Source: Mesobacillus jeotgali (GTDB taxonomy: Bacteria > Bacillota > Bacilli > Bacillales > Cytobacillaceae). Taken from it: a stretch of DNA of 64,000 bases. The stretch is from assembly GCF_031759225.1 (NCBI RefSeq), contig NZ_CP134494.1:684001-748000 (forward strand). The letters run 5' to 3'. Position 1 is the stretch's first letter. Each line of letters starts with the position of its first letter. A model generated the notes under the pieces. That model saw only the letters and a list, made by a program, of their open reading frames with translations, was not told where the DNA came from and searched no databases. Position numbers and translations under genes: made by a program. Positions 1-64,000 of the stretch are shown one piece after another.

Positions 1-1
1 G

Positions 2-250
2 CATATTATCAACATCCTTGAAAAACACCATAATAAAGGGATTGCCCAGGCCGTCATGAAACGGCTGGAACTCATGTACCCGGAAGCAGATACATGGGAG
101 CTGGATACCATCCTGACAGAAGAGCGCAACTGTTATTTGTATGAGAAGATGGGGTACAAACGAATCGGAGAAGCGAAGGTCATTAACCAAAACCTGACGA
201 TCATCCGCTACCGTAAAGACTCAAACTTGTCCAAAATTGTGAGCATCTAG
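2..250 (+). CDS. GNAT-family N-acetyltransferase, C-terminal part
   Basis: The reading frame is open from the window edge to the stop at 248-250, so only about 82 C-terminal residues are visible. The segment NKGIAQAVMKRLE resembles GNAT motif A (the acetyl-CoA pyrophosphate loop and following helix), and the later YLYEKMGYKRIGE resembles motif B, where a tyrosine/methionine-glycine turn is typical. GNAT enzymes transfer an acetyl group from acetyl-CoA to an amine; the substrate cannot be predicted. A strong hairpin terminator follows 30 bp after the stop. The true start lies upstream of this window. Confidence 0.75.
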   Translation, partial: HIINILEKHHNKGIAQAVMKRLELMYPEADTWELDTILTEERNCYLYEKMGYKRIGEAKVINQNLTIIRYRKDSNLSKIVSI

Positions 251-278
251 GCTGCTATATACATACTTCATTACATGC

Positions 279-318
279 AAAAGGCCTGCCAATTCAGTCA
301 GGCCTTTTCGCTTTTTTT
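279..318 (+). terminator. Intrinsic terminator, probably bidirectional
   Basis: Inverted arms AAAGGCCTG and CAGGCCTTT are separated by a short loop and followed by CGCTTTTTTT on the + strand. It ends the acetyltransferase gene. It also sits directly past the stop of the minus-strand antiporter, so it may serve both converging transcripts. Confidence 0.85.
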
Positions 319-1279
319 AATTCCGCAAAATAATATAAACCAGGTATGCGATATAACCTGCTGCTAGTATGGCTCCCTCTACTTTTGAAATCTTGAATTT
401 CGATCTGGAGAAGATCAGCAGGACCGCTGTCAGAATGATCATCAAGGCGATGTCTGTGAAGATCTTATCATTGACAGCGAGCGGCGAGATGGTAGCTGAA
501 GCGCCCAGGACGAACAGGATGTTAAAGATATTGCTTCCGACAATATTGCCGAGTGCAATTTCGCTTTTCTTTTTCAAAGCGGCGGTAATTGATGTGATTA
601 ATTCTGGCAATGAGGTACCGACGGCCACAATCGTCAGGCCAACAAGAGTTTCACTCATCCCGAGGGAAAGAGCAATTTCTGTTGCATGATCAACTACCAG
701 GTCACCGCCAAAGATAATGGCAGCGAGGCCGGCAAGAGTGAAGAGAATATTCTTTCCCCAAGTTCCTTTGCTGGTAACTTGGGACACCGCCGATGCTGGT
801 TCACGGTTATTCAAGGCAATTTCGATGATGTAATAAAGGAAAATCATGAAGAAGAGAAGCAGGATAAAGCCTTCGCTTCTGCCAATCAAATTGATGTTAG
901 CCATATCGAGTGCTATATCATTTGCGACAACAGCCAGCGCTACACTTGCCAGCAGGGTGAACGGTATTTCTTTCCGGATTGTCATTGTTTCAACAGCAAG
1001 CGGGTTGATCATGGCTGTGACTCCGACAACAAGCGTGATATTGAAGATATTGCTCCCGATGACATTTCCAAGAGAAACATCGCTGCTGCCTTCCATTGCC
1101 GCAATGATACTGACGGTTGCTTCCGGTGAACTTGTTCCGAAAGCGACAATCGTCAAACCAACCAACAGGGGAGGAACCCTGAGCAGTGCGGCAATTTTTG
1201 ACGAACCCTCAACAAAATAGTCCGCTCCTTTAATGAGCAAAGCAAATCCTATAGCTAATAGGACATAAGTCAAATTCAT
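317..1279 (-). CDS. Calcium/sodium antiporter, CaCA (YrbG-like) family
   Basis: This 320-residue integral membrane protein has about ten hydrophobic segments. It shows the internal duplication of Na+/Ca2+ exchangers: the N-terminal half has GTSSPEATVS followed by LGNVIGSNIFNI, and the C-terminal half has GTSLPELITS followed by LGNIVGSNIFNI. These alpha-repeat signatures carry the conserved Glu and Asn ion ligands. The length matches bacterial CaCA proteins (about 310-330). The ATG at 1277-1279 is preceded by an AAGGGGGA ribosome site. It is monocistronic and convergent with the GNAT gene. The expected function is Ca2+ efflux driven by Na+ or H+; the ion is inferred from the family. Confidence 0.9.
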   Translation of the reverse strand: MNLTYVLLAIGFALLIKGADYFVEGSSKIAALLRVPPLLVGLTIVAFGTSSPEATVSIIAAMEGSSDVSLGNVIGSNIFNITLVVGVTAMINPLAVETMTIRKEIPFTLLASVALAVVANDIALDMANINLIGRSEGFILLLFFMIFLYYIIEIALNNREPASAVSQVTSKGTWGKNILFTLAGLAAIIFGGDLVVDHATEIALSLGMSETLVGLTIVAVGTSLPELITSITAALKKKSEIALGNIVGSNIFNILFVLGASATISPLAVNDKIFTDIALMIILTAVLLIFSRSKFKISKVEGAILAAGYIAYLVYIILRN

Positions 1280-1350
1280 TCCCCCTTATTGCTTAATGTT
1301 AACAACATAACAAAAAAATAATTCAAAAAGAAATATTTGTCGGCAATACA

Positions 1351-1390
1351 GCAAAAAAGACGGCCCTCCCATAGGAGTAGCCGTCTTTTG
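1351..1390 (-). terminator. Intrinsic terminator of the peptide transporter gene
   Basis: The arms AAAAGACGGC and GCCGTCTTTT lie just past the minus-strand stop at 1401. Read on the minus strand the hairpin is followed by a T-rich tract, as expected for Rho-independent termination. Confidence 0.85.
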
Positions 1391-1400
1391 CATAACTGTA

Positions 1401-2894
1401 TTACTTGATTCCCTTCATGTATCCTTGAATCTTCGGAGACATGATGAACAGGATGATACCTAGTACGATGGATGCTCCACCGATTGTACCGAAGTAAGCC
1501 ATCTCTGTTTCAGCAGAGTAGAATTTAACGATTTGTGCGTTGATTGCTTGTGCTGCAGCACTTGCAAGGAACCAGAGGCTCATCGTTTGTGCAGAGAAAG
1601 CAGCAGGTGCCAGTTTAGTTGTTGCTGAAAGACCAACAGGTGAGATCAGCAATTCACCAAATACGACGATCAGGTAGCTAAGTACAAGCCATAATGGGCT
1701 GACTAGTGCATCTGAACCTGTGAAGTATCCAGGAATCAGGATGACAAGGAATGAAAGACCAGCGAACATCAATGAGAATGAGAATTTCTTAGGAATTGAT
1801 GGCTGGCGGTCCCCCATTTTCACCCAAAGTCCTGCGAAAATCGGTGCAAAAATGATGATGAATAGCGGGTTAAGCGACTGGAACCAAGCTGGGGAAATGG
1901 AGATACCAGCGAATTCTAATTGCGTACGCTTGTCCGCATAGTTTGCAAGGATGGTTGATCCCTGCTCCTGGATTGCCCAGAACATGACAGCTGCCAGGAA
2001 TAAAGGAATATAAGCAAGAACGCGAGAACGTTCGACTTCTGTTGTTTTCGGGCTGCGGTACATGACGATAAAGTACGCAGTCGGAATTAAGATACCTAGG
2101 ATTGTAACAAGGTTAATAAAGCTTTCGAATGTTAAAAGTCCTGCAGGAATTAAAATAGCACTTAAAATACCGATAGCGACGATTGCAACAGCAATGATCG
2201 TATAAGTTTTCTTCTTTTCAGAAGGTGAAAGCGGGTTTGGCACTGCTGTTCCAGCAAGGCCAAGGTTCTTTTTCTTTGTCAGGACAAAAACAACTAGTCC
2301 AAGGAACATACCGAATGCGGCAATAGCAAAGCCGTAATGGAAGTTGTAAGCATCAGATACTGCTCCAACAATCAGTGGCGCAAGGAATGCACCTGCGTTG
2401 ATTCCCATGTAGAAAATAGTGAAACCAGCGTCCCGACGAGCGTCGTTTTCGCTATACATTTCACCAACGACAGTCGATACGTTTGGCTTCAGAAGACCTG
2501 TACCGATGACGATCAGGATCATGGAGACGAAGAACATGGTTACACTTCCAGGAATTGCAAGCGCAATGTGTCCAAGCATGATCAGGATTCCACCATAGAA
2601 TACAGCTCGTGAAGTACCGAAAATACGGTCAGCAAGCCATCCGCCGATAACACCAGACATATATACGAGTGATCCGTAGATGGACATGATGGATAATGCG
2701 AGTGTTTCATCTAGGCCCAATCCGCCTTTTGAAACTTCATAATACATGTAGAATACGAGGATCGCTCTCATTCCATAGTAAGAAAAGCGCTCCCAGAATT
2801 CTGTGAAGAAAAGAGTGAAAAGTCCTTTGGGATGTCCGAAGAATCCAGTTTGCGGGACACTGTCCACAATTTTCTGCCTATTTAGGTTTGACAT
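1401..2894 (-). CDS. dtpT: POT/PTR-family di/tripeptide:proton symporter
   Basis: This 497-residue protein with about 14 hydrophobic segments belongs to the proton-dependent oligopeptide transporter family within the major facilitator superfamily. Residues about 28-45 carry FFTEFWERFSYYGMRAIL, containing the ExxERFxYY motif that couples proton and peptide binding. A second conserved stretch, FTIFYMGINAGAFLAPL, follows at about residues 158-175. The length is typical of bacterial DtpT (about 460-500). The ATG at 2892-2894 follows a GGGAGGGG ribosome site, and a good sigma-A promoter lies just upstream. It probably imports di- and tripeptides for nutrition. It is transcribed alone. Confidence 0.92.
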   Translation of the reverse strand: MSNLNRQKIVDSVPQTGFFGHPKGLFTLFFTEFWERFSYYGMRAILVFYMYYEVSKGGLGLDETLALSIMSIYGSLVYMSGVIGGWLADRIFGTSRAVFYGGILIMLGHIALAIPGSVTMFFVSMILIVIGTGLLKPNVSTVVGEMYSENDARRDAGFTIFYMGINAGAFLAPLIVGAVSDAYNFHYGFAIAAFGMFLGLVVFVLTKKKNLGLAGTAVPNPLSPSEKKKTYTIIAVAIVAIGILSAILIPAGLLTFESFINLVTILGILIPTAYFIVMYRSPKTTEVERSRVLAYIPLFLAAVMFWAIQEQGSTILANYADKRTQLEFAGISISPAWFQSLNPLFIIIFAPIFAGLWVKMGDRQPSIPKKFSFSLMFAGLSFLVILIPGYFTGSDALVSPLWLVLSYLIVVFGELLISPVGLSATTKLAPAAFSAQTMSLWFLASAAAQAINAQIVKFYSAETEMAYFGTIGGASIVLGIILFIMSPKIQGYMKGIK

Positions 2895-2921
2895 GGTTAC
2901 CCCTCCCTATTTTTCTATATT

Positions 2922-2950
2922 AGAATACTTTTTGATATGTGAATTGTCAA
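2922..2950 (-). promoter_or_regulatory. Sigma-A promoter of dtpT
   Basis: On the minus strand TTGACA (complement of 2945-2950) is separated by exactly 17 bp from TATTCT (complement of 2922-2927). The transcript would start about 20 bp upstream of the ribosome site of dtpT. Confidence 0.75.
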
Positions 2951-3210
2951 AAACAATATTAGGAAGGAATCCATAAAATGTTGATATATAAGTGTTTTTT
3001 CGCGTTTTTACTCAAAAAGAAAGTGTATTAAAAATTATTTTATTAATAATAATTCATTAAATAATCAGGTAAATTAGTAAAATTCTACCATGGTGCACCA
3101 AACCGTATTTACCCCTTTTGGCAAAATGGCAAACCATCAATTGGAAGAATATTTATTAGCCAGTAGGGTATTCGTAGAATATCAGTCATTAATGAAAAGG
3201 AGGGAAAAGG
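2951..3210. other. AT-rich intergenic region between divergent genes
   Basis: This is the gap between the dtpT promoter and the DUF305 gene. It is strongly AT-rich, contains no convincing gene, and presumably holds the promoter of the DUF305 gene, which I could not place with confidence. The AAAAGGAGGG ribosome site of that gene starts at about 3196. Confidence 0.5.
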
Positions 3211-3666
3211 ATGAAAAATAACTATGGCAGATTTGCCCTGATGGTTTTGACTTCCACGGTCATCATGTTCATTCTGATGTATTTGAATGCCTATAGTATT
3301 GATCATGTCTTCTTCAGTGAAACAAGATTGTACATGGCCTTGATCATGGGTGGTGTGATGGCGATTGTGATGCTCGCGTTCATGCTAAAAATGTATACTA
3401 ACAAGAAAGTGAACATCAGCATATTCGCCGGCAGTGCCTTGTTGATTGCGGTTTCGCTTTTCCTGGTACGCAGCCAGACAACAGTCGATGATACATCATG
3501 GATGAAAGCGATGATCCCTCACCACTCCATTGCCATCCTGACAAGTGAGCGTGCCAAAATAGAGGATCCCCGGGTGAAAAAATTAGCTGATGAAATTATC
3601 AAGGCACAGCGTAAAGAAATCAGTGAAATGAAGACGCTGATCAAGGACCTTGAAGAGAAAGAATAG
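3211..3666 (+). CDS. DUF305-family membrane-anchored protein
   Basis: This 151-residue protein has three predicted membrane segments in its first 90 residues and a short C-terminal domain containing SWMKAMIPHHSIAI, the Met/His-rich signature of DUF305. A charged helix, KKLADEIIKAQRKEISEMKTLIKDLEEK, ends the protein. DUF305 domains are often found near copper genes and the MxPHH motif may bind a metal, but no function is established and no copper gene is adjacent. An AAGGAGGG ribosome site precedes the ATG. It is transcribed alone and ends at a strong terminator. Confidence 0.85.
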   Translation: MKNNYGRFALMVLTSTVIMFILMYLNAYSIDHVFFSETRLYMALIMGGVMAIVMLAFMLKMYTNKKVNISIFAGSALLIAVSLFLVRSQTTVDDTSWMKAMIPHHSIAILTSERAKIEDPRVKKLADEIIKAQRKEISEMKTLIKDLEEKE

Positions 3667-3681
3667 AAGAAGTGGTCACAA

Positions 3682-3717
3682 GAGCCTAATCAACATCTCT
3701 GATTAGGTTCTTTTTTT
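3682..3717 (+). terminator. Intrinsic terminator after the DUF305 gene
   Basis: GAGCCTAATC pairs with GATTAGGTTC (one G-U pair) across an 8-nt loop and is followed by seven T residues. Confidence 0.9.
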
Positions 3718-3786
3718 ATGTTGAAAGAGGGAAACTCGCTGGCTGTGAAGAATTATCGTAGGAACTAATTAATAGGAGTGCATGAA

Positions 3787-4641
3787 ATGAAGACGAAGTT
3801 AATTTTAGTAGAGGGTCTTCCAGGATCGGGAAAGTCGACAACCGCAGGATTGATACATGAAATTCTAACCGAGAATCAAGTGTCTGCTGAGCTTTATATG
3901 GAAGGGAACCTTGATCATCCGGCAGATTATGAGGGGGTTGCTTATTTTACAGAAGAAGATTTTGAAATTCTTCTTAAAGAGAGCGGCAGTCTCAGCAAGG
4001 TTTTTCAGGAGCGGGTGACCGTTAAGAGGAATCGCCGCCTGCTTCCCTATATGAAGCTCAAAAATGAATTGGGCAGTAATTTTCCTGACGAATTGTTTGC
4101 CAACATATCCAAAAGAGATATATATGAACTTCCATTGGAGGAGAATATGGCAACCATTATTGAAAGCTGGGAAGAGTTTGCAAAACAAGCAGCTTCGGAA
4201 GAGAAGGTCTATATTTTTGAATGCTGTTTTATTCAAAACCCTGTGACTGTAGGTATGATCAAGTATGGTGCTTCAGATGAAGCAACCACTGATTATGTGA
4301 AAAAACTTGCACAGGCAGTTAAAGCTTTGAATCCTTTGCTTGTCTACGTGAAGCAGGAAGACCTGGAGAAGTCTTTCCGCAAAGCAGTAACCGAACGATC
4401 TGAAGACTGGATTAAAGGGTTTGTCGACTATTACACGTCACAAGGATACGGGCACATAAATGGACTAAGCGGGCTGGAAGGCACCATTGATGTCCTTAAA
4501 GCAAGACAGGACCTTGAGTATAGAATTCTTGAAAACCTGCCGATATCGATGAATATCCTGAATAATTCCCAATTTGATCTGGAGGGGCACAGGGAAAGAT
4601 TAAAAAGATTATTAGTGCGTAACAATGTATTGAGCATTTAA
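3787..4641 (+). CDS. P-loop nucleoside-triphosphatase/kinase of unknown substrate
   Basis: This 284-residue protein starts KTKLILVEGLPGSGKSTTAG, with a Walker A motif GLPGSGKST at about residues 9-17. The fold is likely that of the small-molecule kinase/AAA_33 group. YIFECCFIQNP at about residues 140-150 sits where a Walker B/lid strand is expected. I chose the ATG at 3787 because TAGGAG lies 6-8 nt upstream of it; the GTG at 3778 would overlap that site. Homologues in Bacillus are annotated only as hypothetical or kinase-like. It stands alone, with a weak GAGCCT/AGGCTC inverted repeat after the stop. Confidence 0.7.
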   Translation: MKTKLILVEGLPGSGKSTTAGLIHEILTENQVSAELYMEGNLDHPADYEGVAYFTEEDFEILLKESGSLSKVFQERVTVKRNRRLLPYMKLKNELGSNFPDELFANISKRDIYELPLEENMATIIESWEEFAKQAASEEKVYIFECCFIQNPVTVGMIKYGASDEATTDYVKKLAQAVKALNPLLVYVKQEDLEKSFRKAVTERSEDWIKGFVDYYTSQGYGHINGLSGLEGTIDVLKARQDLEYRILENLPISMNILNNSQFDLEGHRERLKRLLVRNNVLSI

Positions 4642-4809
4642 CCGAGGAGCCTCCTCCTTTTTTGGGACTAGGCTCTTTGGCATGTATCCTCCAAACAGAT
4701 ATTTGAATGAGTAAATAGTAGTATTATTTATAGAAGTATAAATTTTACCGACAAAAAGAAAATGATTGTGTCGAAAGTTTTACCGAGAAAGAAGGGGGAT
4801 AACATACAT

Positions 4810-6083
4810 ATGAAAAAGAAAAAAATCACACACGTACTAGGCAGTACCGTATTATCATCTGCACTTGTTCTTTCGATGGGAACAGCTTCTGTTTTCGCTA
4901 ACGAGGATGAGACAAATACTCAAGAAGTAACAGAGGCAGAAGGCCAGGAAACACAGCCTGTTGAGGAAACAACTGCAGAAGAACAACAGAGTCAACAACT
5001 GCAGAAGAAGAAAATGAAGTTGTAGAATCTGAAGAGGATCTTGAAGTGGTGGATTTGAATGAAGTTTCATTGATTCCCGGGGATTTCTTTTATTTCGTAA
5101 AAGTCATTACTGAAAAAATTCGTCTTGCAGTAACATTTGATGATTATAAAGAAGCGAAACTATTAGCAGAATTTGCGGCAGAACGAATTGCTGAAGCAAA
5201 TGCATTAATTGCTGAAGGAAAAGTTGCTGAAGCGGAAGAGCTTTTAAAAGAGGCTGTATCAATCCAGGAATTCGCTGAAGAAAAATTGCCTGAAGCTGAT
5301 AATGAGTCAGAAACCGAAGAAGAAAGTACAGAAGGCACTCAAGAAGAGGCGGCAGAAGGAACTGAGGGTGGAGAGACAGAAACGACTGAAGAAACTGATG
5401 GTGAATTGACAGAGCCAACGGAAGACTTGGTAGAAAGCAAGCTTGCCAACAACTTAGACTCTCTTTTAGCTGTTTTAGCAAAGGTTGAAAATCCTGCTGC
5501 TCAACAGGCGATCATGAAAAATATCCAAAAGTCATTTGAAAAAATGGAAAAGAGATTCAAGAAGCTAGAAGAAGCTGATGCTAAATTCGCAGAAAAAATG
5601 GCGAAAATAGAAGAAAAGCTAGCAAGCGGACAAATTTCAACTGAAGAAGCAGACCGTGAGAAAACAAAGCTTGAAGAAGAGCTAGAAAATAAAGTGGAAA
5701 AGATCGAGGAAGAAGAAGCAAGAGATGTTGAAGAAGTAAACAATGAAGCAGCAAAAGCAACTGAGGAAGCAGAAAGAGAAGATGAGAAAAAAGAACAGGA
5801 AGAAGTAAAGAAAGCAGAAGAGAAGCAGAACGAAACAGCTAAGAAAGCTGAAGAAAAACAGCGTGAGGCAGAAGAGAAGCAGCGCGAAGCAGCTAAAAAG
5901 GCAGAAGAAAAGCAGCGTGAAGCTGTAAAGAAAGCAGAAGAGAAACAACGCGAGGCTGAAAAGAAAGCGGAAGAGAAGCAGCGTGAAGCAGCTAAGAAAG
6001 CAGAAGAAAAACAGCGAGAAGAAGCTAAAAAAGCTGAAGAGAAAAAGCGTGAAGAAGAAAAGAAAGATAAAGACAACGAATAA
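4810..6083 (+). pseudogene. Secreted DUF5667-type coiled-coil protein, interrupted by a frameshift
   Basis: The ATG at 4810 (AAGGGGG ribosome site) begins a signal peptide ending near SVFA|NEDE. The first frame stops at 5023-5025, while the continuation lies one frame back from about 4984. Adding one A after GAAGAA at 4978-4983 would restore TTAEETTESTTAEEE without a break. The domain LIPGDFFYFVKVITEKIRLA with the following A/E-rich helices matches DUF5667. An acidic linker and a roughly 190-residue Lys/Glu coiled coil follow, ending in 11-residue KKAEEKQREAA-like repeats. The intact product would be about 424 residues. Whether the shift is real, phase-variable or a sequencing error cannot be told here. 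Confidence 0.75.
5808..6060 (+). repeat. In-gene repeats coding for KKAEEKQREAA units
   Basis: About seven consecutive imperfect 33-bp units encode KKAEEKQREAA-type 11-residue repeats in the C-terminal coiled coil of the DUF5667 protein. An 11-residue (hendecad) period suits a straight coiled coil. The repeats are a natural site for copy-number change. Confidence 0.8.
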
Positions 6084-6092
6084 ATTGTTAGA

Positions 6093-6127
6093 AAAAAAAT
6101 GCTGCCAGTGGCAGCATTTTTTGTTTT
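6093..6127 (+). terminator. Intrinsic terminator after the DUF5667 gene
   Basis: AAAATGCTGCC and GGCAGCATTTT form a long perfect stem with a 3-nt loop, followed by TTTG and more T residues. Confidence 0.9.
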
Positions 6128-6183
6128 TAACAGAGAGACTCCTTATAACTTGGATTCAGATTCTAATTGGGTCTTTATTTCAT

Positions 6184-6203
6184 CAAAGGAACTAGTTCCT
6201 TTG
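6184..6203. repeat. Perfect 20-bp palindrome at the 3' end of the Gly/Pro-rich gene
   Basis: CAAAGGAACTAGTTCCTTTG is fully self-complementary and begins immediately past the minus-strand stop at 6205. It lacks a T-run on either side, so it is a weak terminator candidate at best. Confidence 0.5.
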
Positions 6204-6204
6204 C

Positions 6205-6570
6205 TTATCTAAGGCCGAATTTCCTCATGCAATTGAACACGCATTGCTCATATCGCGGGTCATTACTGCCATAGGTTGCAAAGCAATTATTTATGCATTG
6301 CTGATAACTGCCGTGGGTATTGAAATGACCAGGAGTTGGTCCATGGGGCATAGGCCAGTGACCAGATGGCGTTGGACTGCCAGGAGGCCAGTGGGGTTGG
6401 ATTGGCCCTCCCCAAGGCTGTCCATGTGGTTGTCCCCATTGTCCAGGAGGTCCACCCCAAGGTTGCCCTGAAGGCCCGGGTCCAAGTGGTCCAATCCCGC
6501 CGGGTCCTACCCATTGACTGCCACCGCCGCCAGGTCCGAAAATACCAGGTGTTAAAGGGTTGAATGACAT
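6205..6570 (-). CDS. Gly/Pro-rich protein with C-terminal twin CX3C motif
   Basis: This 121-residue protein begins MSFNPLTPGIFGPGGGGS. It continues as an 80-residue low-complexity tract of Gly, Pro, Trp and His (units such as GQPWGGP and GPGPSGQ). It ends in a compact segment with two CX3C pairs, CINNC and CVFNC, 14 residues apart. Paired CX3C motifs usually form a disulfide-linked helical hairpin. A GGAGTG ribosome site lies 7-8 nt before the ATG, which supports this frame over the several other open frames created by the base composition. No signal peptide is seen. A spore or surface role is only a guess. Confidence 0.6.
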   Translation of the reverse strand: MSFNPLTPGIFGPGGGGSQWVGPGGIGPLGPGPSGQPWGGPPGQWGQPHGQPWGGPIQPHWPPGSPTPSGHWPMPHGPTPGHFNTHGSYQQCINNCFATYGSNDPRYEQCVFNCMRKFGLR

Positions 6571-6753
6571 ATATATTACACTCCATTCATGTGGATATTC
6601 GTTTTTATTAGGCTATTCAACTTATTACTGCGATGTGATTTTTGGAATCTATCATCGTGGAAAGAGAGCATACCTATTTTAAACAGGCATAACCTAAGAG
6701 GATTTTTAATATTTTTAGAGAAAGTAGATATAAAAAAGGTGGTGGCGAGGGCA

Positions 6754-8247
6754 ATGGAGGGGTTCAATTACAAGGGATATGACGGGCTTGGACTTGCGGA
6801 ACTGGTAAAAAAGAAAGAGATTCAGCCCATTGAACTGGTTGAGGAAGCAATCGCTTTGACAGATTCATTGAATCCAAAAATGAATGCAGTCATCAACAAA
6901 ATGTACGAGCAGGCAAGAAAGGCAGCAATAAGAGAATTGACAGGCGTTTTTGCAGGTGTGCCTATGCTTCTTAAGGATATCTCGCAGGAGATTGAAGGAG
7001 AACCGATCACGGCTGGATCAAAGGCTTTTTTAACATACCGGGCAAAAGTAGATTCAGAGTATACTAGACGCCTGCGACAGACAGGTGTGGTTTTCCTGGG
7101 CCAGACGAATGTGCCTGAGTTTGCCCTGGTGGCGGTGACGGAACCTGCTCATTACGGACCGACGCGCAATCCGTGGAATCTGGACCATACTCCAGGCGGA
7201 TCCAGCGGGGGTTCGGCAGCGGCTGTTGCCTCGGGAATCGTTCCGATTGCCGGTGCCAATGATGGCGGAGGATCGATACGCATCCCGGCTGCCTACTGCG
7301 GATTATTCGGGCTGAAGCCTACCCGAGGCCGTACGCCAGTTGGGCCGAACTACGGCCGGGCATGGCAGGGGGCATCTGCTGAACATGTCCTTACTCGTAC
7401 AGTCAGGGACAGCGCGGCCATGCTCGATGTTCTTCACGGTCATGAACGTGCAGGCGCGTTTTCTGCTCCGCCTTTTGAAGGCAGCTATCTAACAGCTGCA
7501 GCAACTCCTCTTGGTAAAAAGCTCCGGATTGCTTTTTCGGTAAAATCTCCGATTGGAACGGAGGTGGATGCTGATTGCAGGGAGGGTGTCCTGAAAACGG
7601 TGCGGCTGCTTGAATCAATGGGTCACCATGTTGAAGAAGTGGAAGCGCCAGTGGACGGAGATAAAATCGCGAAAAGCTATTTGACGATGTATTTCGGCGA
7701 AACGGCAGCACTTTTAGCCTCATTAGAGGAAGTGCTTGGACGAAAAGCGACTGCCGCTGATGTGGAGCCAACGACCTGGCTGCTTGGCCTGCTTGGCAAG
7801 GCCACATCTGCAGAAGAATTCGTTTTGAGTCTAAGAGAATGGGATCGGGCTGCACTGCAAATGGAAACCTTCCATGAAACCTATGACTTTTACATCACAC
7901 CAACAACCGCTCATCACCCTGCGAAAATTGGAGAGCTTGAGCCGTCATCATCTGAAAAGTTCCTGATCAGTACTGTCGGCAAGCTCGGAATCGGCGGCGT
8001 ATTGAAGAAGGCGGGAATCGTCGACCAGATTGCCCAAAAGAATCTCGCACGAACGCCATTCACCCAGCTCGCCAATTTGACAGGCCAGCCAGCGATGTCG
8101 CTGCCGCTGCACCAGACAAAAAACGGCCTGCCAGTCGGTGTACAGGTGATGGCAGCCAGAGGCAAAGAGGATTGGCTTTTCCAATTGGCAGGGGAGCTTG
8201 AGGAGTCTGAATTATGGCAGGATGTAAGGAAAAACCCATTATTCTAA
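6754..8247 (+). CDS. Amidase, amidase-signature family
   Basis: This 497-residue enzyme of the amidase-signature (GatA-like) superfamily hydrolyses or transfers amide bonds. The Ser-cisSer-Lys machinery is visible: the Lys lies in VPMLLKDI (about residue 75), the cis-Ser in [14 protein letters not shown] and the nucleophile in [21 protein letters not shown] completes the signature. I chose the ATG at 6754 because the N-terminus [23 protein letters not shown] aligns with family starts and the length is normal; the frame stays open 55 codons further upstream. No gatC or gatB is adjacent, so it is not the GatCAB subunit. The substrate is unknown. Confidence 0.88.
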
Positions 8248-8249
8248 GT

Positions 8250-8269
8250 TTAATCAAACGTTTGATTAA
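8250..8269. promoter_or_regulatory. Perfect 20-bp palindrome, TetR-operator-like
   Basis: TTAATCAAACGTTTGATTAA is completely palindromic and lies between the amidase stop and its terminator. The shape resembles operators bound by TetR-family repressors of fatty-acid or amide metabolism, but no promoter or regulator gene is nearby. The role is unknown. Confidence 0.4.
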
Positions 8270-8296
8270 TAGTGGTCAAACCATTGATTCTCTTGA

Positions 8297-8326
8297 AAAG
8301 AGGCAGCTGCGGCTGCCTCTTTTTTT
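8297..8326 (+). terminator. Bidirectional intrinsic terminator
   Basis: AAAAGAGGCAGC pairs with GCTGCCTCTTTT around a 4-nt loop and continues into a T-run. It ends the amidase transcript and overlaps the stop of the minus-strand gene at 8325. Confidence 0.9.
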
Positions 8327-8816
8327 AACATAGAACAATAATCCTGTATGGTGTAGTTTGCGCTGGAATGCTGAAAGTAGAGGGACCATAAACCACAATC
8401 AAGTTCCGGTTTGCGGGACTTTTTGTGAATCTCTGGCCATTCTCCAATAAAATAGGTATTCCGGGTGAAAGGTTAAGCTTCAGCATACCATCACTGCTGA
8501 TCAGCTGGCTGTTGAAAAAATCAACCTTAACATTCTGGCCGGGGGTTTCTTTTACCATGACGAGCGCCCTGTATTGTGGCGGATAAATCAGCGGCACAGG
8601 TGCATCGGCGTCATAATAGCCTGTCACCTGGTCGCCAATCCTGACCATTGCCTGGTCGACGAAATAGGTTTTCGGTTCAACCACAAAATTCACTTGTCTT
8701 CCCGTTCCATCAATGACAGACATCAAGGTATAGCAACCTTCATTTGCTCCGGAGGGTGTAATTGGAAAATCATTGATCATCGTTACGACTCCTCTGAAAG
8801 GCTGGTACTTCACCAT
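8325..8816 (-). CDS. Hypothetical protein, beta-rich
   Basis: This 163-residue protein has no signal peptide, membrane segment or motif I recognise. It looks beta-rich: VTGYYDADAPVPLIYPPQYRALVM and alternating hydrophobic strands suggest a small barrel such as an OB-like fold. I chose the ATG at 8816 because GGAGTG lies 6 nt upstream of it; the in-frame ATG at 8843 has no ribosome site. It is transcribed alone and convergent with the amidase. No function can be assigned. Confidence 0.65.
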   Translation of the reverse strand: MVKYQPFRGVVTMINDFPITPSGANEGCYTLMSVIDGTGRQVNFVVEPKTYFVDQAMVRIGDQVTGYYDADAPVPLIYPPQYRALVMVKETPGQNVKVDFFNSQLISSDGMLKLNLSPGIPILLENGQRFTKSPANRNLIVVYGPSTFSIPAQTTPYRIIVLC

Positions 8817-8930
8817 TTTTCTCACTCCACTCATAGTATTCATGCCTATAGTCTATTCGCTCAGTAGATAACCGTGCTTGTTACTCAGCTGTTATAAAAG
8901 GGTAAATAGCCATTAAAAAGGAATGGTAGT

Positions 8931-9377
8931 ATGCCTTTCAATTATGACCTAAATTTTGATGAGATTGATTTCCGCGAGCAGCCTGAGCTGTACCGGGTGG
9001 GCAGGGGCGAACAGGGCGTTCTGCTGGTCGAGCCGTATAAAAGCGAAATCCTGCCGCATTGGCGCTTTAAGACTCCGGACATCGCCAGGGAATCGTCTGA
9101 AAAAATATATGTGATGTTTTTGGATTATAAAGCGAAAAATGATTTTGTCGGCATGGATATGGCGAGGAAATTCCTGCAAATGGGCTACACTCGCGCTCGC
9201 CGCTATACAAATTATAAGGGCGGCAGAAAATATGATGAGGACGGCAAGGTGAAGGAACGGCAGAATGATCCAGTGAAGGCCGAGTCTGCAGCAATCTTCA
9301 TGGAAAAATGGAAACAGGCCAGAACCGATAAAGAATATCTTGAGATGAAAAAGGACCACCAGAGGAAATATGGATAA
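8931..9377 (+). CDS. DUF4385-family protein
   Basis: This 148-residue soluble protein starts PFNYDLNFDEIDFREQPELY and contains PHWRFKTPDIARESSEKIY and GYTRARRYTNYKGGRKYDEDG. These basic and aromatic stretches are characteristic of DUF4385. Members occur in bacteria and phages and are uncharacterised. An AAAAGGAATGG ribosome site precedes the ATG. It is monocistronic and ends at a terminator shared with glpD. Confidence 0.8.
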   Translation: MPFNYDLNFDEIDFREQPELYRVGRGEQGVLLVEPYKSEILPHWRFKTPDIARESSEKIYVMFLDYKAKNDFVGMDMARKFLQMGYTRARRYTNYKGGRKYDEDGKVKERQNDPVKAESAAIFMEKWKQARTDKEYLEMKKDHQRKYG

Positions 9378-9383
9378 AAAGAA

Positions 9384-9418
9384 CCCCTGATGAACTGGGT
9401 AACATCAGGGGCTTTGCT
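9384..9418 (+). terminator. Bidirectional intrinsic terminator
   Basis: CCCCTGATG and CATCAGGGG form a 9-bp stem with a T-rich 3' side on +. The minus-strand glpD stop lies at 9419, so the hairpin probably also ends glpD. Confidence 0.8.
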
Positions 9419-11074
9419 TTATTTTACCGGGATCACTGCTTCATTTAAAGCTCCTTCAAGCTCCAAAGTAAAGGCTTCTGTTTGCTGCTCGCTCCAGCTG
9501 AATTGGTCACGCATGAAGTTAATAACATTTTCCTTGAAGTTATGCACAAGGTGGATATCAAATAAAACCGCTCCTGTGCGCCTGTTGAAGAAGTCGACTG
9601 GCGTTGCTGCCGCTTCATATTGGATGCCATAAATCAATTTTGCGAACAACTCCAATGGCAGGCCATATTGATCTGCTTCCTTTTTGTATTCAGCAGCTAA
9701 CTGGAACAGAGTAGGGGCGTTTGATCCGTACTGGTATGCCAGACGGCGGGCTTCATCTTTAGTAAAGCCAGCCTTAATACCTTCTTCAAGCTGTTTTTCC
9801 ACAAAAGAGTCAAGGTTGGCAGAACCGCCGACATCTCCGCCTGAAATCGGCAGATTCTTCGTCTGGCAGCCAGGGAAGCTGAGTCCATATTCTCTATCGA
9901 ACTTGTCGGCAAGCAGGTCGACAATCGTTTCGGCCATTTTACGATAGCCAGTCAATTTCCCGCCAGCAATGGTGATCAGTTTTGAATCTGATTCCCAGAT
10001 TTCATCTTTCCTGGAGATTTCAGAAGGTGCCTTGCCATCCTCGTGGATCAGCGGCCTGACGCCAGCCCAGCTGGATTCAACATCTTTTTCCGTAACATTC
10101 ACATCTGGGAACATGTATTGAATCGCTTTTAGCAAATAGCTTCTGTCTTCTTCCGTCATGCCAGGATTAATCGGATTTTCATTGTAAAAAGTATCGGTCG
10201 TGCCGACATAGGTTTTGCCATCGCGCGGAATCGCGAAGACCATCCGTCCATCAGGTGTGTCAAAATAGATCGCTTGCTTAAGCGGGAAGCGTGACTGATC
10301 AATGACGATATGGACACCTTTTGACAGCTTGAGTGTTTTTCCTTTTTTCGAATCATCCATTTCACGGATTCCATCCACCCATGGGCCAGTAGCATTCACC
10401 ACTTTTTTAGCATGGACTTCGTATTCCTCGCCTGTTAAAAGATCCTGTACCAGGACGCCTGCAACAATGCCATTTTTATAAATAAGGTTTTTAACTTTGG
10501 AATAGTTCAATGGCGTCGCGCCTTTATCCACAGCCTGCTTCATGACCTCGATTGTCAGGCGGGCATCATCGGTGCGGTATTCCACATAATAGCCGCCGCC
10601 CTTCAATCCGTCTTTTTTTACCAGCGGTTCCTTTGCTAAAGTTTCAGCCGCGCTGAACATTTTCCTGCGCTCCGATCTTTTAACGCCAGCCAAAAAGTCA
10701 TACACCCTCAGGCCGATAGAGGTGCTGAAACTGCCGAATGTTCCGCCCTTATGGAAGGGGAGCAGCATCCATTCTGGTGTCGTGACATGCGGTCCATTTT
10801 CATACACAATCGCACGTTCCTTGCCGACTTCAGCCACCATCTTTACTTCGAATTGCTTTAAATAACGCAGGCCGCCGTGCACGAGCTTTGTAGAACGGCT
10901 TGAGGTGCCTGCCGCAAAATCCTGCATTTCCAACAGAGCAATATTCATTCCTCTAGTTGCAGCATCCAGCGCTATGCCGGCACCGGTAATGCCGCCGCCA
11001 ATCACAAGGACATCGAATGTTTCATTTTTCAGTTTCGTTACTATATTTTTACGGTCGAGATTTGAGAATCTCAT
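9419..11074 (-). CDS. glpD: Aerobic glycerol-3-phosphate dehydrogenase
   Basis: This 551-residue FAD flavoprotein oxidises sn-glycerol-3-phosphate to dihydroxyacetone phosphate and passes electrons to the quinone pool at the membrane. [20 protein letters not shown] near residue 25 is the GxGxxG dinucleotide fold, followed by [17 protein letters not shown], a GlpD signature. The length matches B. subtilis GlpD. I chose the ATG at 11074 because AAGGAGG lies just upstream; in-frame codons further upstream run into the leader terminator. The leader carries a long terminator hairpin, and the next gene upstream encodes the antiterminator GlpP, so glycerol-3-phosphate-dependent antitermination is expected. 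Confidence 0.95.
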
Positions 11075-11096
11075 ACGATACGCCTCCTTGAATATG

Positions 11097-11158
11097 AAAA
11101 AAAGAGAGACCACAAACAACATTATCGCCCAAAAGCCGTAATGTTATCGTGGTCTCTC
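11097..11158 (-). terminator. Leader terminator of glpD, target of GlpP antitermination
   Basis: On the minus strand, outer arms GAGAGACCAC and GTGGTCTCTC enclose inner arms AACATTA and TAATGTT, and a run of seven T follows. It lies 23 bp upstream of the glpD start. In B. subtilis GlpP with glycerol-3-phosphate prevents termination at an equivalent hairpin; glpP is the neighbouring gene here. Confidence 0.85.
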
Positions 11159-11191
11159 CAGTTCTCCTACCCGATTTATTAACTTGTAATC

Positions 11192-11219
11192 ATTATATCA
11201 CAGATTTGCTGGGTTTTCA
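11192..11219 (-). promoter_or_regulatory. Promoter of the glpD leader
   Basis: The minus strand carries a perfect TATAAT (complement of 11192-11197) with TGTGA just before it. A poor -35 candidate, TGAAAA, lies 16 bp further upstream and overlaps the 3' end of glpP. Transcription from here would produce the leader with the terminator hairpin. Confidence 0.55.
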
Positions 11220-11780
11220 TGTGTCTGAATTCTGAATTTGTATATCTTCCCACAATTCCCTTTTGGAAGTGGTGATCGCAGAAGCTCCAGCGTCCAGTGC
11301 GTTTTTTACTTCCTCAGGAGTCCTGATCAGGCCGCCTGCAAAGATCGGAATATTGACGCGTTCCTTTACCTCCTTGATCATCCAGGGCATTGCTCCTGGT
11401 AAAACCTCAATATAATCAGGGCGCGTTTTTTCAATGAGTTTATAGCTTTTCTCGAGTGCATGTGAATCAATCAGGAAGACCCTTTGCACAGCGAGTACGC
11501 CTTTTTGCTTTGCCTTTAAAATGACACTCGATTTCGTGGAGATCAGGCCATATGGTTTGTATTCCTGGCAAAGATATTCGGTTGAATAGTCATCGCTTTT
11601 CAGTCCCTGAATCATATCCACATGATAAATTATTTTTTTGCCATAGCTTTTTGCCATCGCATTGATATTTTTCAACTGGGCGATATGCACTTCCAGCATG
11701 ACACCAATTTCAAAAGGGCTTTTGAGAAACTGCTCAAATTCCTTCATGTTTGAAGATGCGGGCAAGATTTTTTGATCCAA
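11217..11780 (-). CDS. glpP: Glycerol-3-phosphate-responsive antiterminator
   Basis: This 187-residue protein of the GlpP family has a TIM-barrel-like fold. In the presence of glycerol-3-phosphate it binds leader mRNA and lets transcription pass the terminator. Family stretches are IIYHVDMIQGLKSDDYSTEYL, YGLISTKSSVILKAK, RPDYIEVLPGAMPWMIKEV and IFAGGLIRTPEEV. The start is TTG at 11780 behind AGGATGGG. It sits directly upstream of glpD on the same strand. Unlike B. subtilis, no glpF or glpK lies between glpP and glpD, so the uptake genes must be elsewhere. Confidence 0.93.
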   Translation of the reverse strand: MDQKILPASSNMKEFEQFLKSPFEIGVMLEVHIAQLKNINAMAKSYGKKIIYHVDMIQGLKSDDYSTEYLCQEYKPYGLISTKSSVILKAKQKGVLAVQRVFLIDSHALEKSYKLIEKTRPDYIEVLPGAMPWMIKEVKERVNIPIFAGGLIRTPEEVKNALDAGASAITTSKRELWEDIQIQNSDT

Positions 11781-11868
11781 AAGAATCCCATCCTTAACTA
11801 AGATTATCCATATCTTAACATGAGACGTACGTTGTTTCTATGGCGCAAAGGACAGAGCATACTCAAAA

Positions 11869-11897
11869 TTGTCTATGTGCCCCAAGACTAGTACTAT
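11869..11897 (+). promoter_or_regulatory. Sigma-A-like promoter of the PAS chemoreceptor gene
   Basis: TTGTCT (11869-11874) and TACTAT (11892-11897) are separated by exactly 17 bp, about 40 bp upstream of the start codon at 11938. Confidence 0.6.
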
Positions 11898-11937
11898 AGT
11901 AACAAAGATACATATCAAATGACGATGAGGAGTCAAC

Positions 11938-12858
11938 ATGCAAATTAATATGGAAAAGAAGAGCACACAGGTTTTCGAAAAAGACGCCGTCCTGGCAGCC
12001 ATTGAAAGGTCTTTGGCGATGATTGAGTTCGATCCTGACGGGAAAGTGCTCTGGGCGAATGAGAACTTTGCACGGACGATGGGCTATCGAGTGGATGAAA
12101 TGCCAGGACTTTTGCATAAACAGTTTTGTACAGCAGAGTTTGCAGGGAGCAGGGAATACACAGAGTTATGGAGAAACCTTCGCAACGGCAAAAGCTTTCA
12201 GGAAAAAATCCAGCGGGTCACGAAAAGAGGGAAACTGCTCTGGCTGGAGGCTACCTATACCCCAGTTTACGATACTTTAGGGAGAGTTGCGGGTGTGGTA
12301 AAAGTGGCCACGGACATAACACGACGGGAGTTAAGTACAACGAGACTGGCTGAAGAGCTTCAGCAGATGTCTGAAAATCTTAGCGAACGCGCGGAAGTGG
12401 GCATTGCGAGAAGTGAAGAGGCAGCCACAGCAGCCATCAGGCTAGCAGAGGAATCCAAAGAAAATCTCGAAATTCTCGAATCACTAAAATCACAGGCCAA
12501 ATCGATCGGCAGCATCGTCCAGACGATCCGCGAAATCGCTGCACAAACCAACCTGCTTGCATTGAACGCAGCAATTGAGGCAGCAAGAGCAGGAGAACAT
12601 GGAAGAGGCTTCAACGTCGTTGCCGGAGAAGTCAGGAAACTTGCGACTCGCGTCCAGGATTCAATCCAGGAAGTCAATGAACGGATCGAAGGCATCGCAG
12701 GTGAAATCACCAAAATAAACGAAGCCACACAGCGCTCACAAAATGGAATCACCAACAACCAGAAACTCAATGAACAAGCAGTCACCGCCTTCAAAGAAAT
12801 CGGCAGCGCCGCACACGAATTGGACCAGCAGGCCAAGACATTCAAGGAAATTTTATAA
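11938..12858 (+). CDS. Soluble methyl-accepting chemotaxis protein with PAS domain
   Basis: This 306-residue protein has no membrane segment. A PAS sensor domain occupies about residues 15-125: [22 protein letters not shown], then the PAC stretch [12 protein letters not shown] and [14 protein letters not shown] short coiled coil leads to the chemoreceptor signalling tip [20 protein letters not shown] followed by [15 protein letters not shown], which binds CheW and CheA. The cytoplasmic helical domain is short, so this is a compact cytosolic receptor, probably sensing redox state or a bound cofactor. No chemotaxis genes are adjacent. The ATG follows GATGAGGAG. Confidence 0.9.
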
Positions 12859-12868
12859 AGGACATGGA

Positions 12869-12894
12869 CACCGCGGTGATGGCGGTGTTTTTTT
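12869..12894 (+). terminator. Intrinsic terminator after the PAS chemoreceptor
   Basis: CACCGC and GCGGTG form a short GC-rich stem followed by a run of seven T. Confidence 0.75.
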
Positions 12895-13225
12895 GATGTG
12901 GATAAAAAGGGGATGGGTTGTCGTGAGCTAAGGAGATCTGTTTTATGATAGGAACGTTCTATAAACCCGAACAGTTGGAAACATCAGTAAAAGGTCATTA
13001 GAATTTTTCTATGAGCCAGATGGATTGGAAAAAGCACCAAAAGTTCATATAGAAGCAATATGCACCTGCATTACCCGAAAAAGAGCCGAAAGAGCCAAAA
13101 CGGTAAAAGCAGAAGCTTTTTCTTCTTCGGAAATATAAAATCTCCCGGTACAATGCAATATTCATCCGAACTCAGCAACTTTTCTCCTATATTTCTCGTC
13201 TCAATCGTACAAGGGAGAGCATTAT
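12895..13225 (+). other. Gene-free stretch with two similar decayed coding fragments
   Basis: There is no intact gene. At 12944 a short frame reads FYKPEQLETSVKGH and stops. At about 13007, in another frame, FYEPDGLEKAPKVHIEAICTC follows and stops at about 13140. The two segments align (FYxPxxLE...VxxH), so they look like remnants of a duplicated small gene. The downstream part leads to the RNase J promoter. Confidence 0.3.
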
Positions 13226-13254
13226 TTGTTGTAACGTTTAATTTATGGTATATT
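13226..13254 (+). promoter_or_regulatory. Sigma-A-like promoter of the RNase J gene
   Basis: TTGTTG (13226-13231) and TATATT (13249-13254) are 17 bp apart. The 5' leader to the start at 13371 would be about 110 nt. Confidence 0.5.
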
Positions 13255-13370
13255 TTAAGAACTTCAAACCCCTATTTTCTCCATCTAATTTCTTCACTAT
13301 TCTTTAAAAAGAGATATGATTCCCATGGGAATTGATAAATACATTTACACAAAGAAACAGGAGCTGAACT

Positions 13371-15035
13371 ATGGAAACGAAATTGAAAAAGGATCTCAAG
13401 ATTTTCGCTTTGGGCGGTCTTGGTGAGATCGGTAAAAATACGTATGTCATACAATATAAAAATGAAATGGTGTTAGTGGATTGCGGAATTAAGTTTCCGG
13501 ATAATGAGTTGTTCGGAATTGATTATGTGCTCGCGGATTACACCTATTTGAAGCAAAACCAGGACAAGCTGGTCGGGATTTTCGTCACTCATGGCCATGA
13601 AGACCATATTGGCGGTTTGCCGTTTTTGCTGCAGGATGTGAAGGCGCCGATTTATGGAGGCGATTTTGCAGTTGAGTTGATCAAGTCCAAATTGCAGGAA
13701 CACAAAATCAAGGGTGTGAAGTTCCACCAGATCAACAATGATACAGTCGTGGAGTTCCAGAATATCAAGGTTCGCTTTTTCCGGACAACCCACAGCATCG
13801 CGGATTCATTCGGGGTAGTCGTGACGACTCCGGAAGGGAATATTGTGCATACTGGCGACTTCAAATTCGATTTAACACCGGTTGGAAGAGGCACTGATTT
13901 TCAGAAGATCGCAGAAATCAGCAGTGAAGGTGTGCTGTGCCTGTTATCGGACAGCACGAACAGTGAACAGCCAGGTTTTTCTGTATCTGAAAGACGTGTC
14001 GGGGAAGCCATCGAGGATATCTTCCAGACGGTGGATGGCCGCGTTATTTTCGCAACCTTTGCATCCAATATTGACCGAGTACAGCAGGTTGTGAAGTCAT
14101 CCCTCAAGTATAATCGAAAAATTGCTATTGTTGGCCGAAGTATGGAGAAGACGTTCGAGATCGGTCGCAGGCTGGGTTATATCACGGCGCCGGATGAGGT
14201 ATTCGTCAGCATCAATGAGATCGGACAGGTTCCAAGCCATCAGCTGACAATCATCTGTACCGGAAGCCAGGGCGAGCCTATGGCAGCCCTTGCACGGATT
14301 GCGAATGGTACGCACAGACAAATCTCGGTCATACCTGGAGATACGATTGTCTTTTCATCATCACCGATACCAGGTAACACAATCAGCGTAAACCGAGTGA
14401 TTGATAAATTGCACCGAATCGGCGCTGATGTCATCCATCATAAGATCAGTGAAGTCCACACTTCTGGACATGGTAAGCAGGAAGAACAGAAGCTGATGAT
14501 CAAACTGCTGAATCCGAAGTTTTTCATTCCGATTCATGGTGAATACCGTATGTTGGATCAGCACGTTAAATTAGCTGAGCAATGCGGAATCCCGCGTGAA
14601 AACTCGTTTATTTTAGATAATGGGGATGTCCTGGAACTGTCTGCTGATGGCGGCCAGCTTGGCGGAAAAGTGCCGGCACAGCCAGTTTATGTCGACGGCA
14701 GCGGAATCGGCGATATCGGACATATCGTGTTAAAAGACAGAAGAGTGCTGTCCCAGGACGGACTTGTGATCGTCACGATGATGATCGATCGTGAGAAAAA
14801 GCAGCTTGTCAACAAGCCGACAGTGGTGACAAGAGGATTCGTCTACGTCAGGGAGTCAGGCGACCTGATGAAGAATGTTGAAGAATTGATCAAAGATAAA
14901 ATTGTAACGGAATTGGCAGGAGGCACTAAGGACTGGTCAAGCATCAAGAAGGCAGTCATCGACGTCGTCAACCCATTCCTGTACAGCCAGACAGGCAGAA
15001 GGCCAATGATTTTGCCGATTATTATGGAAGTTTAA
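13371..15035 (+). CDS. Ribonuclease J (J1-like)
   Basis: This 554-residue metallo-beta-lactamase/beta-CASP ribonuclease cuts RNA internally and digests it 5'-to-3'. The zinc motif is intact: THGHEDHIGG gives H74, H76, D78 and H79, and TGDFKFD supplies a later ligand. GLGEIGKNTYVIQ opens the protein and RRPMILPIIMEV closes it, both strongly RNase J1-like, and the length equals J1. The ATG follows AGGAG. In many Bacillaceae the housekeeping rnjA sits next to rpoY (epsilon subunit), which is absent here. This could therefore be rnjA itself or an extra J1-type paralogue, so no symbol is given. Confidence 0.88.
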   Translation: METKLKKDLKIFALGGLGEIGKNTYVIQYKNEMVLVDCGIKFPDNELFGIDYVLADYTYLKQNQDKLVGIFVTHGHEDHIGGLPFLLQDVKAPIYGGDFAVELIKSKLQEHKIKGVKFHQINNDTVVEFQNIKVRFFRTTHSIADSFGVVVTTPEGNIVHTGDFKFDLTPVGRGTDFQKIAEISSEGVLCLLSDSTNSEQPGFSVSERRVGEAIEDIFQTVDGRVIFATFASNIDRVQQVVKSSLKYNRKIAIVGRSMEKTFEIGRRLGYITAPDEVFVSINEIGQVPSHQLTIICTGSQGEPMAALARIANGTHRQISVIPGDTIVFSSSPIPGNTISVNRVIDKLHRIGADVIHHKISEVHTSGHGKQEEQKLMIKLLNPKFFIPIHGEYRMLDQHVKLAEQCGIPRENSFILDNGDVLELSADGGQLGGKVPAQPVYVDGSGIGDIGHIVLKDRRVLSQDGLVIVTMMIDREKKQLVNKPTVVTRGFVYVRESGDLMKNVEELIKDKIVTELAGGTKDWSSIKKAVIDVVNPFLYSQTGRRPMILPIIMEV

Positions 15036-15042
15036 TTTTGAG

Positions 15043-15070
15043 AACGCTCCTTTATGGGGCGTTTTTTTTT
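15043..15070 (+). terminator. Intrinsic terminator after the RNase J gene
   Basis: AACGCTCC and GGGGCGTT (one G-U pair) form a stem followed by a long T-run. Confidence 0.9.
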
Positions 15071-15080
15071 ATCAAACTCA

Positions 15081-15113
15081 ATTTAAAAACCCCGCTGATT
15101 AATCAGCGGGGTC
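15081..15113 (-). terminator. Intrinsic terminator of the LTA synthase gene
   Basis: CCCCGCTGATT and AATCAGCGGGG form a perfect 22-bp palindrome. On the minus strand it is followed by a T-run, and it lies 8 bp past the stop at 15121. Confidence 0.88.
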
Positions 15114-15120
15114 GCAATCA

Positions 15121-16977
15121 TTATTCTTCATCTTTTTCATAAAAACGAAGCAAGTCTCCGTAAATGATCTGGTCAGAGTAGCTCAGTTCGTTCTTGGCGT
15201 GCTCGATATATGGTTCACAGCTTGCGCCATCTGTTGGCTCTCCTGTGGCTTTATCGTAGCAGACGCCTTTCGTGTAAACTACGTCTTCAGTAATGAAGCT
15301 TCCGTCTCTTAGGGCAACAAAGTTATCCTGCTCTTCGGAGAACATGTCTGCTCCAAACTGGATATCCTGCTTAGTATCGATGCCAGCAAGATTCAACAAT
15401 GTTGGGCGAAGGTCGATTTGACCAGTTACAGTTGAAATGGTCTTGCCTTCATGACCCGGGATGTGAATGATCATTGGCACACGCTGCAGTTGAGTTGAAA
15501 CGAACGGCGTGATTTCCTTGCCAAGGTACTGTTCCATTGCCTTGTTATGGTTCTCGGAAATTCCATAGTGGTCACCGTAAATCACAATAATTGAATCTTC
15601 GTAAAGTCCTTCAGCTTTCAAATCTTCGATGAACAGCTTTAATGCTTCATCCGTATAGCGGACGGTTGGGAAGTAGCGGTTCAAAGTGCCGCTGTTTGAA
15701 TCAAACTCATCGATGAATTTGTCCTCTTCATCCAGTTCGAACGGGAAGTGGTTTGTCAGCGTAATGAACTTCGCGAAGAACGGTTTTGGCATTGCTTTTA
15801 AATGTTCAACTGACTGGTCAAAGAAATCCATGTCTTTCATGCCCCAGCCAACAGAGTTTTCTTCATTCACTTCATAATCTGGCAATGAGTAGAAACGGTC
15901 ATAGCCGAAGTTGTTGTACATTACGTCACGGTTCCAGAAGCTCTTATTGTTCGCATGAAGCTTCGCTGTGTAATAAGAGTTTTCCTTAAGCCTTTCAGCA
16001 AGTGACATGTACTCATTCCCTGAGTGTGTGAAGAACACTGCTCCGCGTCCAAGCGGATACAAAGAGTTTTCCAATAAGAATTCAGAGTCAGAAGTTTTAC
16101 CTTGTGCAGTCTGATGGTAAAAGTTATCAAAGTAATAGCTGTCTTTAATAAACTCATTCAAGAATGGCGTGATTTCCTGGCCATTCACCTTCTGTCCGAT
16201 GACAAAATTCTGGGTGGATTCCATTGAAATGACAATGAGGTTCTTACCCTTTGCAGCACCGAACATTTCTTTTGACGGTTCTTTATATTGAGCGCGAGTA
16301 TAGTTCTCGATTTCGGTCAACTGGTTGCCATCTGCCATGGCTCTTTGTGCAGTTGTCTTAGTTTGCAGGTACGCATCGTAGATATGGTGATTGTAAGTAC
16401 CGATATTTTTAACCAGGATCTCCCTGTCAAACGTACGAGTCAGCAATTCAGGACGCTCAGACTCAGAAAGCCCAAGGTTGAAAAAGGCAAGACCGAATGC
16501 ACTGAAGTAAAAGGCAGCTGCATATACACTCTTGTACTTTTTAAAAGTGATCTTAGGCGTCTTTACAAAAGCAAGTGCTAAAATCAATAATGCATCGGCA
16601 AAATAAATGATATCAGTCCAGCCAACCAATTCCCCGACACTGCTCTTTAAATCACCCATATTGCTTGTCTGAGTCAATAGCGGAATCGTGATGAAATCAC
16701 TGAATTCCTTATAGTAAACAACATTGGCGTAAAGAATAAAGGAAGTGATGAAGCTTGTCGCGACGACAAAAATCTTTTGCTTCCTGCCTGCCATGAAAAT
16801 CCCGAGTCCCATCACGAACATAAGGAAGCTCAATGGGTTGATGAACAGGATGAATTCCTGCATTTTATTTTCGATATCTATATCAAAATTGAACTTATAA
16901 ACGGTGTAGGTTTTTAGCCATAATAGAACAATGGCGATCAAGACAAAACTTACGGACATATTCTTTTTAGTCCCCAT
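15121..16977 (-). CDS. Lipoteichoic acid synthase family sulfatase-fold enzyme
   Basis: This 618-residue protein has five N-terminal membrane helices (to about residue 170) and an extracellular sulfatase-like domain. It transfers glycerophosphate from phosphatidylglycerol to the growing lipoteichoic acid chain or its primer. The nucleophile is T295 in [12 protein letters not shown], metal ligand E253 lies in [10 protein letters not shown], and a late metal site lies in [18 protein letters not shown] near residue 211-217 fits the signal-peptidase cleavage that releases the LtaS ectodomain. Bacilli carry several paralogues (LtaS, YfnI, YqgS, YvgJ); which one this is cannot be decided. An AGGAGGG site precedes the ATG. 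Confidence 0.92.
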
Positions 16978-17289
16978 GCAATCCCTCCTAGGAATCTATT
17001 GAAGTTTTCATTTTACCACAATTGAAAATAGATTTGTAGCTGAACCGATAATCGCGTAATTTTCCGATATTTATTAGTACGAATTAAACACCTGAAAAGT
17101 TTATGGTAATTATTCCTATTTAATAAAACTGTAGCGCTTCGCGGGCTAAATCGGCTCTTACGCTTTTTTTTGCCGCAGGAAACTTTTTTGCTGCCATGTC
17201 AATTATATGGGCAAGGGTAAAAAGGTTGCTGTAGACTTACTCACTTCTTGATTGTTAAAATGTTCTAGCAGTTGAATGGAGGCCAGTCC
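16978..17289. other. Divergent intergenic region
   Basis: This is the spacer between the LTA synthase (minus) and the CDF exporter (plus). It must contain both promoters. GTAAAATG lies near the LTA synthase start on the minus strand and TTAAAATG at about 17258 on the plus strand, but no convincing -35 pairs were found. No gene or repeat was seen. Confidence 0.4.
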
Positions 17290-18159
17290 ATGAATGAACA
17301 ACGTTATTCTAATTTGAAACTAGGTGAACGTGGAGCGATAATAAGTATCATCGCTTATATAATTCTTTCTGCTTTAAAGCTTTCTGTAGGTTATATCAGT
17401 GATTCTGAAGCATTGAAGGCTGATGGCCTGAACAATACAACCGATATTTTAGCGTCGTTATCCGTTTTGATCGGTCTGAGGCTGTCGCAAAAACCTGCGG
17501 ATGATGACCATCTTTATGGCCACTGGAAATCGGAAATGGTTGCTTCGATGGTGGCGTCCTTTATCATCATTGTTGTCGGTTTCCAGGTTTTAACCAGCGC
17601 CTTCACATCCGTTTTCGAAGGATCTGAGGAAGCACCAGATCTTATTGCTGCCTGGACGGGTTTATTTTCGGCACTCATTATGTATTTCGTGTATCGTTAT
17701 AACCGGAACCTCGCTCACAAAATAAAAAGCCATTCGGTCATGGCCGCGGCTAAAGATAACCTGTCCGATTCATGGGTGAGTATCGGTACGGCCGTCGGCA
17801 TCATCGGCTCCCAATTTGGTTTGCCTTGGCTCGACCCGGTGACCGCGTTCATTGTTGGCGCACTGATTTTAAAAACAGGTTGGGGCATTTTCCGTGAAGC
17901 GTCCCACCAGCTGACAGACGGATTTGATGTTGACCTAATTAAAGAATATAACGATACCATCTGTAATATTCCTGGTGTCAAAGGAATTAAGGATTTAAAG
18001 GCACGGAGCTACGGCAACAATATTGTCGTCGACTGCGTCATCACCGTGAATCCGACCCTCGACATCAGCACCGCACATGACATCTCGACAAGGGTCGAAG
18101 AGAAACTGATGGAAGAATACGATATATATGATGTCCATGTACATGTAGAGCCGGATTGA
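17290..18159 (+). CDS. Cation diffusion facilitator (Mn/Zn-type efflux)
   Basis: This 289-residue CDF transporter exports a divalent metal in exchange for protons. It has six membrane helices and a C-terminal cytoplasmic metallochaperone-like domain ending VHVHVEPD. The intramembrane metal site is split between ADGLNNTTDILAS (helix 2) and the helix-5 segment AAKDNLSDSWVSIG. The loop DDDHLYGHWKSE is typical. The start at 17290 follows GGAGG; the in-frame TTG at 17272 overlaps that site. The opening LKLGERGAIISI resembles Bacillus MneS/YeaB-type exporters, so manganese is plausible, but specificity is inferred. It is monocistronic. Confidence 0.88.
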   Translation: MNEQRYSNLKLGERGAIISIIAYIILSALKLSVGYISDSEALKADGLNNTTDILASLSVLIGLRLSQKPADDDHLYGHWKSEMVASMVASFIIIVVGFQVLTSAFTSVFEGSEEAPDLIAAWTGLFSALIMYFVYRYNRNLAHKIKSHSVMAAAKDNLSDSWVSIGTAVGIIGSQFGLPWLDPVTAFIVGALILKTGWGIFREASHQLTDGFDVDLIKEYNDTICNIPGVKGIKDLKARSYGNNIVVDCVITVNPTLDISTAHDISTRVEEKLMEEYDIYDVHVHVEPD

Positions 18160-18243
18160 TATTAAAAAGTTATGAATGACTATTGACTTGTTCATGCTAT
18201 ACTTAGCTGGAATTCTAGATTTTGAAGGGTAAAGGTAAAATAG

Positions 18244-18435
18244 ATGAAGTTTATAAAATCACAGATGAAACAATTGGTTAAGGATAATCCGGAGCTGCAA
18301 ACGCGCTTAACAAGTTTGATAAAAGAACATGACTTGGAGAAAAACTTTGCATTAAAAGCTTTGTATCACTCTGAAGTCGCTGAAGGCGGAAAGTATCAGC
18401 TCGCATACCAAGCACTTGACTTGCCCAAGGGGTAA
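18244..18435 (+). CDS. Small hypothetical protein
   Basis: This 63-residue, highly charged, probably all-helical protein begins MKFIKSQMKQLVKDNPELQ. It has no cysteine, signal or membrane segment. A GGGTAAAGGT ribosome site precedes the ATG. A terminator stem overlaps its last codons, which supports a dedicated short transcript. I do not recognise the family. Confidence 0.6.
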   Translation: MKFIKSQMKQLVKDNPELQTRLTSLIKEHDLEKNFALKALYHSEVAEGGKYQLAYQALDLPKG

Positions 18436-18449
18436 GTCATTTTTATTTC
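18417..18449 (+). terminator. Terminator overlapping the end of the small gene
   Basis: TGACTTGCCC pairs with GGGGTAAGTCA (small bulge) and is followed by TTTTTATTT. The stop codon lies inside the 3' arm. Confidence 0.75.
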
Positions 18450-18504
18450 GATTTCCACAAGGTAAGTTATAAGATATGGAATGGATAAATTTATACTTTG
18501 ATTA

Positions 18505-18748
18505 GTGTCTAGCTCCAGCGCCTAGCCCCTCGAGACGTTTGTCTAGTGTCGCCTCCTAGAAACTCCGAAACTTCAACTCCGCCGGCAGAAGCAAAAAGCG
18601 CTTCTTTGTCGGAGTCTCCAGTTTCTGCGTTTCTTGACAGTCGGCTATACATTTCGAGTTCGGTCCGCCCAATGAAGTCAAAGAACGACTTCAATGGTCA
18701 GCCCTCCAACGGTTGTCGGGGCTGAGCAAGGCGCTTGCGCTTTTCTTA
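18505..18748. repeat. Dispersed hairpin repeat of Bacillus type
   Basis: This roughly 244-bp non-coding element starts GTGTCTAGCTCCAGCGCCTA and ends in GGCGCTTGCGCTTTTCTTA. The ends are imperfect inverted repeats: AGCGCCTAGCCCC against AGCGCCTTGCTCAGCCCC read from the other end. Inside, nested arms (GAAACT/AGTTTC, ACTCCG/CGGAGT, AGAAGC/GCTTCT) make one hairpin, and TGAAGTC/GACTTCA makes a second. From memory, near-identical termini occur many times in genomes of Bacillus and relatives. The right end abuts the ribosome site of the methylase gene, so its insertion may have replaced that gene's upstream region. Confidence 0.75.
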
Positions 18749-18770
18749 CAGCGGAAGGATTTGAAACGGA

Positions 18771-19721
18771 TTGGAATTCACTAACTTTGAGCCTAAGTCT
18801 TTTATATATAATTACGCTTTTCCAAGTGAAGAAAAAGAGTTATGCGCACTGGAAATGCGCTCGTTTTTTGGGGAGGATACAGAATCCAGCGTCATCGAGA
18901 GCACTTTGAAAATCGATCCAAGCCGAAGTCCGTTTATGAGGGGACGTATGGATGTCATTATTGAAGGTGGTCAATTAGAGGACTTAATTGAGCAAGTGAA
19001 GAAGTTAGAATTGAATGGCTCTACTTTTAAAGTGATGTATGTAAAAGTAGCAGGTCCCGAAAAGGTGAACTTTGAAGAGAGGCGCCAAATCGAGCGGAAG
19101 GTGGGTCTGCAAATTCCCGGAGAGCCGGAGCTCTTAAATCCAGATCTGCTATTTGGTATCATGAATGTAAACAAGCGCTGGGTATTTGGTGAATACCACA
19201 GCAGTGAAGCGGTCTGGCTGAATCATCAGCAGAAGCCGCATAGCTATTCAACTTCATTAAGTACGCGTGTCGCAAGAGCCGTCGCGAATGTCGCAGTTCA
19301 TGATCCAACTGGAGTTAGAGCGATCGATCCATGCTGCGGAATTGGAACAGTAGTTGTGGAAGCATTGTCGATGGGCATCGACATCGTGGCCAGTGATATC
19401 AATCCGCTCATACTGCCTGGAACTCGGGAGAACATCGCGCATTTTGGCTATGCAACGGAAGTGACGTTTAAGGACATCCGCCATGTCACTGGGAGCTATG
19501 ATGTGGCGATTATTGATATGCCTTACAATCTGTGTTCAGTCATCACACCCGAAGAGCAGCTCGAGATGCTCCAAAGCACATACCGATTTGCTAATAAAGT
19601 AGTCATCGTCACGATTGAACCAATCGACTCCATCATCGGGAAAGCCGGCTTTGAAATCGCTGATCGCTGTGTCGTGAGAAAAGGGACCTTCGAACGCGAG
19701 ATCATTGTATGTAAAAAATAA
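18771..19721 (+). CDS. TRM11-like SAM-dependent nucleic-acid methyltransferase
   Basis: This 316-residue protein has a C-terminal Rossmann methylase with RAIDPCCGIGTVVVEALSMG as the SAM-binding motif I. IIDMPYN serves as the DPPY-like catalytic motif IV seen in N2-guanosine and N6-adenine methylases. The first 160 residues could hold a THUMP-like RNA-binding module, as in TRM11-type tRNA enzymes. The start is TTG at 18771 with GGAAGGAT ten bases upstream. tRNA guanine or another structured RNA is the likely substrate. It is monocistronic, ends at a strong terminator and lies immediately after a dispersed repeat. Confidence 0.8.
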   Translation: MEFTNFEPKSFIYNYAFPSEEKELCALEMRSFFGEDTESSVIESTLKIDPSRSPFMRGRMDVIIEGGQLEDLIEQVKKLELNGSTFKVMYVKVAGPEKVNFEERRQIERKVGLQIPGEPELLNPDLLFGIMNVNKRWVFGEYHSSEAVWLNHQQKPHSYSTSLSTRVARAVANVAVHDPTGVRAIDPCCGIGTVVVEALSMGIDIVASDINPLILPGTRENIAHFGYATEVTFKDIRHVTGSYDVAIIDMPYNLCSVITPEEQLEMLQSTYRFANKVVIVTIEPIDSIIGKAGFEIADRCVVRKGTFEREIIVCKK

Positions 19722-19731
19722 AATATATTTA

Positions 19732-19768
19732 AGGACGATTATGCATGTCATAATCGTCCTTTCTTCTT
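19732..19768 (+). terminator. Intrinsic terminator after the methylase gene
   Basis: AGGACGATTATG and CATAATCGTCCT form a perfect 12-bp stem with a 5-nt loop, followed by TTCTTCTT. Confidence 0.85.
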
Positions 19769-19788
19769 GTGTAGCTATTAGTTGGGGA

Positions 19789-19806
19789 ATACTACATGTA
19801 GTATTT
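19789..19806. repeat. Perfect 18-bp palindrome downstream of dbpA
   Basis: AATACTACATGTAGTATT lies between two converging genes. On + it is directly followed by AGCGCTTGCGCT and a T-run. It may be part of a complex convergent terminator or an orphan operator. Confidence 0.4.
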
Positions 19807-19825
19807 AGCGCTTGCGCTTTTTGTT

Positions 19826-21272
19826 CTATTTAATAGCCTTGCTGACTCTAAGTTTCTTTCCTTTGATTGTTGCATTTTCCATTGCCTGAATGACCAACGA
19901 GCCTTTTCCGTTCAGGATATCGACATATGACATGGTATCGTGGATTGTGATGATGCCGATATCGTCTGCCGTTACTCCAGGGATTTTCGCGATGGTTCCA
20001 ACGAAGTCGACGGCACGGAGTTTCTTCTTTTTTCCGCCGCTAAAATGAAGCTTCATGATATCCTGGTTGATGCGGGCTGTTTTGTTGTTTTTCACGACAC
20101 GGCGCCCGCTGATTTTTTCATCGAAAGCAGCCTGGTTTCTTGCAACCGCCTGCTTGCTCGGAGCTTCTGCCACAGGAATCTCAAAGCCAATGTATCGTTC
20201 GATAGCCTTAATGAATTTCCCTTCATAAGGTGTAGCAAGCGTAATCGCTTTTCCTTTATTACCGGCACGCCCAGTTCGGCCTGTCCGGTGCACATAACCC
20301 TCTTTTTTCCATCGGAACGTCGTAGTTGATGACAAGCGAAACGTTATTGACGTCAATTCCCCTTGCAGCCACATCGGTAGCCACGAGGTAGCGGAAATTC
20401 CCCCTCTTGAAGCCATCCATTACAGCAAAGCGATCTTCCTGCTCTAATCCGCCATGAAGTCTTTCACAGGAATAATTAGCATCCTCAAGCTGTGTAAACA
20501 CTGTATCCACATTTTCCTTCGTTCGGCAAAAAATGATGCAGCTCTCCGGGTTTTCAACAACGGTAATGTCTTTAAGCAGTGAGATCTTATCTTCTTCTTT
20601 CACTTCAATCAGCATATGATCTATCGTATTGGTTGTGATTCCAGTGGAAGCAATTTCGATGTTAACAGGATTCTTCATATATTTGTGACAGAGATTTTCA
20701 ACGTCTTTAGGCAATGTCGCAGAAAATACCATCGTTACTCTGTCTGATGGAAGTTCCTCGATAATCGATTCTACATCATTGATAAAACCCATATTGAGCA
20801 TTTCATCCGCTTCATCTATGATCAGGTACTTGATTTCATCTAATACAAGTGTTCCTCTTTCGATATGATCGATCACACGTCCTGGCGTACCGACAACGAC
20901 GTGCGTTTTTTGTTTCAATTCCTCTTTTTGTTTTGCGAAAGGTTCCTTCCCATAAACAGCCATGGCCTTGATCCTTTTGAATCGCCCGATATTCGTGATG
21001 TCTTCACGAACCTGAACAGCCAGCTCCCTGGTTGGAGTGAGAATCAACGCTTGTGGATTTTTTTCCTCCCAATCAACCATATCGCAAATAGGAATGCCAA
21101 ATGAAGCCGTCTTTCCGCTTCCTGTCTGGGATTTAACGACAAGATCCTGCTTTTCCAATGCTAACGGAATGACTTCTTCCTGGACCTCTGTTGGTGATTC
21201 ATATTTCAACACTGAGAGGGCGCGTTTAATTTCGTCGCTTAAGTTGTAATCGTCAAAACTTCTTTTACTCAT
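19826..21272 (-). pseudogene. dbpA: DEAD-box RNA helicase DbpA, split by a one-base frameshift
   Basis: The first frame (21272 down to 20259) carries the helicase core: [43 protein letters not shown] and [12 protein letters not shown]. It then runs out of frame at YDVPMEK. The other frame (to 19826) continues [14 protein letters not shown] and the C-terminal domain that in DbpA/YxiN binds hairpin 92 of 23S rRNA. A run of six T at 20303-20308 (A6 on the coding strand) with one base too many explains the break; five would restore about 481 residues, the normal DbpA length. DbpA acts in late 50S assembly. It could be a real mutation or a homopolymer error. Confidence 0.88.
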
Positions 21273-21552
21273 GTAAAAAACCTCATTTTATTTAGTATTA
21301 TCCGACTTATATATAGGATTCTCGCAAAGAATCATCATATGCATAAACTGAATAGTATTCATTATACTGCAAACGTCTGACTAATCGACTTAAATTTAAG
21401 AAAGGATAGGCATGGAACAAGTTTTGCTCCTAAAGTTTACTGGAGAAGCTTTTCTGAAAATAGATCTGAAGCTACGTGTAAAAAGGCAAATTTCTAATAA
21501 AAGTTTCACAAATTATCAATAAATCTAATGATACCCAAAGGGGTTATCAGGA

Positions 21553-21583
21553 TATAATAAAAACAAGTAAGAAAGCGATTTCA
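21553..21583 (+). promoter_or_regulatory. -10 element and candidate CcpA cre site upstream of a small gene
   Basis: TATAAT stands at 21553-21558 without a clear -35. AGAAAGCGATTTCA at 21570-21583 matches the cre consensus in 12 of 14 positions and would overlap the start of the transcript, a typical repressing position. The remaining sequence back to the dbpA start (21273-21552) is AT-rich and holds the dbpA promoter; no gene is visible there. Confidence 0.45.
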
Positions 21584-21603
21584 CTTTTGAAAGGGTGTTG
21601 GAC

Positions 21604-21786
21604 ATGAACTATCAGGAAGTCAAAGCTCAATTAGAAGCATTGCAGCTGCAGCTGGCGAATAAAATGCAGAATCCAAGCCTGTCTATAGATGAAAAAAGTG
21701 AGCTTCAGAGAGCAATTGCTAACTACGACTATATCATCGAGCTGACATGCATGAATCATTTTGAACGTGGAAAGGCCATTCATTAA
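21604..21786 (+). CDS. Small hypothetical protein, helical
   Basis: This 60-residue protein starts MNYQEVKAQLEALQLQLANKM and is predicted to be two helices forming a hairpin or coiled coil. The ATG at 21604 has AAAGGG 8 nt upstream; two other in-frame codons (GTG, TTG) lie too close to that site. It has a dedicated terminator and possibly a cre site. It is not recognised. Confidence 0.6.
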   Translation: MNYQEVKAQLEALQLQLANKMQNPSLSIDEKSELQRAIANYDYIIELTCMNHFERGKAIH

Positions 21787-21793
21787 TAAACGA

Positions 21794-21826
21794 AGCCTGG
21801 AGGCAGATTTCCTCCAGGCTGTTTTT
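21794..21826 (+). terminator. Intrinsic terminator after the small gene
   Basis: AGCCTGGAGG and CCTCCAGGCT form a perfect stem, followed by GTTTTT. Confidence 0.88.
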
Positions 21827-21873
21827 ATGGGAAAATCTTCATGACAATGCTAGCACCAGTGTTCATGCTTTTC

Positions 21874-22371
21874 TTATAGAACTCCGCTTAATGGCTTCTG
21901 GCTGAAATAATCGAGGGCATAATTGACCTGGTCGATTTCATAGATTTTCCTTTCAATGCAAAACTGAATCACAAGGTCGGATGTTTCACTGTCTGACAAA
22001 GAGTAGCCGGCAGAGCTTAACAGCTTGTCGGTTTCTTTTTTATTCAGCTCTAGGGCCAGTGCAAGTGCGGTGACCGTGTTTTTACTCGGTTTGTATTCAG
22101 GGTTTGAACGGATCTTAGAAAAAAGCCTTCGGTCGAGGCCAGCTTTCTTATAGACCTCGGAGTCCTTGCAGCCCTTTTTGTCTATAAAGCCAAATAGTAC
22201 TTTTTGGAGAGTCGGCTTCCGCTTCTCTGCTATGAAGCTTTCAATCTCGAGCGGCGAAATGCTCTCAAGGACATAATCCTCAATCGGTCCAGCGGACTTT
22301 TCATACAGGACAAAGTTCATATTACGATCGATATATTCTTGTAAATCTGCCAATATCTTATGATCCAGCAT
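21874..22371 (-). CDS. HTH-domain protein divergent from a VWA protein
   Basis: This 165-residue protein has an acidic N-terminal region (about 55 residues) and then an XRE-like helix-turn-helix: DKKGCKDSEVYKKAGLDRRLFSKIRSN followed by PSKNTVTALALALEL. A C-terminal helical segment, ESDLVIQFCIERK-like, completes it. The same HTH module is found at the C-terminus of several stress and conflict-associated proteins. The ATG follows GGAGG. The next gene, a von Willebrand A protein, is divergent with an 88-bp shared control region containing an inverted repeat, so this may be its regulator or partner. Function is unknown. Confidence 0.7.
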   Translation of the reverse strand: MLDHKILADLQEYIDRNMNFVLYEKSAGPIEDYVLESISPLEIESFIAEKRKPTLQKVLFGFIDKKGCKDSEVYKKAGLDRRLFSKIRSNPEYKPSKNTVTALALALELNKKETDKLLSSAGYSLSDSETSDLVIQFCIERKIYEIDQVNYALDYFSQKPLSGVL

Positions 22372-22392
22372 GTGGCCAGCCTCCTTAAAAAT

Positions 22393-22409
22393 GTCGCTTA
22401 ACAGGCGAC
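22393..22409. promoter_or_regulatory. Inverted repeat in the divergent HTH/VWA control region
   Basis: GTCGC and GCGAC flank a 7-bp spacer in the gap between the two divergent genes. It is a candidate operator for the HTH protein. Confidence 0.4.
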
Positions 22410-22468
22410 CAAAATATGGATGAATCTAGATATGATTATATCAGATTCAGCTTAGGAGGATGATAGCG

Positions 22469-23053
22469 ATGAAGAATAATTTAACGGAAATCATTTTTTT
22501 GCTAGACCGGAGCGGCTCGATGGCAGGACTGGAGAGAGACACAGTCGGAGGATTCAATGCTTTTGTCAAAAAACAGACCGAAATGGAAGGCGAGACAATC
22601 CTGACAACGGTGCTTTTTGACGATAAATATGAAGTGCTCTGGAACGGGATAGATGCCAGGGAGGCTGAGCTGACTGAAGATGAGTACTATGTCCGCGGGA
22701 TGACTGCGCTTTTGGATGCAGTCGGAAAGACGATTCTTGATGTTGGCTACCGTCTCGGCAGAACCAGTGAGGAACAGAGGCCAGGCAAGGTCATCTTCGT
22801 GATCACGACGGACGGCATGGAGAACGCCAGCACCGAGTTCACATATGGAAAGGTGAAGGAGCTGATCCGGCACCAGCAGGAAAAATACTGCTGGGAATTC
22901 ATCTTCATGGGTGCCAACATCGACGTTGCCAAAGAAGCTGACAGCCTCGGAATCAATATTGAGAATTCCTTTAACTTCGAAGCCTCTGAAAAAGGAATTG
23001 AAAACATGTATGAAATGGTATCGGAATCTATCATGGAAAAAAGAATGAAGTAA
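22469..23053 (+). CDS. von Willebrand factor A domain protein
   Basis: This 194-residue protein is a stand-alone cytoplasmic VWA domain. The metal-ion-dependent adhesion site is intact: DRSGSM at about residues 11-16, a Thr in RGMTALLDA, and an Asp in ITTDGMENAS. VWA domains bind protein partners through a divalent ion; small soluble ones often work with AAA ATPases or in stress complexes. The start at 22469 is chosen because AGGAGG is 1 nt from the earlier ATG at 22460 but well spaced for this one. The gene is divergent from an HTH gene and 25 bp upstream of a DUF4352 gene. Confidence 0.85.
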   Translation: MKNNLTEIIFLLDRSGSMAGLERDTVGGFNAFVKKQTEMEGETILTTVLFDDKYEVLWNGIDAREAELTEDEYYVRGMTALLDAVGKTILDVGYRLGRTSEEQRPGKVIFVITTDGMENASTEFTYGKVKELIRHQQEKYCWEFIFMGANIDVAKEADSLGINIENSFNFEASEKGIENMYEMVSESIMEKRMK

Positions 23054-23078
23054 TAACAAAATTCGAGGAGGATGGGTA

Positions 23079-23726
23079 ATGACAAATAATCACTTAGGAA
23101 GCTGCAAGACTTGTGGTAAAGAAATCGCAAAAGGTGTAAAGAAATGCCCTCACTGCGGGAAAGACCAGCGAAGCTTTTTCGGTAGGCATAAAATTCTGAG
23201 TTTCATAGGTGTATTGATCCTTTTTGGAATTATCGGTTCAGCACTTGGCGGTGGAGAAGAAGCAAGCAATGAAGGTAGCTCTGCTGCAACAGCATCTGCA
23301 CCTGTCAAAGAACAAAAGATATATAAAGTGGGAGAAGCTGTTCCAGCTGACAAGGTTGAGATTACCGTTACAAAATTTGAAGAGAAAGAGCAAGTTGGCA
23401 ATGAATACATCAATAAATCGGTATCTGAGGGCGGGACGTTCGCAGCAATCCAATATAAAATCAAGAACACTTCCAAGAAGCCGGTCGGAATGTTTGATTA
23501 TCCAAGTGTTAGACTGGTGGATGAAGAAGGAACAGAGTACGATTCCGATATTGATGCATCTTCTAACTATGCAATTGAGACAAATGTAGACAATGCCAAG
23601 ATTGCGAGTGATTTAAATCCTGGAATCACCGTTACTGATACAAAGGTATTTGAAGTATCTAAGCAAAGCTTTGATGCAGGATCATGGTTTATTAAAATTG
23701 GGGACGAGAAAGTACAGTTGAAGTAA
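23079..23726 (+). CDS. Zinc-ribbon, membrane-anchored DUF4352 protein
   Basis: This 215-residue protein starts with a zinc ribbon (CKTCGKEIAKGVKKCPHCG, residues about 9-27). One membrane helix follows (about 38-56), then a Ser/Ala/Glu linker and an extracellular immunoglobulin-like DUF4352 domain (about 80-215) containing GGTFAAIQYKIKNTSKKPV. DUF4352 modules resemble the telokin-like fold of surface lipoproteins. The function is unknown; the topology suggests a sensor linking the cell surface to the cytoplasm. The ATG follows GAGGAGG, 25 bp after the VWA gene, so the two are probably cotranscribed. A weak AACCC/GGGTT inverted repeat follows. Confidence 0.75.
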   Translation: MTNNHLGSCKTCGKEIAKGVKKCPHCGKDQRSFFGRHKILSFIGVLILFGIIGSALGGGEEASNEGSSAATASAPVKEQKIYKVGEAVPADKVEITVTKFEEKEQVGNEYINKSVSEGGTFAAIQYKIKNTSKKPVGMFDYPSVRLVDEEGTEYDSDIDASSNYAIETNVDNAKIASDLNPGITVTDTKVFEVSKQSFDAGSWFIKIGDEKVQLK

Positions 23727-23981
23727 CAGGTCGAACCCGGAATATTTCTGGGTTTCTTGATTTTCCTTTTGATTTGACATACCCCCGACATAAAAAGATT
23801 TTCAAGAAAGCAATGATGATAGGCTCAAACTGGGCTATGTCGACCGATTAGAGGTTATCTGATTTTTTAAAGTTTTTTTTTCTCCTGACATTTTGTTGAC
23901 ATATTCACAGAGTAAATTATGAGTATAAGGTTCATGTCCAACTTGAATCTAAAAAGAATGATTTACAGGAGGATGTCAGAT

Positions 23982-25037
23982 ATGAAAAAGAAATCAGTTA
24001 TTGGCTTCACAATTGCAGGCGCATTATTGCTTGGAGGGTATGCAACTACTTCACTGGCTAATGAGGACAGTACGACAAGCACAGCTGCGACTACTGTCAA
24101 AAGTTTTTTTGGTAAGGGTTTTGGCCATAAAGGATATTACGGCGGGAACTCAGAAGCGCTGATCGAAAAGGCAAAGGATCTTGGCATCAGCACTTCCGGA
24201 AAAGATGCTCAAACCTTAATGGGTGAAATTCGGGAAGCTACAATCAAGAGTGAGGCAAAAGAACTTGGAATCAAGACAGATGGCAAGGATATCGCAACGC
24301 TGGCAGAGGAAGTCCAATTGGCGAATCTAAAGGAAAAAGCGAAGGATTTGGGCATTTCTACAGACGGGAAGGATGCGGCCGCGCTTCACGAGGCGATCCG
24401 TTTAGAGAACCTTAAGAATGAAGCGAAAAAGCTTGGCGTTTCAACGGACAACAAGGATGCACAAACTCTAATGGAAGAAATCCGGACAGCGAACTTGAAT
24501 GAAAAAGCGAAGGAACTAGGTGTTTCTACGGAGGGCAAAGACCTGCAGACACTGCAGCAAGAAGTCCATTCAGCTTATATGAATCAAGAAGCTAAGAAGT
24601 ATGGAATTACCGTAGACGGCAAGGATATCAGGGAAATCACGCAGGAGGTACAGTCTGCCAAAGTAAAAGCAGACGCAAAAGAACTGAACATTACGATTGA
24701 CGGCAAAACAATTGGCGAAATCGCCCAGGAAGTACAGGAAAAGAAAGTCCTGAACCTGGCGAAGGAACTGGGAATATCCACTGCTGATAAAGACACACGC
24801 CAGTTGATGGAAGAAATTCAAGCCAAGGATGCTGACAAGCTTGATGAGTTGTTTGAAGATGGATTTGGGCACCATGGAATGGGCTTTGGACATGGGGGAG
24901 GTTTCGGAATGGGCAGTGGTTTTGGACATGACGGAGGCTTTGGAAAAGGCGGCAAAGGCGGAATGGGACAAGGCGGTTTCGGCGGTGAAGGCGGCCGTGG
25001 CGGCATGCACCAAAACGGTGGCGGACGTGGGTTTTAG
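23982..25037 (+). CDS. Secreted protein with eight 28-residue repeats and Gly-rich tail
   Basis: This 351-residue protein has a signal peptide (MKKKSVIGFTIAGALLLGGY, cleavage near SLA|NED). Eight back-to-back 28-residue repeats cover residues 61-284, each of the form xxxAKELGISTDGKDxxTLxEEIRxA. A tail of Gly, His, Phe and Met follows (GFGHHGMGFGHGGGFG type). The repeat resembles short helix-turn-helix modules with a conserved GxxxxxKD turn. The ATG at 23982 follows AGGAGG; upstream in-frame codons lack a site. A two-component system follows after a terminator, 140 bp downstream, and may respond to or control it. No homologue was recognised with confidence. Confidence 0.75.
   Translation: MKKKSVIGFTIAGALLLGGYATTSLANEDSTTSTAATTVKSFFGKGFGHKGYYGGNSEALIEKAKDLGISTSGKDAQTLMGEIREATIKSEAKELGIKTDGKDIATLAEEVQLANLKEKAKDLGISTDGKDAAALHEAIRLENLKNEAKKLGVSTDNKDAQTLMEEIRTANLNEKAKELGVSTEGKDLQTLQQEVHSAYMNQEAKKYGITVDGKDIREITQEVQSAKVKADAKELNITIDGKTIGEIAQEVQEKKVLNLAKELGISTADKDTRQLMEEIQAKDADKLDELFEDGFGHHGMGFGHGGGFGMGSGFGHDGGFGKGGKGGMGQGGFGGEGGRGGMHQNGGGRGF
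24162..24833 (+). repeat. Eight tandem 84-bp coding repeats
   Basis: Eight units of exactly 84 bp each encode 28 residues with invariant Lys-Asp in the turn (GKD, NKD, DKD or GKT). DNA identity between units is modest, so the array is old and maintained at the protein level. Confidence 0.85.
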
Positions 25038-25056
25038 CTTCATAAAATAGTAAAGG

Positions 25057-25083
25057 TCCCCCGGTATCAAGCGGGGGATTTTT
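25057..25083 (+). terminator. Intrinsic terminator after the repeat protein
   Basis: TCCCCC and GGGGGA flank a 10-nt loop and are followed by five T. Confidence 0.8.
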
Positions 25084-25178
25084 CCTGTAAGATAATAAGT
25101 GGAATATACATAAAAATAGACCTGATTCATGCATTTTTCAGGTCGGATTTACTCTTAGTGATGACGGGAGTGGCGGCA

Positions 25179-25865
25179 ATGAAAAGTATACTAATAGTAG
25201 AAGATGAACAAACGATCTCAAGAGTGCTGGCGGTCTACCTGAAGCATGAAGGCTATGAGATACTCCAGGCCTACGATGGGAAGGAAGGTCTCGATATGTT
25301 TACTCAACACCAGCCGGATCTTGTTCTGCTGGATGTGATGGTTCCGGAAATGGACGGCTGGTATGTTCTTAAGGAAATCCGAAACATCAGCTCCTGCCCC
25401 GTGATCATGCTGACTGCCCTGTGGGACATTGACTATCGCTTAAAGGGGCTTAACCAGGGGGCGGACGATTATATTTCCAAGCCGTTCATTGGCGAAGAAG
25501 TGGTAGCCAGGGTAAATGCCGTGCTGCGCCGTTCTCCCCAGGTTCTCGAAACGGAAAACATGAAACAGTTTGGCAGTCTGAAAATCAATATGGATTCGCA
25601 TGTCGTCTCAGTCAATGGCGAAAAAGTGGTGTTGACCCCTAAAGACCTCAGCTTGCTGATTTTCCTGGCGGAGAGGCCAAACCGGACGTTCACAAGGGAT
25701 AATTTAATTGAAAATGTCTGGGGGATGGATTATGACGGAAGCGATCGGGCAGTGGACCTTTCGATAAAAAGAATCCGCCATTCACTGGCTGGGTGGCCAG
25801 CGTCACAGGGAGAAATCAGAACATTAAGAGGATTGGGGTATCAGTTCAGTGTTTACAAAAAATGA
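25179..25865 (+). CDS. OmpR/PhoB-family response regulator
   Basis: This 228-residue protein has a receiver domain (acidic pocket ED near residue 9, phosphorylated Asp in LVLLDVMVPEMDGW, Thr in IMLTAL, Lys in DYISKPF). A C-terminal winged helix carries FTRDNLIENVWG and DLSIKRIRHSL, ending RTLRGLGYQF. ALWDID in the T-loop is a little unusual. I chose the ATG at 25179 since GGGAG lies at the right distance; two earlier ATGs have no site. It overlaps the following histidine kinase gene by 17 bp, forming a classical two-gene signalling operon. The targets are unknown. Confidence 0.92.
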   Translation: MKSILIVEDEQTISRVLAVYLKHEGYEILQAYDGKEGLDMFTQHQPDLVLLDVMVPEMDGWYVLKEIRNISSCPVIMLTALWDIDYRLKGLNQGADDYISKPFIGEEVVARVNAVLRRSPQVLETENMKQFGSLKINMDSHVVSVNGEKVVLTPKDLSLLIFLAERPNRTFTRDNLIENVWGMDYDGSDRAVDLSIKRIRHSLAGWPASQGEIRTLRGLGYQFSVYKK

Positions 25866-27249
25866 AAAGCACGTGACCTTGTTGAGATATTGGACAACCA
25901 GATACCTTCTGACCCTGATTGTCGGGCTGCTATTGCTTGGTGCAGGCTCGATGTGGTGGATCAAGAAAACGACACTGGAAAACAGATTGAAGTTAATGGA
26001 GTACATGGCAGTTGAAACTGCCGATCGGGTCGCGCAGGCCGGGGATTTTGGCGGCTTTGACAAAAGGATGGGAGACCCGAGTAGATTTTTCGAAATGGAA
26101 AGTCAGCCACTGCTTTTCATTACCGATTTGGAAGGGAATGTCCTGAATACAGGTCCAATGCACGGCGGGGGCGGCCCTCGTCATCTCTCAAGAAATGTTC
26201 CCTCGGAGATCCTTACAAGCGATGACAGCACTCAAAGGATTACAGAAAATGGAACAGCTATTTATGCTGTTAAAGCGCCAATCACCATCGATGAGCTTCA
26301 GGCCGGCTGGGTTGTCGTGATGCAGAACGCTGCTGATTTGACGGATGTTGACCAGGAATACCGATTGTTGCTCATTCTTCTGGTAGGGCTTGGCTTGCTT
26401 GGGTGGATTGTCATTTATATTCTCACGAAAAGAATCCTGAAACCGATCCAGGATGTAGCGAGGGCAGCGGCACAGGTTCGGGAAGGTGACTATGACATCA
26501 CACTGGAATCGAACCAAAAGGAACTTGAAATATACGAACTCGTCACTTCTTTTAAAGAAATGACCACCCGCCTGACCCAGCTGGAACAAATGCGAGCAGA
26601 GTTGCTCGCGGGAGTCACCCATGACTTAAAAACGCCGGTAACCTCGATCAGCGGCCTTGTCCAGGCAGTACGGGATGGAGTCGTAACCGGTGATGAGCGG
26701 CAGGAATTCCTGGATATCACCCTAAAAGAAATCCAGAGATTGCAAACGATGATTTCTGATTTGCTGGAATTCAATTCACTGGCGGCAGGAGCATTCACAA
26801 TCCGGGCAGAGAATTGTGATATGAATAAACTTGTTGAGGATATTGGGCGGCAGTGGCAGGTCACGCAAACTGAAACTGTTAATCTGAAGGTCATCACGCC
26901 TGACCACACTGTATGCGCTCAAACAGATCCATTGCGATTGCAGCAAATCCTGATTAACTTATTGAATAACTCCTACCAGGCTCTCGGTCAAGATGGCAAT
27001 ATATCCCTCATTCTTTCAGAAGGAAGGATTGATGTAAAAGACACTGGTTCAGGGATTCCGGATGAAGAGCAGGCGCTGGTGTTTGAGCGTTTCTTCCGCG
27101 GCGAGAAGAAAAAACTTAAAGTCAGGGGCCTCGGCCTCGGCCTTCCTTTCAGCAAAATGCTCGCACGTTCCCTCGGGGCTGACTTGATTTTAAAGGAGAG
27201 CAATTCAAGCGGCACGACATTCTCGATACTGTGGCCAAAAGAAACATAA
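25849..27249 (+). CDS. Membrane sensor histidine kinase
   Basis: This 466-residue kinase has a first membrane helix at about residues 20-38 and an extracytoplasmic sensor region of about 130 residues. The second helix (VGLGLLGWIVIYILT) leads to a HAMP linker. The phosphoacceptor box is LAGVTHDLKTPVTSISG. The ATPase domain shows the N-box INLLNNSYQAL, the G1 box DVKDTGSGIPDEE and the F-box VFERFFRGE, then GLGLGLPFSK. The start is GTG at 25849 inside the response-regulator gene, ensuring translational coupling. It would phosphorylate the preceding regulator. The sensor loop has a GGGGGP stretch and no known fold. Confidence 0.92.
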   Translation: MFTKNEKHVTLLRYWTTRYLLTLIVGLLLLGAGSMWWIKKTTLENRLKLMEYMAVETADRVAQAGDFGGFDKRMGDPSRFFEMESQPLLFITDLEGNVLNTGPMHGGGGPRHLSRNVPSEILTSDDSTQRITENGTAIYAVKAPITIDELQAGWVVVMQNAADLTDVDQEYRLLLILLVGLGLLGWIVIYILTKRILKPIQDVARAAAQVREGDYDITLESNQKELEIYELVTSFKEMTTRLTQLEQMRAELLAGVTHDLKTPVTSISGLVQAVRDGVVTGDERQEFLDITLKEIQRLQTMISDLLEFNSLAAGAFTIRAENCDMNKLVEDIGRQWQVTQTETVNLKVITPDHTVCAQTDPLRLQQILINLLNNSYQALGQDGNISLILSEGRIDVKDTGSGIPDEEQALVFERFFRGEKKKLKVRGLGLGLPFSKMLARSLGADLILKESNSSGTTFSILWPKET

Positions 27250-27250
27250 G

Positions 27251-27283
27251 AAGGGGCTGCGTTTATTTTTGCAGCCCTTTTAA
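27251..27283 (+). terminator. Bidirectional intrinsic terminator
   Basis: AAGGGGCTGC pairs with GCAGCCCTTT and is followed by T residues. It overlaps the end of the converging UvrC-like gene. Confidence 0.8.
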
Positions 27284-28347
27284 CCGTTTAATAATTGATC
27301 AATGGATGCGTCCAGTTTTTCAGATTCACTGCCATCCAGCCATTCTTCCGGAATGATGATGTATCTGGCATTGCCCCCATTTAAATAACTATAAATGATT
27401 TGGGCTTCATCAAGTTCTTCCTTGCCGATGACGACAGATTTCCTTATCTCACTCCCTTGAAAAGAGTGAAAAATGTTCTCTCTGATCTCCTCTGAAAGAC
27501 GATTGAACTTCTCTGGGTGGTATTCTTTACTAAAAACGACCTTATGCCCTCTGATCAGAAAAACCTTTAATGTGCGGTCGTTGATCCATTCGAGCACGAC
27601 AATGTTCTTATTTCCTCCGGTGAATTGAATTATATTTTCCTTATACATAAGGATGGAGAATGATTTCATATAATTCCTGTATTTTGCTGCTTCTTCAAAT
27701 TGGAATTCTTCGGATGCATGATTCATTTTCTTCTGTATTTCGTCCAAAATCTCTGCATCAGATCCCTTGAGAAAAGAAATGAACTTCTCCACGATCCTAT
27801 TGTATTCCTCAACTCTTGATCCTCCTAGACACAAACCATTGCACTTCCCCAGGGGATAGTTCAGGCAAGGGGAACCCTTGAGTGGCTGAAGGCAGTTAAT
27901 TTCAAAATACTCCTTAAAGTTCTCAATTGCTTTTTTTACATAAATGGGACTGGTATAGGGTCCAAAATAAATCGTGTCGCCATCTTCGGATTTTTCAGAA
28001 GTGATTGTAATTTTCCGGAAAGGTCCGTCCATCTTGATCGCAATATAAGAGTAAGAAAGATGGCTCTTCATTTTCTTGTTAAAAAGAGGCTTCATTTCTT
28101 TGATGAGCTTACATTCAAGCAAGAATGCCTCGAATTCCGTATCAGTATGCAAGACGTCGAAATCATGTATGTTAGCGACCATCTTTTTGATTTTTTGCGG
28201 ATGGGCTGCAGAGTTTTGAAAATATGTTTGCACCCTTTTCTTAAGGCTTTTCGCTTTCCCGACATAAATCACGGTACCTTTTTGGTCTTTCATAAGGTAA
28301 ACTCCAGGAGTCAAAGGAAGGTTTTTGACCTTATCTTTTATATTCAT
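27280..28347 (-). CDS. Short UvrC-like GIY-YIG endonuclease
   Basis: This 355-residue protein corresponds to the N-terminal half of UvrC. The GIY-YIG nuclease comes first (PGVYLMKDQKGTVIYVGKAK, Arg in LKKRVQTYF, Glu in FEAFLLECKLIKE). Four UvrC-type cysteines follow in INCLQPLKGSPCLNY and GKCNGLCLGG, matching the Fe-S cluster spacing. A UVR helical pair lies around EEFQFEEAAKYRNYM. The RNase H-like second nuclease and the HhH domain of UvrC are absent. It may act like E. coli Cho as an alternative 3'-incision enzyme in nucleotide excision repair. I chose the ATG at 28347 because GGGAG precedes it; an upstream ATG at 28395 has none. Confidence 0.82.
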   Translation of the reverse strand: MNIKDKVKNLPLTPGVYLMKDQKGTVIYVGKAKSLKKRVQTYFQNSAAHPQKIKKMVANIHDFDVLHTDTEFEAFLLECKLIKEMKPLFNKKMKSHLSYSYIAIKMDGPFRKITITSEKSEDGDTIYFGPYTSPIYVKKAIENFKEYFEINCLQPLKGSPCLNYPLGKCNGLCLGGSRVEEYNRIVEKFISFLKGSDAEILDEIQKKMNHASEEFQFEEAAKYRNYMKSFSILMYKENIIQFTGGNKNIVVLEWINDRTLKVFLIRGHKVVFSKEYHPEKFNRLSEEIRENIFHSFQGSEIRKSVVIGKEELDEAQIIYSYLNGGNARYIIIPEEWLDGSESEKLDASIDQLLNG

Positions 28348-28594
28348 GTCCGCTCCCTCAATATCTCTTATTTTTAATTCTTTATATATCTTCATATTTT
28401 AGCATAAGAGGTGATTAGGGCTCTTTAGATGCATATAGAGGTAGTATTCTTCAAAATGTTTCCGCTTTCATTCACTATCTCGCCCATATGCTCCCGAATT
28501 GCCGCGATCTCCTTGAATCTGATTTTGAGGATGTTACTATAGGTAACGTTGATAAAATATGAACGGAATTAAACTTTTTATGAGGTGAGTGCGG

Positions 28595-29437
28595 TTGTTA
28601 AAACATAAAAAAGTAGCATTTTTAGGTGCGGGATCGATGGCGGAAGCAATGATTTCTGGTGTGGTCAAATCAGGCAAGATGCGTGCGGAAAATGTTTATG
28701 TGACGAACAGAAGCAATGCAGCGAGACTGGGGCGATTGGAATCCAGATATGGAATCAATGCGATGCCACAGGCTGAATTGCCATATGAAGAGATAGATAT
28801 ATTTATTTTAGCGATGAAGCCAAAAGGTGCAGCGGAAGCACTGGAAGCTTTGAAGGATAAATTAGTTCCTAATCAGGTGGTTGTGTCGGTTCTGGCAGGC
28901 ATTTCAACAGGTTTCATGGAAGGAAACCTTAAGAGTGGCCAGCAGGTTGTCCGTGTCATGCCGAACACATCAAGCATGATCCAGGAATCAGCCACTGCCA
29001 TTTCACCAGGAGTGCACACAACGGACGAAAACATCGAGGATGTAAAAGAGCTTTTAAGCAGCATGGGCAAAGTGTTCCTGATTGAAGAGGAGCAGATGGA
29101 TATCTTCACAGGCCTTGCCGGAAGCGGACCTGCTTATTTTTACTACTTGATGGAGCACATGGAGCGTGTCGGCAGGGAAAACGGCATGGACGAAAAAATG
29201 GCCCGTGAAATCATTGCCCAGACCATCCTAGGTGCGGCAAAAATGATCATCGAAAAAGACGAAACCCCAGAGGTGCTCAGGAAAAACGTCACCTCCCCAA
29301 ATGGAACGACAGCATCGGGCCTGAACGCGTTAAGGAAGTACAATGGCGGTACCGCCATCTACCAGGCGGTAAACCATGCGGCAAACCGCTCTAAAGAAAT
29401 TAATCGAGAACTTGAAGGAGTCCTTGTTCCTTCTTAA
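28595..29437 (+). CDS. proC: Pyrroline-5-carboxylate reductase
   Basis: This 280-residue enzyme reduces 1-pyrroline-5-carboxylate to proline with NAD(P)H, the last step of proline synthesis. The Rossmann motif VAFLGAGSMAEAMISG opens the protein. RVMPNTSSMIQESATAI and the signature GLAGSGPAYFYYLMEHM, then LRKNVTSPNGTTASGL, are diagnostic. Length matches the family (about 270-285). The start is most likely TTG at 28595, with GAGGTGAG just upstream, rather than the overlapping GTG at 28589. Bacilli have several paralogues (ProG, ProH, ProI). It is monocistronic and ends at a strong terminator. Confidence 0.93.
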   Translation: MLKHKKVAFLGAGSMAEAMISGVVKSGKMRAENVYVTNRSNAARLGRLESRYGINAMPQAELPYEEIDIFILAMKPKGAAEALEALKDKLVPNQVVVSVLAGISTGFMEGNLKSGQQVVRVMPNTSSMIQESATAISPGVHTTDENIEDVKELLSSMGKVFLIEEEQMDIFTGLAGSGPAYFYYLMEHMERVGRENGMDEKMAREIIAQTILGAAKMIIEKDETPEVLRKNVTSPNGTTASGLNALRKYNGGTAIYQAVNHAANRSKEINRELEGVLVPS

Positions 29438-29443
29438 TAAAAA

Positions 29444-29477
29444 GAACGCTCCGGGCACAGAATCCCGGAGCGTTTTT
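29444..29477 (+). terminator. Bidirectional intrinsic terminator
   Basis: AACGCTCCGGG and CCCGGAGCGTT form an 11-bp stem followed by T residues, between proC and the converging membrane-protein gene. Confidence 0.9.
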
Positions 29478-29952
29478 ACATATATAACCTATAGCCTCGC
29501 ATTTTCTCAAACAGGTATTGCACCCCATACAGTAAGTACGCCTTGTAATGCAGGTAAAAGAAGAACTGAATGTGGCTCAAATTGTTCAATCCGATGATCT
29601 TTAGCTTCTTGAGTATATCAATGAAAACGAAAGCAAAAATCGCATCGGCAATCGCATTAAGCGTAATGAACTTTTTGAAATTACCATATGAGAGTTTCAG
29701 AAGCCACATTGATAGCGGCATGTATGGTCCGATGCTGAATGGAAGTTCATCCCTTAGGAAGGACTTTCGTTTGTTGAAAAACTTCCACCATCTCCGTTTG
29801 TGACCATACAAATGATTGATAATCTCAAAGCCAATAATAAAAAGACCAGCAAAAGAGAACCGCTTGAAGCTTCTTTTGCCGATGAACAATAAAGACAGCC
29901 ATGGAATGGCAATGATTATTACATTAAACAGGAAGTGTTTTCTTGAAATCAA
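29476..29952 (-). CDS. Small multipass membrane protein (CBO0543-like)
   Basis: This 158-residue protein has about four hydrophobic helices and many aromatic residues. IIAIPWLSLLFIGKRSFKRF, EIINHLYGHKRRWWKFF and LHYKAYLLYGVQYLFE are stretches I associate with the CBO0543 family of uncharacterised Bacillus membrane proteins. The start is TTG at 29952 with GAGGTGA upstream. It is transcribed alone, convergent with proC. Function is unknown. Confidence 0.65.
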   Translation of the reverse strand: MISRKHFLFNVIIIAIPWLSLLFIGKRSFKRFSFAGLFIIGFEIINHLYGHKRRWWKFFNKRKSFLRDELPFSIGPYMPLSMWLLKLSYGNFKKFITLNAIADAIFAFVFIDILKKLKIIGLNNLSHIQFFFYLHYKAYLLYGVQYLFEKMRGYRLYM

Positions 29953-30061
29953 TTATGTATTCACCTCAACCGCAATTCGATTCTTCTATAAACTGTCCAT
30001 TTTTTTTAAAAAATAACCATGTAATGAAGAAATATCCTCTGTGTTAATTTTTTCAAAATTA

Positions 30062-30091
30062 TTGAAATAGTGACACTCCTTGGCATATAAT
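30062..30091 (+). promoter_or_regulatory. Sigma-A promoter of the ABC exporter gene
   Basis: TTGAAA (30062-30067) and TATAAT (30086-30091) are 18 bp apart. The start codon lies at 30121. Confidence 0.65.
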
Positions 30092-30120
30092 CACTTGAAG
30101 ATATCAAAGGAGAAACGAAT

Positions 30121-31842
30121 ATGATACGGAGATTTTTTACTTATTACCGCCCTCATCGGCGGCTATTCATCATTGACTTCAGCAGTGCAGTGATTGTGGC
30201 TTTGCTGGAGCTGGCTTTTCCGCTCGCTGTGCAATGGTTTATCGATACCTTATTGCCTGGAGGGAACTGGAACATGATCGTGAGTGTAAGCATAGGGCTG
30301 CTGCTGTTATACATCTTCAGCACATTGCTGCAATTCATCGTCAATTACTGGGGCCATAAGCTCGGAATCAATATTGAGACAGACATGAGGCAGCAGTTGT
30401 TCCAGCATGTTCAGAAGCAATCGTTCCGCTTTTTCGATAACACGAAAACGGGGCATATCATGAGCCGGATCACTAATGATCTTTTTGATTTAGGAGAGCT
30501 GGCGCACCACGGACCAGAGGATTTATTCATTGCGGTGATGACCTTTGTCGGTGCGTTCTGGATCATGCTGACGATCAACGTCAATCTGGCATTGACTACG
30601 ATGATCATTGTACCGTTTCTGATTTGGCTGATTACCTATTCCAACCTGAAGATGAACGCAGCGTGGAAAAACATGTACACAGACATTGCCGATGTGAACG
30701 CCAGAGTGGAGGACAGCGTTTCGGGAATCAGGGTGGTTCAATCTTTTACAAATGAAGATTTTGAGATTGAGAGATTCACAAAGAATAACCGCAAGTTCCG
30801 CCGTGCCAAATTGAGTGCCTATAAAGTGATGTCCTTCAGTTCATCCAGTATTTATATGCTGACAAGGCTGATTGTCCTTGTTGTTCTCGTGTATGGTGCT
30901 TGGCTGAGTTTCCAGGGTAAACTGAGTTATGGTGAACTGGTCGGGTTTGTCCTGTATGTGAATGTATTATTTAAGCCGATCGATAAAATCAGTGCAATAC
31001 TCGAGTTGTATCCAAAAGGGATGGCAGGTTTCAAACGGTTTACCGAGCTGATGGATCAGAGTCCGGATGTTGTGGACAGGGAAGATGCGATTGAGGTCAC
31101 TAGTTTGAAAGGAAATATTGCATTCAGCGATGTTACCTTCAGCTATGATGAAAATAAACCCGTATTGGAAGGAATCGATTTGCAGATCAATCATGGCGAA
31201 ACGGTCGCGTTCGTCGGTCCTTCTGGTGCAGGGAAAACGACGATTTGTTCATTGATTCCCCGCTTTTACGATGTGAACAGCGGCAGTATCACAATCGATG
31301 GCATCGATATCCGTGAGATGAAGAAGAAATCGCTGCGCTCACAAATCGGCATCGTCCAGCAGGATGTATTCCTGTTCACAGGAACGCTGCGTGAGAATAT
31401 TGCTTATGGCTCATTAGGGGCTACACATGAGGATATCGTCAGAGCCGCAAAGCAAGCGCATCTGGAAGATTTCATCGCTGCCTTGCCTGATGGCTATGAG
31501 ACGCAGATCGGAGAACGCGGCCTGAAGCTGTCGGGTGGACAGAAACAGCGGATTGCAATTGCTCGTATGTTCCTGAAGAATCCGCCAATCCTGATTCTCG
31601 ATGAAGCGACGTCGGCACTTGATACCGAGACAGAAAGAATCATCCAGAAGGCTCTTGGCGAATTATCCAAGAACCGAACGACGCTGGTCATCGCGCACAG
31701 GCTGGCAACAATCAAAAGCGCCGACAGAATCGTCGTCGTCACAGAGGACGGAATTGCCGAAGAAGGAAGCCATGATGAGCTGATCCAACAGGGAGGCATC
31801 TTCGCAAACCTGCATAAGGTCCAATTCGAAACATCCATTTAG
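30121..31842 (+). CDS. ABC transporter, fused permease and ATPase (multidrug/lipid type)
   Basis: This 573-residue half-transporter has six membrane helices in residues 1-320 and a C-terminal ATPase. Walker A is GPSGAGKTT, the Q-loop lies in IGIVQQDVFLF, the signature is LSGGQKQR, Walker B with the D-loop is ILILDEATSALD and the H-loop is VIAHRL. Such proteins work as dimers and export drugs, lipids or peptides. The N-terminus MIRRFFTYYRPHRRLFIIDF resembles B. subtilis YgaD-type exporters, so a homodimer is likely; no second half-transporter gene is adjacent. The ribosome site is AAAGGAGAAA. Confidence 0.93.
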   Translation: MIRRFFTYYRPHRRLFIIDFSSAVIVALLELAFPLAVQWFIDTLLPGGNWNMIVSVSIGLLLLYIFSTLLQFIVNYWGHKLGINIETDMRQQLFQHVQKQSFRFFDNTKTGHIMSRITNDLFDLGELAHHGPEDLFIAVMTFVGAFWIMLTINVNLALTTMIIVPFLIWLITYSNLKMNAAWKNMYTDIADVNARVEDSVSGIRVVQSFTNEDFEIERFTKNNRKFRRAKLSAYKVMSFSSSSIYMLTRLIVLVVLVYGAWLSFQGKLSYGELVGFVLYVNVLFKPIDKISAILELYPKGMAGFKRFTELMDQSPDVVDREDAIEVTSLKGNIAFSDVTFSYDENKPVLEGIDLQINHGETVAFVGPSGAGKTTICSLIPRFYDVNSGSITIDGIDIREMKKKSLRSQIGIVQQDVFLFTGTLRENIAYGSLGATHEDIVRAAKQAHLEDFIAALPDGYETQIGERGLKLSGGQKQRIAIARMFLKNPPILILDEATSALDTETERIIQKALGELSKNRTTLVIAHRLATIKSADRIVVVTEDGIAEEGSHDELIQQGGIFANLHKVQFETSI

Positions 31843-31910
31843 GGTTGGTTTATTTTTCCTGTTTTTGTTATGATAAGGGTAAAATCATGATAGATTTGGA
31901 GTGAAGTTCC

Positions 31911-32129
31911 ATGACAGGAACCATAACGATCATAATGGTATTCTCGATTCCGCTTGTCGCGATCGTCACCAGCCATTATCAAAGAGTAGCCAAAATCAAA
32001 CACAACATGATTAAAGACGAAATCGAGCTCGAAAGATTGAAGCATGAAAACTACCTGCTTGAAACGGACAAGATGAAGCTGGAACTTATGAAGATCGAAA
32101 GCCCGCTGGAAAAGACAAAAGTGTTATAG
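31911..32129 (+). CDS. Small membrane-anchored coiled-coil protein
   Basis: This 72-residue protein has an N-terminal membrane helix (ITIIMVFSIPLVAIV) followed by a charged helix, KDEIELERLKHENYLLETDK, likely to form a coiled coil in the cytoplasm. The layout recalls small PspC/LiaI-type accessory proteins but no family is recognised. TTTGGAG lies upstream of the ATG. A strong terminator follows. Confidence 0.65.
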   Translation: MTGTITIIMVFSIPLVAIVTSHYQRVAKIKHNMIKDEIELERLKHENYLLETDKMKLELMKIESPLEKTKVL

Positions 32130-32135
32130 GATGTT

Positions 32136-32166
32136 CCCCCCTCGCGAAATGCGAGGGGGTTTTTTA
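32136..32166 (+). terminator. Intrinsic terminator
   Basis: CCCCCTCGC and GCGAGGGGG enclose a 5-nt loop and run into seven T. The repeat array at 32219 begins about 50 bp later. Confidence 0.92.
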
Positions 32167-32218
32167 TGTGGGGAGATCTCTCCGGATGTTCGAACATATT
32201 TCCAAAATTAGGGTGAAA

Positions 32219-32342
32219 GTGCAATTATCTTACTAAACGGTGCAATTAACATCTATGACCGAGCAATTATGCTGATTATCCGTGCAATAATCCCGCTTGA
32301 TCGTGCAATTATCTCAGTTATCGGTGCAATAACCCGTTGGAC
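32219..32342 (+). repeat. Tandem array, six 21-bp units with core GTGCAATTAT (array A)
   Basis: Units start at 32219, 32240, 32261, 32282, 32303 and 32324, exactly 21 bp apart. The first half is conserved (GTGCAATTAT with small changes) while the second half varies, sharing only a TTATC-like end. The same core and period recur, inverted, at 51117-51221. The rest of this 499-bp gap (32343-32577) is AT-rich with no gene seen. Confidence 0.85.
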
Positions 32343-32577
32343 TATTAAATATGATGAGGATAGTCAGTGTTATTTGGGATGAAGCCTGAATTATTTCTCT
32401 AAATATCACCCTAAGTGGATTAATGAGGCTAATTTTAACCAGATTTTTGTTTATGGAAGAATATTCCTCACTCCTAATTAGGTTCCCCCCATACACTCTC
32501 ACCAAATTAACTCATCAACTGATTAATTTCTAAAATTGGTTAAATATCCCTTGTGATCTTGCATATTGTATTATACA

Positions 32578-32599
32578 GTACATTACAACAGTAATGCAC
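32578..32599 (+). promoter_or_regulatory. Candidate operator of the GntR/YtrA-type regulator
   Basis: GTACATTAC and GTAATGCAC form an inverted repeat (8 of 9 positions) around AACA, between a TATAC-containing -10 region and the ribosome site of the regulator gene. The position suggests autorepression. Confidence 0.55.
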
Positions 32600-32628
32600 T
32601 ATATGGCCTGTTAAAAGGAGGTGCGGGA

Positions 32629-33012
32629 TTGATCCTTAATTCAGATAGCATGAAGCCGATTTATGTCCAAATCGCTGAGTGGCTGGAAACGGAGATTCTC
32701 AGTGAGAGTATCAAGAGGGATGAAAAGGTTTTTTCACAATATCAGCTTGCGGAAATGCTGAATATCAATCCGGCGACAGCGGCAAAAGGGTTGAATATTT
32801 TGGCGGATGAAAACATTGTTTATAAAAAGCGTGGCCTTGGGATGTTTGTATCGGAGGATGCGAAGAAGATCATCATGGCGAAACGGAGGAACCAGACATT
32901 GAAGTCATTGGTGGCTGAGTTGGTGCGGGAAGCGGAGCATCTCAAGGTGACGGAAGAGGAATTAATCGAGATGATCCAGGAAGCCAAACGGGATTTGAAG
33001 GGGGATTCATGA
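32629..33012 (+). CDS. GntR-family regulator, YtrA subfamily
   Basis: This 127-residue DNA-binding protein has the winged helix of GntR proteins (KPIYVQIAEWLETEILS, then FSQYQLAEMLNINPATAAKGLNIL) and only a short C-terminal dimerisation helix pair, as in YtrA. YtrA-type repressors control the ABC transporter genes in their own operon, often in response to cell-wall antibiotics. The start is TTG at 32629 behind a near-perfect AAAGGAGGTG; an ATG further upstream would read through the operator. The stop overlaps the next start by 4 bp. Confidence 0.88.
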   Translation: MILNSDSMKPIYVQIAEWLETEILSESIKRDEKVFSQYQLAEMLNINPATAAKGLNILADENIVYKKRGLGMFVSEDAKKIIMAKRRNQTLKSLVAELVREAEHLKVTEEELIEMIQEAKRDLKGDS

Positions 33013-33914
33013 TGAGTGTACTGGAGTTCGAAAATGTAACGAAAACATATAGGAAGAAAAATGCGTTGGATAATCTTTCGTTTTCCCTCGGAGAAAATAA
33101 GATTACCGGCCTGATTGGCAGGAATGGTGCAGGAAAGACGACGATGCTGAAAATCGCTTCCGGTTTCATGCGTGAGAGTTCAGGCGAGGTCAGAGTGTTT
33201 GGAGAGAATCCATTCAATAATCTAACGGTATTTGCCAACATGATCATGGTGGATAATGATATGAATCTGCCTGCCGCATTGAATCTCGGGGAGCTGCTGG
33301 AAACAGCGGGTGATTTTTATCATAACTGGGATATGAAATTGGCGCGGAATCTGCTTGAGTATTTCCGCCTCGACCCGAAGCAGACACATGCCGGGTTATC
33401 AAAGGGCATGAGAAATACCTTCAATGCGATTATAGGTCTGGCGGCAAGATGCCCGTTGACCATTTTCGACGAACCGACAAACGGCATGGATGCGGGGGTC
33501 AGAAAGGACTTTTACCGGGCGCTCTTGAAAGACTATATCGCTAATCCCCGGACAATTATCATTTCAAGCCATCACTTGAACGAGGTGGAGGATATCCTTG
33601 AAGACATCCTGCTCCTTAAGGATGGCAAGCAATTTTTGCATATGCCAATTGAAGAACTGCGTGAATATGCGGTGGTTGTCAGCGGAAAAGAGGAAGGTAT
33701 GAAAAACTGGCTCCGCGGCCACGAGGTATTTCACAAAAGCAATGCTGAATTCCGAAGAATCTATGCGGTGATTCGCAATGATCTTTCCGATGACCAGATC
33801 GCCACAGCGATGAAAAACGGCCTTGAGTTCTCGACGATTTCTAACGAAGACCTCTGTCTGTACTTGACGAGCCAGGAGAAAGGCGGGATAGATGATGTAT
33901 TTAACAAAGGTTAG
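33009..33914 (+). CDS. ABC transporter ATP-binding protein (YtrB-like)
   Basis: This 301-residue ATPase has Walker A GRNGAGKTT at about residues 37-45 and Walker B LTIFDEPTNGMDAG. The signature is degenerate, LSKGMRN in place of LSGGQ, as is common in YtrB-type exporters, and the H-loop lies in IISSHHLNEVED. The C-terminal 80 residues are a regulatory extension. It overlaps the upstream regulator (ATGA) and the downstream permease (23 bp), so the genes are translationally coupled. It would energise the adjacent permease; the substrate is unknown. Confidence 0.9.
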   Translation: MMSVLEFENVTKTYRKKNALDNLSFSLGENKITGLIGRNGAGKTTMLKIASGFMRESSGEVRVFGENPFNNLTVFANMIMVDNDMNLPAALNLGELLETAGDFYHNWDMKLARNLLEYFRLDPKQTHAGLSKGMRNTFNAIIGLAARCPLTIFDEPTNGMDAGVRKDFYRALLKDYIANPRTIIISSHHLNEVEDILEDILLLKDGKQFLHMPIEELREYAVVVSGKEEGMKNWLRGHEVFHKSNAEFRRIYAVIRNDLSDDQIATAMKNGLEFSTISNEDLCLYLTSQEKGGIDDVFNKG

Positions 33915-34641
33915 CCTTTGGGATGTCGTAAAAAAACAATTTCGTTTTAAGATGAAATCCTATCGGGGAGTATTCACTTCCTTGATGATGCTGCAGATTA
34001 TGGGGCTTCTCTTTTCGCTTGGCGGAGAAGGGGGCGGTGGCGGAGGATCGGAATCTTTCAGCTATGATATGAACTATTACTCTGGCAATTTCATTCTCGT
34101 TTTTATGATGATCTGGGCTTTCATCTCAGCGATCATCGTTACCACCCAGGCTTATCGTTATGATGATTACTCTTTTGTGGCCAACAGGCTGAGCAGTCAT
34201 TTATCGAATATCCTGTTCCTTGGATTGGCAAGTGTCATCGGCGGGATCACCTTTGTGCTTGCAAGCCAATCATTGAAGCTGGCATTTTTATTCCAGAAGG
34301 ACCGGGAATTCATTGAAAGCCAGCCGATGACAGTGATGCAAATGACAGAAGGTCTTGCTGCTACAATTCTATATTTGTTCCTGTTCACAGCACTGGGCTA
34401 TATGGTCGGGATGCTGGTACAAAGGAACAAGATTTTTACCATAATCCTTCCTGCCCTCCTTTTCGGAAGCTTATTTTTAAATGTGTTCCTGGCGAGTGAG
34501 TCAACCTATGTGATTGATATTGGCCAAATTTTTGTAAGAGAAACATCCTTTCTGCTATTTTTAGTAAAAGTGCTGCTGACATCCGCGCTTGCCTACGGAA
34601 TAGCGGCCTGGATCTCGAACAGCCTGGAGGTGAGGAAATGA
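33892..34641 (+). CDS. ABC transporter permease
   Basis: This 249-residue protein has six hydrophobic segments and a first extracytoplasmic loop with six consecutive glycines (GEGGGGGGSESFSYD). It starts inside the ATPase gene and its stop overlaps the next gene by 4 bp. It is the only clear channel-forming subunit in the operon, so the transporter may be a homodimer or pair with the next membrane protein. Bacillus homologues are implicated in cell-envelope antibiotic stress, but the substrate is not known. Confidence 0.8.
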   Translation: MMYLTKVSLWDVVKKQFRFKMKSYRGVFTSLMMLQIMGLLFSLGGEGGGGGGSESFSYDMNYYSGNFILVFMMIWAFISAIIVTTQAYRYDDYSFVANRLSSHLSNILFLGLASVIGGITFVLASQSLKLAFLFQKDREFIESQPMTVMQMTEGLAATILYLFLFTALGYMVGMLVQRNKIFTIILPALLFGSLFLNVFLASESTYVIDIGQIFVRETSFLLFLVKVLLTSALAYGIAAWISNSLEVRK

Positions 34642-35324
34642 GTTTTGTAGTTTTACTATTATTTATCATTTTGCTGATCGTAAGTTTCGGAAGCTTTTCA
34701 AATAGATTTCTGGGTTCCAGATTCATGAGTGGCAGTGTCATCACAAAAGTCTTTGCAGGTTACCTCACCATCCTGCTTGTCGCGGGCATAGTCTCACTTA
34801 TGGTTCCTGTGGAGGATACTATAAAAGGCAAATATCTTACGGATAAGCAATTAGCGGAAAATGATCGGTTGAATAACGATATCTATCATACAGTAGAATC
34901 GGGCAAAATTGAGGAAGCGGAAGGACTCACCAAAAAAGAATCCTGGGATTTCCCTTTTGATGAGAAGAGTCTGGATATAAGGGCTATGGATAATTCAATG
35001 GTGTTCATCGAAAAGGATAAATCTCTTGTCGGGAAAGTAGAAGTGACACATTACTCTACTTATTCTTATATCGACAATATCGATATAACTGATCGCTTCG
35101 AATCACCAGATATTGAGTTAAGTAGAGACACTCTGAAAATCTTCCCGCGGGATCCTTTGAATATCAAGCTTGTTAAGTACAAAAACGCATTTCCATTTAC
35201 TCAGTTCAGCGAAGACGAAGAGCAATTCACCAGTGGATATGGCATGATGGAAGGTCTGGATTTCATCTATATCATTGTTCCGGCTGATACCGAGGTCAGC
35301 GGAGGCGGATATGTGATCAATTAA
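34638..35324 (+). CDS. Membrane protein with extracytoplasmic domain, last gene of the GntR/ABC operon
   Basis: This 228-residue protein has two N-terminal membrane helices (about residues 3-17 and 37-55) and then about 170 residues outside the membrane. The outer part is acidic with many Asp, Ser and Tyr and no cysteines. It overlaps the permease stop by 4 bp (ATGA). It may be an accessory or sensing subunit of the transporter. No family is recognised. A terminator follows 5 bp after the stop. Confidence 0.65.
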   Translation: MSFVVLLLFIILLIVSFGSFSNRFLGSRFMSGSVITKVFAGYLTILLVAGIVSLMVPVEDTIKGKYLTDKQLAENDRLNNDIYHTVESGKIEEAEGLTKKESWDFPFDEKSLDIRAMDNSMVFIEKDKSLVGKVEVTHYSTYSYIDNIDITDRFESPDIELSRDTLKIFPRDPLNIKLVKYKNAFPFTQFSEDEEQFTSGYGMMEGLDFIYIIVPADTEVSGGGYVIN

Positions 35325-35329
35325 GTTAG

Positions 35330-35356
35330 GAGTCCCTTTTTATAGGGGCTCTTTTT
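35330..35356 (+). terminator. Intrinsic terminator of the GntR/ABC operon
   Basis: GAGTCCC pairs with GGGGCTC (one G-U) and is followed by five T. Confidence 0.8.
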
Positions 35357-35382
35357 GGTATCAGGCTCCCTTACAGTATAAT
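35355..35382 (+). promoter_or_regulatory. Promoter of the FUSC-like gene
   Basis: TTGGTA (35355-35360) and TATAAT (35377-35382) are 16 bp apart. The -35 overlaps the T-run of the preceding terminator. Confidence 0.5.
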
Positions 35383-35414
35383 GAATGTATGTATTTAAAA
35401 ATGAGGAATGCAGA

Positions 35415-36473
35415 ATGGCTATACTGGAAAAATTTAATTTTGTCGGAGGAAGGGTTCTGAAAACGGGGATTGCTGTGTTCATTACGGCGGTGATCTGCGA
35501 GCTGTTAGGCTGGCCGCCGATGTTTGCCGTGATTACAGCGATCGTGACGATTGAACCTACCGCGGCAGATTCGATAAGAAAAGCATATGTGAGATTCCCG
35601 GCCTCAGCGATAGGTGCGGCTTTTTCGGTCGTCTTCAACTTTGCATTCGGTGACAGCCCGCTAACCTATACGCTCGTTGCTGTTGCGACAATTATTGCCT
35701 GCCACAGGCTGCACCTGCAGGAAGGGGCGCTGGTGGCAGTGCTGACGGGCGTTGCGATGATTTCAACTGTCCAGGACCATTATCTGTCCAACTTTTTCAT
35801 CCGGCTTGGAACGACTTTGACCGGGCTTACGGTGTCAACCCTTGTGAACCTGCTTGTGATTCGACCTGACTATTCAAAATCGATAAAGGCAAAAATTAAG
35901 CAATTGGTTGTGGAAACAGGGGACTTGATAGAAGGCAGGGGAACTGAAATCACAAAACATCAGCCTTTACACCGGGAAACAAGGGCAGATTTCCAAAGAA
36001 TCCTGAAAGATATGGAAGCGATTGAAACACTATGCAAGCACCAAAAGAAAGAATGGAAGCTTCATCAATTCGACCGGAAAGATATGCGGAATATCCATTA
36101 TGAATTCAAGAAACTGACGATTTTGAGACAAGTCCATTATCACGTGGGTAATCTCATTTCCTTGCCCTCTATGCACCTGCCAGAAGAGAAAGCACAGGTC
36201 GTCGAAAACATGGTGAAATCGATCAAGTCCGCCTTCCACCATCCCGATTTCGCAATGGATGAATCTCATGACGCCATCGTCAAGGAACTGCTGGGACTAC
36301 TAAGACGTGAGGTAGATGAGCGTGAAGCAAAATCCCACCGATTCTCAGAAGAAACCGTCATCTATTATGAACTCGTCTCAATACACGACCTGCTGGAAGA
36401 AATGAACCACATCCATAAATTCGAAATAAGGCATCAAAAGCTGCTTGAAAAGTCATTGGATCTAAGCTCCTGA
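35415..36473 (+). CDS. Aromatic acid exporter-like (FUSC/DUF939) membrane protein
   Basis: This 352-residue protein has five or six membrane helices in the first 160 residues: GRVLKTGIAVFITAVICELLG, FAVITAIVTIEPTAADSIRKA and GVAMISTVQDHYLSNFFIRLG are typical of the FUSC/aromatic acid exporter family. A long soluble helical C-terminal domain follows, as in B. subtilis YqjA. The start at 35415 follows GAGGAATG; an earlier in-frame ATG lies within the promoter region. The substrate is unknown. The stop is followed at once by a terminator and the 52-bp repeat array. Confidence 0.82.
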   Translation: MAILEKFNFVGGRVLKTGIAVFITAVICELLGWPPMFAVITAIVTIEPTAADSIRKAYVRFPASAIGAAFSVVFNFAFGDSPLTYTLVAVATIIACHRLHLQEGALVAVLTGVAMISTVQDHYLSNFFIRLGTTLTGLTVSTLVNLLVIRPDYSKSIKAKIKQLVVETGDLIEGRGTEITKHQPLHRETRADFQRILKDMEAIETLCKHQKKEWKLHQFDRKDMRNIHYEFKKLTILRQVHYHVGNLISLPSMHLPEEKAQVVENMVKSIKSAFHHPDFAMDESHDAIVKELLGLLRREVDEREAKSHRFSEETVIYYELVSIHDLLEEMNHIHKFEIRHQKLLEKSLDLSS

Positions 36474-36487
36474 TAGGGGCTTTTTTT
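36464..36487 (+). terminator. Terminator overlapping the end of the FUSC-like gene
   Basis: AAGCTCC pairs with GGGGCTT (one U-G) around TGATA, which contains the stop codon, and is followed by a T-run. Confidence 0.75.
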
Positions 36488-36510
36488 CATGTGCAGATAA
36501 AACTTAGGAC

Positions 36511-37354
36511 AAGCTGTCAGAAGATCGCTCAACTTCAGACAGGTTTGGAGGAAATGATAGAAAAGCTGTCAGAAGATCGCCCAACTTCAGACAGGTTCGG
36601 AGGAAAAGGAGGACAAGCTGTCAGAAGATCAATCAACTTCGGACAGGTTTGGATGAAAAGGGAGAAAAGTTGTCAGAACATCGATCAACTTCAGACAGGT
36701 TTGGAGGAAAAGGCAGAAAAGCTGTCAGAAGATCGCCCAACTTCAGACAGGTTTGGAGGAATAGATAGAAAAGCTGTCAGAAGATCAATCAACTTCAGAC
36801 AGGTTTGGAGGGAAAGGCAGAAAAGCTGTCAGAAGATCAATCAACTTCAGACAGGTTTGGAGGAATAGATAGAAAAGCTGTCAGAAGATCAATCAACTTC
36901 AGACAGGTTTGGAGGAAAAGGCAGGAAAGCTGTCAGAAGATCGCCCAACTTCAGACAGGTTTGGAGGAAAAGGCAGGAAAGCTGTCTGAACATCAATCAA
37001 CTTCAGACAGGTTTGGAGGAAAAGGCAGAAAAGCTGTCAGAAGATCAATCAACTTCAGACAGGTTTGGAGGAATAGATAGAAAAGCTGTCAGAAGATCAA
37101 TCAACTTCAGACAGGTTTGGAGGAAATGATAGAAAAGCTGTCAGAAAATCGCTCAACTTCAGACAGGTTTGGAGGAAAAGGCAGAAAAGCTGTCAGAACA
37201 TCGCCCAACTTCAGACAGGTTTGGAGGAAAAGGCAGAAAAGCTGTCAGAAGATCGCCCAACTTCAGACAGGTTTGGAGGAAAAGGCAGAAAAGCTGTCAG
37301 AAGATCAATCAACTTCAGACAGGTTCGGAGGAAAAGATAGAAAAGCTGTCAGAA
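36511..37354 (+). repeat. Tandem array of sixteen exact 52-bp units (array B)
   Basis: Units begin AAGCTGTCAGAA and recur every 52 bp from 36511 to 37342 (16 x 52 = 832 bp, no indels), with a 12-bp partial unit after. Each contains CTGTCAGAAG and CTTCAGACAG around a 9-nt loop, a hairpin with a single A-A mismatch. In the unit at 36979 the sequence is CTGTCTGAAC, which removes the mismatch. Substitutions cluster in the loop (ATCGCCCAA or ATCAATCAA) and in the spacer (AAAGGCAGAA, ATAGATAGAA, AATGATAGAA). The unit length is not a multiple of three, so frames seen through it are incidental. Confidence 0.95.
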
Positions 37355-37514
37355 CCTGATCCCCATTCTCACCAAGGCAAGTATGGGATAGTCCCCCTTG
37401 ATTCTAAGCGCTTTTACTAATAGCCCATTACAAAACAACACCCTTGAATTTGAAAATTCTGCGACATATTCCCACTTTATTGAAATCTAAATGAAAAAAG
37501 TTCTCAATTAGTTA

Positions 37515-37578
37515 TTGACTTTTATTATTAAGACGATTTAATATTTAAATAGGTTAATTGATAATGATTTTCATTATC
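37515..37578 (+). promoter_or_regulatory. Promoter and Fur box of the yclNOPQ operon
   Basis: TTGACT at 37515-37520 and a TTTAAT-like -10 at 37537-37542 precede a Fur box, GATAATGATTTTCATTATC, at 37560-37578. This matches the classical 19-bp inverted repeat in 18 of 19 positions. Iron-replete Fur would block the start of transcription. Between the repeat array and this promoter (37355-37514) nothing else was seen. Confidence 0.88.
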
Positions 37579-37605
37579 TATCGATACAGAGTAGGAGCAA
37601 AGAAA

Positions 37606-38556
37606 ATGAAAAAGCGTTACTTGTTTACATCCTTGATCATCCTTTCATTGCTTTCCCTGTTTGTGGGAGTAAGCCGCATAACGCCGATGGAGCTGCTTGA
37701 TTTTCAATCGGAGGAAACAGAAATCTTCCTGATCAGCAGGGTGCCGCGGCTGATTGCAATCCTGCTTGCTGGCGCAGGGATGAGCATTGCCGGTCTGATC
37801 ATGCAGCAGCTCAGCCGGAATAAGTTTGTATCACCGACAACGGCCGGCACGCTCGATGCAACGAGATTGGGCATTCTCGTTTCGATGCTGTTTTTTGCAA
37901 ACGCGTCCACGATTGAGAAAATGCTGATTGCGTTTGTATTCGCGCTGGCGGGAACGTTCTTGTTCATGCAAATCCTTGACCGGATCAAGTTCAAGGACGC
38001 GATTTTCATTCCGCTTGTTGGGATGATGCTGGGTAATATCCTATCATCCATATCGACATTCTTTGCTTACAAAGCCGATGTCATCCAGAACATGTCCGCG
38101 TGGCTGCAGGGTGATTTTTCGATGATCATGAAGGGGCGCTATGAGTTGCTGTACATAAGCATTCCAATCCTGGTGATTGCCTATTTATTCGCCAATCGCT
38201 TCACGGTAGCGGGAATGGGAGAAGACTTTTCAAAAAACCTGGGGCTCGCCTACAAACGGGTCGTCAACATCGGGTTGATCCTTGTTGCATTGATTACAGC
38301 GACAGTCGTACTGACAGTTGGAATGATTCCGTTCCTCGGGCTGATCATCCCGAACATCATTTCGATTTTCAAGGGCGACCACCTGCAAAAAACACTGCCG
38401 CACACAGCTCTGCTTGGCGCTAATTTCCTTCTTGTCACGGACATACTCGGGCGCGTCCTGATTTATCCGTACGAAATTTCGATTTCCCTGATGGTCGGCG
38501 TCATCGGCAGCGGAATTTTCTTGTACCTGTTGTTTAGGAGGAAGGCTTATGCGTAA
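37606..38556 (+). CDS. yclN: Iron-siderophore (petrobactin-type) ABC permease
   Basis: This 316-residue permease of the FecCD/BtuC family has about nine or ten membrane helices. FLISRVPRLIAILLAGAGMSIAG near residue 42 and GMIPFLGLIIPNIISIF near residue 245 are family signatures, and the latter marks the loop that contacts the ATPase. The length and the N-O-P-Q order match the B. subtilis petrobactin importer YclNOPQ. The start at 37606 follows TAGGAG; earlier in-frame codons overlap the Fur box. It is the first gene of the operon and overlaps yclO by 8 bp. Confidence 0.9.
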   Translation: MKKRYLFTSLIILSLLSLFVGVSRITPMELLDFQSEETEIFLISRVPRLIAILLAGAGMSIAGLIMQQLSRNKFVSPTTAGTLDATRLGILVSMLFFANASTIEKMLIAFVFALAGTFLFMQILDRIKFKDAIFIPLVGMMLGNILSSISTFFAYKADVIQNMSAWLQGDFSMIMKGRYELLYISIPILVIAYLFANRFTVAGMGEDFSKNLGLAYKRVVNIGLILVALITATVVLTVGMIPFLGLIIPNIISIFKGDHLQKTLPHTALLGANFLLVTDILGRVLIYPYEISISLMVGVIGSGIFLYLLFRRKAYA

Positions 38557-39499
38557 CTCAGTAAAATTAATCCTCCTTGCTTTAATCGCAATTGGTGCGA
38601 GCATGCTGTATTTATTCCATGATCTGAATGGGAGCTTCGATTATGCCCTGCCGGGACGGGCGATGAAAGTGGCTGCCATGATCATCACCGGAGTGGCGAT
38701 TGCCTATTCAACCGTCGTTTTCCAGACAATCAGCCACAACCGCATCCTGACGCCAAGCATCATCGGACTCGATTCGCTTTACATGCTGCTGCAGACCGTG
38801 CTGATTTTCTTCCTCGGTTCCGGCCATGTGACAGTCGTCAATAAACAGGTGAACTTCATTTTAACAGTGGCCATCATGGTTGTGTTCGCCTTGCTGCTTT
38901 ACCGGCTTCTTTTTAAAAAAGGAAATCAACCAATCTACTTTTTGCTGCTGGTGGGAATCATCGTTGGAACCTTCTTTTCCAGCATTACGACATTCCTGCA
39001 GGTGCTGATCGACCCGAATGAGTTCCAGGTGGTCCAGGACAGGATGTTTGCCAGCTTCAACAATATCAACACCGACCTTGTCTGGCTTGCGATCGGACTG
39101 ATTGTCCTGCTGATCGTTTATGCCTGGAGGTTCACATCCTATCTTGATGTGCTGTCGCTCGGCAGGGAAAATGCGATCAACCTTGGAGTTCCCTATGATT
39201 CTATTGTAAAAAAAATGCTCGTGCTCGTTGCCGTATTCATTTCGATTTCCACAGCCCTTGTAGGACCGCTTACTTTTTTAGGTTTGATTGTTGCGAATCT
39301 ATCCTATCAAGCTTTCAAAACCTACAAGCATAGCGTCCTGATCAGTGGAGCGATTTTAATCAGCGTGATTTCTCTCGTGGGCGGCCAATGGGTCGTGGAA
39401 AGAGTCTTCACATTCTCCACCACGCTTAGTGTCATCATCAATTTCGTCGGTGGCGTATATTTCATCTACTTACTGCTGAAGGAGAGTCGATCCTCATGA
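38549..39499 (+). CDS. yclO: Iron-siderophore ABC permease, second subunit
   Basis: This 316-residue FecCD-family protein pairs with YclN to form the membrane channel. YALPGRAMKVAAMIITGVAIA, NRILTPSIIGLDSLYML and the late TALVGPLTFLGLIVANLSYQ (ATPase-contact loop) are visible. An AGGAGG site lies inside the end of yclN. The stop overlaps the yclP start (ATGA), giving tight translational coupling. Confidence 0.9.
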   Translation: MRNSVKLILLALIAIGASMLYLFHDLNGSFDYALPGRAMKVAAMIITGVAIAYSTVVFQTISHNRILTPSIIGLDSLYMLLQTVLIFFLGSGHVTVVNKQVNFILTVAIMVVFALLLYRLLFKKGNQPIYFLLLVGIIVGTFFSSITTFLQVLIDPNEFQVVQDRMFASFNNINTDLVWLAIGLIVLLIVYAWRFTSYLDVLSLGRENAINLGVPYDSIVKKMLVLVAVFISISTALVGPLTFLGLIVANLSYQAFKTYKHSVLISGAILISVISLVGGQWVVERVFTFSTTLSVIINFVGGVYFIYLLLKESRSS

Positions 39500-40257
39500 T
39501 CACAGTTCGTTCACTGTCCAAATTTTATGGGAAAAAGAGTGTCGTTGAAGATGTGACTGTCAATATCCAAAGAGGGCAGATCACGTCATTCATCGGGCCG
39601 AATGGAGCCGGGAAATCGACGCTGCTTTCGATGGTCAGCCGCTTGCTCGATGCTGACTCCGGGGAAGTGCTTATCGACCAGACCGATGTCAGGAAGATGA
39701 AGTCGAATGAATTTTCCAAGATTGTTTCGATCTTGAAGCAGTCAAATTACATGAATGTTCGCCTGACGATTCGCGAGCTGGTATCGTTCGGAAGGTTCCC
39801 TTACTCAAAAGGGAGGCTGACTGAGGAGGATGAGCGATTCGTCGACCAGGCGATTGAGTACATGCATCTGGCCGAGATGCAGGACAGCTATCTCGACGAA
39901 CTGTCAGGCGGCCAGAAGCAGCGTGCGTTCATCGCGATGGTCATCGCTCAGGATACGGAGTATATCCTGCTCGATGAACCGTTGAACAACCTGGACATGA
40001 AGCATTCGGTCCAGATCATGAAAATCCTGCGCCAGCTTGTCGATGACCTTGGTAAAACCGTCGTCATCGTCCTGCATGATATCAACTTTGCATCCGTCTA
40101 TTCGGATCGCATCGTCGCCCTGAAGGATGGAAAAGTCGTCAAGGATGGCCCAACGAGAGAAATCATCCAGTCTGAAGCCTTAAAAGAAATTTACGATATG
40201 GATATTCCAATCCAGGAAATGAACAATTGCCGGATCTGTGTTTATTTTAATTCTTAG
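39496..40257 (+). CDS. yclP: Iron-siderophore ABC transporter ATPase
   Basis: This 253-residue FepC-type ATPase has Walker A GPNGAGKST at about residues 34-42, signature LSGGQKQRAF, Walker B YILLDEPLNNLD and H-loop IVLHDINFA. It powers siderophore import through YclN/YclO. The length is normal. It sits between the permeases and the binding protein, as in B. subtilis. Confidence 0.93.
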   Translation: MITVRSLSKFYGKKSVVEDVTVNIQRGQITSFIGPNGAGKSTLLSMVSRLLDADSGEVLIDQTDVRKMKSNEFSKIVSILKQSNYMNVRLTIRELVSFGRFPYSKGRLTEEDERFVDQAIEYMHLAEMQDSYLDELSGGQKQRAFIAMVIAQDTEYILLDEPLNNLDMKHSVQIMKILRQLVDDLGKTVVIVLHDINFASVYSDRIVALKDGKVVKDGPTREIIQSEALKEIYDMDIPIQEMNNCRICVYFNS

Positions 40258-40275
40258 TAAAAGGGGAGTTTAACT

Positions 40276-41211
40276 ATGAAAAAACTTAGTTTACTAGCAC
40301 TTGTTTTAGCGATGGTATTTGCATTGGCAGCATGTGGTTCTGATGAAAAAGCAGAAACAACCGCAGCAGCAGGAAAAGACGAAATGATAATCAAGCATGA
40401 ATATGGAGAAGCAACTATCAAAAAGAGTCCTGAAAAAGTTGTCGTTTTCGATTTCGGTGTACTGGATACCCTTGATGAACTCGGTGTAGAGGTTACAGGC
40501 GTTCCACAGGCAATCGTTCCTGAATATCTTGAAAAATACGCTGGCAAGGAATACACGAATGTCGGCAGCTTGAAAGAACCAGATTTCGAAGCCATCCACG
40601 CAATGAAGCCAGACGTCATTTTCATTTCCGCGAGACAGGCTGAATTGTATGACCAATTCGAGGAAATCGCTCCGACTGTTTTCGTTGGCATGGACTATAC
40701 AAAATACATGGAATCCTTTGAAAAGAACATGAAGCTGATTGGTGAGATTTTTGAAAAAGAAGAGGTTGTGACGGAAAAATTAGCGGAAGTCAATAAAAGC
40801 ATAGATGAAATCAATAAAGAGGCGTCTGCTGCAGATGAGAAAGCATTGCTTGTGCTGGCGAATGAAGGCAAGGTCAGCGCTTATGGTGCCGGATCCCGTT
40901 ACGGTTTCTTGCACGATGTATTCGGCTTCAAGGCTGCAGATGAAAATATCGAAGCATCCACTCACGGCCAGAGCATCACATTTGAATATGTGCTAGAGAA
41001 AAACCCTGGAATCCTGTTTGTCATTGACCGTACCGCAGCTGTAGGTGGCGAAGTCGGCGCGAAGGAAACAATCGAAAATGAACTTGTGAAAAAGACTGAT
41101 GCCTTCAAGAACGGCAAAATCATCTACCTTGACGGCACAAACTGGTACCTGAGCGGCGGAGGCTTGCAGTCTATGCAATCCATGATTGATGAAGTGAGGT
41201 CAGCATTATAA
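40276..41211 (+). CDS. yclQ: Iron-siderophore binding lipoprotein
   Basis: This 311-residue substrate-binding protein has a lipoprotein signal peptide ending in LAAC|GSD, so Cys-20 would be lipidated and the protein anchored outside the membrane. The two-lobed FepB-like fold is indicated by SPEKVVVFDFGVLDTLDELG and VGSLKEPDFEAIHAMKPDVI. YclQ of B. subtilis binds petrobactin and its precursors; the same ligand is inferred here from operon order. An AAAAGGGGAG site precedes the ATG. The stop overlaps the start of the next gene (TAATG). Confidence 0.92.
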   Translation: MKKLSLLALVLAMVFALAACGSDEKAETTAAAGKDEMIIKHEYGEATIKKSPEKVVVFDFGVLDTLDELGVEVTGVPQAIVPEYLEKYAGKEYTNVGSLKEPDFEAIHAMKPDVIFISARQAELYDQFEEIAPTVFVGMDYTKYMESFEKNMKLIGEIFEKEEVVTEKLAEVNKSIDEINKEASAADEKALLVLANEGKVSAYGAGSRYGFLHDVFGFKAADENIEASTHGQSITFEYVLEKNPGILFVIDRTAAVGGEVGAKETIENELVKKTDAFKNGKIIYLDGTNWYLSGGGLQSMQSMIDEVRSAL

Positions 41212-41513
41212 TGTTCTATCAAATTAAGAGAATTTTAGTGAAAGAAGGACATTCCAGCCAGGTTGTTGAGCGCTTCTCGAAAAAAGGCATGTTGATCGAA
41301 CAGCAGCCAGGCTTCCTGGATAAGCAGGTTCTCGTTAAAAAGAGCCGCCGTGGCGATGAAGAAGTCATGGTCATGATCAGCTGGCAATCCGAGCAGGACT
41401 GGAAGAACTGGGAGAAGCATCCCGACCATATCGCCAGCCACAAAGCCAAAATCAGCCAGCCAAAACCAGATCATATCCTGGAATCCTCCCAGGATGTCTA
41501 TGAAGTGATATAA
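41211..41513 (+). CDS. hmoA: Heme-degrading monooxygenase, HmoA-like (ABM fold)
   Basis: This 100-residue ferredoxin-like alpha/beta-barrel protein belongs to the antibiotic-biosynthesis-monooxygenase fold. VVERFSKKGMLIEQQPGFLD, RRGDEEVMVMISWQSEQDW and EKHPDHIASHKA match B. subtilis HmoA, which opens heme and releases iron. Its start overlaps the yclQ stop by one base (TAATG), so it is translated with the Fur-controlled siderophore operon. That placement links heme breakdown to iron import. A strong terminator follows 5 bp after the stop. Confidence 0.82.
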   Translation: MFYQIKRILVKEGHSSQVVERFSKKGMLIEQQPGFLDKQVLVKKSRRGDEEVMVMISWQSEQDWKNWEKHPDHIASHKAKISQPKPDHILESSQDVYEVI

Positions 41514-41517
41514 GCGG

Positions 41518-41546
41518 AAAGAGACTCAGCAATGGGTCTCTTTTTC
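41518..41546 (+). terminator. Intrinsic terminator of the yclNOPQ-hmoA operon
   Basis: AAAGAGAC and GTCTCTTT form a stem followed by TTTC; the repeat array C starts about 30 bp later. Confidence 0.88.
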
Positions 41547-41576
41547 AATTGGAAAAAAAGAGCGAAATTTTCCAAG

Positions 41577-41696
41577 TCGCTATATAAAAAGAGAAGTCGC
41601 TATATAAAAGATGAATTCGCTATAAGAGTAGAAAAGTCGCTATATAAAAGGAAAAGTCGCTATAAAGATAAACAGGTAGCTATAAAAGAGATATTC
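41577..41696 (+). repeat. Tandem array, six 20-bp units with core TCGCTATATAAAA (array C)
   Basis: Units start at 41577, 41597, 41617, 41637, 41657 and 41677, exactly 20 bp apart, with consensus AAGTCGCTATATAAAAG and a variable 3-4 bp. The last unit is degenerate (TAGCTATAAAAG) and further weak matches follow (TTGCTATAC at 41707). From there to 41949 no gene is seen; this part should hold the promoter of the next gene. Confidence 0.85.
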
Positions 41697-41949
41697 TTTC
41701 TATGTATTGCTATACAATCGGAGTTCGCAGCTAGTAAAAATGCCGAGCATCTACTGAAAGAGCGCCAAAATAACCGTTTACAGATACCTTTTTTGAGGAA
41801 AACGCATAAAAGCATAATAATGAAAAAGTTTTTTCGACCTGATGTAGTTTTGTACTAAATTCGTCACTGTCTGGTTATGAATAATTTAGGCATCGTGATA
41901 TTCTAAGTTGTGTGGATTTTCACAATCGCAATCATTGGAGGAATCATCT

Positions 41950-43548
41950 GTGGACGGCATAATTGGTTTGCTTGAGGAACCATTAATTTTACTATTTGTC
42001 ATATTATTTCTTGGCTCTGCGCTGGGAGAAATCAAAATACGGGGGCTCAGCCTTGGAACATCAGGTGTCTTGCTGGCGGCGATGGTATTCGGCCATTTCG
42101 GCTACCAGGTGTCGCCGGTCATCCAGCAGCTTGGCCTCGGATTATTTATCGTGGCAGTTGGCTTATCAGCAGGACCGCGCTTTTTCCGGATGATGAAAAC
42201 GAGCGGGATCGTTTTTGGCATCATCAGCCTGTTGATCGTTCTCGTTGCATCCGTCACGACGATTGCTGTGTCCAAGCTGTTCAATCTGTCTCCGGCCCTA
42301 AGTATCGGAATCATGACCGGAGCGCTGACGAGTACACCGGGACTTGCGGCTGCACTTCAGGCAACCGGTGACCCGCTCGCGTCGGTCGGCTATGGAATAG
42401 CATATCCATTCGGCGTCCTTGCGGTTGTGCTGTTCGTCCAGCTTTTGCCGCGTGTGCTCAAGGTGGACTTAGCGGAAGATTTGAAAAAGAAATCAGGCCC
42501 AATACGCAATGATGAATCGCCAGAAGTGATCACCATAGAGGTGACAGATCCATCTATCAATAAAAGAACCTTAAAAGAACTGGAGTTCAATCAATATAAT
42601 ACGGTCGTCATCAGCCGCGTCATCCGCGGGGACCGAAATATCATCGCCCTCAATGATACGGTTATTTTAGTGGGGGACAGGCTCGTTGCTGTCGGCCTGC
42701 GGAGTGATTTGGAACGTTTATGCGGTGATATCGGCAAAGAAGTCGAGACGAATGTCGAGAACCATGATAATGTTGAGCTTCGCAAGGTGACAGTGGATTC
42801 GCTTGAGTTGATCGGGAAGACGATCAGGGAGCTAGAATTGAGGCGGACCTATGGTGTCACAGTTACAAGAATTGAACGAGGAGGATTTGAATTCAACCAG
42901 AGCTCAAAATGGCGGCTGGAGCGAGGGGATGTCCTGACCCTTGTCAGCAGTGAAGACCGTTTGGATGACGTCGAAAAGCTGTTCAGCAGGAAAAAGCTGA
43001 CGGTTACCAATATCCATATCCTGTCGCTAAGCTTAGTTTTGCTGTTAGGAGTGCTGGCCGGTATGATTCCGTTCCATTTCCCGAAACTCGGAACGATTAC
43101 ATTCGGTGTCGCCGGCGGGCCATTGTTCATCGCCTTGATCATCGGCCACTTCGGAAAACTCGGCCCCATCCATGCGCGCTATTATCAGCCGTCAAACCAG
43201 GTCATTCGCGACATTGGACTCGTTTTATTCCTAGCCGGCGCTGGTACTACAGCTGGTAAAGGAATCGTGCAGGTCATCCAGCAGGAAGGATTCAACCTTG
43301 TCATCGGAGGTGCGATCATTACTATCCTGCCAGTCCTAGCCGGCTTTTTCATCGCGAGAAAGCTTTTCCGACTGAGCATCATCCACTCATTAGGTGCATT
43401 GTGCGGGGGAATGACAAGTACACCAGGACTCGGCGCAACTAACCAGTTGATGGATTCCGAAGACCCGGCGATAGCTTATGCAGCAGCATATCCGTTTGCC
43501 CTGATTTCTGTTGCAGTGGCGTCACAGGTTTTGGTTTTCTTTTTATAA
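41950..43548 (+). CDS. AspT/YidE-type transporter with two RCK-C (TrkA-C) domains
   Basis: This 532-residue protein has a duplicated membrane core. Helices 1-5 (residues 1-170, with GALTSTPGLAAALQATGDP) and 6-10 (residues 355-532, with GGMTSTPGLGATNQLMDSEDP) share the same TSTPG signature near a re-entrant loop. Between them lie two TrkA-C regulatory modules (about residues 190-345), each ending GDRLVAVG or GDVLTLVS. This is the layout of the AspT/YidE/YbjL family of putative exchangers. The start is GTG at 41950 with TTGGAGG upstream. The substrate is unknown; dicarboxylate or amino-acid exchange is inferred from AspT. Confidence 0.8.
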   Translation: MDGIIGLLEEPLILLFVILFLGSALGEIKIRGLSLGTSGVLLAAMVFGHFGYQVSPVIQQLGLGLFIVAVGLSAGPRFFRMMKTSGIVFGIISLLIVLVASVTTIAVSKLFNLSPALSIGIMTGALTSTPGLAAALQATGDPLASVGYGIAYPFGVLAVVLFVQLLPRVLKVDLAEDLKKKSGPIRNDESPEVITIEVTDPSINKRTLKELEFNQYNTVVISRVIRGDRNIIALNDTVILVGDRLVAVGLRSDLERLCGDIGKEVETNVENHDNVELRKVTVDSLELIGKTIRELELRRTYGVTVTRIERGGFEFNQSSKWRLERGDVLTLVSSEDRLDDVEKLFSRKKLTVTNIHILSLSLVLLLGVLAGMIPFHFPKLGTITFGVAGGPLFIALIIGHFGKLGPIHARYYQPSNQVIRDIGLVLFLAGAGTTAGKGIVQVIQQEGFNLVIGGAIITILPVLAGFFIARKLFRLSIIHSLGALCGGMTSTPGLGATNQLMDSEDPAIAYAAAYPFALISVAVASQVLVFFL

Positions 43549-43552
43549 GGCG

Positions 43553-43591
43553 AAAGAAGTCCCATTATCATTGAGATAATGGGACTTCTTT
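43553..43591 (+). terminator. Bidirectional hairpin after the AspT-like gene
   Basis: AAAGAAGTCCCATTATC and GATAATGGGACTTCTTT form a 17-bp perfect stem with a 5-nt loop. The T-run after it is short; the length of the stem makes termination likely in both directions. Confidence 0.8.
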
Positions 43592-43625
43592 GTGCTTTTG
43601 CACCAGCACCTGGACCTCGTAAGCT

Positions 43626-44480
43626 TTACTCCAAAAACGGCTTGATCTTCGGAAACACCTTCAGGGCGGTATTGTAAAATACATCTTCATGATGTTCCTC
43701 CGGAATCAGGTCCTTGATAAAATCGATATACGGTCCGATTGGAATCAAAGGCCAGTCTGTGCCGAACAGCAGCTTATCATAGGAATCGGCAAACTCAAGC
43801 GCATGCCGCAGATGGTCAAGGAACCGTCCCTGGCTGCGCTTATCCAGTTCAGCCTTCGTACCGACAATCAATCCGGATAAATCGGCAAAGACGTTAGGGT
43901 TTTTATAGATGATTTCCGCTCCAGTCAACGTCCATGGATCCCCGAAATGAGCCATCATGAAATTCACATCGCGGTGGTTTACGGCGACCTCGTCAATCGC
44001 CATCGGATGGGAATATTTCAGATAGCCGCGTTCCGAATAGGTATCGCCCGTATGGAACACGACAGGAAGCTGGTATTTTGCGGCCAGCTTGTAGACCGGT
44101 TCGTACACTTTGTCATACGCATAAAAAGGGTAGTACCCCAGATAGATCTTGATCCCGACCGTCTTGGGATTTTTCAGTTCCTCTTCAAGCCGGGCAAGGG
44201 CTGACTCATCCAGATCATAAGGATTCACTCCAGCGCAGCAAAAAATGTTGGCGGGGAGCTCTGCTTCCATATCGAGCACCATCGGCGTCCGGGCTTCATA
44301 ATCCGGGAAGCCCATTTTATTGGTTTCCGTCAGGCCCATGCCGATTCCGAGAACCACATTGGCTTCCTCGAACTCCTTTAGAATCCCAGCTGTGGAGTAG
44401 TCAACGAACGAAAGCTTCTCCGCCGTTTCATAAAAGGATTTAATGTTTGATAGATGAATATGGGCATCGATGATTTTCAT
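43626..44480 (-). CDS. Amidohydrolase family 2 metal-dependent hydrolase
   Basis: This 284-residue TIM-barrel enzyme has the motifs of PF04909: IIDAHIHL at the N-terminus, GIKIYLGYYPF, VVFHTGDT, MMAHFGDPW and LLFGTDWPL with the late Asp. These residues bind one or two divalent metals for hydrolysis or decarboxylation. An AAAAGGAGAA site precedes the ATG. It lies 11 bp downstream of the large GNAT fusion gene on the same strand, so both are probably made from one transcript. The substrate is unknown. Confidence 0.85.
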   Translation of the reverse strand: MKIIDAHIHLSNIKSFYETAEKLSFVDYSTAGILKEFEEANVVLGIGMGLTETNKMGFPDYEARTPMVLDMEAELPANIFCCAGVNPYDLDESALARLEEELKNPKTVGIKIYLGYYPFYAYDKVYEPVYKLAAKYQLPVVFHTGDTYSERGYLKYSHPMAIDEVAVNHRDVNFMMAHFGDPWTLTGAEIIYKNPNVFADLSGLIVGTKAELDKRSQGRFLDHLRHALEFADSYDKLLFGTDWPLIPIGPYIDFIKDLIPEEHHEDVFYNTALKVFPKIKPFLE

Positions 44481-44491
44481 AGTTTCTCCTT

Positions 44492-47400
44492 TTAAAATTG
44501 GACTCTTCTCAGTTTTTTCAGCAGGTCTCCAGTCAGCTTTCGCTCATCGAAAAATAGGAACAGCGGAGCGCTTTTTTCGAATTCTCCCTGGTGCTTTGAG
44601 ACGAGCTGTAAAACTTCTTTATTTGTATAAGCATCAGTTGGAGACGCATCATTGTTTGGAATCAAGTAGAACTTATCATCACTGTTGATCGAGGTGAAAT
44701 ACGAATCTCCATCCAACAGCAGAGGAATTTCCTCACTGCCTGCGTGATAAGCATGCCCCTGCTGGCTGTCAATGACTGAAATCTGTATATCGGTCAGCTG
44801 ATTGCCACCGACGAAGAGATCTGTGATCCAAACATCATCAGCAAGATTTTTTCCGCCAGCATCCGTAACCTTTGCAAAAGAGGCGACAACCGGCACGCCT
44901 GGAAGCATCAAATAATATTGCACATACTGGACGCCTTTCCACTGCTTATGTTCCTCGAACTCTGTAGTGATTGCCAGTCCGCTCCACTTATTGCCTTCAC
45001 AGTCCGCCATTTCAACGACTTCAGCATGACTGTTCTCTTTTAACAGTGAGAAGGTGTTGATTCCTCTCGGAGCGGTCTTCATTCCGCCGGCCCATGGATT
45101 CCACCAGCTCTTCGCCGTCAACTCTGGGTAGGAATTGGCGAGCCACTCGTGGCCATTCACTTCCATAGAATAGATTCCAGGATAAAAAGCTGGGTCTGCC
45201 TTCAGGGTGATGTCTCCGTTATCAACGAAGATACTGCTTCCTTCACTGTTGCTAATAACCTTTCCAGCAGGAGAAAGCAGCAATTCTCTGAATCTAGCTT
45301 CTGTTCCATTGCCATCATATGCAGCCTCGAGAATCGACACGGGCTGTGAAGCTGTTATTGGCACTGTCACGGAATGAGAGGTTTTCTCCATTTCTGCCGT
45401 AATTTCATGGATCACATTTCCGATGGTTAAAGTTCCATCCAGATAGCTGTTTCGGTATGTTTTTAAAGTGAATTCCGGATCAGCATCAGGCTTGATCACG
45501 AGCTGGTCTGATTGATAACTCAGTTCGGTTGTTCTTTCAGCTTTCTTATGGACTGGGGTTTGCTCTGCATAGGCAATGAAATCGTCTACAGTCTGGAAAG
45601 CGCCAAGTGAAAGGGTGATGGTTCCGGACACCGCTTTGGCGCCTGGCTCCAGTTTTCCAAATTGGTCCTCAATGATGAACTGCCAGCTCTCAGGACCAGC
45701 GTTGCTCTCTTTAGACCAGGCCAATCCAATCGGTCCGAAATGCCCTTCGGAAAAATACCAGTTTCCAGTGATTCTTTCTGGATCCAGCTCACCAATTTCC
45801 ATGATCCGATTTTCTGAAAAATAAACAACCTCGCCATCAAGCGGGAAGTAAACCTGCTCCAAATCTTGATGGACAGGCTGGCTGAAGGCCACATCAGGAT
45901 GGGTGCTTTCTCCCTTATTTTCAACCTCTGCCCATGTATGGAGAATTCCATCACCAAATAAGCGGAACGTCTGTGTTAAACGCAAACCTTCCATCTCAGC
46001 TGAATCCAGGCAGATTTTTAAATACACCGAGGAATCATCGACCTCCCAGGTAACAGATGTAGGTTTTTTCTTGGTAAACTCGAGCGAATATGGTTTTCCA
46101 AGCTTTGGTGTCAGGAAGGCAAAAGGAAGATTCTGCTTACTGGTGCTTTTCGCAACAGTCGTCAGCAAATCCCGTTTGCGGACATTGATCTGTCCAAGGC
46201 CGTTGAAAATATGCCAGCAATCCTTCGACTCACCGCCGAACTTCGCGCCAGGACCTTTGAAGGAAACCGAGATATCCTGCTCGTAAGTCAGCTTTTGTCC
46301 ATCAGTTTTTGTTGCTGTAATCGTCAGCTCAGGCTTGTAAAATCCATGCTTTTTTACCGTTAACGGCACAGACACCGTCTTGCGGCCGCGGGCAGGAACA
46401 TTTGTGGTGATGTTGTTATTTCCTAAAACAACCTGCTCACTCTCCGGAAAGCTTAATTGAAACTCAGCATTCTCCCTCAGATTATTCGTTATTTCAACTT
46501 CAATTGAAGTCTCTTTTTCAAGGAAAGAGAGATTGCCAGAGTAGCTGGCTTCTATTTTTGCCGGATTGATCGGAAAGACACCAAGCTTCAACTCGCATTC
46601 AAGTTCATTGATCCAAACAGTCGTCCTGATGCTAGGATGCGTATGCCAGTTGCTCGGTTCTTCTCCTTTTTCAACGGTAAAGGTAGCGGATATAGTAGAT
46701 TCATCAACTACCAATTGCTCCGTTGAAAAATCATACTTAACACGCTCATTGCCGATGCCGCTTACCTTGAAGCTTAGCGGTGCAGCGCCCTTGTTCACGA
46801 CCGTGATTTTAAACTCCCGCTCTTCTTCCTGGATCACTTCATGGTCGGCCATCTTCAGTTGCAGAATGAACTCATCATTTTCGATCAGACAGATCCCTCG
46901 GCTTGTTCGTTCGAATAGTACTCGTGCTGATGTTTCGGCGTTCTGCCAGCTATATTCATAGAAGGTGAAGCCATTTTCCTTGTGGCCGTCGGGCTTCACT
47001 TCTATCATTCTAGTGCTGTCCTCATACCAATCCAATTTTTCAAAGACAGGTTTTAACAGCGGTGTGTTCAGGACCTGTGGAATGAAATTCATCAAGTGTG
47101 TTGAGTCATCCCGGTCCTCCCAGAAAAAGCCGCACTTTTTATAAAGCGGAACGGCCTTCGTATTCCCGGCCCAGGTGTAGAGGTCAAGACGCGGCCAGCC
47201 CAGCTCCACCGTTTTTTCCAGCGCCTGAAGCAGCAGCTTCTTGCCAATCTTGTGCCCCTGGTAATCAGGCCTGACATTGAGCAGAGGGATATACAGTGAG
47301 CCCGTATCCTCCTTATACTCAGACAAGCCGCAGTATCCGGCGACTTCTTCACCGTCCAGTGCCAGATAAAGCTCGATATTGTCTGAGTTAGCCTCCTTCT

Positions 47401-47536
47401 TTTTCACTTGCTCCTCTGTCATGACGCGCGTATCGCCGCCCCATCCGTCACGGCTCAGATTCCACATTTTAGCGACTCCAGCCGCCAACCCTTCGTGATA
47501 TTTCTCGATTTGAATTACCTTGTTCAATTGTGTCAT
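44492..47536 (-). CDS. Large GNAT acetyltransferase fused to beta-sandwich domains
   Basis: This 1014-residue protein begins with a GNAT domain (residues 1-150): LLNVRPDYQGHKIGKKLLLQALE is motif A and NTKAVPLYKKCGFFWEDRD is motif B. About 330 residues of immunoglobulin-like strands follow (FKITVVNKGAAPLSFKVSG, SIEVEITNNLRENAEFQLS). A C-terminal half rich in Trp, Gly and Asp (SWWNPWAGGMKTAPRG, GNWYFSEGHFGPIGLAW) resembles the large beta-sandwiches of carbohydrate-active enzymes. There is no signal peptide, so it should be cytoplasmic. A GGGGAGGAG site precedes the ATG. It is probably cotranscribed with the amidohydrolase. The combination is unusual and its substrate is not known. Confidence 0.75.
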   Translation of the reverse strand: MTQLNKVIQIEKYHEGLAAGVAKMWNLSRDGWGGDTRVMTEEQVKKKEANSDNIELYLALDGEEVAGYCGLSEYKEDTGSLYIPLLNVRPDYQGHKIGKKLLLQALEKTVELGWPRLDLYTWAGNTKAVPLYKKCGFFWEDRDDSTHLMNFIPQVLNTPLLKPVFEKLDWYEDSTRMIEVKPDGHKENGFTFYEYSWQNAETSARVLFERTSRGICLIENDEFILQLKMADHEVIQEEEREFKITVVNKGAAPLSFKVSGIGNERVKYDFSTEQLVVDESTISATFTVEKGEEPSNWHTHPSIRTTVWINELECELKLGVFPINPAKIEASYSGNLSFLEKETSIEVEITNNLRENAEFQLSFPESEQVVLGNNNITTNVPARGRKTVSVPLTVKKHGFYKPELTITATKTDGQKLTYEQDISVSFKGPGAKFGGESKDCWHIFNGLGQINVRKRDLLTTVAKSTSKQNLPFAFLTPKLGKPYSLEFTKKKPTSVTWEVDDSSVYLKICLDSAEMEGLRLTQTFRLFGDGILHTWAEVENKGESTHPDVAFSQPVHQDLEQVYFPLDGEVVYFSENRIMEIGELDPERITGNWYFSEGHFGPIGLAWSKESNAGPESWQFIIEDQFGKLEPGAKAVSGTITLSLGAFQTVDDFIAYAEQTPVHKKAERTTELSYQSDQLVIKPDADPEFTLKTYRNSYLDGTLTIGNVIHEITAEMEKTSHSVTVPITASQPVSILEAAYDGNGTEARFRELLLSPAGKVISNSEGSSIFVDNGDITLKADPAFYPGIYSMEVNGHEWLANSYPELTAKSWWNPWAGGMKTAPRGINTFSLLKENSHAEVVEMADCEGNKWSGLAITTEFEEHKQWKGVQYVQYYLMLPGVPVVASFAKVTDAGGKNLADDVWITDLFVGGNQLTDIQISVIDSQQGHAYHAGSEEIPLLLDGDSYFTSINSDDKFYLIPNNDASPTDAYTNKEVLQLVSKHQGEFEKSAPLFLFFDERKLTGDLLKKLRRVQF

Positions 47537-47554
47537 TACAATTCTCCTCCCCGA

Positions 47555-47608
47555 CTATGGGCCATCTTCCTTTTTCGTTAAAATAAGCTTCTTTTTTGAA
47601 TTGTCCAT
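47555..47608 (-). CDS. 17-residue leader ORF upstream of the GNAT fusion
   Basis: A short frame on the minus strand reads MDNSKKKLILTKKEDGP and stops 18 bp before the GNAT fusion start. It has a near-consensus AAAGGAGGT ribosome site 7 nt upstream of its ATG, better than many real genes. Its stop lies just ahead of the GGGGAGGAG of the next gene, so it may couple or tune translation. It is too short for homology to be judged. Confidence 0.45.
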   Translation of the reverse strand: MDNSKKKLILTKKEDGP

Positions 47609-47634
47609 TTTGCTTAACCTCCTTTGATTTATTG

Positions 47635-47651
47635 GGAGTGTTTTACACTCC
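47635..47651 (-). promoter_or_regulatory. Short perfect inverted repeat in the GNAT leader
   Basis: GGAGTGT and ACACTCC enclose three bases. Placed just upstream of the leader ORF's ribosome site, it could be an operator or an mRNA hairpin. Confidence 0.4.
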
Positions 47652-47771
47652 ATATCCATCGTAAAGGGAAAATTTACTAGAGTAAAGAAAATTTAGAATT
47701 AATAATATTTTCCTGGAAAGCATCAGGCTCATTTATTGGTTATAATGGAGAAAAAGGGGGAGTCGGGCAGT

Positions 47772-48275
47772 ATGGAACAAAAAATCTATTGGGATATCCT
47801 TGATTTCAATCACAACGAAATTTATATCTCGGCAACGGAAAAAGGTCTATGCTATGTTGGATCGCCTGAAGAGGACTATGAAGTTATGGCTAAACGTTTT
47901 CCTGGGGCTGTTTTTGAGAAAAATGAAGAAATGATGAAACCATACAAGCAAGAATTGACGGAATATCTAGAAGGAAAGCTCCTACAATTTTCCCTGCCAG
48001 TCGATGTAAAAGGAACACCATTCCAGGAAGCAGTCTGGGAAGCACTGAAGGAAATCCCTTATGGCGAGACCCATACATATTCCGATATCGCAGGAAAAAT
48101 CGGCAAACCCGCTGCAGTGCGGGCAGTCGGAACAGCGATCGGGGCCAATCCAGTCCTGATTTCTGTACCTTGCCACCGGGTCATTGGCAAAAACGGAGCG
48201 ATTACCGGTTATCGCGGTGGGATTGCCATGAAGCAGCATTTGTTGGAGTTGGAGAAAACGCATTTTAGAAGCTAA
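47772..48275 (+). CDS. ogt: Methylated-DNA-[protein]-cysteine S-methyltransferase
   Basis: This 167-residue suicide repair protein removes alkyl groups from O6-alkylguanine onto its own cysteine. The active site ISVPCHRVIGKNGAITGYRGG is intact, and the DNA-binding helix-turn-helix lies in YGETHTYSDIAGKIGKPAAVRAVG. I chose the ATG at 47772 after the AAGGGGGAG site; an earlier in-frame ATG lies ahead of that site. The N-terminal 75 residues are of Ogt type, without an Ada domain. It is monocistronic. Confidence 0.93.
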   Translation: MEQKIYWDILDFNHNEIYISATEKGLCYVGSPEEDYEVMAKRFPGAVFEKNEEMMKPYKQELTEYLEGKLLQFSLPVDVKGTPFQEAVWEALKEIPYGETHTYSDIAGKIGKPAAVRAVGTAIGANPVLISVPCHRVIGKNGAITGYRGGIAMKQHLLELEKTHFRS

Positions 48276-48494
48276 TGTGCCCGAAACGGAAGGGCCCCCG
48301 CGTTCTCGGTAACAAGTAGGGCCAACAATGGCTTCGTATGAAGTTATACGGGTTTTACCTTATCATTTAACATTCAAATTGTAAGGAAATTGCCATACAT
48401 CTCTCACACTTTTTCTCCACCTTAAAGCTATAATGAACCCAAATGGACTAGGCACGGTGGTCTGGAATACCAAAGGGCTGATGGGGGCGATTGA

Positions 48495-48995
48495 ATGAAG
48501 AGTTTGATTGTTTACTGCTCAACACATGGTACGACAGCAAAAGCGGCACATCTTTTACGAAAACGGATTGAGGGAGATGTCATTGCCATCAACCTGGATA
48601 AGACAAAGCTCCATTCAGATTTGGAGTTGTTTGATTCGGTGATGATCGGCGGATCGATCCATGCTGGGAGCATTCAGGGGAAAATCAAGAAATTCATGAA
48701 AGAGCATGAGAATGTGTTGCAGAGAAAGAATCTTGGCCTGTTTCTATGCTGCATGAGGGAAGGGCAGGATGCAAATCTCCAGTTTGAGAATGCATTCCCT
48801 CCAAACCTGAGGGAAGCGGCAATCGCGAAAGGGTTGTTCGGGGGTGAATTCATTTTTTCAAAGATGAATTTCTTCGAGAAAATCATTGCGAAAAGCGTGA
48901 GCGGATCTGCAGAAGAAATTTCACATCTCAACCTGGAATCGATCGACGAATTCGCGGAAACTTTCAATCGTAATAATAAGTATTTACCTGTCTGA
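48495..48995 (+). CDS. Flavodoxin-domain protein (HemG-like)
   Basis: This 166-residue protein starts SLIVYCSTHGTTAKAAHLL, an FMN phosphate-binding loop of flavodoxin type. It continues FDSVMIGGSIHAGSIQGKIKKF, the pattern of the Flavodoxin_5 family that includes the menaquinone-dependent protoporphyrinogen oxidase HemG. LGLFLCCMREGQ with two adjacent Cys follows. It probably binds FMN and moves electrons; HemG activity itself is uncertain because bacilli normally use HemY. A GGGGGCGA-like site precedes the ATG. It ends at a clear terminator. Confidence 0.75.
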   Translation: MKSLIVYCSTHGTTAKAAHLLRKRIEGDVIAINLDKTKLHSDLELFDSVMIGGSIHAGSIQGKIKKFMKEHENVLQRKNLGLFLCCMREGQDANLQFENAFPPNLREAAIAKGLFGGEFIFSKMNFFEKIIAKSVSGSAEEISHLNLESIDEFAETFNRNNKYLPV

Positions 48996-48996
48996 G

Positions 48997-49027
48997 AATC
49001 GAGGGCTGTCTGGCCTTCGATTTTTTT
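48997..49027 (+). terminator. Intrinsic terminator after the flavodoxin-like gene
   Basis: AATCGAGGGC and GGCCTTCGATT pair with one mismatch and run into seven T. Confidence 0.82.
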
Positions 49028-49092
49028 ATTTTGGACAGCGGAAAATATTGTATAATCAAATTAATTTTTCAGGGGGAGAGTGTTTTTAAGGA

Positions 49093-49644
49093 ATGAATAT
49101 TGAGATTTTCAGAATGATTAATGACGCTGGAAAGGAATTCGAGGCCTTGAATCCGGTCTTGGTCTTTATCGCTAACAATGCGATTTACCTGTTAGCGGCG
49201 GCTGTCCTGATATACTTGTTCAGCCGGAAGCCGGGGAACAGGCTGATGATCATGAGCGGTTTAGTGTCGCTTATTTTAGCGGAAGTGGCCGGGAAAATTG
49301 GGGGCATGTTCCACTCTAATCACCAGCCGTTTGCAACGCTTGCAGATGTCAATCAATTAATTGAAATGGAAGTGAACAACTCGTTTCCAAGTGACCACAC
49401 GATTATCTTTTTCACGATGGCGGTCACGTTCTGGCTGTTTAAAAGAAAGCATACATATTTATGGATTCTGCTTGCCGGGATAGTTGGTCTTTCACGAATT
49501 TGGGCCGGCGTGCATTATCCGGCGGACATCCTCGTGGGTGCCATTCTAGGATCGGGCTTTGCTTATCTTGGCTACCGTGTCATTCCCACTATCAATTTAT
49601 CCAGCAAGAATAAATTGACAGGCAAGGAAATGAAAAATCTCTGA
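49093..49644 (+). CDS. bcrC: Undecaprenyl-diphosphatase, PAP2 family
   Basis: This 183-residue membrane enzyme removes a phosphate from undecaprenyl diphosphate outside the membrane, recycling the lipid carrier of cell-wall synthesis and lowering bacitracin sensitivity. The PAP2 motifs are in order: a degenerate first motif near HSNHQPFATL, NNSFPSDHTIIF (catalytic His) and SRIWAGVHYPADILVG. Five or six membrane helices are present. The opening NIEIFRMINDAG resembles B. subtilis BcrC. It is transcribed alone behind a GGGGGAGAG-like region. Confidence 0.88.
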   Translation: MNIEIFRMINDAGKEFEALNPVLVFIANNAIYLLAAAVLIYLFSRKPGNRLMIMSGLVSLILAEVAGKIGGMFHSNHQPFATLADVNQLIEMEVNNSFPSDHTIIFFTMAVTFWLFKRKHTYLWILLAGIVGLSRIWAGVHYPADILVGAILGSGFAYLGYRVIPTINLSSKNKLTGKEMKNL

Positions 49645-49765
49645 TTATGAAACCTATGCGCCGGGTAAATCGTACATAAACAATACCGAGATAGAGTATT
49701 TGATTTATTTACTCTAGACCTGTAAAATATATTCTGACAAATTTTTTTTCGGAGAGTGAATTTTT

Positions 49766-51031
49766 TTGGAAGTTCCCATAGGTTTAGTCATTTTATTAGG
49801 TGTTTTAATTCTTTTATCTGCCTTCTTTTCATCGGCAGAAACCGCTTTTTCCAGCGTCAATAGAATCAGGCTGCGAAACTATGAATCTGAAGGCCGCGCT
49901 GGAAGCAAGAATGCTTTGTATATTTCAGAGAATTTCGATGACGCGCTGTCTACAATTCTAGTAGGTAATAATATTGTAAATATTGCGGCGGCGAGTATTT
50001 CATCCAAGGTTGCTGTTGATATCTTCGGAGCCAGCACAGGTCTTATCGTAAGTACATTTGGTATGACGATCTTGATCCTGATTTTTGGTGAAATATTGCC
50101 AAAGTCGATAGCGAAGGAAAATGCAGAAACGTATTCGTTAAAAATTTCCGGTATCCTGCTATTGATGATCAAACTTCTGACGCCGATCAATTTCTTTTTC
50201 AGTAAATTGAAGGCATTCGTATCAAGGATGTTCTCGAAGGATGGAGAAGCTCAGCCATCTGTTACCGAAGAAGAAATCAAGGTAATGGTCGACATCAGTG
50301 AAGAAGAGGGTGTCATCAATAATGAGGAAAGGGAGCTCGTACACCGTTCCCTGGAATTTAACGATGTTCTTGTCGGCGAAATTTTAACACATCGAATGGA
50401 CATGATTACAATCGAAGTAAACCAGCCACTCGAGGAAATCAAGCAAATCTTCCTTGAAGAACGTTTCTCACGGGTGCCGGTTTATGAGGACAATATAGAT
50501 AATATCATCGGATTCTTGTCCGAACGTGAGTTTTTTGCAGAACTGATCCAGAATAAAGAGGTTAATGTCCGTGAAATGCTGCGCCAGCCGATGTTCGTGG
50601 TAAGGTCGATGAAAATCGCGACACTGCTGCCTGAGCTTCAAAGGACGAAGAGCCATATGGCCATCGTCGTTGATGAATTCGGCGGAACGAGCGGCTTGAT
50701 TACGCTGGAAGACATCCTTGAAGAGCTGGTCGGCGAGATTTGGGATGAGCATGATGAAAAGGTCAACATCATGACGAAGATCGATGAGAGCACGTATGAG
50801 TTCGATGCGGCCTACGATCTTGATGATTTTGCCGAATTGTTCAATGTGCCAATGCCGGATACATCGTACCACAACCTGGGCGGCTGGATTTTTGAAACAT
50901 TGGAAAGCATTCCGGTGAACGGCGATACATTTGTCTACGAAAACCTGCGGATCATCGTAAAGGAAGTAGAAAATCACCGTATTCGTAATATAAAAGTGGA
51001 AATCATGCCCGTTTTAGAGGTAGAAGAGTAA
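49766..51031 (+). CDS. CNNM/CorC-type protein (DUF21, CBS pair, CorC_HlyC)
   Basis: This 421-residue protein has an N-terminal DUF21 membrane domain with the signature [17 protein letters not shown] and [16 protein letters not shown]. Two CBS domains follow (about residues 195-325: [42 protein letters not shown]), then a CorC_HlyC domain. Related B. subtilis proteins (YhdP, YqhB, MpfA) take part in magnesium export or homeostasis. The start is TTG at 49766 after CGGAGAGTG. I checked the 121-bp leader for an M-box magnesium riboswitch and saw none. It ends at a long-stem terminator. Confidence 0.88.
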
Positions 51032-51034
51032 AAA

Positions 51035-51077
51035 AGAAGGTGGGATCAGGCGACTTTAGAGCCTGGTTCCACCTTTT
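51035..51077 (+). terminator. Intrinsic terminator after the CNNM gene
   Basis: AAGGTGG...CCACCTT with inner arms ATCAGGC and GCCTGGT forms a long stem followed by six T. Array E begins 40 bp later. Confidence 0.9.
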
Positions 51078-51116
51078 TTGCTTGCTGGAAAAATTATTCT
51101 CTTAATGTTGAGCGAT

Positions 51117-51221
51117 AATCGCACTAAGATTACCTGTAATTGCACAGTAAAGTCAGGGAATTGCACGGAAAATGTTGTTAATTGCACGAAAACCCATGCT
51201 AATTGCACCGTCTTCCTTTTG
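51117..51221 (-). repeat. Tandem array, five 21-bp units with core GTGCAATT (array E)
   Basis: On + the cores AATYGCAC stand at 51117, 51138, 51159, 51180 and 51201, exactly 21 bp apart. Read on the minus strand each unit begins GTGCAATT (the first-listed copy has GTGCGATT) and continues with 13 variable bases. Core and period equal array A at 32219, in the opposite orientation. The array lies between two convergent genes. Confidence 0.85.
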
Positions 51222-51231
51222 CTGTAAAAAA

Positions 51232-51363
51232 CTAGCAGCAAGAAGTATCCCCGCCGCAGCAAGCTTCGTTTTTCTCTTCTGTTTCCTGGACTTCTTTGAT
51301 TTCTACGCTGCAGCAATCAGACTTTGAGTTGCTGCCCATAAGGATTTTGATAAAGTTAGCCAT
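51232..51363 (-). CDS. Cysteine-rich 43-residue peptide, putative metal binder
   Basis: This short minus-strand gene starts at the ATG 51361-51363 with a perfect AGGAGGTG ribosome site and encodes 43 residues. It begins MANFIKILMGSNSKSDCCSV and ends NEACCGGDTSCC, giving three CC pairs. The cysteine pattern suits binding of a soft metal or metalloid. It is the last gene of the minus-strand ArsR operon, 36 bp after the permease, with its own ATCAA-N6-TTGAT palindrome in between. No known family is recognised with certainty. Confidence 0.75.
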   Translation of the reverse strand: MANFIKILMGSNSKSDCCSVEIKEVQETEEKNEACCGGDTSCC

Positions 51364-51380
51364 TGTTTTCACCTCCTTTC

Positions 51381-51396
51381 ATCAATAAAATTTGAT
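51381..51396 (-). promoter_or_regulatory. ATCAA-N6-TTGAT palindrome before the Cys-rich gene
   Basis: ATCAATAAAATTTGAT lies between the permease stop (51400) and the ribosome site of the Cys-rich gene. It has the same half-sites and spacing as four other copies upstream of arsR and the small gene, and is probably an ArsR-family operator. Confidence 0.65.
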
Positions 51397-51399
51397 TAA

Positions 51400-52263
51400 T
51401 TAAACGAAGTAGAACACAAACCCAGAGATAGTAGACATCATGATGACAGATGCGATGAAGGCAATCACAAGCTGCTTTTTAAAGATTGATTTTAGCAGGA
51501 TGACTTCAGGCAGACTGGCACCGGCTGAGCTAATCATCATTGCCATTACAGGGCCTAGGGCCATTCCTTTTATGATCAGCATTTGCGATATCGGAATCAT
51601 GCTCGAAAGCCTGATGTATAAAGGAATTCCTGCAATTGCAGCGACTGGGATCAGCCACCATGCATCGTGTCCGAACCATTTCGTGATGAATTCCGTTGGA
51701 ACGAGTCCGTGGATGACTGCACCAATCGCGGCACCAATCAGCAAGTAAGGGTAGACACTTTTCATCAGCGACCAGGTTTCGTCTAATGCAAATCTCCAAT
51801 TGAACTTCTGGTTCTTTTCTTCATATCCGGACATGATGACGTTTTTGACGTAGCGCTGAAATCCCAGCTTATCAAGTGTAAAGCCGATAACAATCGAGAA
51901 AACACTTGTGATGATTGTGTAAATAATTGTTACTTTCCAGCCCATTACAACACCCATGATGGTTAAAATCGTTGGGTCCAATACCGGAGAAGCGAAGAGG
52001 AAAATCATAACGATTGAAAATGGGATTTTCTTTTTCAGCATATTGACGACTACTGGTATCGTCGAGCAGGAACAAAATGGTGTGATAAATGCGAACAGGA
52101 TGGCGGCAAAGCTGGCGAACACTTTATTCCGTCCTGTCAGTTTCTTTTCGATTTTTTCATAAGGAATGTATCCCTGCAGCAGGCTGATCAAGAAGGAAAT
52201 CCCGATAAAAAGCACCGTTAATTCAAGGGCGATCCATAAAAAGCTTTTAAGAAATTCAATCAT
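51400..52263 (-). CDS. Permease of the ArsP/DUF318 (PF03773) family
   Basis: This 287-residue protein has eight or so membrane helices. The conserved AFITPFCSCSTIPVVVNML near residue 60 holds the CSC cysteines of this family, and a second signature, GIPLYIRLSSMIPISQMLI, lies near residue 215. Relatives export trivalent organoarsenicals (ArsP) or other metal(loid)s. A paralogue lies at 53435. It is the third gene of the minus-strand operon that starts with arsR at 52893. The exact substrate is not predicted. Confidence 0.85.
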   Translation of the reverse strand: MIEFLKSFLWIALELTVLFIGISFLISLLQGYIPYEKIEKKLTGRNKVFASFAAILFAFITPFCSCSTIPVVVNMLKKKIPFSIVMIFLFASPVLDPTILTIMGVVMGWKVTIIYTIITSVFSIVIGFTLDKLGFQRYVKNVIMSGYEEKNQKFNWRFALDETWSLMKSVYPYLLIGAAIGAVIHGLVPTEFITKWFGHDAWWLIPVAAIAGIPLYIRLSSMIPISQMLIIKGMALGPVMAMMISSAGASLPEVILLKSIFKKQLVIAFIASVIMMSTISGFVFYFV

Positions 52264-52285
52264 TAACCTCTACCTTCTTCCTCCA

Positions 52286-52459
52286 TTAATTAAGCGTTAG
52301 CTGGAACTGCGCAGCATTTAGGCTGCTGTTTTTGTTTCCGGAAAACAAAGGGAACTGCTTCGTTTCCGGCTGTTCATAGAACTTCCACGCGTGTCGAGCT
52401 TTCCTTTCAACTTCCTGCTGCTTTAACTGCGCCAAAGCTTGATAATCTTGATAAAACAT
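52286..52459 (-). CDS. Small hypothetical protein of the ArsR/permease operon
   Basis: This 57-residue protein begins MFYQDYQALAQLKQQEVERKA and contains a helical, charged N-terminal half and a Gln/Asn-rich end without cysteines. I chose the ATG at 52459 because AAGGAGAGG precedes it. Two ATCAA-N6-TTGAT palindromes lie directly upstream. It sits between arsR and the permease; the function is unknown. Confidence 0.6.
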   Translation of the reverse strand: MFYQDYQALAQLKQQEVERKARHAWKFYEQPETKQFPLFSGNKNSSLNAAQFQLTLN

Positions 52460-52475
52460 ATATATCCTCTCCTTA

Positions 52476-52513
52476 ATCAAAATATGTTGATTTATTTATC
52501 AAAAAAAATTGAT
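52476..52513 (-). promoter_or_regulatory. Two ATCAA-N6-TTGAT palindromes before the small gene
   Basis: Copies at 52476-52491 and 52498-52513 are separated by 6 bp (22-bp centre-to-centre, about two helical turns). They lie between the arsR stop and the next ribosome site, so this may be a second, internal regulated promoter or a repressor roadblock. Confidence 0.65.
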
Positions 52514-52533
52514 TAATATGTTGAAAAGTTAAC

Positions 52534-52893
52534 CTAACAACAGTTGCTAGGTCTGAAAAGGCAGCAAAGCTCTGGAGATAGGAGGTGGTTTATTTCTTCG
52601 GTGTTTACTGTGTAGTAGCTCCAGGTTCCCTTTGTTTCTTTTTTGATCAGATTGGCATCAAGCAAAATCTTCAAATGATACGACAATTTTGATTGGGGCA
52701 TGTCAATCAGTTCACTTAGATCACAAACGCAGCTGGAGTCTTGCTGGCATAGAAGATTGAGGATGTGCAGGCGTTTTTGGTCGGCAAGGGCTTTGAATTT
52801 CTTTTCGTATTTTTCAAAGGTGCTTTGAAGCGGTGGTTCCTTAGTAGCTTTGGAGTCAATGGTCAGGTCTGTTAAAGGAATGAATTTTTCCAC
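52534..52893 (-). CDS. ArsR/SmtB-family metal-sensing repressor
   Basis: This 119-residue protein has the winged helix KFKALADQKRLHILNLL followed by SSCVCDLSELIDMPQSKLSYHLKIL. The CVC pair in the recognition region matches ArsR-type metalloid sites. Four more cysteines at the C-terminus (ELCCLFRPSNCC) could complete an As(III), Cd or Zn site. The start is GTG at 52893 behind AAGGAGAGC. It is the first gene of a minus-strand operon with the small gene, permease and Cys-rich peptide, and its promoter is flanked by two candidate operators. Confidence 0.88.
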   Translation of the reverse strand: MEKFIPLTDLTIDSKATKEPPLQSTFEKYEKKFKALADQKRLHILNLLCQQDSSCVCDLSELIDMPQSKLSYHLKILLDANLIKKETKGTWSYYTVNTEEINHLLSPELCCLFRPSNCC

Positions 52894-52908
52894 TTTCAGC
52901 TCTCCTTA

Positions 52909-52983
52909 ATCAAAATCTCTTGATATATTGTATTGTATTTCCTGTAAAACCATTTTGCAACTGTTAAATCAAAAACTTTTGAT
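52909..52983 (-). promoter_or_regulatory. Promoter of the minus arsR operon flanked by two operators
   Basis: On the minus strand TTGCAA (52955-52960) and TACAAT (complement of 52932-52937) are 17 bp apart. ATCAA-N6-TTGAT palindromes lie just upstream (52968-52983) and just downstream (52909-52924), the classic arrangement for autorepression. Confidence 0.7.
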
Positions 52984-53027
52984 TTATTTTTCAGAAGTCG
53001 AAAATATGTCAAAAACAAAAACTACAA

Positions 53028-53050
53028 AACTAGAAAAATAGTTATATACT
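53028..53050 (+). promoter_or_regulatory. -10 element and AACTA-N6-TAGTT palindrome of the second arsR
   Basis: AACTA and TAGTT flank GAAAAA at 53028-53043 and directly precede TATACT at 53045-53050. The half-site geometry (5-6-5) equals that of the divergent operon, but the bases differ. This would be the operator of the second ArsR protein. Confidence 0.5.
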
Positions 53051-53070
53051 TTTAGTGGGAGGTGCTTTTA

Positions 53071-53442
53071 ATGAGTTGTCGAACTGGATGGGAAATTAAA
53101 TCGTCAAACACCATGCAAGGGGTCATTGCCAGAGCCAAGGAAGAATTTCTTCTTATGAATGCTGCGGAAGAGCTTGAAAGCACAGCGGCCTTTTTCAAGG
53201 CGCTCGGAGATGAGACACGACTTAAAATCATGACACTATTATGGTTCGAGGATCTATGCATGTGTGAAATCGTGGATGGCCTGTCGGGAGCATCCTCAAC
53301 AATCAGCCACCATTTGAAGATCATGGAAAAAGGAAAGCTCATCCAATCTAGAAAAGAAGGTAAGTTCACTGTCTACAGTCTGGACAAGGAAAGGCTGGCA
53401 CCTCTGATTCCGTATATAAAAGAAGGCGATTTACATGTTTAA
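53071..53442 (+). CDS. ArsR/SmtB-family repressor (CadC-like)
   Basis: This 123-residue winged-helix protein has AAFFKALGDETRLKIMTLLWFEDLCMCEIVDGL, with the CxC pair of the alpha-3 metal site, and then ASSTISHHLKIMEKGKLI as recognition helix. An N-terminal extension of 30 residues with Cys-3 recalls CadC, where an N-terminal Cys joins the site. I chose the ATG at 53071 after GGGAGGTG. Its stop overlaps the permease start by 8 bp. Confidence 0.87.
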   Translation: MSCRTGWEIKSSNTMQGVIARAKEEFLLMNAAEELESTAAFFKALGDETRLKIMTLLWFEDLCMCEIVDGLSGASSTISHHLKIMEKGKLIQSRKEGKFTVYSLDKERLAPLIPYIKEGDLHV

Positions 53443-54436
53443 TCAACTGGCCACTTGGCTTGTCGTCGATGTCTTGAATATGGAGCTGTCCTCCAGACTT
53501 GGCGGGGCACTGCATTTTTTCATTTACGACACGACGAAAATCTTATTTTTGCTCGCGGTAATGATTTTCGCGATTTCATTCGTCAGGAGCTTTTTCCCGC
53601 CTGAAAAAGTAAAGGATTGGCTTGAAGGCAGAAGGAAAGGCGCTGCCAGTGTGATGGCGGCTTTTCTCGGAGTGCTATCGCCATTCTGCTCCTGTTCGAC
53701 GGTGCCTTTATTTATCGGCTTTGTCGAGGCTGGAATCCCTTTAGGCATCACATTTACCTTCCTGATTTCATCCCCGATCGTGAACGAAATCTCGCTGGTC
53801 ATGCTGTTTTCCATTTTCGGCTGGAAAGTAGCCTTGATTTATGTCCTTGCCGGAATGACTCTGGCGATTGTCGCTGGTGCCATCATTGGCAAGCTGAAGA
53901 TGGAAAAGCATGTGGAGTCATATGTATATGAAATTGCGGCCGGCCAGGAAAGGATTCATATGCCTGAGGGCGATAACAAAACGTTTGCCGAAAAAATCAA
54001 GGCGTTATTCACTCGAGAGGAGCTTAAGGAAAGAACGATTTACGCTGCCCGGAATGTAGTGGAGACGGTACAGAAGATTTGGCTCTACCTTTTAGTCGGG
54101 ATTGGCATCGGGGCGTTCATTCACGGCTATGCGCCGCAGGATTTGCTTGTCAAATATGCCGGGGAAGGCAATTTCTTCGCAGTTCCGATCGCGACGATTT
54201 TAGGCGTGCCGCTATACTCTAATGCCGTCGGCTCCCTGCCTATTGTCGAAGCATTGTTAAACAAAGGGGTAGGTGCAGGTACAGCGCTGGCCTTCATGAT
54301 GGCCATCACGGCGTTGTCCCTTCCGGAAATGATTTTGCTCAGGAAGATAATCAAACCAAAGCTTATTGCTGTCTTCGCAGGCGTTGTCACCACAGGGATC
54401 ATCCTGATTGGTTATGGTTTCAATGCAATCTTATAA
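53435..54436 (+). CDS. Permease of the ArsP/DUF318 (PF03773) family, second copy
   Basis: This 333-residue permease has VLSPFCSCSTVPLFIGFVEAG with the CSC motif near residue 85 and GVPLYSNAVGSLPIVEALL near residue 260. It is longer than the minus-strand paralogue because of a cytoplasmic loop (about residues 155-200). It starts inside the upstream arsR gene, so expression is coupled. The next gene encodes a CKKC mini-thioredoxin, a common partner of this permease type. It is probably a metal(loid) efflux channel. Confidence 0.87.
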   Translation: MFNQLATWLVVDVLNMELSSRLGGALHFFIYDTTKILFLLAVMIFAISFVRSFFPPEKVKDWLEGRRKGAASVMAAFLGVLSPFCSCSTVPLFIGFVEAGIPLGITFTFLISSPIVNEISLVMLFSIFGWKVALIYVLAGMTLAIVAGAIIGKLKMEKHVESYVYEIAAGQERIHMPEGDNKTFAEKIKALFTREELKERTIYAARNVVETVQKIWLYLLVGIGIGAFIHGYAPQDLLVKYAGEGNFFAVPIATILGVPLYSNAVGSLPIVEALLNKGVGAGTALAFMMAITALSLPEMILLRKIIKPKLIAVFAGVVTTGIILIGYGFNAIL

Positions 54437-54456
54437 TTTATGAGGAGGAAATGAAG

Positions 54457-54687
54457 ATGAACATCAAAATACTAGGTACAGGCTGCAAAAAATGCCAGGA
54501 GCTCGAAAAAAACACTCGCATGGCGGTAGAAGAACTACAGCTTGAAGCACAGGTAGAAAAAGTTGAAGACATTAAGGAAATCATGAAATATAAGGTAATG
54601 AGTACGCCCGGACTTGTCATCGACGAAAAAGTGGTTTCCACAGGGAAGCTGCTCACAGTCAATGATCTGAAAGGTATTTTGGTTTAA
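54457..54687 (+). CDS. Thioredoxin-like mini-redox protein with CKKC motif
   Basis: This 76-residue protein matches the glutaredoxin-like TM0996/MTH895 family: MNIKILGTGCKKCQELEKNT with a CKKC active site, then STPGLVIDEKVVSTGK with the cis-Pro. It could reduce a metal site or hand a metal(loid) to the permease encoded 20 bp upstream. I chose the ATG at 54457 because GAGGAGG is 8 nt away; an ATG at 54451 is too close. A weak terminator-like repeat with a T-run lies at about 54701-54737. Confidence 0.88.
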   Translation: MNIKILGTGCKKCQELEKNTRMAVEELQLEAQVEKVEDIKEIMKYKVMSTPGLVIDEKVVSTGKLLTVNDLKGILV

Positions 54688-54817
54688 TAGCGAATCACAA
54701 TCAGCGTCTGGATGAAACCCGGGCGCTTTTTCTTTAAATAATATCTGTTCCAATTGTTTAAAATAAGGCAAATAACCGCCTTTACAAAACCTTAATATTC
54801 TTTACATATGATCACTA

Positions 54818-54846
54818 TTGAACATATAAGCAAATTATTATATGAT
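54818..54846 (+). promoter_or_regulatory. Promoter and operator of the arsR-arsB-arsC operon
   Basis: TTGAAC (54818-54823) and TATGAT (54841-54846) are 17 bp apart. An inverted repeat CATATAA-N8-TTATATG at 54823-54844 fills the spacer, so a bound ArsR would block polymerase. Confidence 0.7.
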
Positions 54847-54873
54847 GATACAGTAATTGGAGGTGGAGAGTAA

Positions 54874-55218
54874 TTGATTAAGCAAAGTATTGAGATGGAT
54901 CAGGCTGCTGGAATTTTTAAGCTGCTTGGTGACAAGACGCGTTTGACGATGATGAGAATTCTTGCTGATCACGATTGCTGTGTTTGTGAGTTTGTAGCCA
55001 TGTTCGATGCCAGCCAGCCGGCGATCAGCCAGCATATTCGCAAGCTGAAGGATGCAGGTTTGGTAAAAGAAAGCAGGAGAGGGCAGTGGATTTTTTACTC
55101 GCTGAACCGGCAATATGAGCATTTCGATTTTGTTCAATTGCTCATGGATGCACTTCCAAGCCAGGAAGAAAAATTAACAGAACTTGAAAAGCAGGGAAAA
55201 CGGATTTCCTGTGATTAA
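54874..55218 (+). CDS. arsR: ArsR-family arsenic-responsive repressor
   Basis: This 114-residue winged-helix repressor has GIFKLLGDKTRLTMMRILADHDCCVCEFVAMF, with the C-C-V-C cysteines of an As(III) site on alpha-3, then ASQPAISQHIRKLKDAGLV. The start is TTG at 54874 after GGAGGTGGAG. It heads the ars operon (arsB follows after 15 bp) and has its own operator, distinct from those of the two neighbouring ArsR proteins. Confidence 0.9.
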   Translation: MIKQSIEMDQAAGIFKLLGDKTRLTMMRILADHDCCVCEFVAMFDASQPAISQHIRKLKDAGLVKESRRGQWIFYSLNRQYEHFDFVQLLMDALPSQEEKLTELEKQGKRISCD

Positions 55219-55233
55219 CGGAGGTGTGTGGAT

Positions 55234-56529
55234 TTGTCATTACCGATTATCGCTTCACTGATTTTCCTCGTGACGCTGACACTGGTCATCTGGCAGCCTA
55301 AAGGGCTGGGAATTGGCTGGTCAGCGGTAGGGGGAGCCATTTTAGCTTTGATCTTCGGTGTTGTTGACTTCCAGGACGTAATAGATGTTACGGGGATTGT
55401 CTGGAATGCAACACTTGCATTTATCGCAATTATTATCATTTCACTTATTTTAGATGAGATTGGATTTTTTGAATGGTCTGCCTTACATATGGCGAGGGCA
55501 GCAAAGGGTAACGGAGTGAAAATGTTCGTGTACGTCACCCTGCTTGGTGCTGCAGTTGCTGCATTGTTTGCGAATGACGGCGCTGCACTGATTTTGACGC
55601 CAATCGTTCTGGCGATGGTGAGGAACCTGAAATTCGAAGAAAAAATGGTGTTTCCTTTTATCATGGCGAGCGGATTCATTGCCGATACGACCTCATTGCC
55701 GCTGGTTGTAAGCAACCTCGTCAATATCGTTTCTGCTGACTACTTCAATATTGGATTCGTCGAGTATGCGTCTCGCATGATCGTGCCGAACTTTTTCTCA
55801 TTAGGTGCAAGTATTTTGGTCTTGTATTTATTCTTCAGAAAAAGCATCCCGAAAAACTACGAGATGTCTGATCTGAAAAAGCCGGTTGAAGCGATTAAGG
55901 ATATGAAAATGTTCCGCTTATCCTGGATTGTTTTGGGAGTCCTTCTTTTCGGTTACTTCACTAGCGAATTCCTGAATATCCCGGTATCATTCATTGCCGG
56001 CATCGTCGCGATTTTCTTCTTGATGATGGCAAGAAGAAGCCCAGCTGTCCATACGACGACCGTCGTCAAAGGCGCGCCATGGGCAATTGTATTCTTCTCA
56101 ATTGGTATGTATGTGGTCGTTTACGGTCTTCGAAACGCCGGATTGACGAACATCCTTGCTGATGTCATTCAGGCTGCAGCTGACCAGGGCTTATTTGTCG
56201 CAACGATCGGCATGGGTTTCATCGCCGCGATTCTTTCTTCGGTCATGAACAATATGCCAACTGTCATGATTGACGCGCTGGCGATTGCGGATACTAATAC
56301 AACAGGAGTGGTCCGCGAAGCACTGATTTATGCCAACGTCATTGGTTCTGATTTAGGTCCGAAAATCACGCCAATCGGATCACTGGCAACACTATTGTGG
56401 CTCCACGTCCTTTCACTGAAAGGCGTCAAGATTTCATGGGGCACTTATTTTAAAACCGGAATCATTTTAACCATTCCTACTCTGTTCATCACTTTGGTAG
56501 GTCTATATATTTGGTTGCTAATTATCTAA
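55234..56529 (+). CDS. arsB: Arsenite efflux pump ArsB
   Basis: This 431-residue protein with about 12 membrane helices belongs to the ArsB/NhaD ion-transporter superfamily and exports arsenite and antimonite. [39 protein letters not shown] and [13 protein letters not shown] with [18 protein letters not shown] are ArsB signatures. The length matches ArsB (about 430). The start is most likely TTG at 55234, with GAGGTG seven bases before; a GTG at 55228 overlaps that site. It is the second gene of the operon. Confidence 0.94.
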
Positions 56530-56547
56530 TAAGGGAGCGATTCTACT

Positions 56548-56967
56548 ATGGCTAAAAAAACTATTTACTTCTTATGTACTGGAAACTCTTGCAGAAGCCA
56601 AATGGCTGAAGGATGGGCAAAAAAGTATCTGGGTGACGAGTGGGAAGTGAAGAGTGCGGGTCTTGAAGCGCACGGATTGAACCCGAATGCTATAAAGGCG
56701 ATGAATGAGGTGGGAATCGATATCACTGGCCACACATCAGATGTCATCGACCCAGAAATCCTGAACAATTCAGAGCTTGTGGTCACACTTTGCGGGCACG
56801 CAGATGAGCACTGCCCGGTAACACCTCCACATGTAAAACGCGAACACTGGGGCTTTGACGACCCGGCAAAAGCTGAAGGAACAGAAGAAGAAAAGTGGGC
56901 CGTATTCCAGCGCGTCCGCGACCAAATCAGCGACCGTATCAAGACATTCGCTGAGACAGGGAAATAA
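56548..56967 (+). CDS. arsC: Thioredoxin-coupled arsenate reductase
   Basis: This 139-residue low-molecular-weight phosphatase-fold enzyme reduces arsenate to arsenite with electrons from thioredoxin. The P-loop is [17 protein letters not shown] with nucleophile C10 and C15. The relay cysteines C82 and C89 lie in [11 protein letters not shown], the same positions as in B. subtilis Ars[19 protein letters not shown] is also characteristic. It follows arsB by 18 bp with a GGGAG-like site. Together with ArsB it gives arsenate resistance. Confidence 0.95.
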
Positions 56968-57016
56968 TTCGAAGCCAAGGGGAAACTCTTGGCCTTTTTA
57001 AAAGGAGGAGCAATGA

Positions 57017-57445
57017 ATGAGCAAGAACTACCAAGCTTTGATACCTGGCAGGATTTTTATCGGCGGTACAGATGCGATCCCCGAACTGCTTGAAAACGAG
57101 AAAATCGATATGGTTTATGATTTGCGAGCGGAAAATAAGGATGGCGAGTATGAATATCCACGCACACATCTGCCAATGTATGACGATGACTCCCAGCAGG
57201 ATGAGTCCGTTCAGAAGGCGATTGAGGAAGTGGAGCGAGCTTATGATGCCGGAAAAAACATCTACTTTCATTGCTCAACTGGCAGAACGCGGACAGGTAC
57301 CCTTGCCGCTGGAACATTGCTGAAACTAGGTAAAGCTAATAGTGTTGATGAAGCGAAGGCACAAGCAAGAGAAGTTCGTGAAGTACTGAATCTTGATTCC
57401 AAATTGATCACATCTCTTGAGAGAATTTTTCCTGAGAAAAAATGA
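57017..57445 (+). CDS. Dual-specificity-type protein phosphatase in the ars operon
   Basis: This 142-residue protein has the HCX5R phosphatase loop in IYFHCSTGRTRTG (C86, R92) and a general-acid Asp candidate in LPMYDDDSQ. MVYDLRAENKDG resembles DSP/cyclin-like and MptpB-like enzymes. The substrate could be a phosphoprotein, a phospho-sugar or a nucleotide. An AAAGGAGGAG site precedes the ATG. Its stop overlaps the next start (ATGA), so it is coupled to the HesB-like gene. Such a gene is not a standard part of ars operons. Confidence 0.82.
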   Translation: MSKNYQALIPGRIFIGGTDAIPELLENEKIDMVYDLRAENKDGEYEYPRTHLPMYDDDSQQDESVQKAIEEVERAYDAGKNIYFHCSTGRTRTGTLAAGTLLKLGKANSVDEAKAQAREVREVLNLDSKLITSLERIFPEKK

Positions 57446-57711
57446 AGATAACTGACAAAGCACGTGAACGAATATTGAACCTGCTGGATGAGAAGCAGAT
57501 TCCAGGCATCCGGCTTTATTTTGCCGGGATCAGCTGAAGGAGCTCCAAAATTGGACTGGCTCTGGATGAGCCGGACGAAGACGATGAAATCATCCTGGTC
57601 AATGGAATCAAGGTCGCTGTTGACCCTTCGATTGAATATGAAACAAAAGGTTTGACGATAGACTTTAAAGACGATTTTCTTTTAACAAAGAGCAACAGAG
57701 ATTTCTGCTAA
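57442..57711 (+). CDS. HesB/IscA-like protein with in-frame UGA, candidate selenoprotein
   Basis: From the ATG at 57442 (overlapping the phosphatase stop) the frame reads MKITDKARERILNLLDEKQI, then GIRLYFAGIS, then TGA at 57535-57537, then RSSKIGLALDEPDEDDEIIL and on to TAA at 57709-57711: 90 codons. Both halves match the HesB-like family (TIGR01911 type). In that family the residue at this point is the conserved Cys of the HesB domain or selenocysteine. U32 is the only internal stop and the frame is otherwise clean. A stem-loop 19 nt downstream fits a bacterial SECIS. The protein may carry or repair Fe-S or bind As/Se. The alternative is a TGC-to-TGA nonsense mutation. Confidence 0.75.
57556..57574 (+). 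promoter_or_regulatory. Candidate bacterial SECIS stem-loop
   Basis: CTGGCTC and GAGCCGG form a 7-bp stem (one U-G) with the 5-nt loop TGGAT. The loop lies about 28 nt after the UGA and has G as its second base. Published bacterial SECIS rules ask for 16-37 nt and a G in the first two loop positions. Confidence 0.55.
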
Positions 57712-57712
57712 G

Positions 57713-57738
57713 CAGCCGCTATTTTGGTGGCTGTTTTT
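57713..57738 (+). terminator. Intrinsic terminator of the ars operon
   Basis: CAGCC and GGCTG enclose an 11-nt loop and are followed by five T, directly after the HesB-like stop. Confidence 0.78.
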
Positions 57739-57757
57739 CTATATTCACGGAAATAAT

Positions 57758-57789
57758 TTGACCATGTGGTGCACTACATGGTTTAAGAT
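57758..57789 (+). promoter_or_regulatory. MerR-type promoter with operator in an overlong spacer
   Basis: TTGACC (57758-57763) and TTAAGA/TAAGAT (57783-57789) are 19-20 bp apart. The spacer is almost entirely a palindrome with outer arms ACCATGT and ACATGGT (57761-57782). This is the architecture MerR activators need. Confidence 0.75.
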
Positions 57790-57809
57790 GTTTCTATAAG
57801 GGGGCCGAA

Positions 57810-58160
57810 ATGTACAAGGTAAGCGAATTTTCCAAAATGACAGGGCTCAGCAAGGAGACGCTCAGATATTATGCGGAGATCAAGCTGCTCGAGCCTGTAT
57901 TCATCGACCACAATAATAAGTACCGCTATTATGACAATGGTTCCTATTTGGTTGCGCTGTTATTGGTCCATCTGAGGCGGTTCAATTTTACCATCCAGGA
58001 AATGCTGACCGTCGTGAACGATGAATCGTTTGAAAATCTGGAACAAATCTTATTGAAAAAGAGACAGGGACTCGTCAATCAGGTGCAGGAACTGAATGAA
58101 CTCATTGAAGAAATGGATGATTTCTTCGAATTTGGGATGGAGGGCGAAGTAGATGATTAA
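57810..58160 (+). CDS. MerR-family transcriptional regulator
   Basis: This 116-residue protein begins MYKVSEFSKMTGLSKETLRYY, the MerR winged helix, followed by KYRYYDNGSYLVALLLVHLRRFNFTIQEM. The C-terminal dimerisation helix (about residues 80-110) is short and ends in an acidic tail; no metal-binding Cys is present, so it is not a metal sensor. It likely senses a small molecule or the state of its partner. The gene overlaps the next by 8 bp and has its own operator upstream. Confidence 0.88.
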   Translation: MYKVSEFSKMTGLSKETLRYYAEIKLLEPVFIDHNNKYRYYDNGSYLVALLLVHLRRFNFTIQEMLTVVNDESFENLEQILLKKRQGLVNQVQELNELIEEMDDFFEFGMEGEVDD

Positions 58161-58614
58161 GTGGCACGAAGAGCGGATCATACCGGTCAATATCGAAACA
58201 ATATGGACATTATTTCAACTGGAGAACATTCAGCGCATCATGCCCAATGTGATAGAGAACAAAGTGATCGAAAAGAAAGAAGGAGTCGTCGGCTCGAAAT
58301 ACGAGCAGAAATATAAAGAAGGCAAACGAATCGAAACTTATATTGTTGAGGACCTCGAGCACGAAAATACTCCTGATAAAAAACACAACAAAATCGGTTT
58401 CACGCTAGCCAAAGCATTTCAGGTTGAAGCAGCGTATACGCTGATCAAGGTCGGGGAGCATGAAACCCGGTTCATTTACCAAGGCCAGAATACGGGGCTG
58501 AACTTCCTGGGAAAGACCTTGCTGAAATTGGGCGGAGAAAAGAACAACAAAAAAGTCGTCACCGATTTTATGGATTTGGTGGAAAAAGAAGCACTGCAGG
58601 AAGCGAAGAAATGA
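58153..58614 (+). CDS. SRPBCC (START-like) ligand-binding protein
   Basis: This 153-residue protein starts MIKWHEERIIPVNIETIWTLF and has the alternating strand pattern of SRPBCC/polyketide-cyclase-like helix-grip folds: GSKYEQKYKEGKRIETYIVE and TRFIYQGQNTGLNFLGK. Such proteins bind hydrophobic ligands. It is translationally coupled to the MerR gene (8-bp overlap), so the ligand may be the signal for that regulator. A terminator follows. Confidence 0.78.
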   Translation: MIKWHEERIIPVNIETIWTLFQLENIQRIMPNVIENKVIEKKEGVVGSKYEQKYKEGKRIETYIVEDLEHENTPDKKHNKIGFTLAKAFQVEAAYTLIKVGEHETRFIYQGQNTGLNFLGKTLLKLGGEKNNKKVVTDFMDLVEKEALQEAKK

Positions 58615-58623
58615 TCGGGATTG

Positions 58624-58650
58624 CTGCCATTTTGGGATGGCAGTTTTTTT
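58624..58650 (+). terminator. Intrinsic terminator after the SRPBCC gene
   Basis: CTGCCAT and ATGGCAG enclose six bases and run into seven T. Confidence 0.88.
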
Positions 58651-58791
58651 ATGGGGAAAACCGGCTCAATATGGACATGAATAAGGGGAAATGTAGTAAG
58701 CAGCGCAGGACTTTGGTTCAGGTAAGGATATTTGCCGGCAGATTTAGTGTTATTTATTAATCCCAATTAATTTATTGGCGAAAGAAATTAT

Positions 58792-58907
58792 ATCGACCAC
58801 ATTTTTGATTTTATCAGCGGATTTTGAATTTTATCGACCACATTTTTGAATATATCGGCGGATTTTTAAATATATCGACCACATTTAGCATTATATCGAC
58901 CAAGTGT
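58792..58907 (+). repeat. Tandem array with alternating 21/20-bp units (array D)
   Basis: Units begin at 58792, 58813, 58833, 58854, 58874 and 58895. ATCGACCACATTTTTGA alternates with ATCRGCGGATTTT, giving a 41-bp higher-order period (21 + 20). The last units both carry ATCGACCA. It lies between two convergent terminators in a gap of 332 bp that holds no gene. Confidence 0.85.
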
Positions 58908-58934
58908 AAAAAAAAACCGGGCACCACGGCCCGG
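58907..58934 (-). terminator. Intrinsic terminator of the minus-strand membrane gene
   Basis: On the minus strand CCGGGC and GCCCGG enclose six bases and are followed by a run of ten T. Confidence 0.88.
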
Positions 58935-58946
58935 GCTTCAGCTTCC

Positions 58947-59387
58947 TCACCACAAATTCGGTTTCACGACCATGAACCAGAGCATCGACATCAACAGGAT
59001 GATGTATGTCCAAATGGTGCGTTTCAGTTTTGCGGAGAGTTCTATTTTATTCGCGCCTTCTTCGGCAAATTTCCGGAGTGTTGGCGAGAATGCCCTTGCA
59101 AGGAAAAAGAGTGAGGCAAACAGCAAGGCCAGTGTCGCGATAATCCACGGTGTTTGCCATGTCCATGGTCCGAGGATGACGAGCAGCACTCCTGTTCCAA
59201 TCAGTACATGGCCGGCGTGCTTTGACAGCCGGACAGCTGATTTCAATGTAGCCAGATGAGCCTCGAGCTCTTTCCCCACTGCATCAGGCAGTTTTTTTAC
59301 AATTGGCATCAAAATGAAGAACGGGCCAATCGACATAATCACGCTTGCGACGTGAAGATAAATAATCGCTCGGTATGCCAGATTCAT
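58947..59387 (-). CDS. Four-helix membrane protein, DUF2269/CopD-like
   Basis: This 146-residue protein has four hydrophobic helices: AIIYLHVASVIMSIGPFFILM, HVLIGTGVLLVILGPWTW, PWIIATLALLFASLFFL and TIWTYIILLMSMLWFMV. His residues in helices 1 and 2 could bind heme, as in CopD and DUF2269 proteins. It is the second gene of a minus-strand pair, 3 bp after the ASCH gene. The function is unknown. Confidence 0.7.
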   Translation of the reverse strand: MNLAYRAIIYLHVASVIMSIGPFFILMPIVKKLPDAVGKELEAHLATLKSAVRLSKHAGHVLIGTGVLLVILGPWTWQTPWIIATLALLFASLFFLARAFSPTLRKFAEEGANKIELSAKLKRTIWTYIILLMSMLWFMVVKPNLW

Positions 59388-59390
59388 TTT

Positions 59391-59735
59391 TTATTCTTCA
59401 ACAGGGCTGAATTCGTGTACCCAAACGCGCATTTGCGGAAGCCAAGGCATTCCAGGGTGGTAAGACAGGATTGACTGCTTGTACTCCTCGACTGTTTCAT
59501 AGCCTTCACGCTGTGCGTCAGCGTCTGTCAATTCACCAAGAGACTGTGAGTAGACATTGTCCACAACGAATTTCTTTCCTTTTAACTCCATGACTTCGCC
59601 TACATCGGCATAACGGCCGTTACGGCGAGTGGCTGTCTTCTTGCCTTCCAGTACTAGATTAATATCGTCTTCCATTGTGATCAGACGCTCGATCTCACAT
59701 GTTTTTGGCGGCAATGCATTATTTTGTTCAGTCAT
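59391..59735 (-). CDS. ASCH-domain protein
   Basis: This 114-residue protein has the ASCH (PUA-like) pattern: a basic GKKTATRRNGRYADVGEVMEL near residue 30-50, KKFVVDNVYSQSLGELTDADAQREGY and a final WLPQMRVWVHEF. ASCH domains bind RNA or modified nucleosides and may act in translation. I chose the ATG at 59735, 7 nt after AAGGGAG. It lies directly upstream of the membrane gene on the same strand. Confidence 0.82.
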   Translation of the reverse strand: MTEQNNALPPKTCEIERLITMEDDINLVLEGKKTATRRNGRYADVGEVMELKGKKFVVDNVYSQSLGELTDADAQREGYETVEEYKQSILSYHPGMPWLPQMRVWVHEFSPVEE

Positions 59736-59855
59736 TTGAAAAACTCCCTTCACTTTGTTCCTATATAATGTACCATACTTCGAAAAAGGAAAGCCAAGCC
59801 GTTCACCGTGAAAATAGTGTTTTGAAAACTTTTTTACAAAAACACTTATATTGAG

Positions 59856-59881
59856 TGTAACATTTTACATAGTTCATCGTT
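59856..59881 (+). promoter_or_regulatory. ECF sigma-factor promoter
   Basis: TGTAAC (59856-59861) and CGTT (59878-59881) are exactly 16 bp apart, close to the TGAAAC-N16-CGTC promoters of Bacillus ECF sigma factors. It would autoregulate the sigma gene at 59917. Confidence 0.7.
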
Positions 59882-59916
59882 TTAGTATCGAGATTTTAAA
59901 AATGAGGGGCAGTAGT

Positions 59917-60462
59917 ATGGATGACGGCAGAAGGAATGAACTCGAACAATTATATAGGAAGTACACAAAGCCCCTGTATTACTTTTTGCTGAAGCTTTCA
60001 GGGTCGCCTCAGCTGGCCGAGGATTTGACGCAGGAAACCTTTGTGCGGGCAACGGTTTCGCTTTCTTTTTACGAGAATGAGGATGTAAGGGCCTGGCTGT
60101 TCAAGGTTGCCCGCAATGCCTATCTGGATGAATGGCGTCGTCGCCAGCGGAGAAAATGGGTACCGTTCGCGGATTATCTATTTTCAAAGGATGAGATGGC
60201 GAGTCCATACGGGCTTCCGGAGGACGAAGCGATTCAGGCGGAAATCTCCGATGACCTGCAGCAGCTAATGACCTATTTGCCGGAACAGTACCGGTCGATC
60301 CTGTATTTGCGTGAGGTCGAGATGTTCAGTTACCAGGAAATAGAGGAAGCGCTCGATTTGACGGAAAACCAGGTGAAGGTCACGCTTCACCGGGCGCGTA
60401 AAAGACTTGCGCATATGGCGGAAAAACAAGGATGGAAGGACGATGAACATGGATTGGACTAA
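59917..60462 (+). CDS. ECF-family RNA polymerase sigma factor
   Basis: This 181-residue sigma-70 factor contains region 2 (LYRKYTKPLYYFLLKLSGSPQLAEDLTQETFVRA then DVRAWLFKVARNAYLDEWRR) and region 4 (YLPEQYRSILYLREVEMFSYQEIEEALDLTENQVKVTLHRARKRL). Region 3 is absent, as in all ECF factors. The ATG at 59917 follows GAGGGGC; earlier codons lie in the promoter leader. The next gene, overlapping by 20 bp, encodes its likely anti-sigma factor. An ECF-type promoter upstream indicates autoactivation. Confidence 0.92.
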   Translation: MDDGRRNELEQLYRKYTKPLYYFLLKLSGSPQLAEDLTQETFVRATVSLSFYENEDVRAWLFKVARNAYLDEWRRRQRRKWVPFADYLFSKDEMASPYGLPEDEAIQAEISDDLQQLMTYLPEQYRSILYLREVEMFSYQEIEEALDLTENQVKVTLHRARKRLAHMAEKQGWKDDEHGLD

Positions 60463-61444
60463 AGATAAGGAAAAGAAAATCCTTTTTAAATATCGATTTG
60501 CATTGACGGTGAAGGTCATTAAGGTGATTCTCGCCACACTGTTTTTCTTCTGGCTGTATATGTTGGTTGTTTCAATCAGCTATCATGCGCTTGGTCTTGA
60601 TAAAAAACATATTTTTTACAGCCGGGTGGCAATGGACTGGACGCAGCCGAATATGCAGGAGGAGTTTGGCAGCATCGACTCAGCCGAGATCACACCTTTT
60701 CTTACGCAAAAAATTTCTTATCCAGTCTACAAGATGATTGGAAAAGAGCCTGAACTCGTTGGCACGAAACAATTGGCAAAACGGTTGGTTCCTATGTACT
60801 CAACAAATCAGACGGAATACCTCAAGCCTAAAACCGAGAGAGAATACAATTTTTATCTTCCAGAACATCCGAAGACAGGCAACAAGCTGGAAGCTAATGA
60901 AGATCCATCGGTCTGGACGAAGCTCGATAAGGTTCACGAAGGCACGGTTGCCGAGCTGTCCTTTTCGACGAAAAAGTATATGACACCAGAGGAAATGCTG
61001 GAGTTTTTGAAGCCATATGATCTTGATGTACTATGGATGCCATTGTATACGGGTGAATTGAAGGAGTATGAAGAAAGCTGGTGGGGCAGCAGCAACTCTG
61101 TTTCGGTTGCACCTTTCGGCTTCACGGGCGGCCGTGATGCCCATGATGGCTACAATTCAACAAGCAAGAATCTGCTCTACGAAAATCTGACTGATGAAAA
61201 TAAGAAACGGATGTTGAAGCAAATGAAAAATCTTATTGAAAATGAATCAGCGAGCTACCGGGAGAATTTCCTCGGTCTCTCTCATCTTGAAGAGCGCTAC
61301 GATTACCTGATGAAGGAGGGATTCCAGGTTTACGGCGCTGTCGTGACCGGTCCGGTAAAAGAATTGCTGAAGTTGAAGGAGAACGAACAAATTCAGGGGG
61401 CGAATCTCGGGGATATGTCGTACTGGAATTGGTCTGAAGAATAA
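60443..61444 (+). CDS. Membrane anti-sigma factor (Sigma_reg_N/Sigma_reg_C type)
   Basis: This 333-residue protein has a cytoplasmic N-terminus (MNMDWTKDKEKKILFKYRF), one membrane helix (about residues 24-45, VILATLFFFWLYMLVVSIS) and a large extracytoplasmic domain. Domains of this arrangement are the sigma-regulator N and C families, in which the cytoplasmic end holds the ECF sigma until a surface signal arrives. The start at 60443 follows GGAAGGACG and overlaps the sigma gene. The signal is unknown; cell-envelope stress is usual. Confidence 0.82.
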   Translation: MNMDWTKDKEKKILFKYRFALTVKVIKVILATLFFFWLYMLVVSISYHALGLDKKHIFYSRVAMDWTQPNMQEEFGSIDSAEITPFLTQKISYPVYKMIGKEPELVGTKQLAKRLVPMYSTNQTEYLKPKTEREYNFYLPEHPKTGNKLEANEDPSVWTKLDKVHEGTVAELSFSTKKYMTPEEMLEFLKPYDLDVLWMPLYTGELKEYEESWWGSSNSVSVAPFGFTGGRDAHDGYNSTSKNLLYENLTDENKKRMLKQMKNLIENESASYRENFLGLSHLEERYDYLMKEGFQVYGAVVTGPVKELLKLKENEQIQGANLGDMSYWNWSEE

Positions 61445-61467
61445 AGGATCTTTGGATAAAATTTTAT

Positions 61468-61511
61468 GAAGAAGCAAGGTCTTTTCTGGGACTTTTGCTT
61501 CTTCTTTTGCT
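61468..61511 (+). terminator. Intrinsic terminator of the sigma/anti-sigma operon
   Basis: GAAGAAGCAA and TTGCTTCTTC form the outer stem, with GTC/GAC inside, followed by TTTTGCTTTT. Confidence 0.82.
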
Positions 61512-61667
61512 TTTGGAAATATACTAAAATAGAGTTTTCTAGTACAATAGAAGTAGAGTGGAAACCGCTGTTACATGCAGTAATGGTCGCATCCCACAGC
61601 AATATATTTCAAATTCAAAATAATTACTTTCGAGGAAAAATCTTGAGCCTATAAAGCTGCTGGACCA

Positions 61668-61701
61668 GGCAACACGTTCTTACATGAAAAGAAGCGTTGC
61701 C
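61668..61701 (+). other. Hairpin in the leader of the diguanylate cyclase gene
   Basis: GGCAAC and GTTGCC close a stem with an inner TTCTT/AAGAA extension, just upstream of the ribosome site at about 61709. There is no T-run. I looked for a c-di-GMP (GEMM) riboswitch here and did not find its conserved core, so the role is unclear. Confidence 0.4.
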
Positions 61702-61727
61702 AATGAATGGCAGGGGAGATGAGAACG

Positions 61728-62762
61728 ATGTTTCATAACTTTGAAACGATTGAAGAACTTAAACGAAGCGTGTACATGTGGATGCTCCCGATTATTACGG
61801 TTGCCCTGGTCATCAATAGCTTTTTAAATCATAACAGCCTGTTCGATACAGTGGTTAATACAACGCTGATCATCTGGTTTTCCATGAGCTGGGTTATAGC
61901 ATATACAAATCGTGGAATTCGCATAGCGGAATATGTCACTCTCTTTTTGGTGAGTGTGTATCATATCACCACGATGTTCGATGTCGTTTCCAATGATCTC
62001 GCGGAAAGAGGCGGCTCATTGGGAGACTTCATTGTCTGGATGCCGCTCATCATCATGTTTTTCTTTTTGGCGCTTGGCATTAAAAGAGGACTGTATTACT
62101 CAATCTTCATTTTCATGGTAACATTGGCAATCGGTGTGATTCACAGCGGGCAGTTGACATCTGAATCAATCGATTCGCTCACGCAGTTCCATGCGGCGAA
62201 TATTGTCTATATATTGGTCCTCTATTACGCGCAAAATATGTTCCGTGCTTTTACGGAAAGAGATTTGCTTAAGAAGTACGCCTATCTTGATTCCCTGACC
62301 CGCGTCGCCAACCGGCATCAGATTGATGTCTGGCTTGAGGAAAGGCTCGAGTCTGCGGAAAGAGAAGGCAAACCGTTTTCCATCATCTTTTTCGATATCG
62401 ATCATTTTAAAAAGGTTAATGATGTGTTCGGCCATAAGATTGGCGACTGTGTGCTGAAGGAGCTGTCTGCCATCGTTTCTGGAAATCTAGGTGACGGTGA
62501 CCTGTTCGGCCGTTGGGGCGGAGAGGAATTCATCCTGATCATCGACAGTACCGGTGGACAAGCCTATGAAAAAGCCGAACATTTCCGCAAAATGGTCGAG
62601 AACCACTGCTTTAAAGGAGCTGGCAGTCTAACCGCAAGCTTCGGTGTCACGGAATATCGTCAGAATGACAATATTGACTCATTGCTTAACCGTGCTGACG
62701 AAGCACTGTATAGATCGAAAAACAGCGGCAGGAATAGAGTAAGCGTGAATGAACCATCCTGA
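61728..62762 (+). CDS. Membrane-bound diguanylate cyclase (GGDEF)
   Basis: This 344-residue protein has about six membrane helices in residues 12-180 and a C-terminal GGDEF domain (about residues 190-340) that makes cyclic di-GMP from two GTP. DSLTRVANRHQIDVWLEERL, FFDIDHFKKVNDVFGHKIGD and the active site FGRWGGEEFILI are intact. The inhibitory-site Arg of RxxD is not present before the active site (GDGDLFGR), so product inhibition may be lacking. The start at 61728 is chosen as best spaced from AGGGGAG; ATGs at 61707 and 61719 are less well placed. No EAL partner is adjacent. Confidence 0.88.
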   Translation: MFHNFETIEELKRSVYMWMLPIITVALVINSFLNHNSLFDTVVNTTLIIWFSMSWVIAYTNRGIRIAEYVTLFLVSVYHITTMFDVVSNDLAERGGSLGDFIVWMPLIIMFFFLALGIKRGLYYSIFIFMVTLAIGVIHSGQLTSESIDSLTQFHAANIVYILVLYYAQNMFRAFTERDLLKKYAYLDSLTRVANRHQIDVWLEERLESAEREGKPFSIIFFDIDHFKKVNDVFGHKIGDCVLKELSAIVSGNLGDGDLFGRWGGEEFILIIDSTGGQAYEKAEHFRKMVENHCFKGAGSLTASFGVTEYRQNDNIDSLLNRADEALYRSKNSGRNRVSVNEPS

Positions 62763-62780
62763 TTGATTGGGATGGTTTTT
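62754..62780 (+). terminator. Terminator overlapping the end of the GGDEF gene
   Basis: CCATCC and GGATGG enclose the stop codon region and are followed by five T. Confidence 0.8.
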
Positions 62781-62863
62781 AAATTCCAGTAAATTTATGA
62801 TTAAACTCTATATAGAATGTGGTAAGATAACTATGGTTAGGACTCTAATAAATTATTTATATA

Positions 62864-62877
62864 TGAAATCGCTTTCA
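62864..62877 (+). promoter_or_regulatory. CcpA cre site upstream of sdaAB
   Basis: TGAAATCGCTTTCA matches the palindromic cre consensus TGAAAGCGCTTTCA in 13 of 14 positions, 27 bp before the sdaAB start. Catabolite repression of serine breakdown is expected. Confidence 0.7.
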
Positions 62878-62903
62878 ATAGATTGGTAAAGGGGCAGTGC
62901 ACC

Positions 62904-63569
62904 ATGAAATATCGTTCTGCATTTGATATTATAGGTCCGGTGATGATCGGGCCATCGAGTTCGCATACAGCCGGCGCTGCAAGGATTGGCCGTGTGGCGC
63001 GCACATTGTTCGAGAAGCAGCCGACAAAGGCCGTCATCTCCTTGTACGGCTCTTTTGCTAAAACGTATAAAGGACATGGAACGGACCTGGCACTCGTTGC
63101 CGGGATCTTGGACTTTGATACATTTGATGAACGGATTCCAGACGCTTTGAAAATCGCTGAGCAATCCGGGCTCGAAGTTGAATTCATCACCGAGGATGCA
63201 GTCACAGAGCATCCGAATACGGTAAAAATAAATCTTTATGATGGACAGGGCAAGGAGCTTGAAATCGTCGGGATTTCCATCGGCGGCGGAACGATTGAGA
63301 TTACAGAAATCAATTCGTTCAAGCTGAAGCTGTCCGGCGCCAACCCGGCGATCCTCGTCGTCCATCATGACCGATTCGGGCTGATTTCAGCTGTGACAAC
63401 GGTTTTATCAAAGCATCAAATCAACATCGGCCATATGGAAGTTTCCCGCAAGGACAAGGGAGACATCGCCGTCATGGTCATCGAAATGGACCACAAACTC
63501 GAAGACGGAGTTTATGCGGAGTTAACCGCACTTGATGGCGTTGATCAGGTTATCCGTCTCGTTGACTAA
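62904..63569 (+). CDS. sdaAB: L-serine ammonia-lyase, beta subunit
   Basis: This 221-residue subunit of the iron-sulfur L-serine dehydratase works with SdaAA to turn L-serine into pyruvate and ammonia. The opening YRSAFDIIGPVMIGPSSSHTAGAARIGRVAR is the family signature, with SSSHTAG near the active site. An ACT domain occupies the last 75 residues (ILVVHHDRFGLISAVTTVLSKHQINIGHMEVSR) and may bind serine. I chose the ATG at 62904 after AAAGGGGC. It lies 27 bp upstream of sdaAA and behind a cre site. Confidence 0.94.
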   Translation: MKYRSAFDIIGPVMIGPSSSHTAGAARIGRVARTLFEKQPTKAVISLYGSFAKTYKGHGTDLALVAGILDFDTFDERIPDALKIAEQSGLEVEFITEDAVTEHPNTVKINLYDGQGKELEIVGISIGGGTIEITEINSFKLKLSGANPAILVVHHDRFGLISAVTTVLSKHQINIGHMEVSRKDKGDIAVMVIEMDHKLEDGVYAELTALDGVDQVIRLVD

Positions 63570-63596
63570 AATTGAGTAACATCAGGAGGGCAAGCC

Positions 63597-64000
63597 ATGT
63601 TTCGTAATGTTGCGGAGCTTGTTGAATTAGCTGAAAAAAATCAGGTGAAGATCGCCGAAATCATGATTCGGCAAGAAATAGAAGTTTCTGGCCGCTCGCG
63701 TGAGGATATCATTGCCCAGATGGACAATAACCTGCAGGTCATGGAACGCGCAGTGGAAAGAGGTTTGGCTGGCGTTAAGTCCCAGACCGGTCTTACCGGC
63801 GGGGATGCAGTCTTATTGCAAAAGTACATCGACAGCGGAAAATCGCTGGCTGGTAATCTATTGTTGGATGCTGTCAGCAAGGCGGTCGCAACAAATGAAG
63901 TGAACGCCGCAATGGGTATCATTTGCGCGACACCAACTGCTGGATCAGCAGGTGTCGTTCCGGGGACACTTTTTGCCGTAAAGGAAAAGTTGAACCCGAC
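63597..64000 (+). CDS. sdaAA: L-serine ammonia-lyase, alpha subunit, N-terminal part
   Basis: The first 134 codons of SdaAA run off the window edge. MFRNVAELVELAEKNQVKIAE opens the protein and GIICATPTAGSAGVVPG contains the first of the cysteines that hold the catalytic [4Fe-4S] cluster. An AGGAGGG ribosome site precedes the ATG at 63597. With SdaAB it forms the heteromeric serine deaminase. Confidence 0.93.
   Translation, partial: MFRNVAELVELAEKNQVKIAEIMIRQEIEVSGRSREDIIAQMDNNLQVMERAVERGLAGVKSQTGLTGGDAVLLQKYIDSGKSLAGNLLLDAVSKAVATNEVNAAMGIICATPTAGSAGVVPGTLFAVKEKLNP

Follow-up and report, generated by a model that had tools for sequence, protein, structure and literature searches.

A predicted HesB-like selenoprotein gene at the end of an arsenic resistance operon in Mesobacillus jeotgali

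HesB-like selenoproteins are a long-known family (PMC1794560, PMC9312934, PMC13188914); UxGP is given as their motif in Table 1 of PMC13188914, and the functions of most such selenoproteins are called unclear in the same source. The pairing of a HesB-like with a phosphatase gene is likewise already known, from the ars1 operon of Bacillus sp. CDB3 (arsRYCDATorf7orf8), which ends in the HesB-like orf7 and the dual-specificity phosphatase gene orf8 and carries, right after arsC, an attenuator hairpin that lowers the long transcript; passages on the operon in PMC4562236 and PMC5481582 do not mention selenocysteine (Sec). Described here are an apparently new association of ars operons with the Sec form and a gene that, judged from its sequence, is almost certainly a real selenoprotein gene encoding a divergent member of the family. 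The setting of Sec HesB-like genes in ars operons was found to be recurrent and is apparently unreported, no such gene having turned up in searches of open-licence PubMed Central papers. If the assignment is true, Bacillales ars operons hold a selenoprotein gene missed by ordinary gene calling, HesB-like selenoproteins gain a testable biological setting, and selenium supply is linked to arsenic tolerance.

Organization of the operon and product of its last gene

The window (the whole 64,000-nucleotide stretch that was analysed) carries in a row on the forward strand, with model scores given against cut-offs, genes for an ArsR family regulator (arsR, 54874..55218; NF033788, 91.8 vs 55 bits), an arsenite efflux transporter (arsB, 55228..56529; TIGR00935, 764 vs 415 bits), a thioredoxin-type arsenate reductase (arsC, 56548..56967; TIGR02691, 231.9 vs 174.3 bits), a dual-specificity phosphatase (DSP, 57017..57445; PF00782, 42.7 vs 33.5 bits) and, last, the HesB-like protein (hesB, 57442..57711). 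The arrangement shares with CDB3 ars1 the arsR, efflux pump, arsC, HesB-like and DSP genes on one strand and a hairpin after arsC, but the phosphatase gene precedes hesB, and arsD, arsA and trxB were not detected near hesB. Terminator-like hairpins on the same strand lie between arsC and DSP (56974..56993), where by analogy with CDB3 an attenuator may be present, and 3′ of hesB (57710..57736), probably marking the operon end; hesB would be transcribed together with the ars operon. The arsC–DSP hairpin was kept in eight of nine members of the window's clade (L061 being without it), with a two-sided change from A–U to G–C in three of them (L062–L064). Because the CDB3 hairpin at a like place lowers the long transcript, DSP and hesB would by analogy be produced at a lower level, or later, than arsRBC. 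Between 56900 and 57900 no match to an Rfam family attained the gathering score.

Beside the operon, positions 51400–54687 of the window encode a thioredoxin-like protein of the ArsE/MTH895 type (TIGR00412, 108.8 vs 62 bits), two more ArsR-type regulators and two permeases that are similar, at scores under the cut-offs, to SaoE/SO_0444 efflux transporters; with the ars operon they can be regarded as a larger metalloid island.

The hesB frame comprises 90 codons interrupted by a single TGA at codon 32 (57535..57537, forward strand), and its ATG at 57442 overlaps the DSP stop codon (ATGA); read with Sec at the UGA it gives 89 residues with exactly one Sec (residue 32) and one Cys (residue 89). 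Frame and coupling are as described in the original prediction, which had the sequence after the TGA starting with SSKIG: an Arg comes directly after the TGA, and the context is GIS-U-RSSKIGLALDEP. As had also been foreseen for gene callers in general, hesB was absent from the program-made list of open reading frames of 60 aa or more.

The product, with the TGA translated as either Sec or Cys, scored 32.5 bits with PF01521 (gathering score 26.3 bits). Residue 32 was aligned with the Cys of Cys-containing relatives and of AQ_1857 (1nwb), so that Sec/Cys occupies the position of the first Cys in the A-type fold. An AlphaFold2 model (pLDDT 89.5, pTM 0.79) had E. coli IscA as its best structural match, IscA and SufA being the top matches (TM 0.79 by query length against IscA 1r94 and 1s98); pLDDT was under 50 at residues 87–89, so that Cys89 is not confidently placed. 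All 34 scanned relatives matched IscA/HesB models. PF01521 and the predicted IscA-like fold are shared with the A-type Fe–S carriers IscA, SufA and ErpA, from which the window's protein differs by Sec at the first Cys site. IscA-type proteins have three Cys ligands and IscA carries a C-terminal Cys-x-Cys, whereas the window's protein has Sec32 and a single terminal Cys.

Assignment to the HesB-like family (TIGR01911), as originally proposed, is borne out by fold and similarity and not by model cut-offs or by UxGP. The protein scored 42.7 bits with TIGR01911 (curated cut-off 66.35 bits), which none of eight tested relatives passed (best 65.2 bits), and 45.8 bits with NF038090 (IscA_HesB_Se; cut-off 85 bits), which again none of eight passed (46.6 to 61.2 bits for those listed, one not being listed at the E-value used); URSS stands in place of UxGP. 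Shared with the known HesB-like selenoproteins are size, fold family, place of Sec/Cys, a hairpin directly after the UGA and the presence of Sec and Cys versions among relatives, and the differences are the scores under both cut-offs, URSS, the one terminal Cys and the encoding in an ars operon. By predicted fold and sequence similarity, the protein is a divergent relative of HesB-like selenoproteins.

The in-frame UGA, the SECIS hairpin and the selenocysteine machinery

In bacteria, a SECIS element is a hairpin that closely follows the UGA and has a G at one of the first two positions of its loop. Such a hairpin is predicted at 57556..57574 (forward strand), with a 7-bp stem (57556–57562 with 57568–57574, CTGGCTC/GAGCCGG) and the loop UGGAU (57563–57567), beginning 21 nt (stem) and 28 nt (loop) after the U of UGA and agreeing with the stem and loop first reported. 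A 45-nt piece folded at −15.1 kcal/mol (z −2.75), and 1 of 200 shuffled versions folded equally well.

The hairpin overlaps the protein motif LALDEP, and protein conservation therefore had to be separated from SECIS conservation. Codons were compared between 98 TGA-bearing (Sec) rows (79 distinct 48-mers) and 17 Cys rows, omitting L090 and L151 (Cys, missed by the pattern), L093 (TAA), L172 (frameshift) and L173–L175 (outgroups or partial). L075 (frameshift) was counted among the 98 and left out of the tree and residue-pattern counts; L141 and L149 contributed two Sec rows each, and eight loci were shortened by contig ends or partial. The loop was UGGAN, with G as its second base, in all 98 Sec rows. 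At codon 9 after the TGA, Leu was encoded by CTG in 98/98 Sec rows vs 0/16 Leu codons of Cys rows, codon 8 was GCT in 88 of 89 Ala and TCT in 9 of 9 Ser codons of Sec rows, and codon 7 ended in G in 96/98. Per stem position, pairing was possible in 92–100% of Sec rows vs 6–82% of the 17 Cys rows. The rows are related by descent, and Fisher values for these codon contrasts accordingly overstate certainty. Codon 11 was dropped as a second clean contrast (GAG 95/98 vs 2/17, Fisher), 13 of the 17 Cys rows having no Glu there; restricted to Glu codons, GAG was found in 95/96 (Sec rows) vs 2/4 (Cys rows). The SECIS case thus rests on codons 9 (Leu), 8 and 7. The choice among synonymous codons is conserved at the places required for the stem, which the coding frame alone would not demand, and the hairpin behaves as a SECIS element.

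Absence of selABCD had been named as a ground for abandoning the selenoprotein reading, and the single-contig genome was found to carry selA, selB, selD and tRNA-Sec, all over cut-offs (the tRNA over Rfam's score, with anticodon TCA). The selD gene itself has one in-frame TGA near its start (L017 1531–1533), followed by a stable fold. Among 121 genomes searched (the window's own and 120 relatives), a TGA-bearing HesB-like copy was present in 67, and selA was over cut-off in 67/67, counting as positive G004 and G015, whose assemblies show a damaged or split selA; selA was present in 23 of the 54 genomes without such a row, and of the 16 genomes that have Cys rows, 8 were without it. The first expectation that such a gene would be unusual in a Bacillus-like organism was therefore only partly right, TGA-bearing HesB-like genes being present in 67/121 genomes and many of them lying in ars operons.

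The other ground named, close relatives with TGC/TGT and no SECIS conservation, did not materialize. Eight close orthologues from the same genus (73–84% identical to the window's protein) all carry TGA and share the hairpin codons, except for one G-to-A change in L058 (GAA for GAG). With the window's gene they make up one starred clade on the tree (SH-aLRT 100), with hesB behind the same DSP gene and TGA in 9/9 genomes. For the codons after the TGA, mean dN was 0.064 and dS 0.721 (dN/dS about 0.09; 42 codons, 35/36 pairs usable), and beyond the hairpin 0.072 and 1.23 (32/36 pairs), which indicates purifying selection 3′ of the TGA.

The in-frame TGA, the failure of ordinary ORF calling to find hesB and one relative (G051) with TAA at the same codon could be taken to mean a nonsense-mutated pseudogene translated to residue 31 only. 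This is highly improbable and was rejected in view of the Sec machinery, the retention of TGA and of the SECIS codons across 98 rows and the purifying selection after the TGA. Conservation of TGA and hairpin among relatives is more than chance, and, together with the machinery and the selection, it leads us to regard the UGA as almost certainly read as Sec.

Linkage to arsenic genes and possible function

Around HesB-like matches, 133 loci were searched by tblastn for ArsB, ArsC, Acr3, ArsA and ArsD within about 6 kb. Such genes were found near 39/98 Sec rows, 15/19 Cys rows and the one TAA row, and near none of 14 ErpA-like controls searched in the same way. The ars-linked rows had no gene on the opposite strand and came from 13 genera (Sec), 13 genera (Cys) and 24 genera overall. 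By the same test 59/98 Sec rows were not near ars genes, which indicates further roles of the family beyond arsenic. The window's genome holds three copies: the Sec form of the window, a Cys form in a second operon (arsRBCDA, trxB, DSP, hesB; L094) and a second Sec form, one of the 59, away from ars genes (L076). With Sec and Cys versions in like operons of one genome, a direct comparison of Sec with Cys is possible. DSP was nearby in 27/39 ars-linked Sec rows vs 6/15 ars-linked Cys rows; trxB is present in some related ars operons, and arsD lies near many relatives of the window's gene.

At the Sec site, U-R-S-S was found in 9/9 clade members vs U-x-x-P in 86 of the 88 remaining Sec proteins. 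The clade keeps Sec and one terminal Cys, with residue 18 as an additional Cys in four of the nine members; a Cys-Cys end is present in all other ars-linked Sec proteins of the set (29/29). Outside the clade, Cys-Cys ends were found in 43/44 ars-linked vs 23/63 other proteins, an association that is strong by count and not significant on the tree (3 usable independent pairs). The URSS form was not found outside the genus among the 121 genomes and 397 genomes of the order (the latter at E up to 1e-20). In nine more genomes of the genus a UG[SR]P form follows arsD, arsA and DSP, and 15 of the 17 other same-genus loci (8 URSS and 9 UG[SR]P) share the same two downstream genes (homologues of those at 58947 and 59391). 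Within the genus, arsD/arsA matches were found in 0/9 URSS rows, and both genes in 9/9 UG[SR]P rows of the like slot. It was not concluded that the changed protein results from the loss of arsD/arsA, as the pattern may be one event; four other ars-linked rows without arsD/arsA matches (L083, L088, L119, L121) keep Cys-Cys, which counts against the idea.

It appears quite probable that hesB encodes a functional selenoprotein whose role, by whichever chemistry, is in some way related to arsenic. A soft-metal arsenite site is suggested by the location among ars genes, by the exchange of Sec and Cys at the first ligand position and by the Cys-Cys end of most ars-linked members. In the mechanism that we propose, the product would be an A-type carrier with the IscA fold, in which the Sec32 selenolate and the C-terminal Cys thiolate would form such a site, and arsenite held there would be buffered or passed on in the direction of the ArsB pump, much as by an ArsD-like helper. 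ArsD, an arsenite metallochaperone and a small thiol-rich ars operon product, is likened to the hesB product by function only; arsD lies near many relatives and not near the window's gene. The three-ligand site suggested by other ars-linked members is missing in the window's clade, which counts against an arsenite site, as do the lack of significance of the Cys-Cys association on independent pairs and the many TGA rows away from ars genes; arsenite binding by the hesB product is given somewhat less than an even chance. The wider proposal is more tentative: HesB-like Sec/Cys proteins may form a dedicated, overlooked part of Bacillales arsenic resistance, an A-type carrier turned arsenite-binding helper, in which selenium would serve as ligand in cells able to make Sec, and the window's clade would be a reduced two-ligand form working without arsD and arsA.

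Other roles were weighed against this proposal. As an Fe–S helper, the selenoprotein would be an A-type carrier delivering or repairing clusters in arsenite-damaged enzymes, and for this reason it would be co-expressed with ars genes; the PF01521 score, IscA/SufA as best structural matches and the IscA/HesB matches of 34/34 scanned relatives speak for it, but the three Cys ligands of IscA-type proteins are down to Sec32 and Cys89, and we hold it to be somewhat unlikely. A redox function, in which a Sec32–Cys89 selenenylsulfide pair would reduce ArsC, the phosphatase or another partner, is consistent with the one Sec and one Cys of the window's protein, the overlap of hesB with the phosphatase gene downstream of arsC, DSP near 27 of the 39 ars-linked Sec rows and trxB in some related operons. 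It is nevertheless unlikely, as neither a CxxU nor a UxxC motif is present, DSP is near only 6/15 ars-linked Cys rows, and A-type carriers are not known to act as reductases.

A general HesB-like selenoprotein unrelated to arsenic could also hitch-hike with ars operons, which move on plasmids, and the 59 Sec rows away from ars genes fit this view. It is rather improbable, however, given same-strand linkage in 24 genera, in both Sec and Cys forms and with different pump genes, the absence of linkage in the 14 ErpA-like controls and the at least three changes of the Sec-ars label that the tree needs on starred branches.

Further members on plasmids and in other genomes

Outside the order, ten Bacillota loci gave no match to the ars queries in 1.5-kb flanks, and the ars link is therefore shown within the order only. 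These loci come from a TIGR01911 search of 299 Bacillota genomes, which matched 11 (the window's own and the ten others), none over cut-off. P0002, which has Cys at the Sec site, was not counted among the natural Cys forms, as the database may write U as C, and P0003 has Trp there, probably because a gene caller translated the UGA in this way.

Matches to the HesB-like gene were obtained in 14 plasmid records. In two Cytobacillus plasmids (L191, L192; 6001–6276) a TGA-bearing hesB lies behind arsRBCDA, trxB and DSP; the distributed gene table lists these genes and nothing at hesB, the table being incomplete according to its makers. In an Alicyclobacillus plasmid (L204 2539–2820) a Cys form follows arsC, an ArsI-type gene and trxB. 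The name ‘adhesin’, unlikely for an A-type carrier, is given to HesB-like genes of plasmids from Alicyclobacillus and Priestia (L204; H7, H8, H13, H14).

The ars-linked hesB of G051 (L093, at 6001) has TAA exactly at the Sec codon, by loss of function or sequencing error, and G028 of the same genus (L099) has TGA. Two loci (L141, L149) carry two TGA-bearing HesB-like genes each, about 2 kb apart, one gene of the pair having U-N-K-T or U-S-R-P instead of the usual motif.
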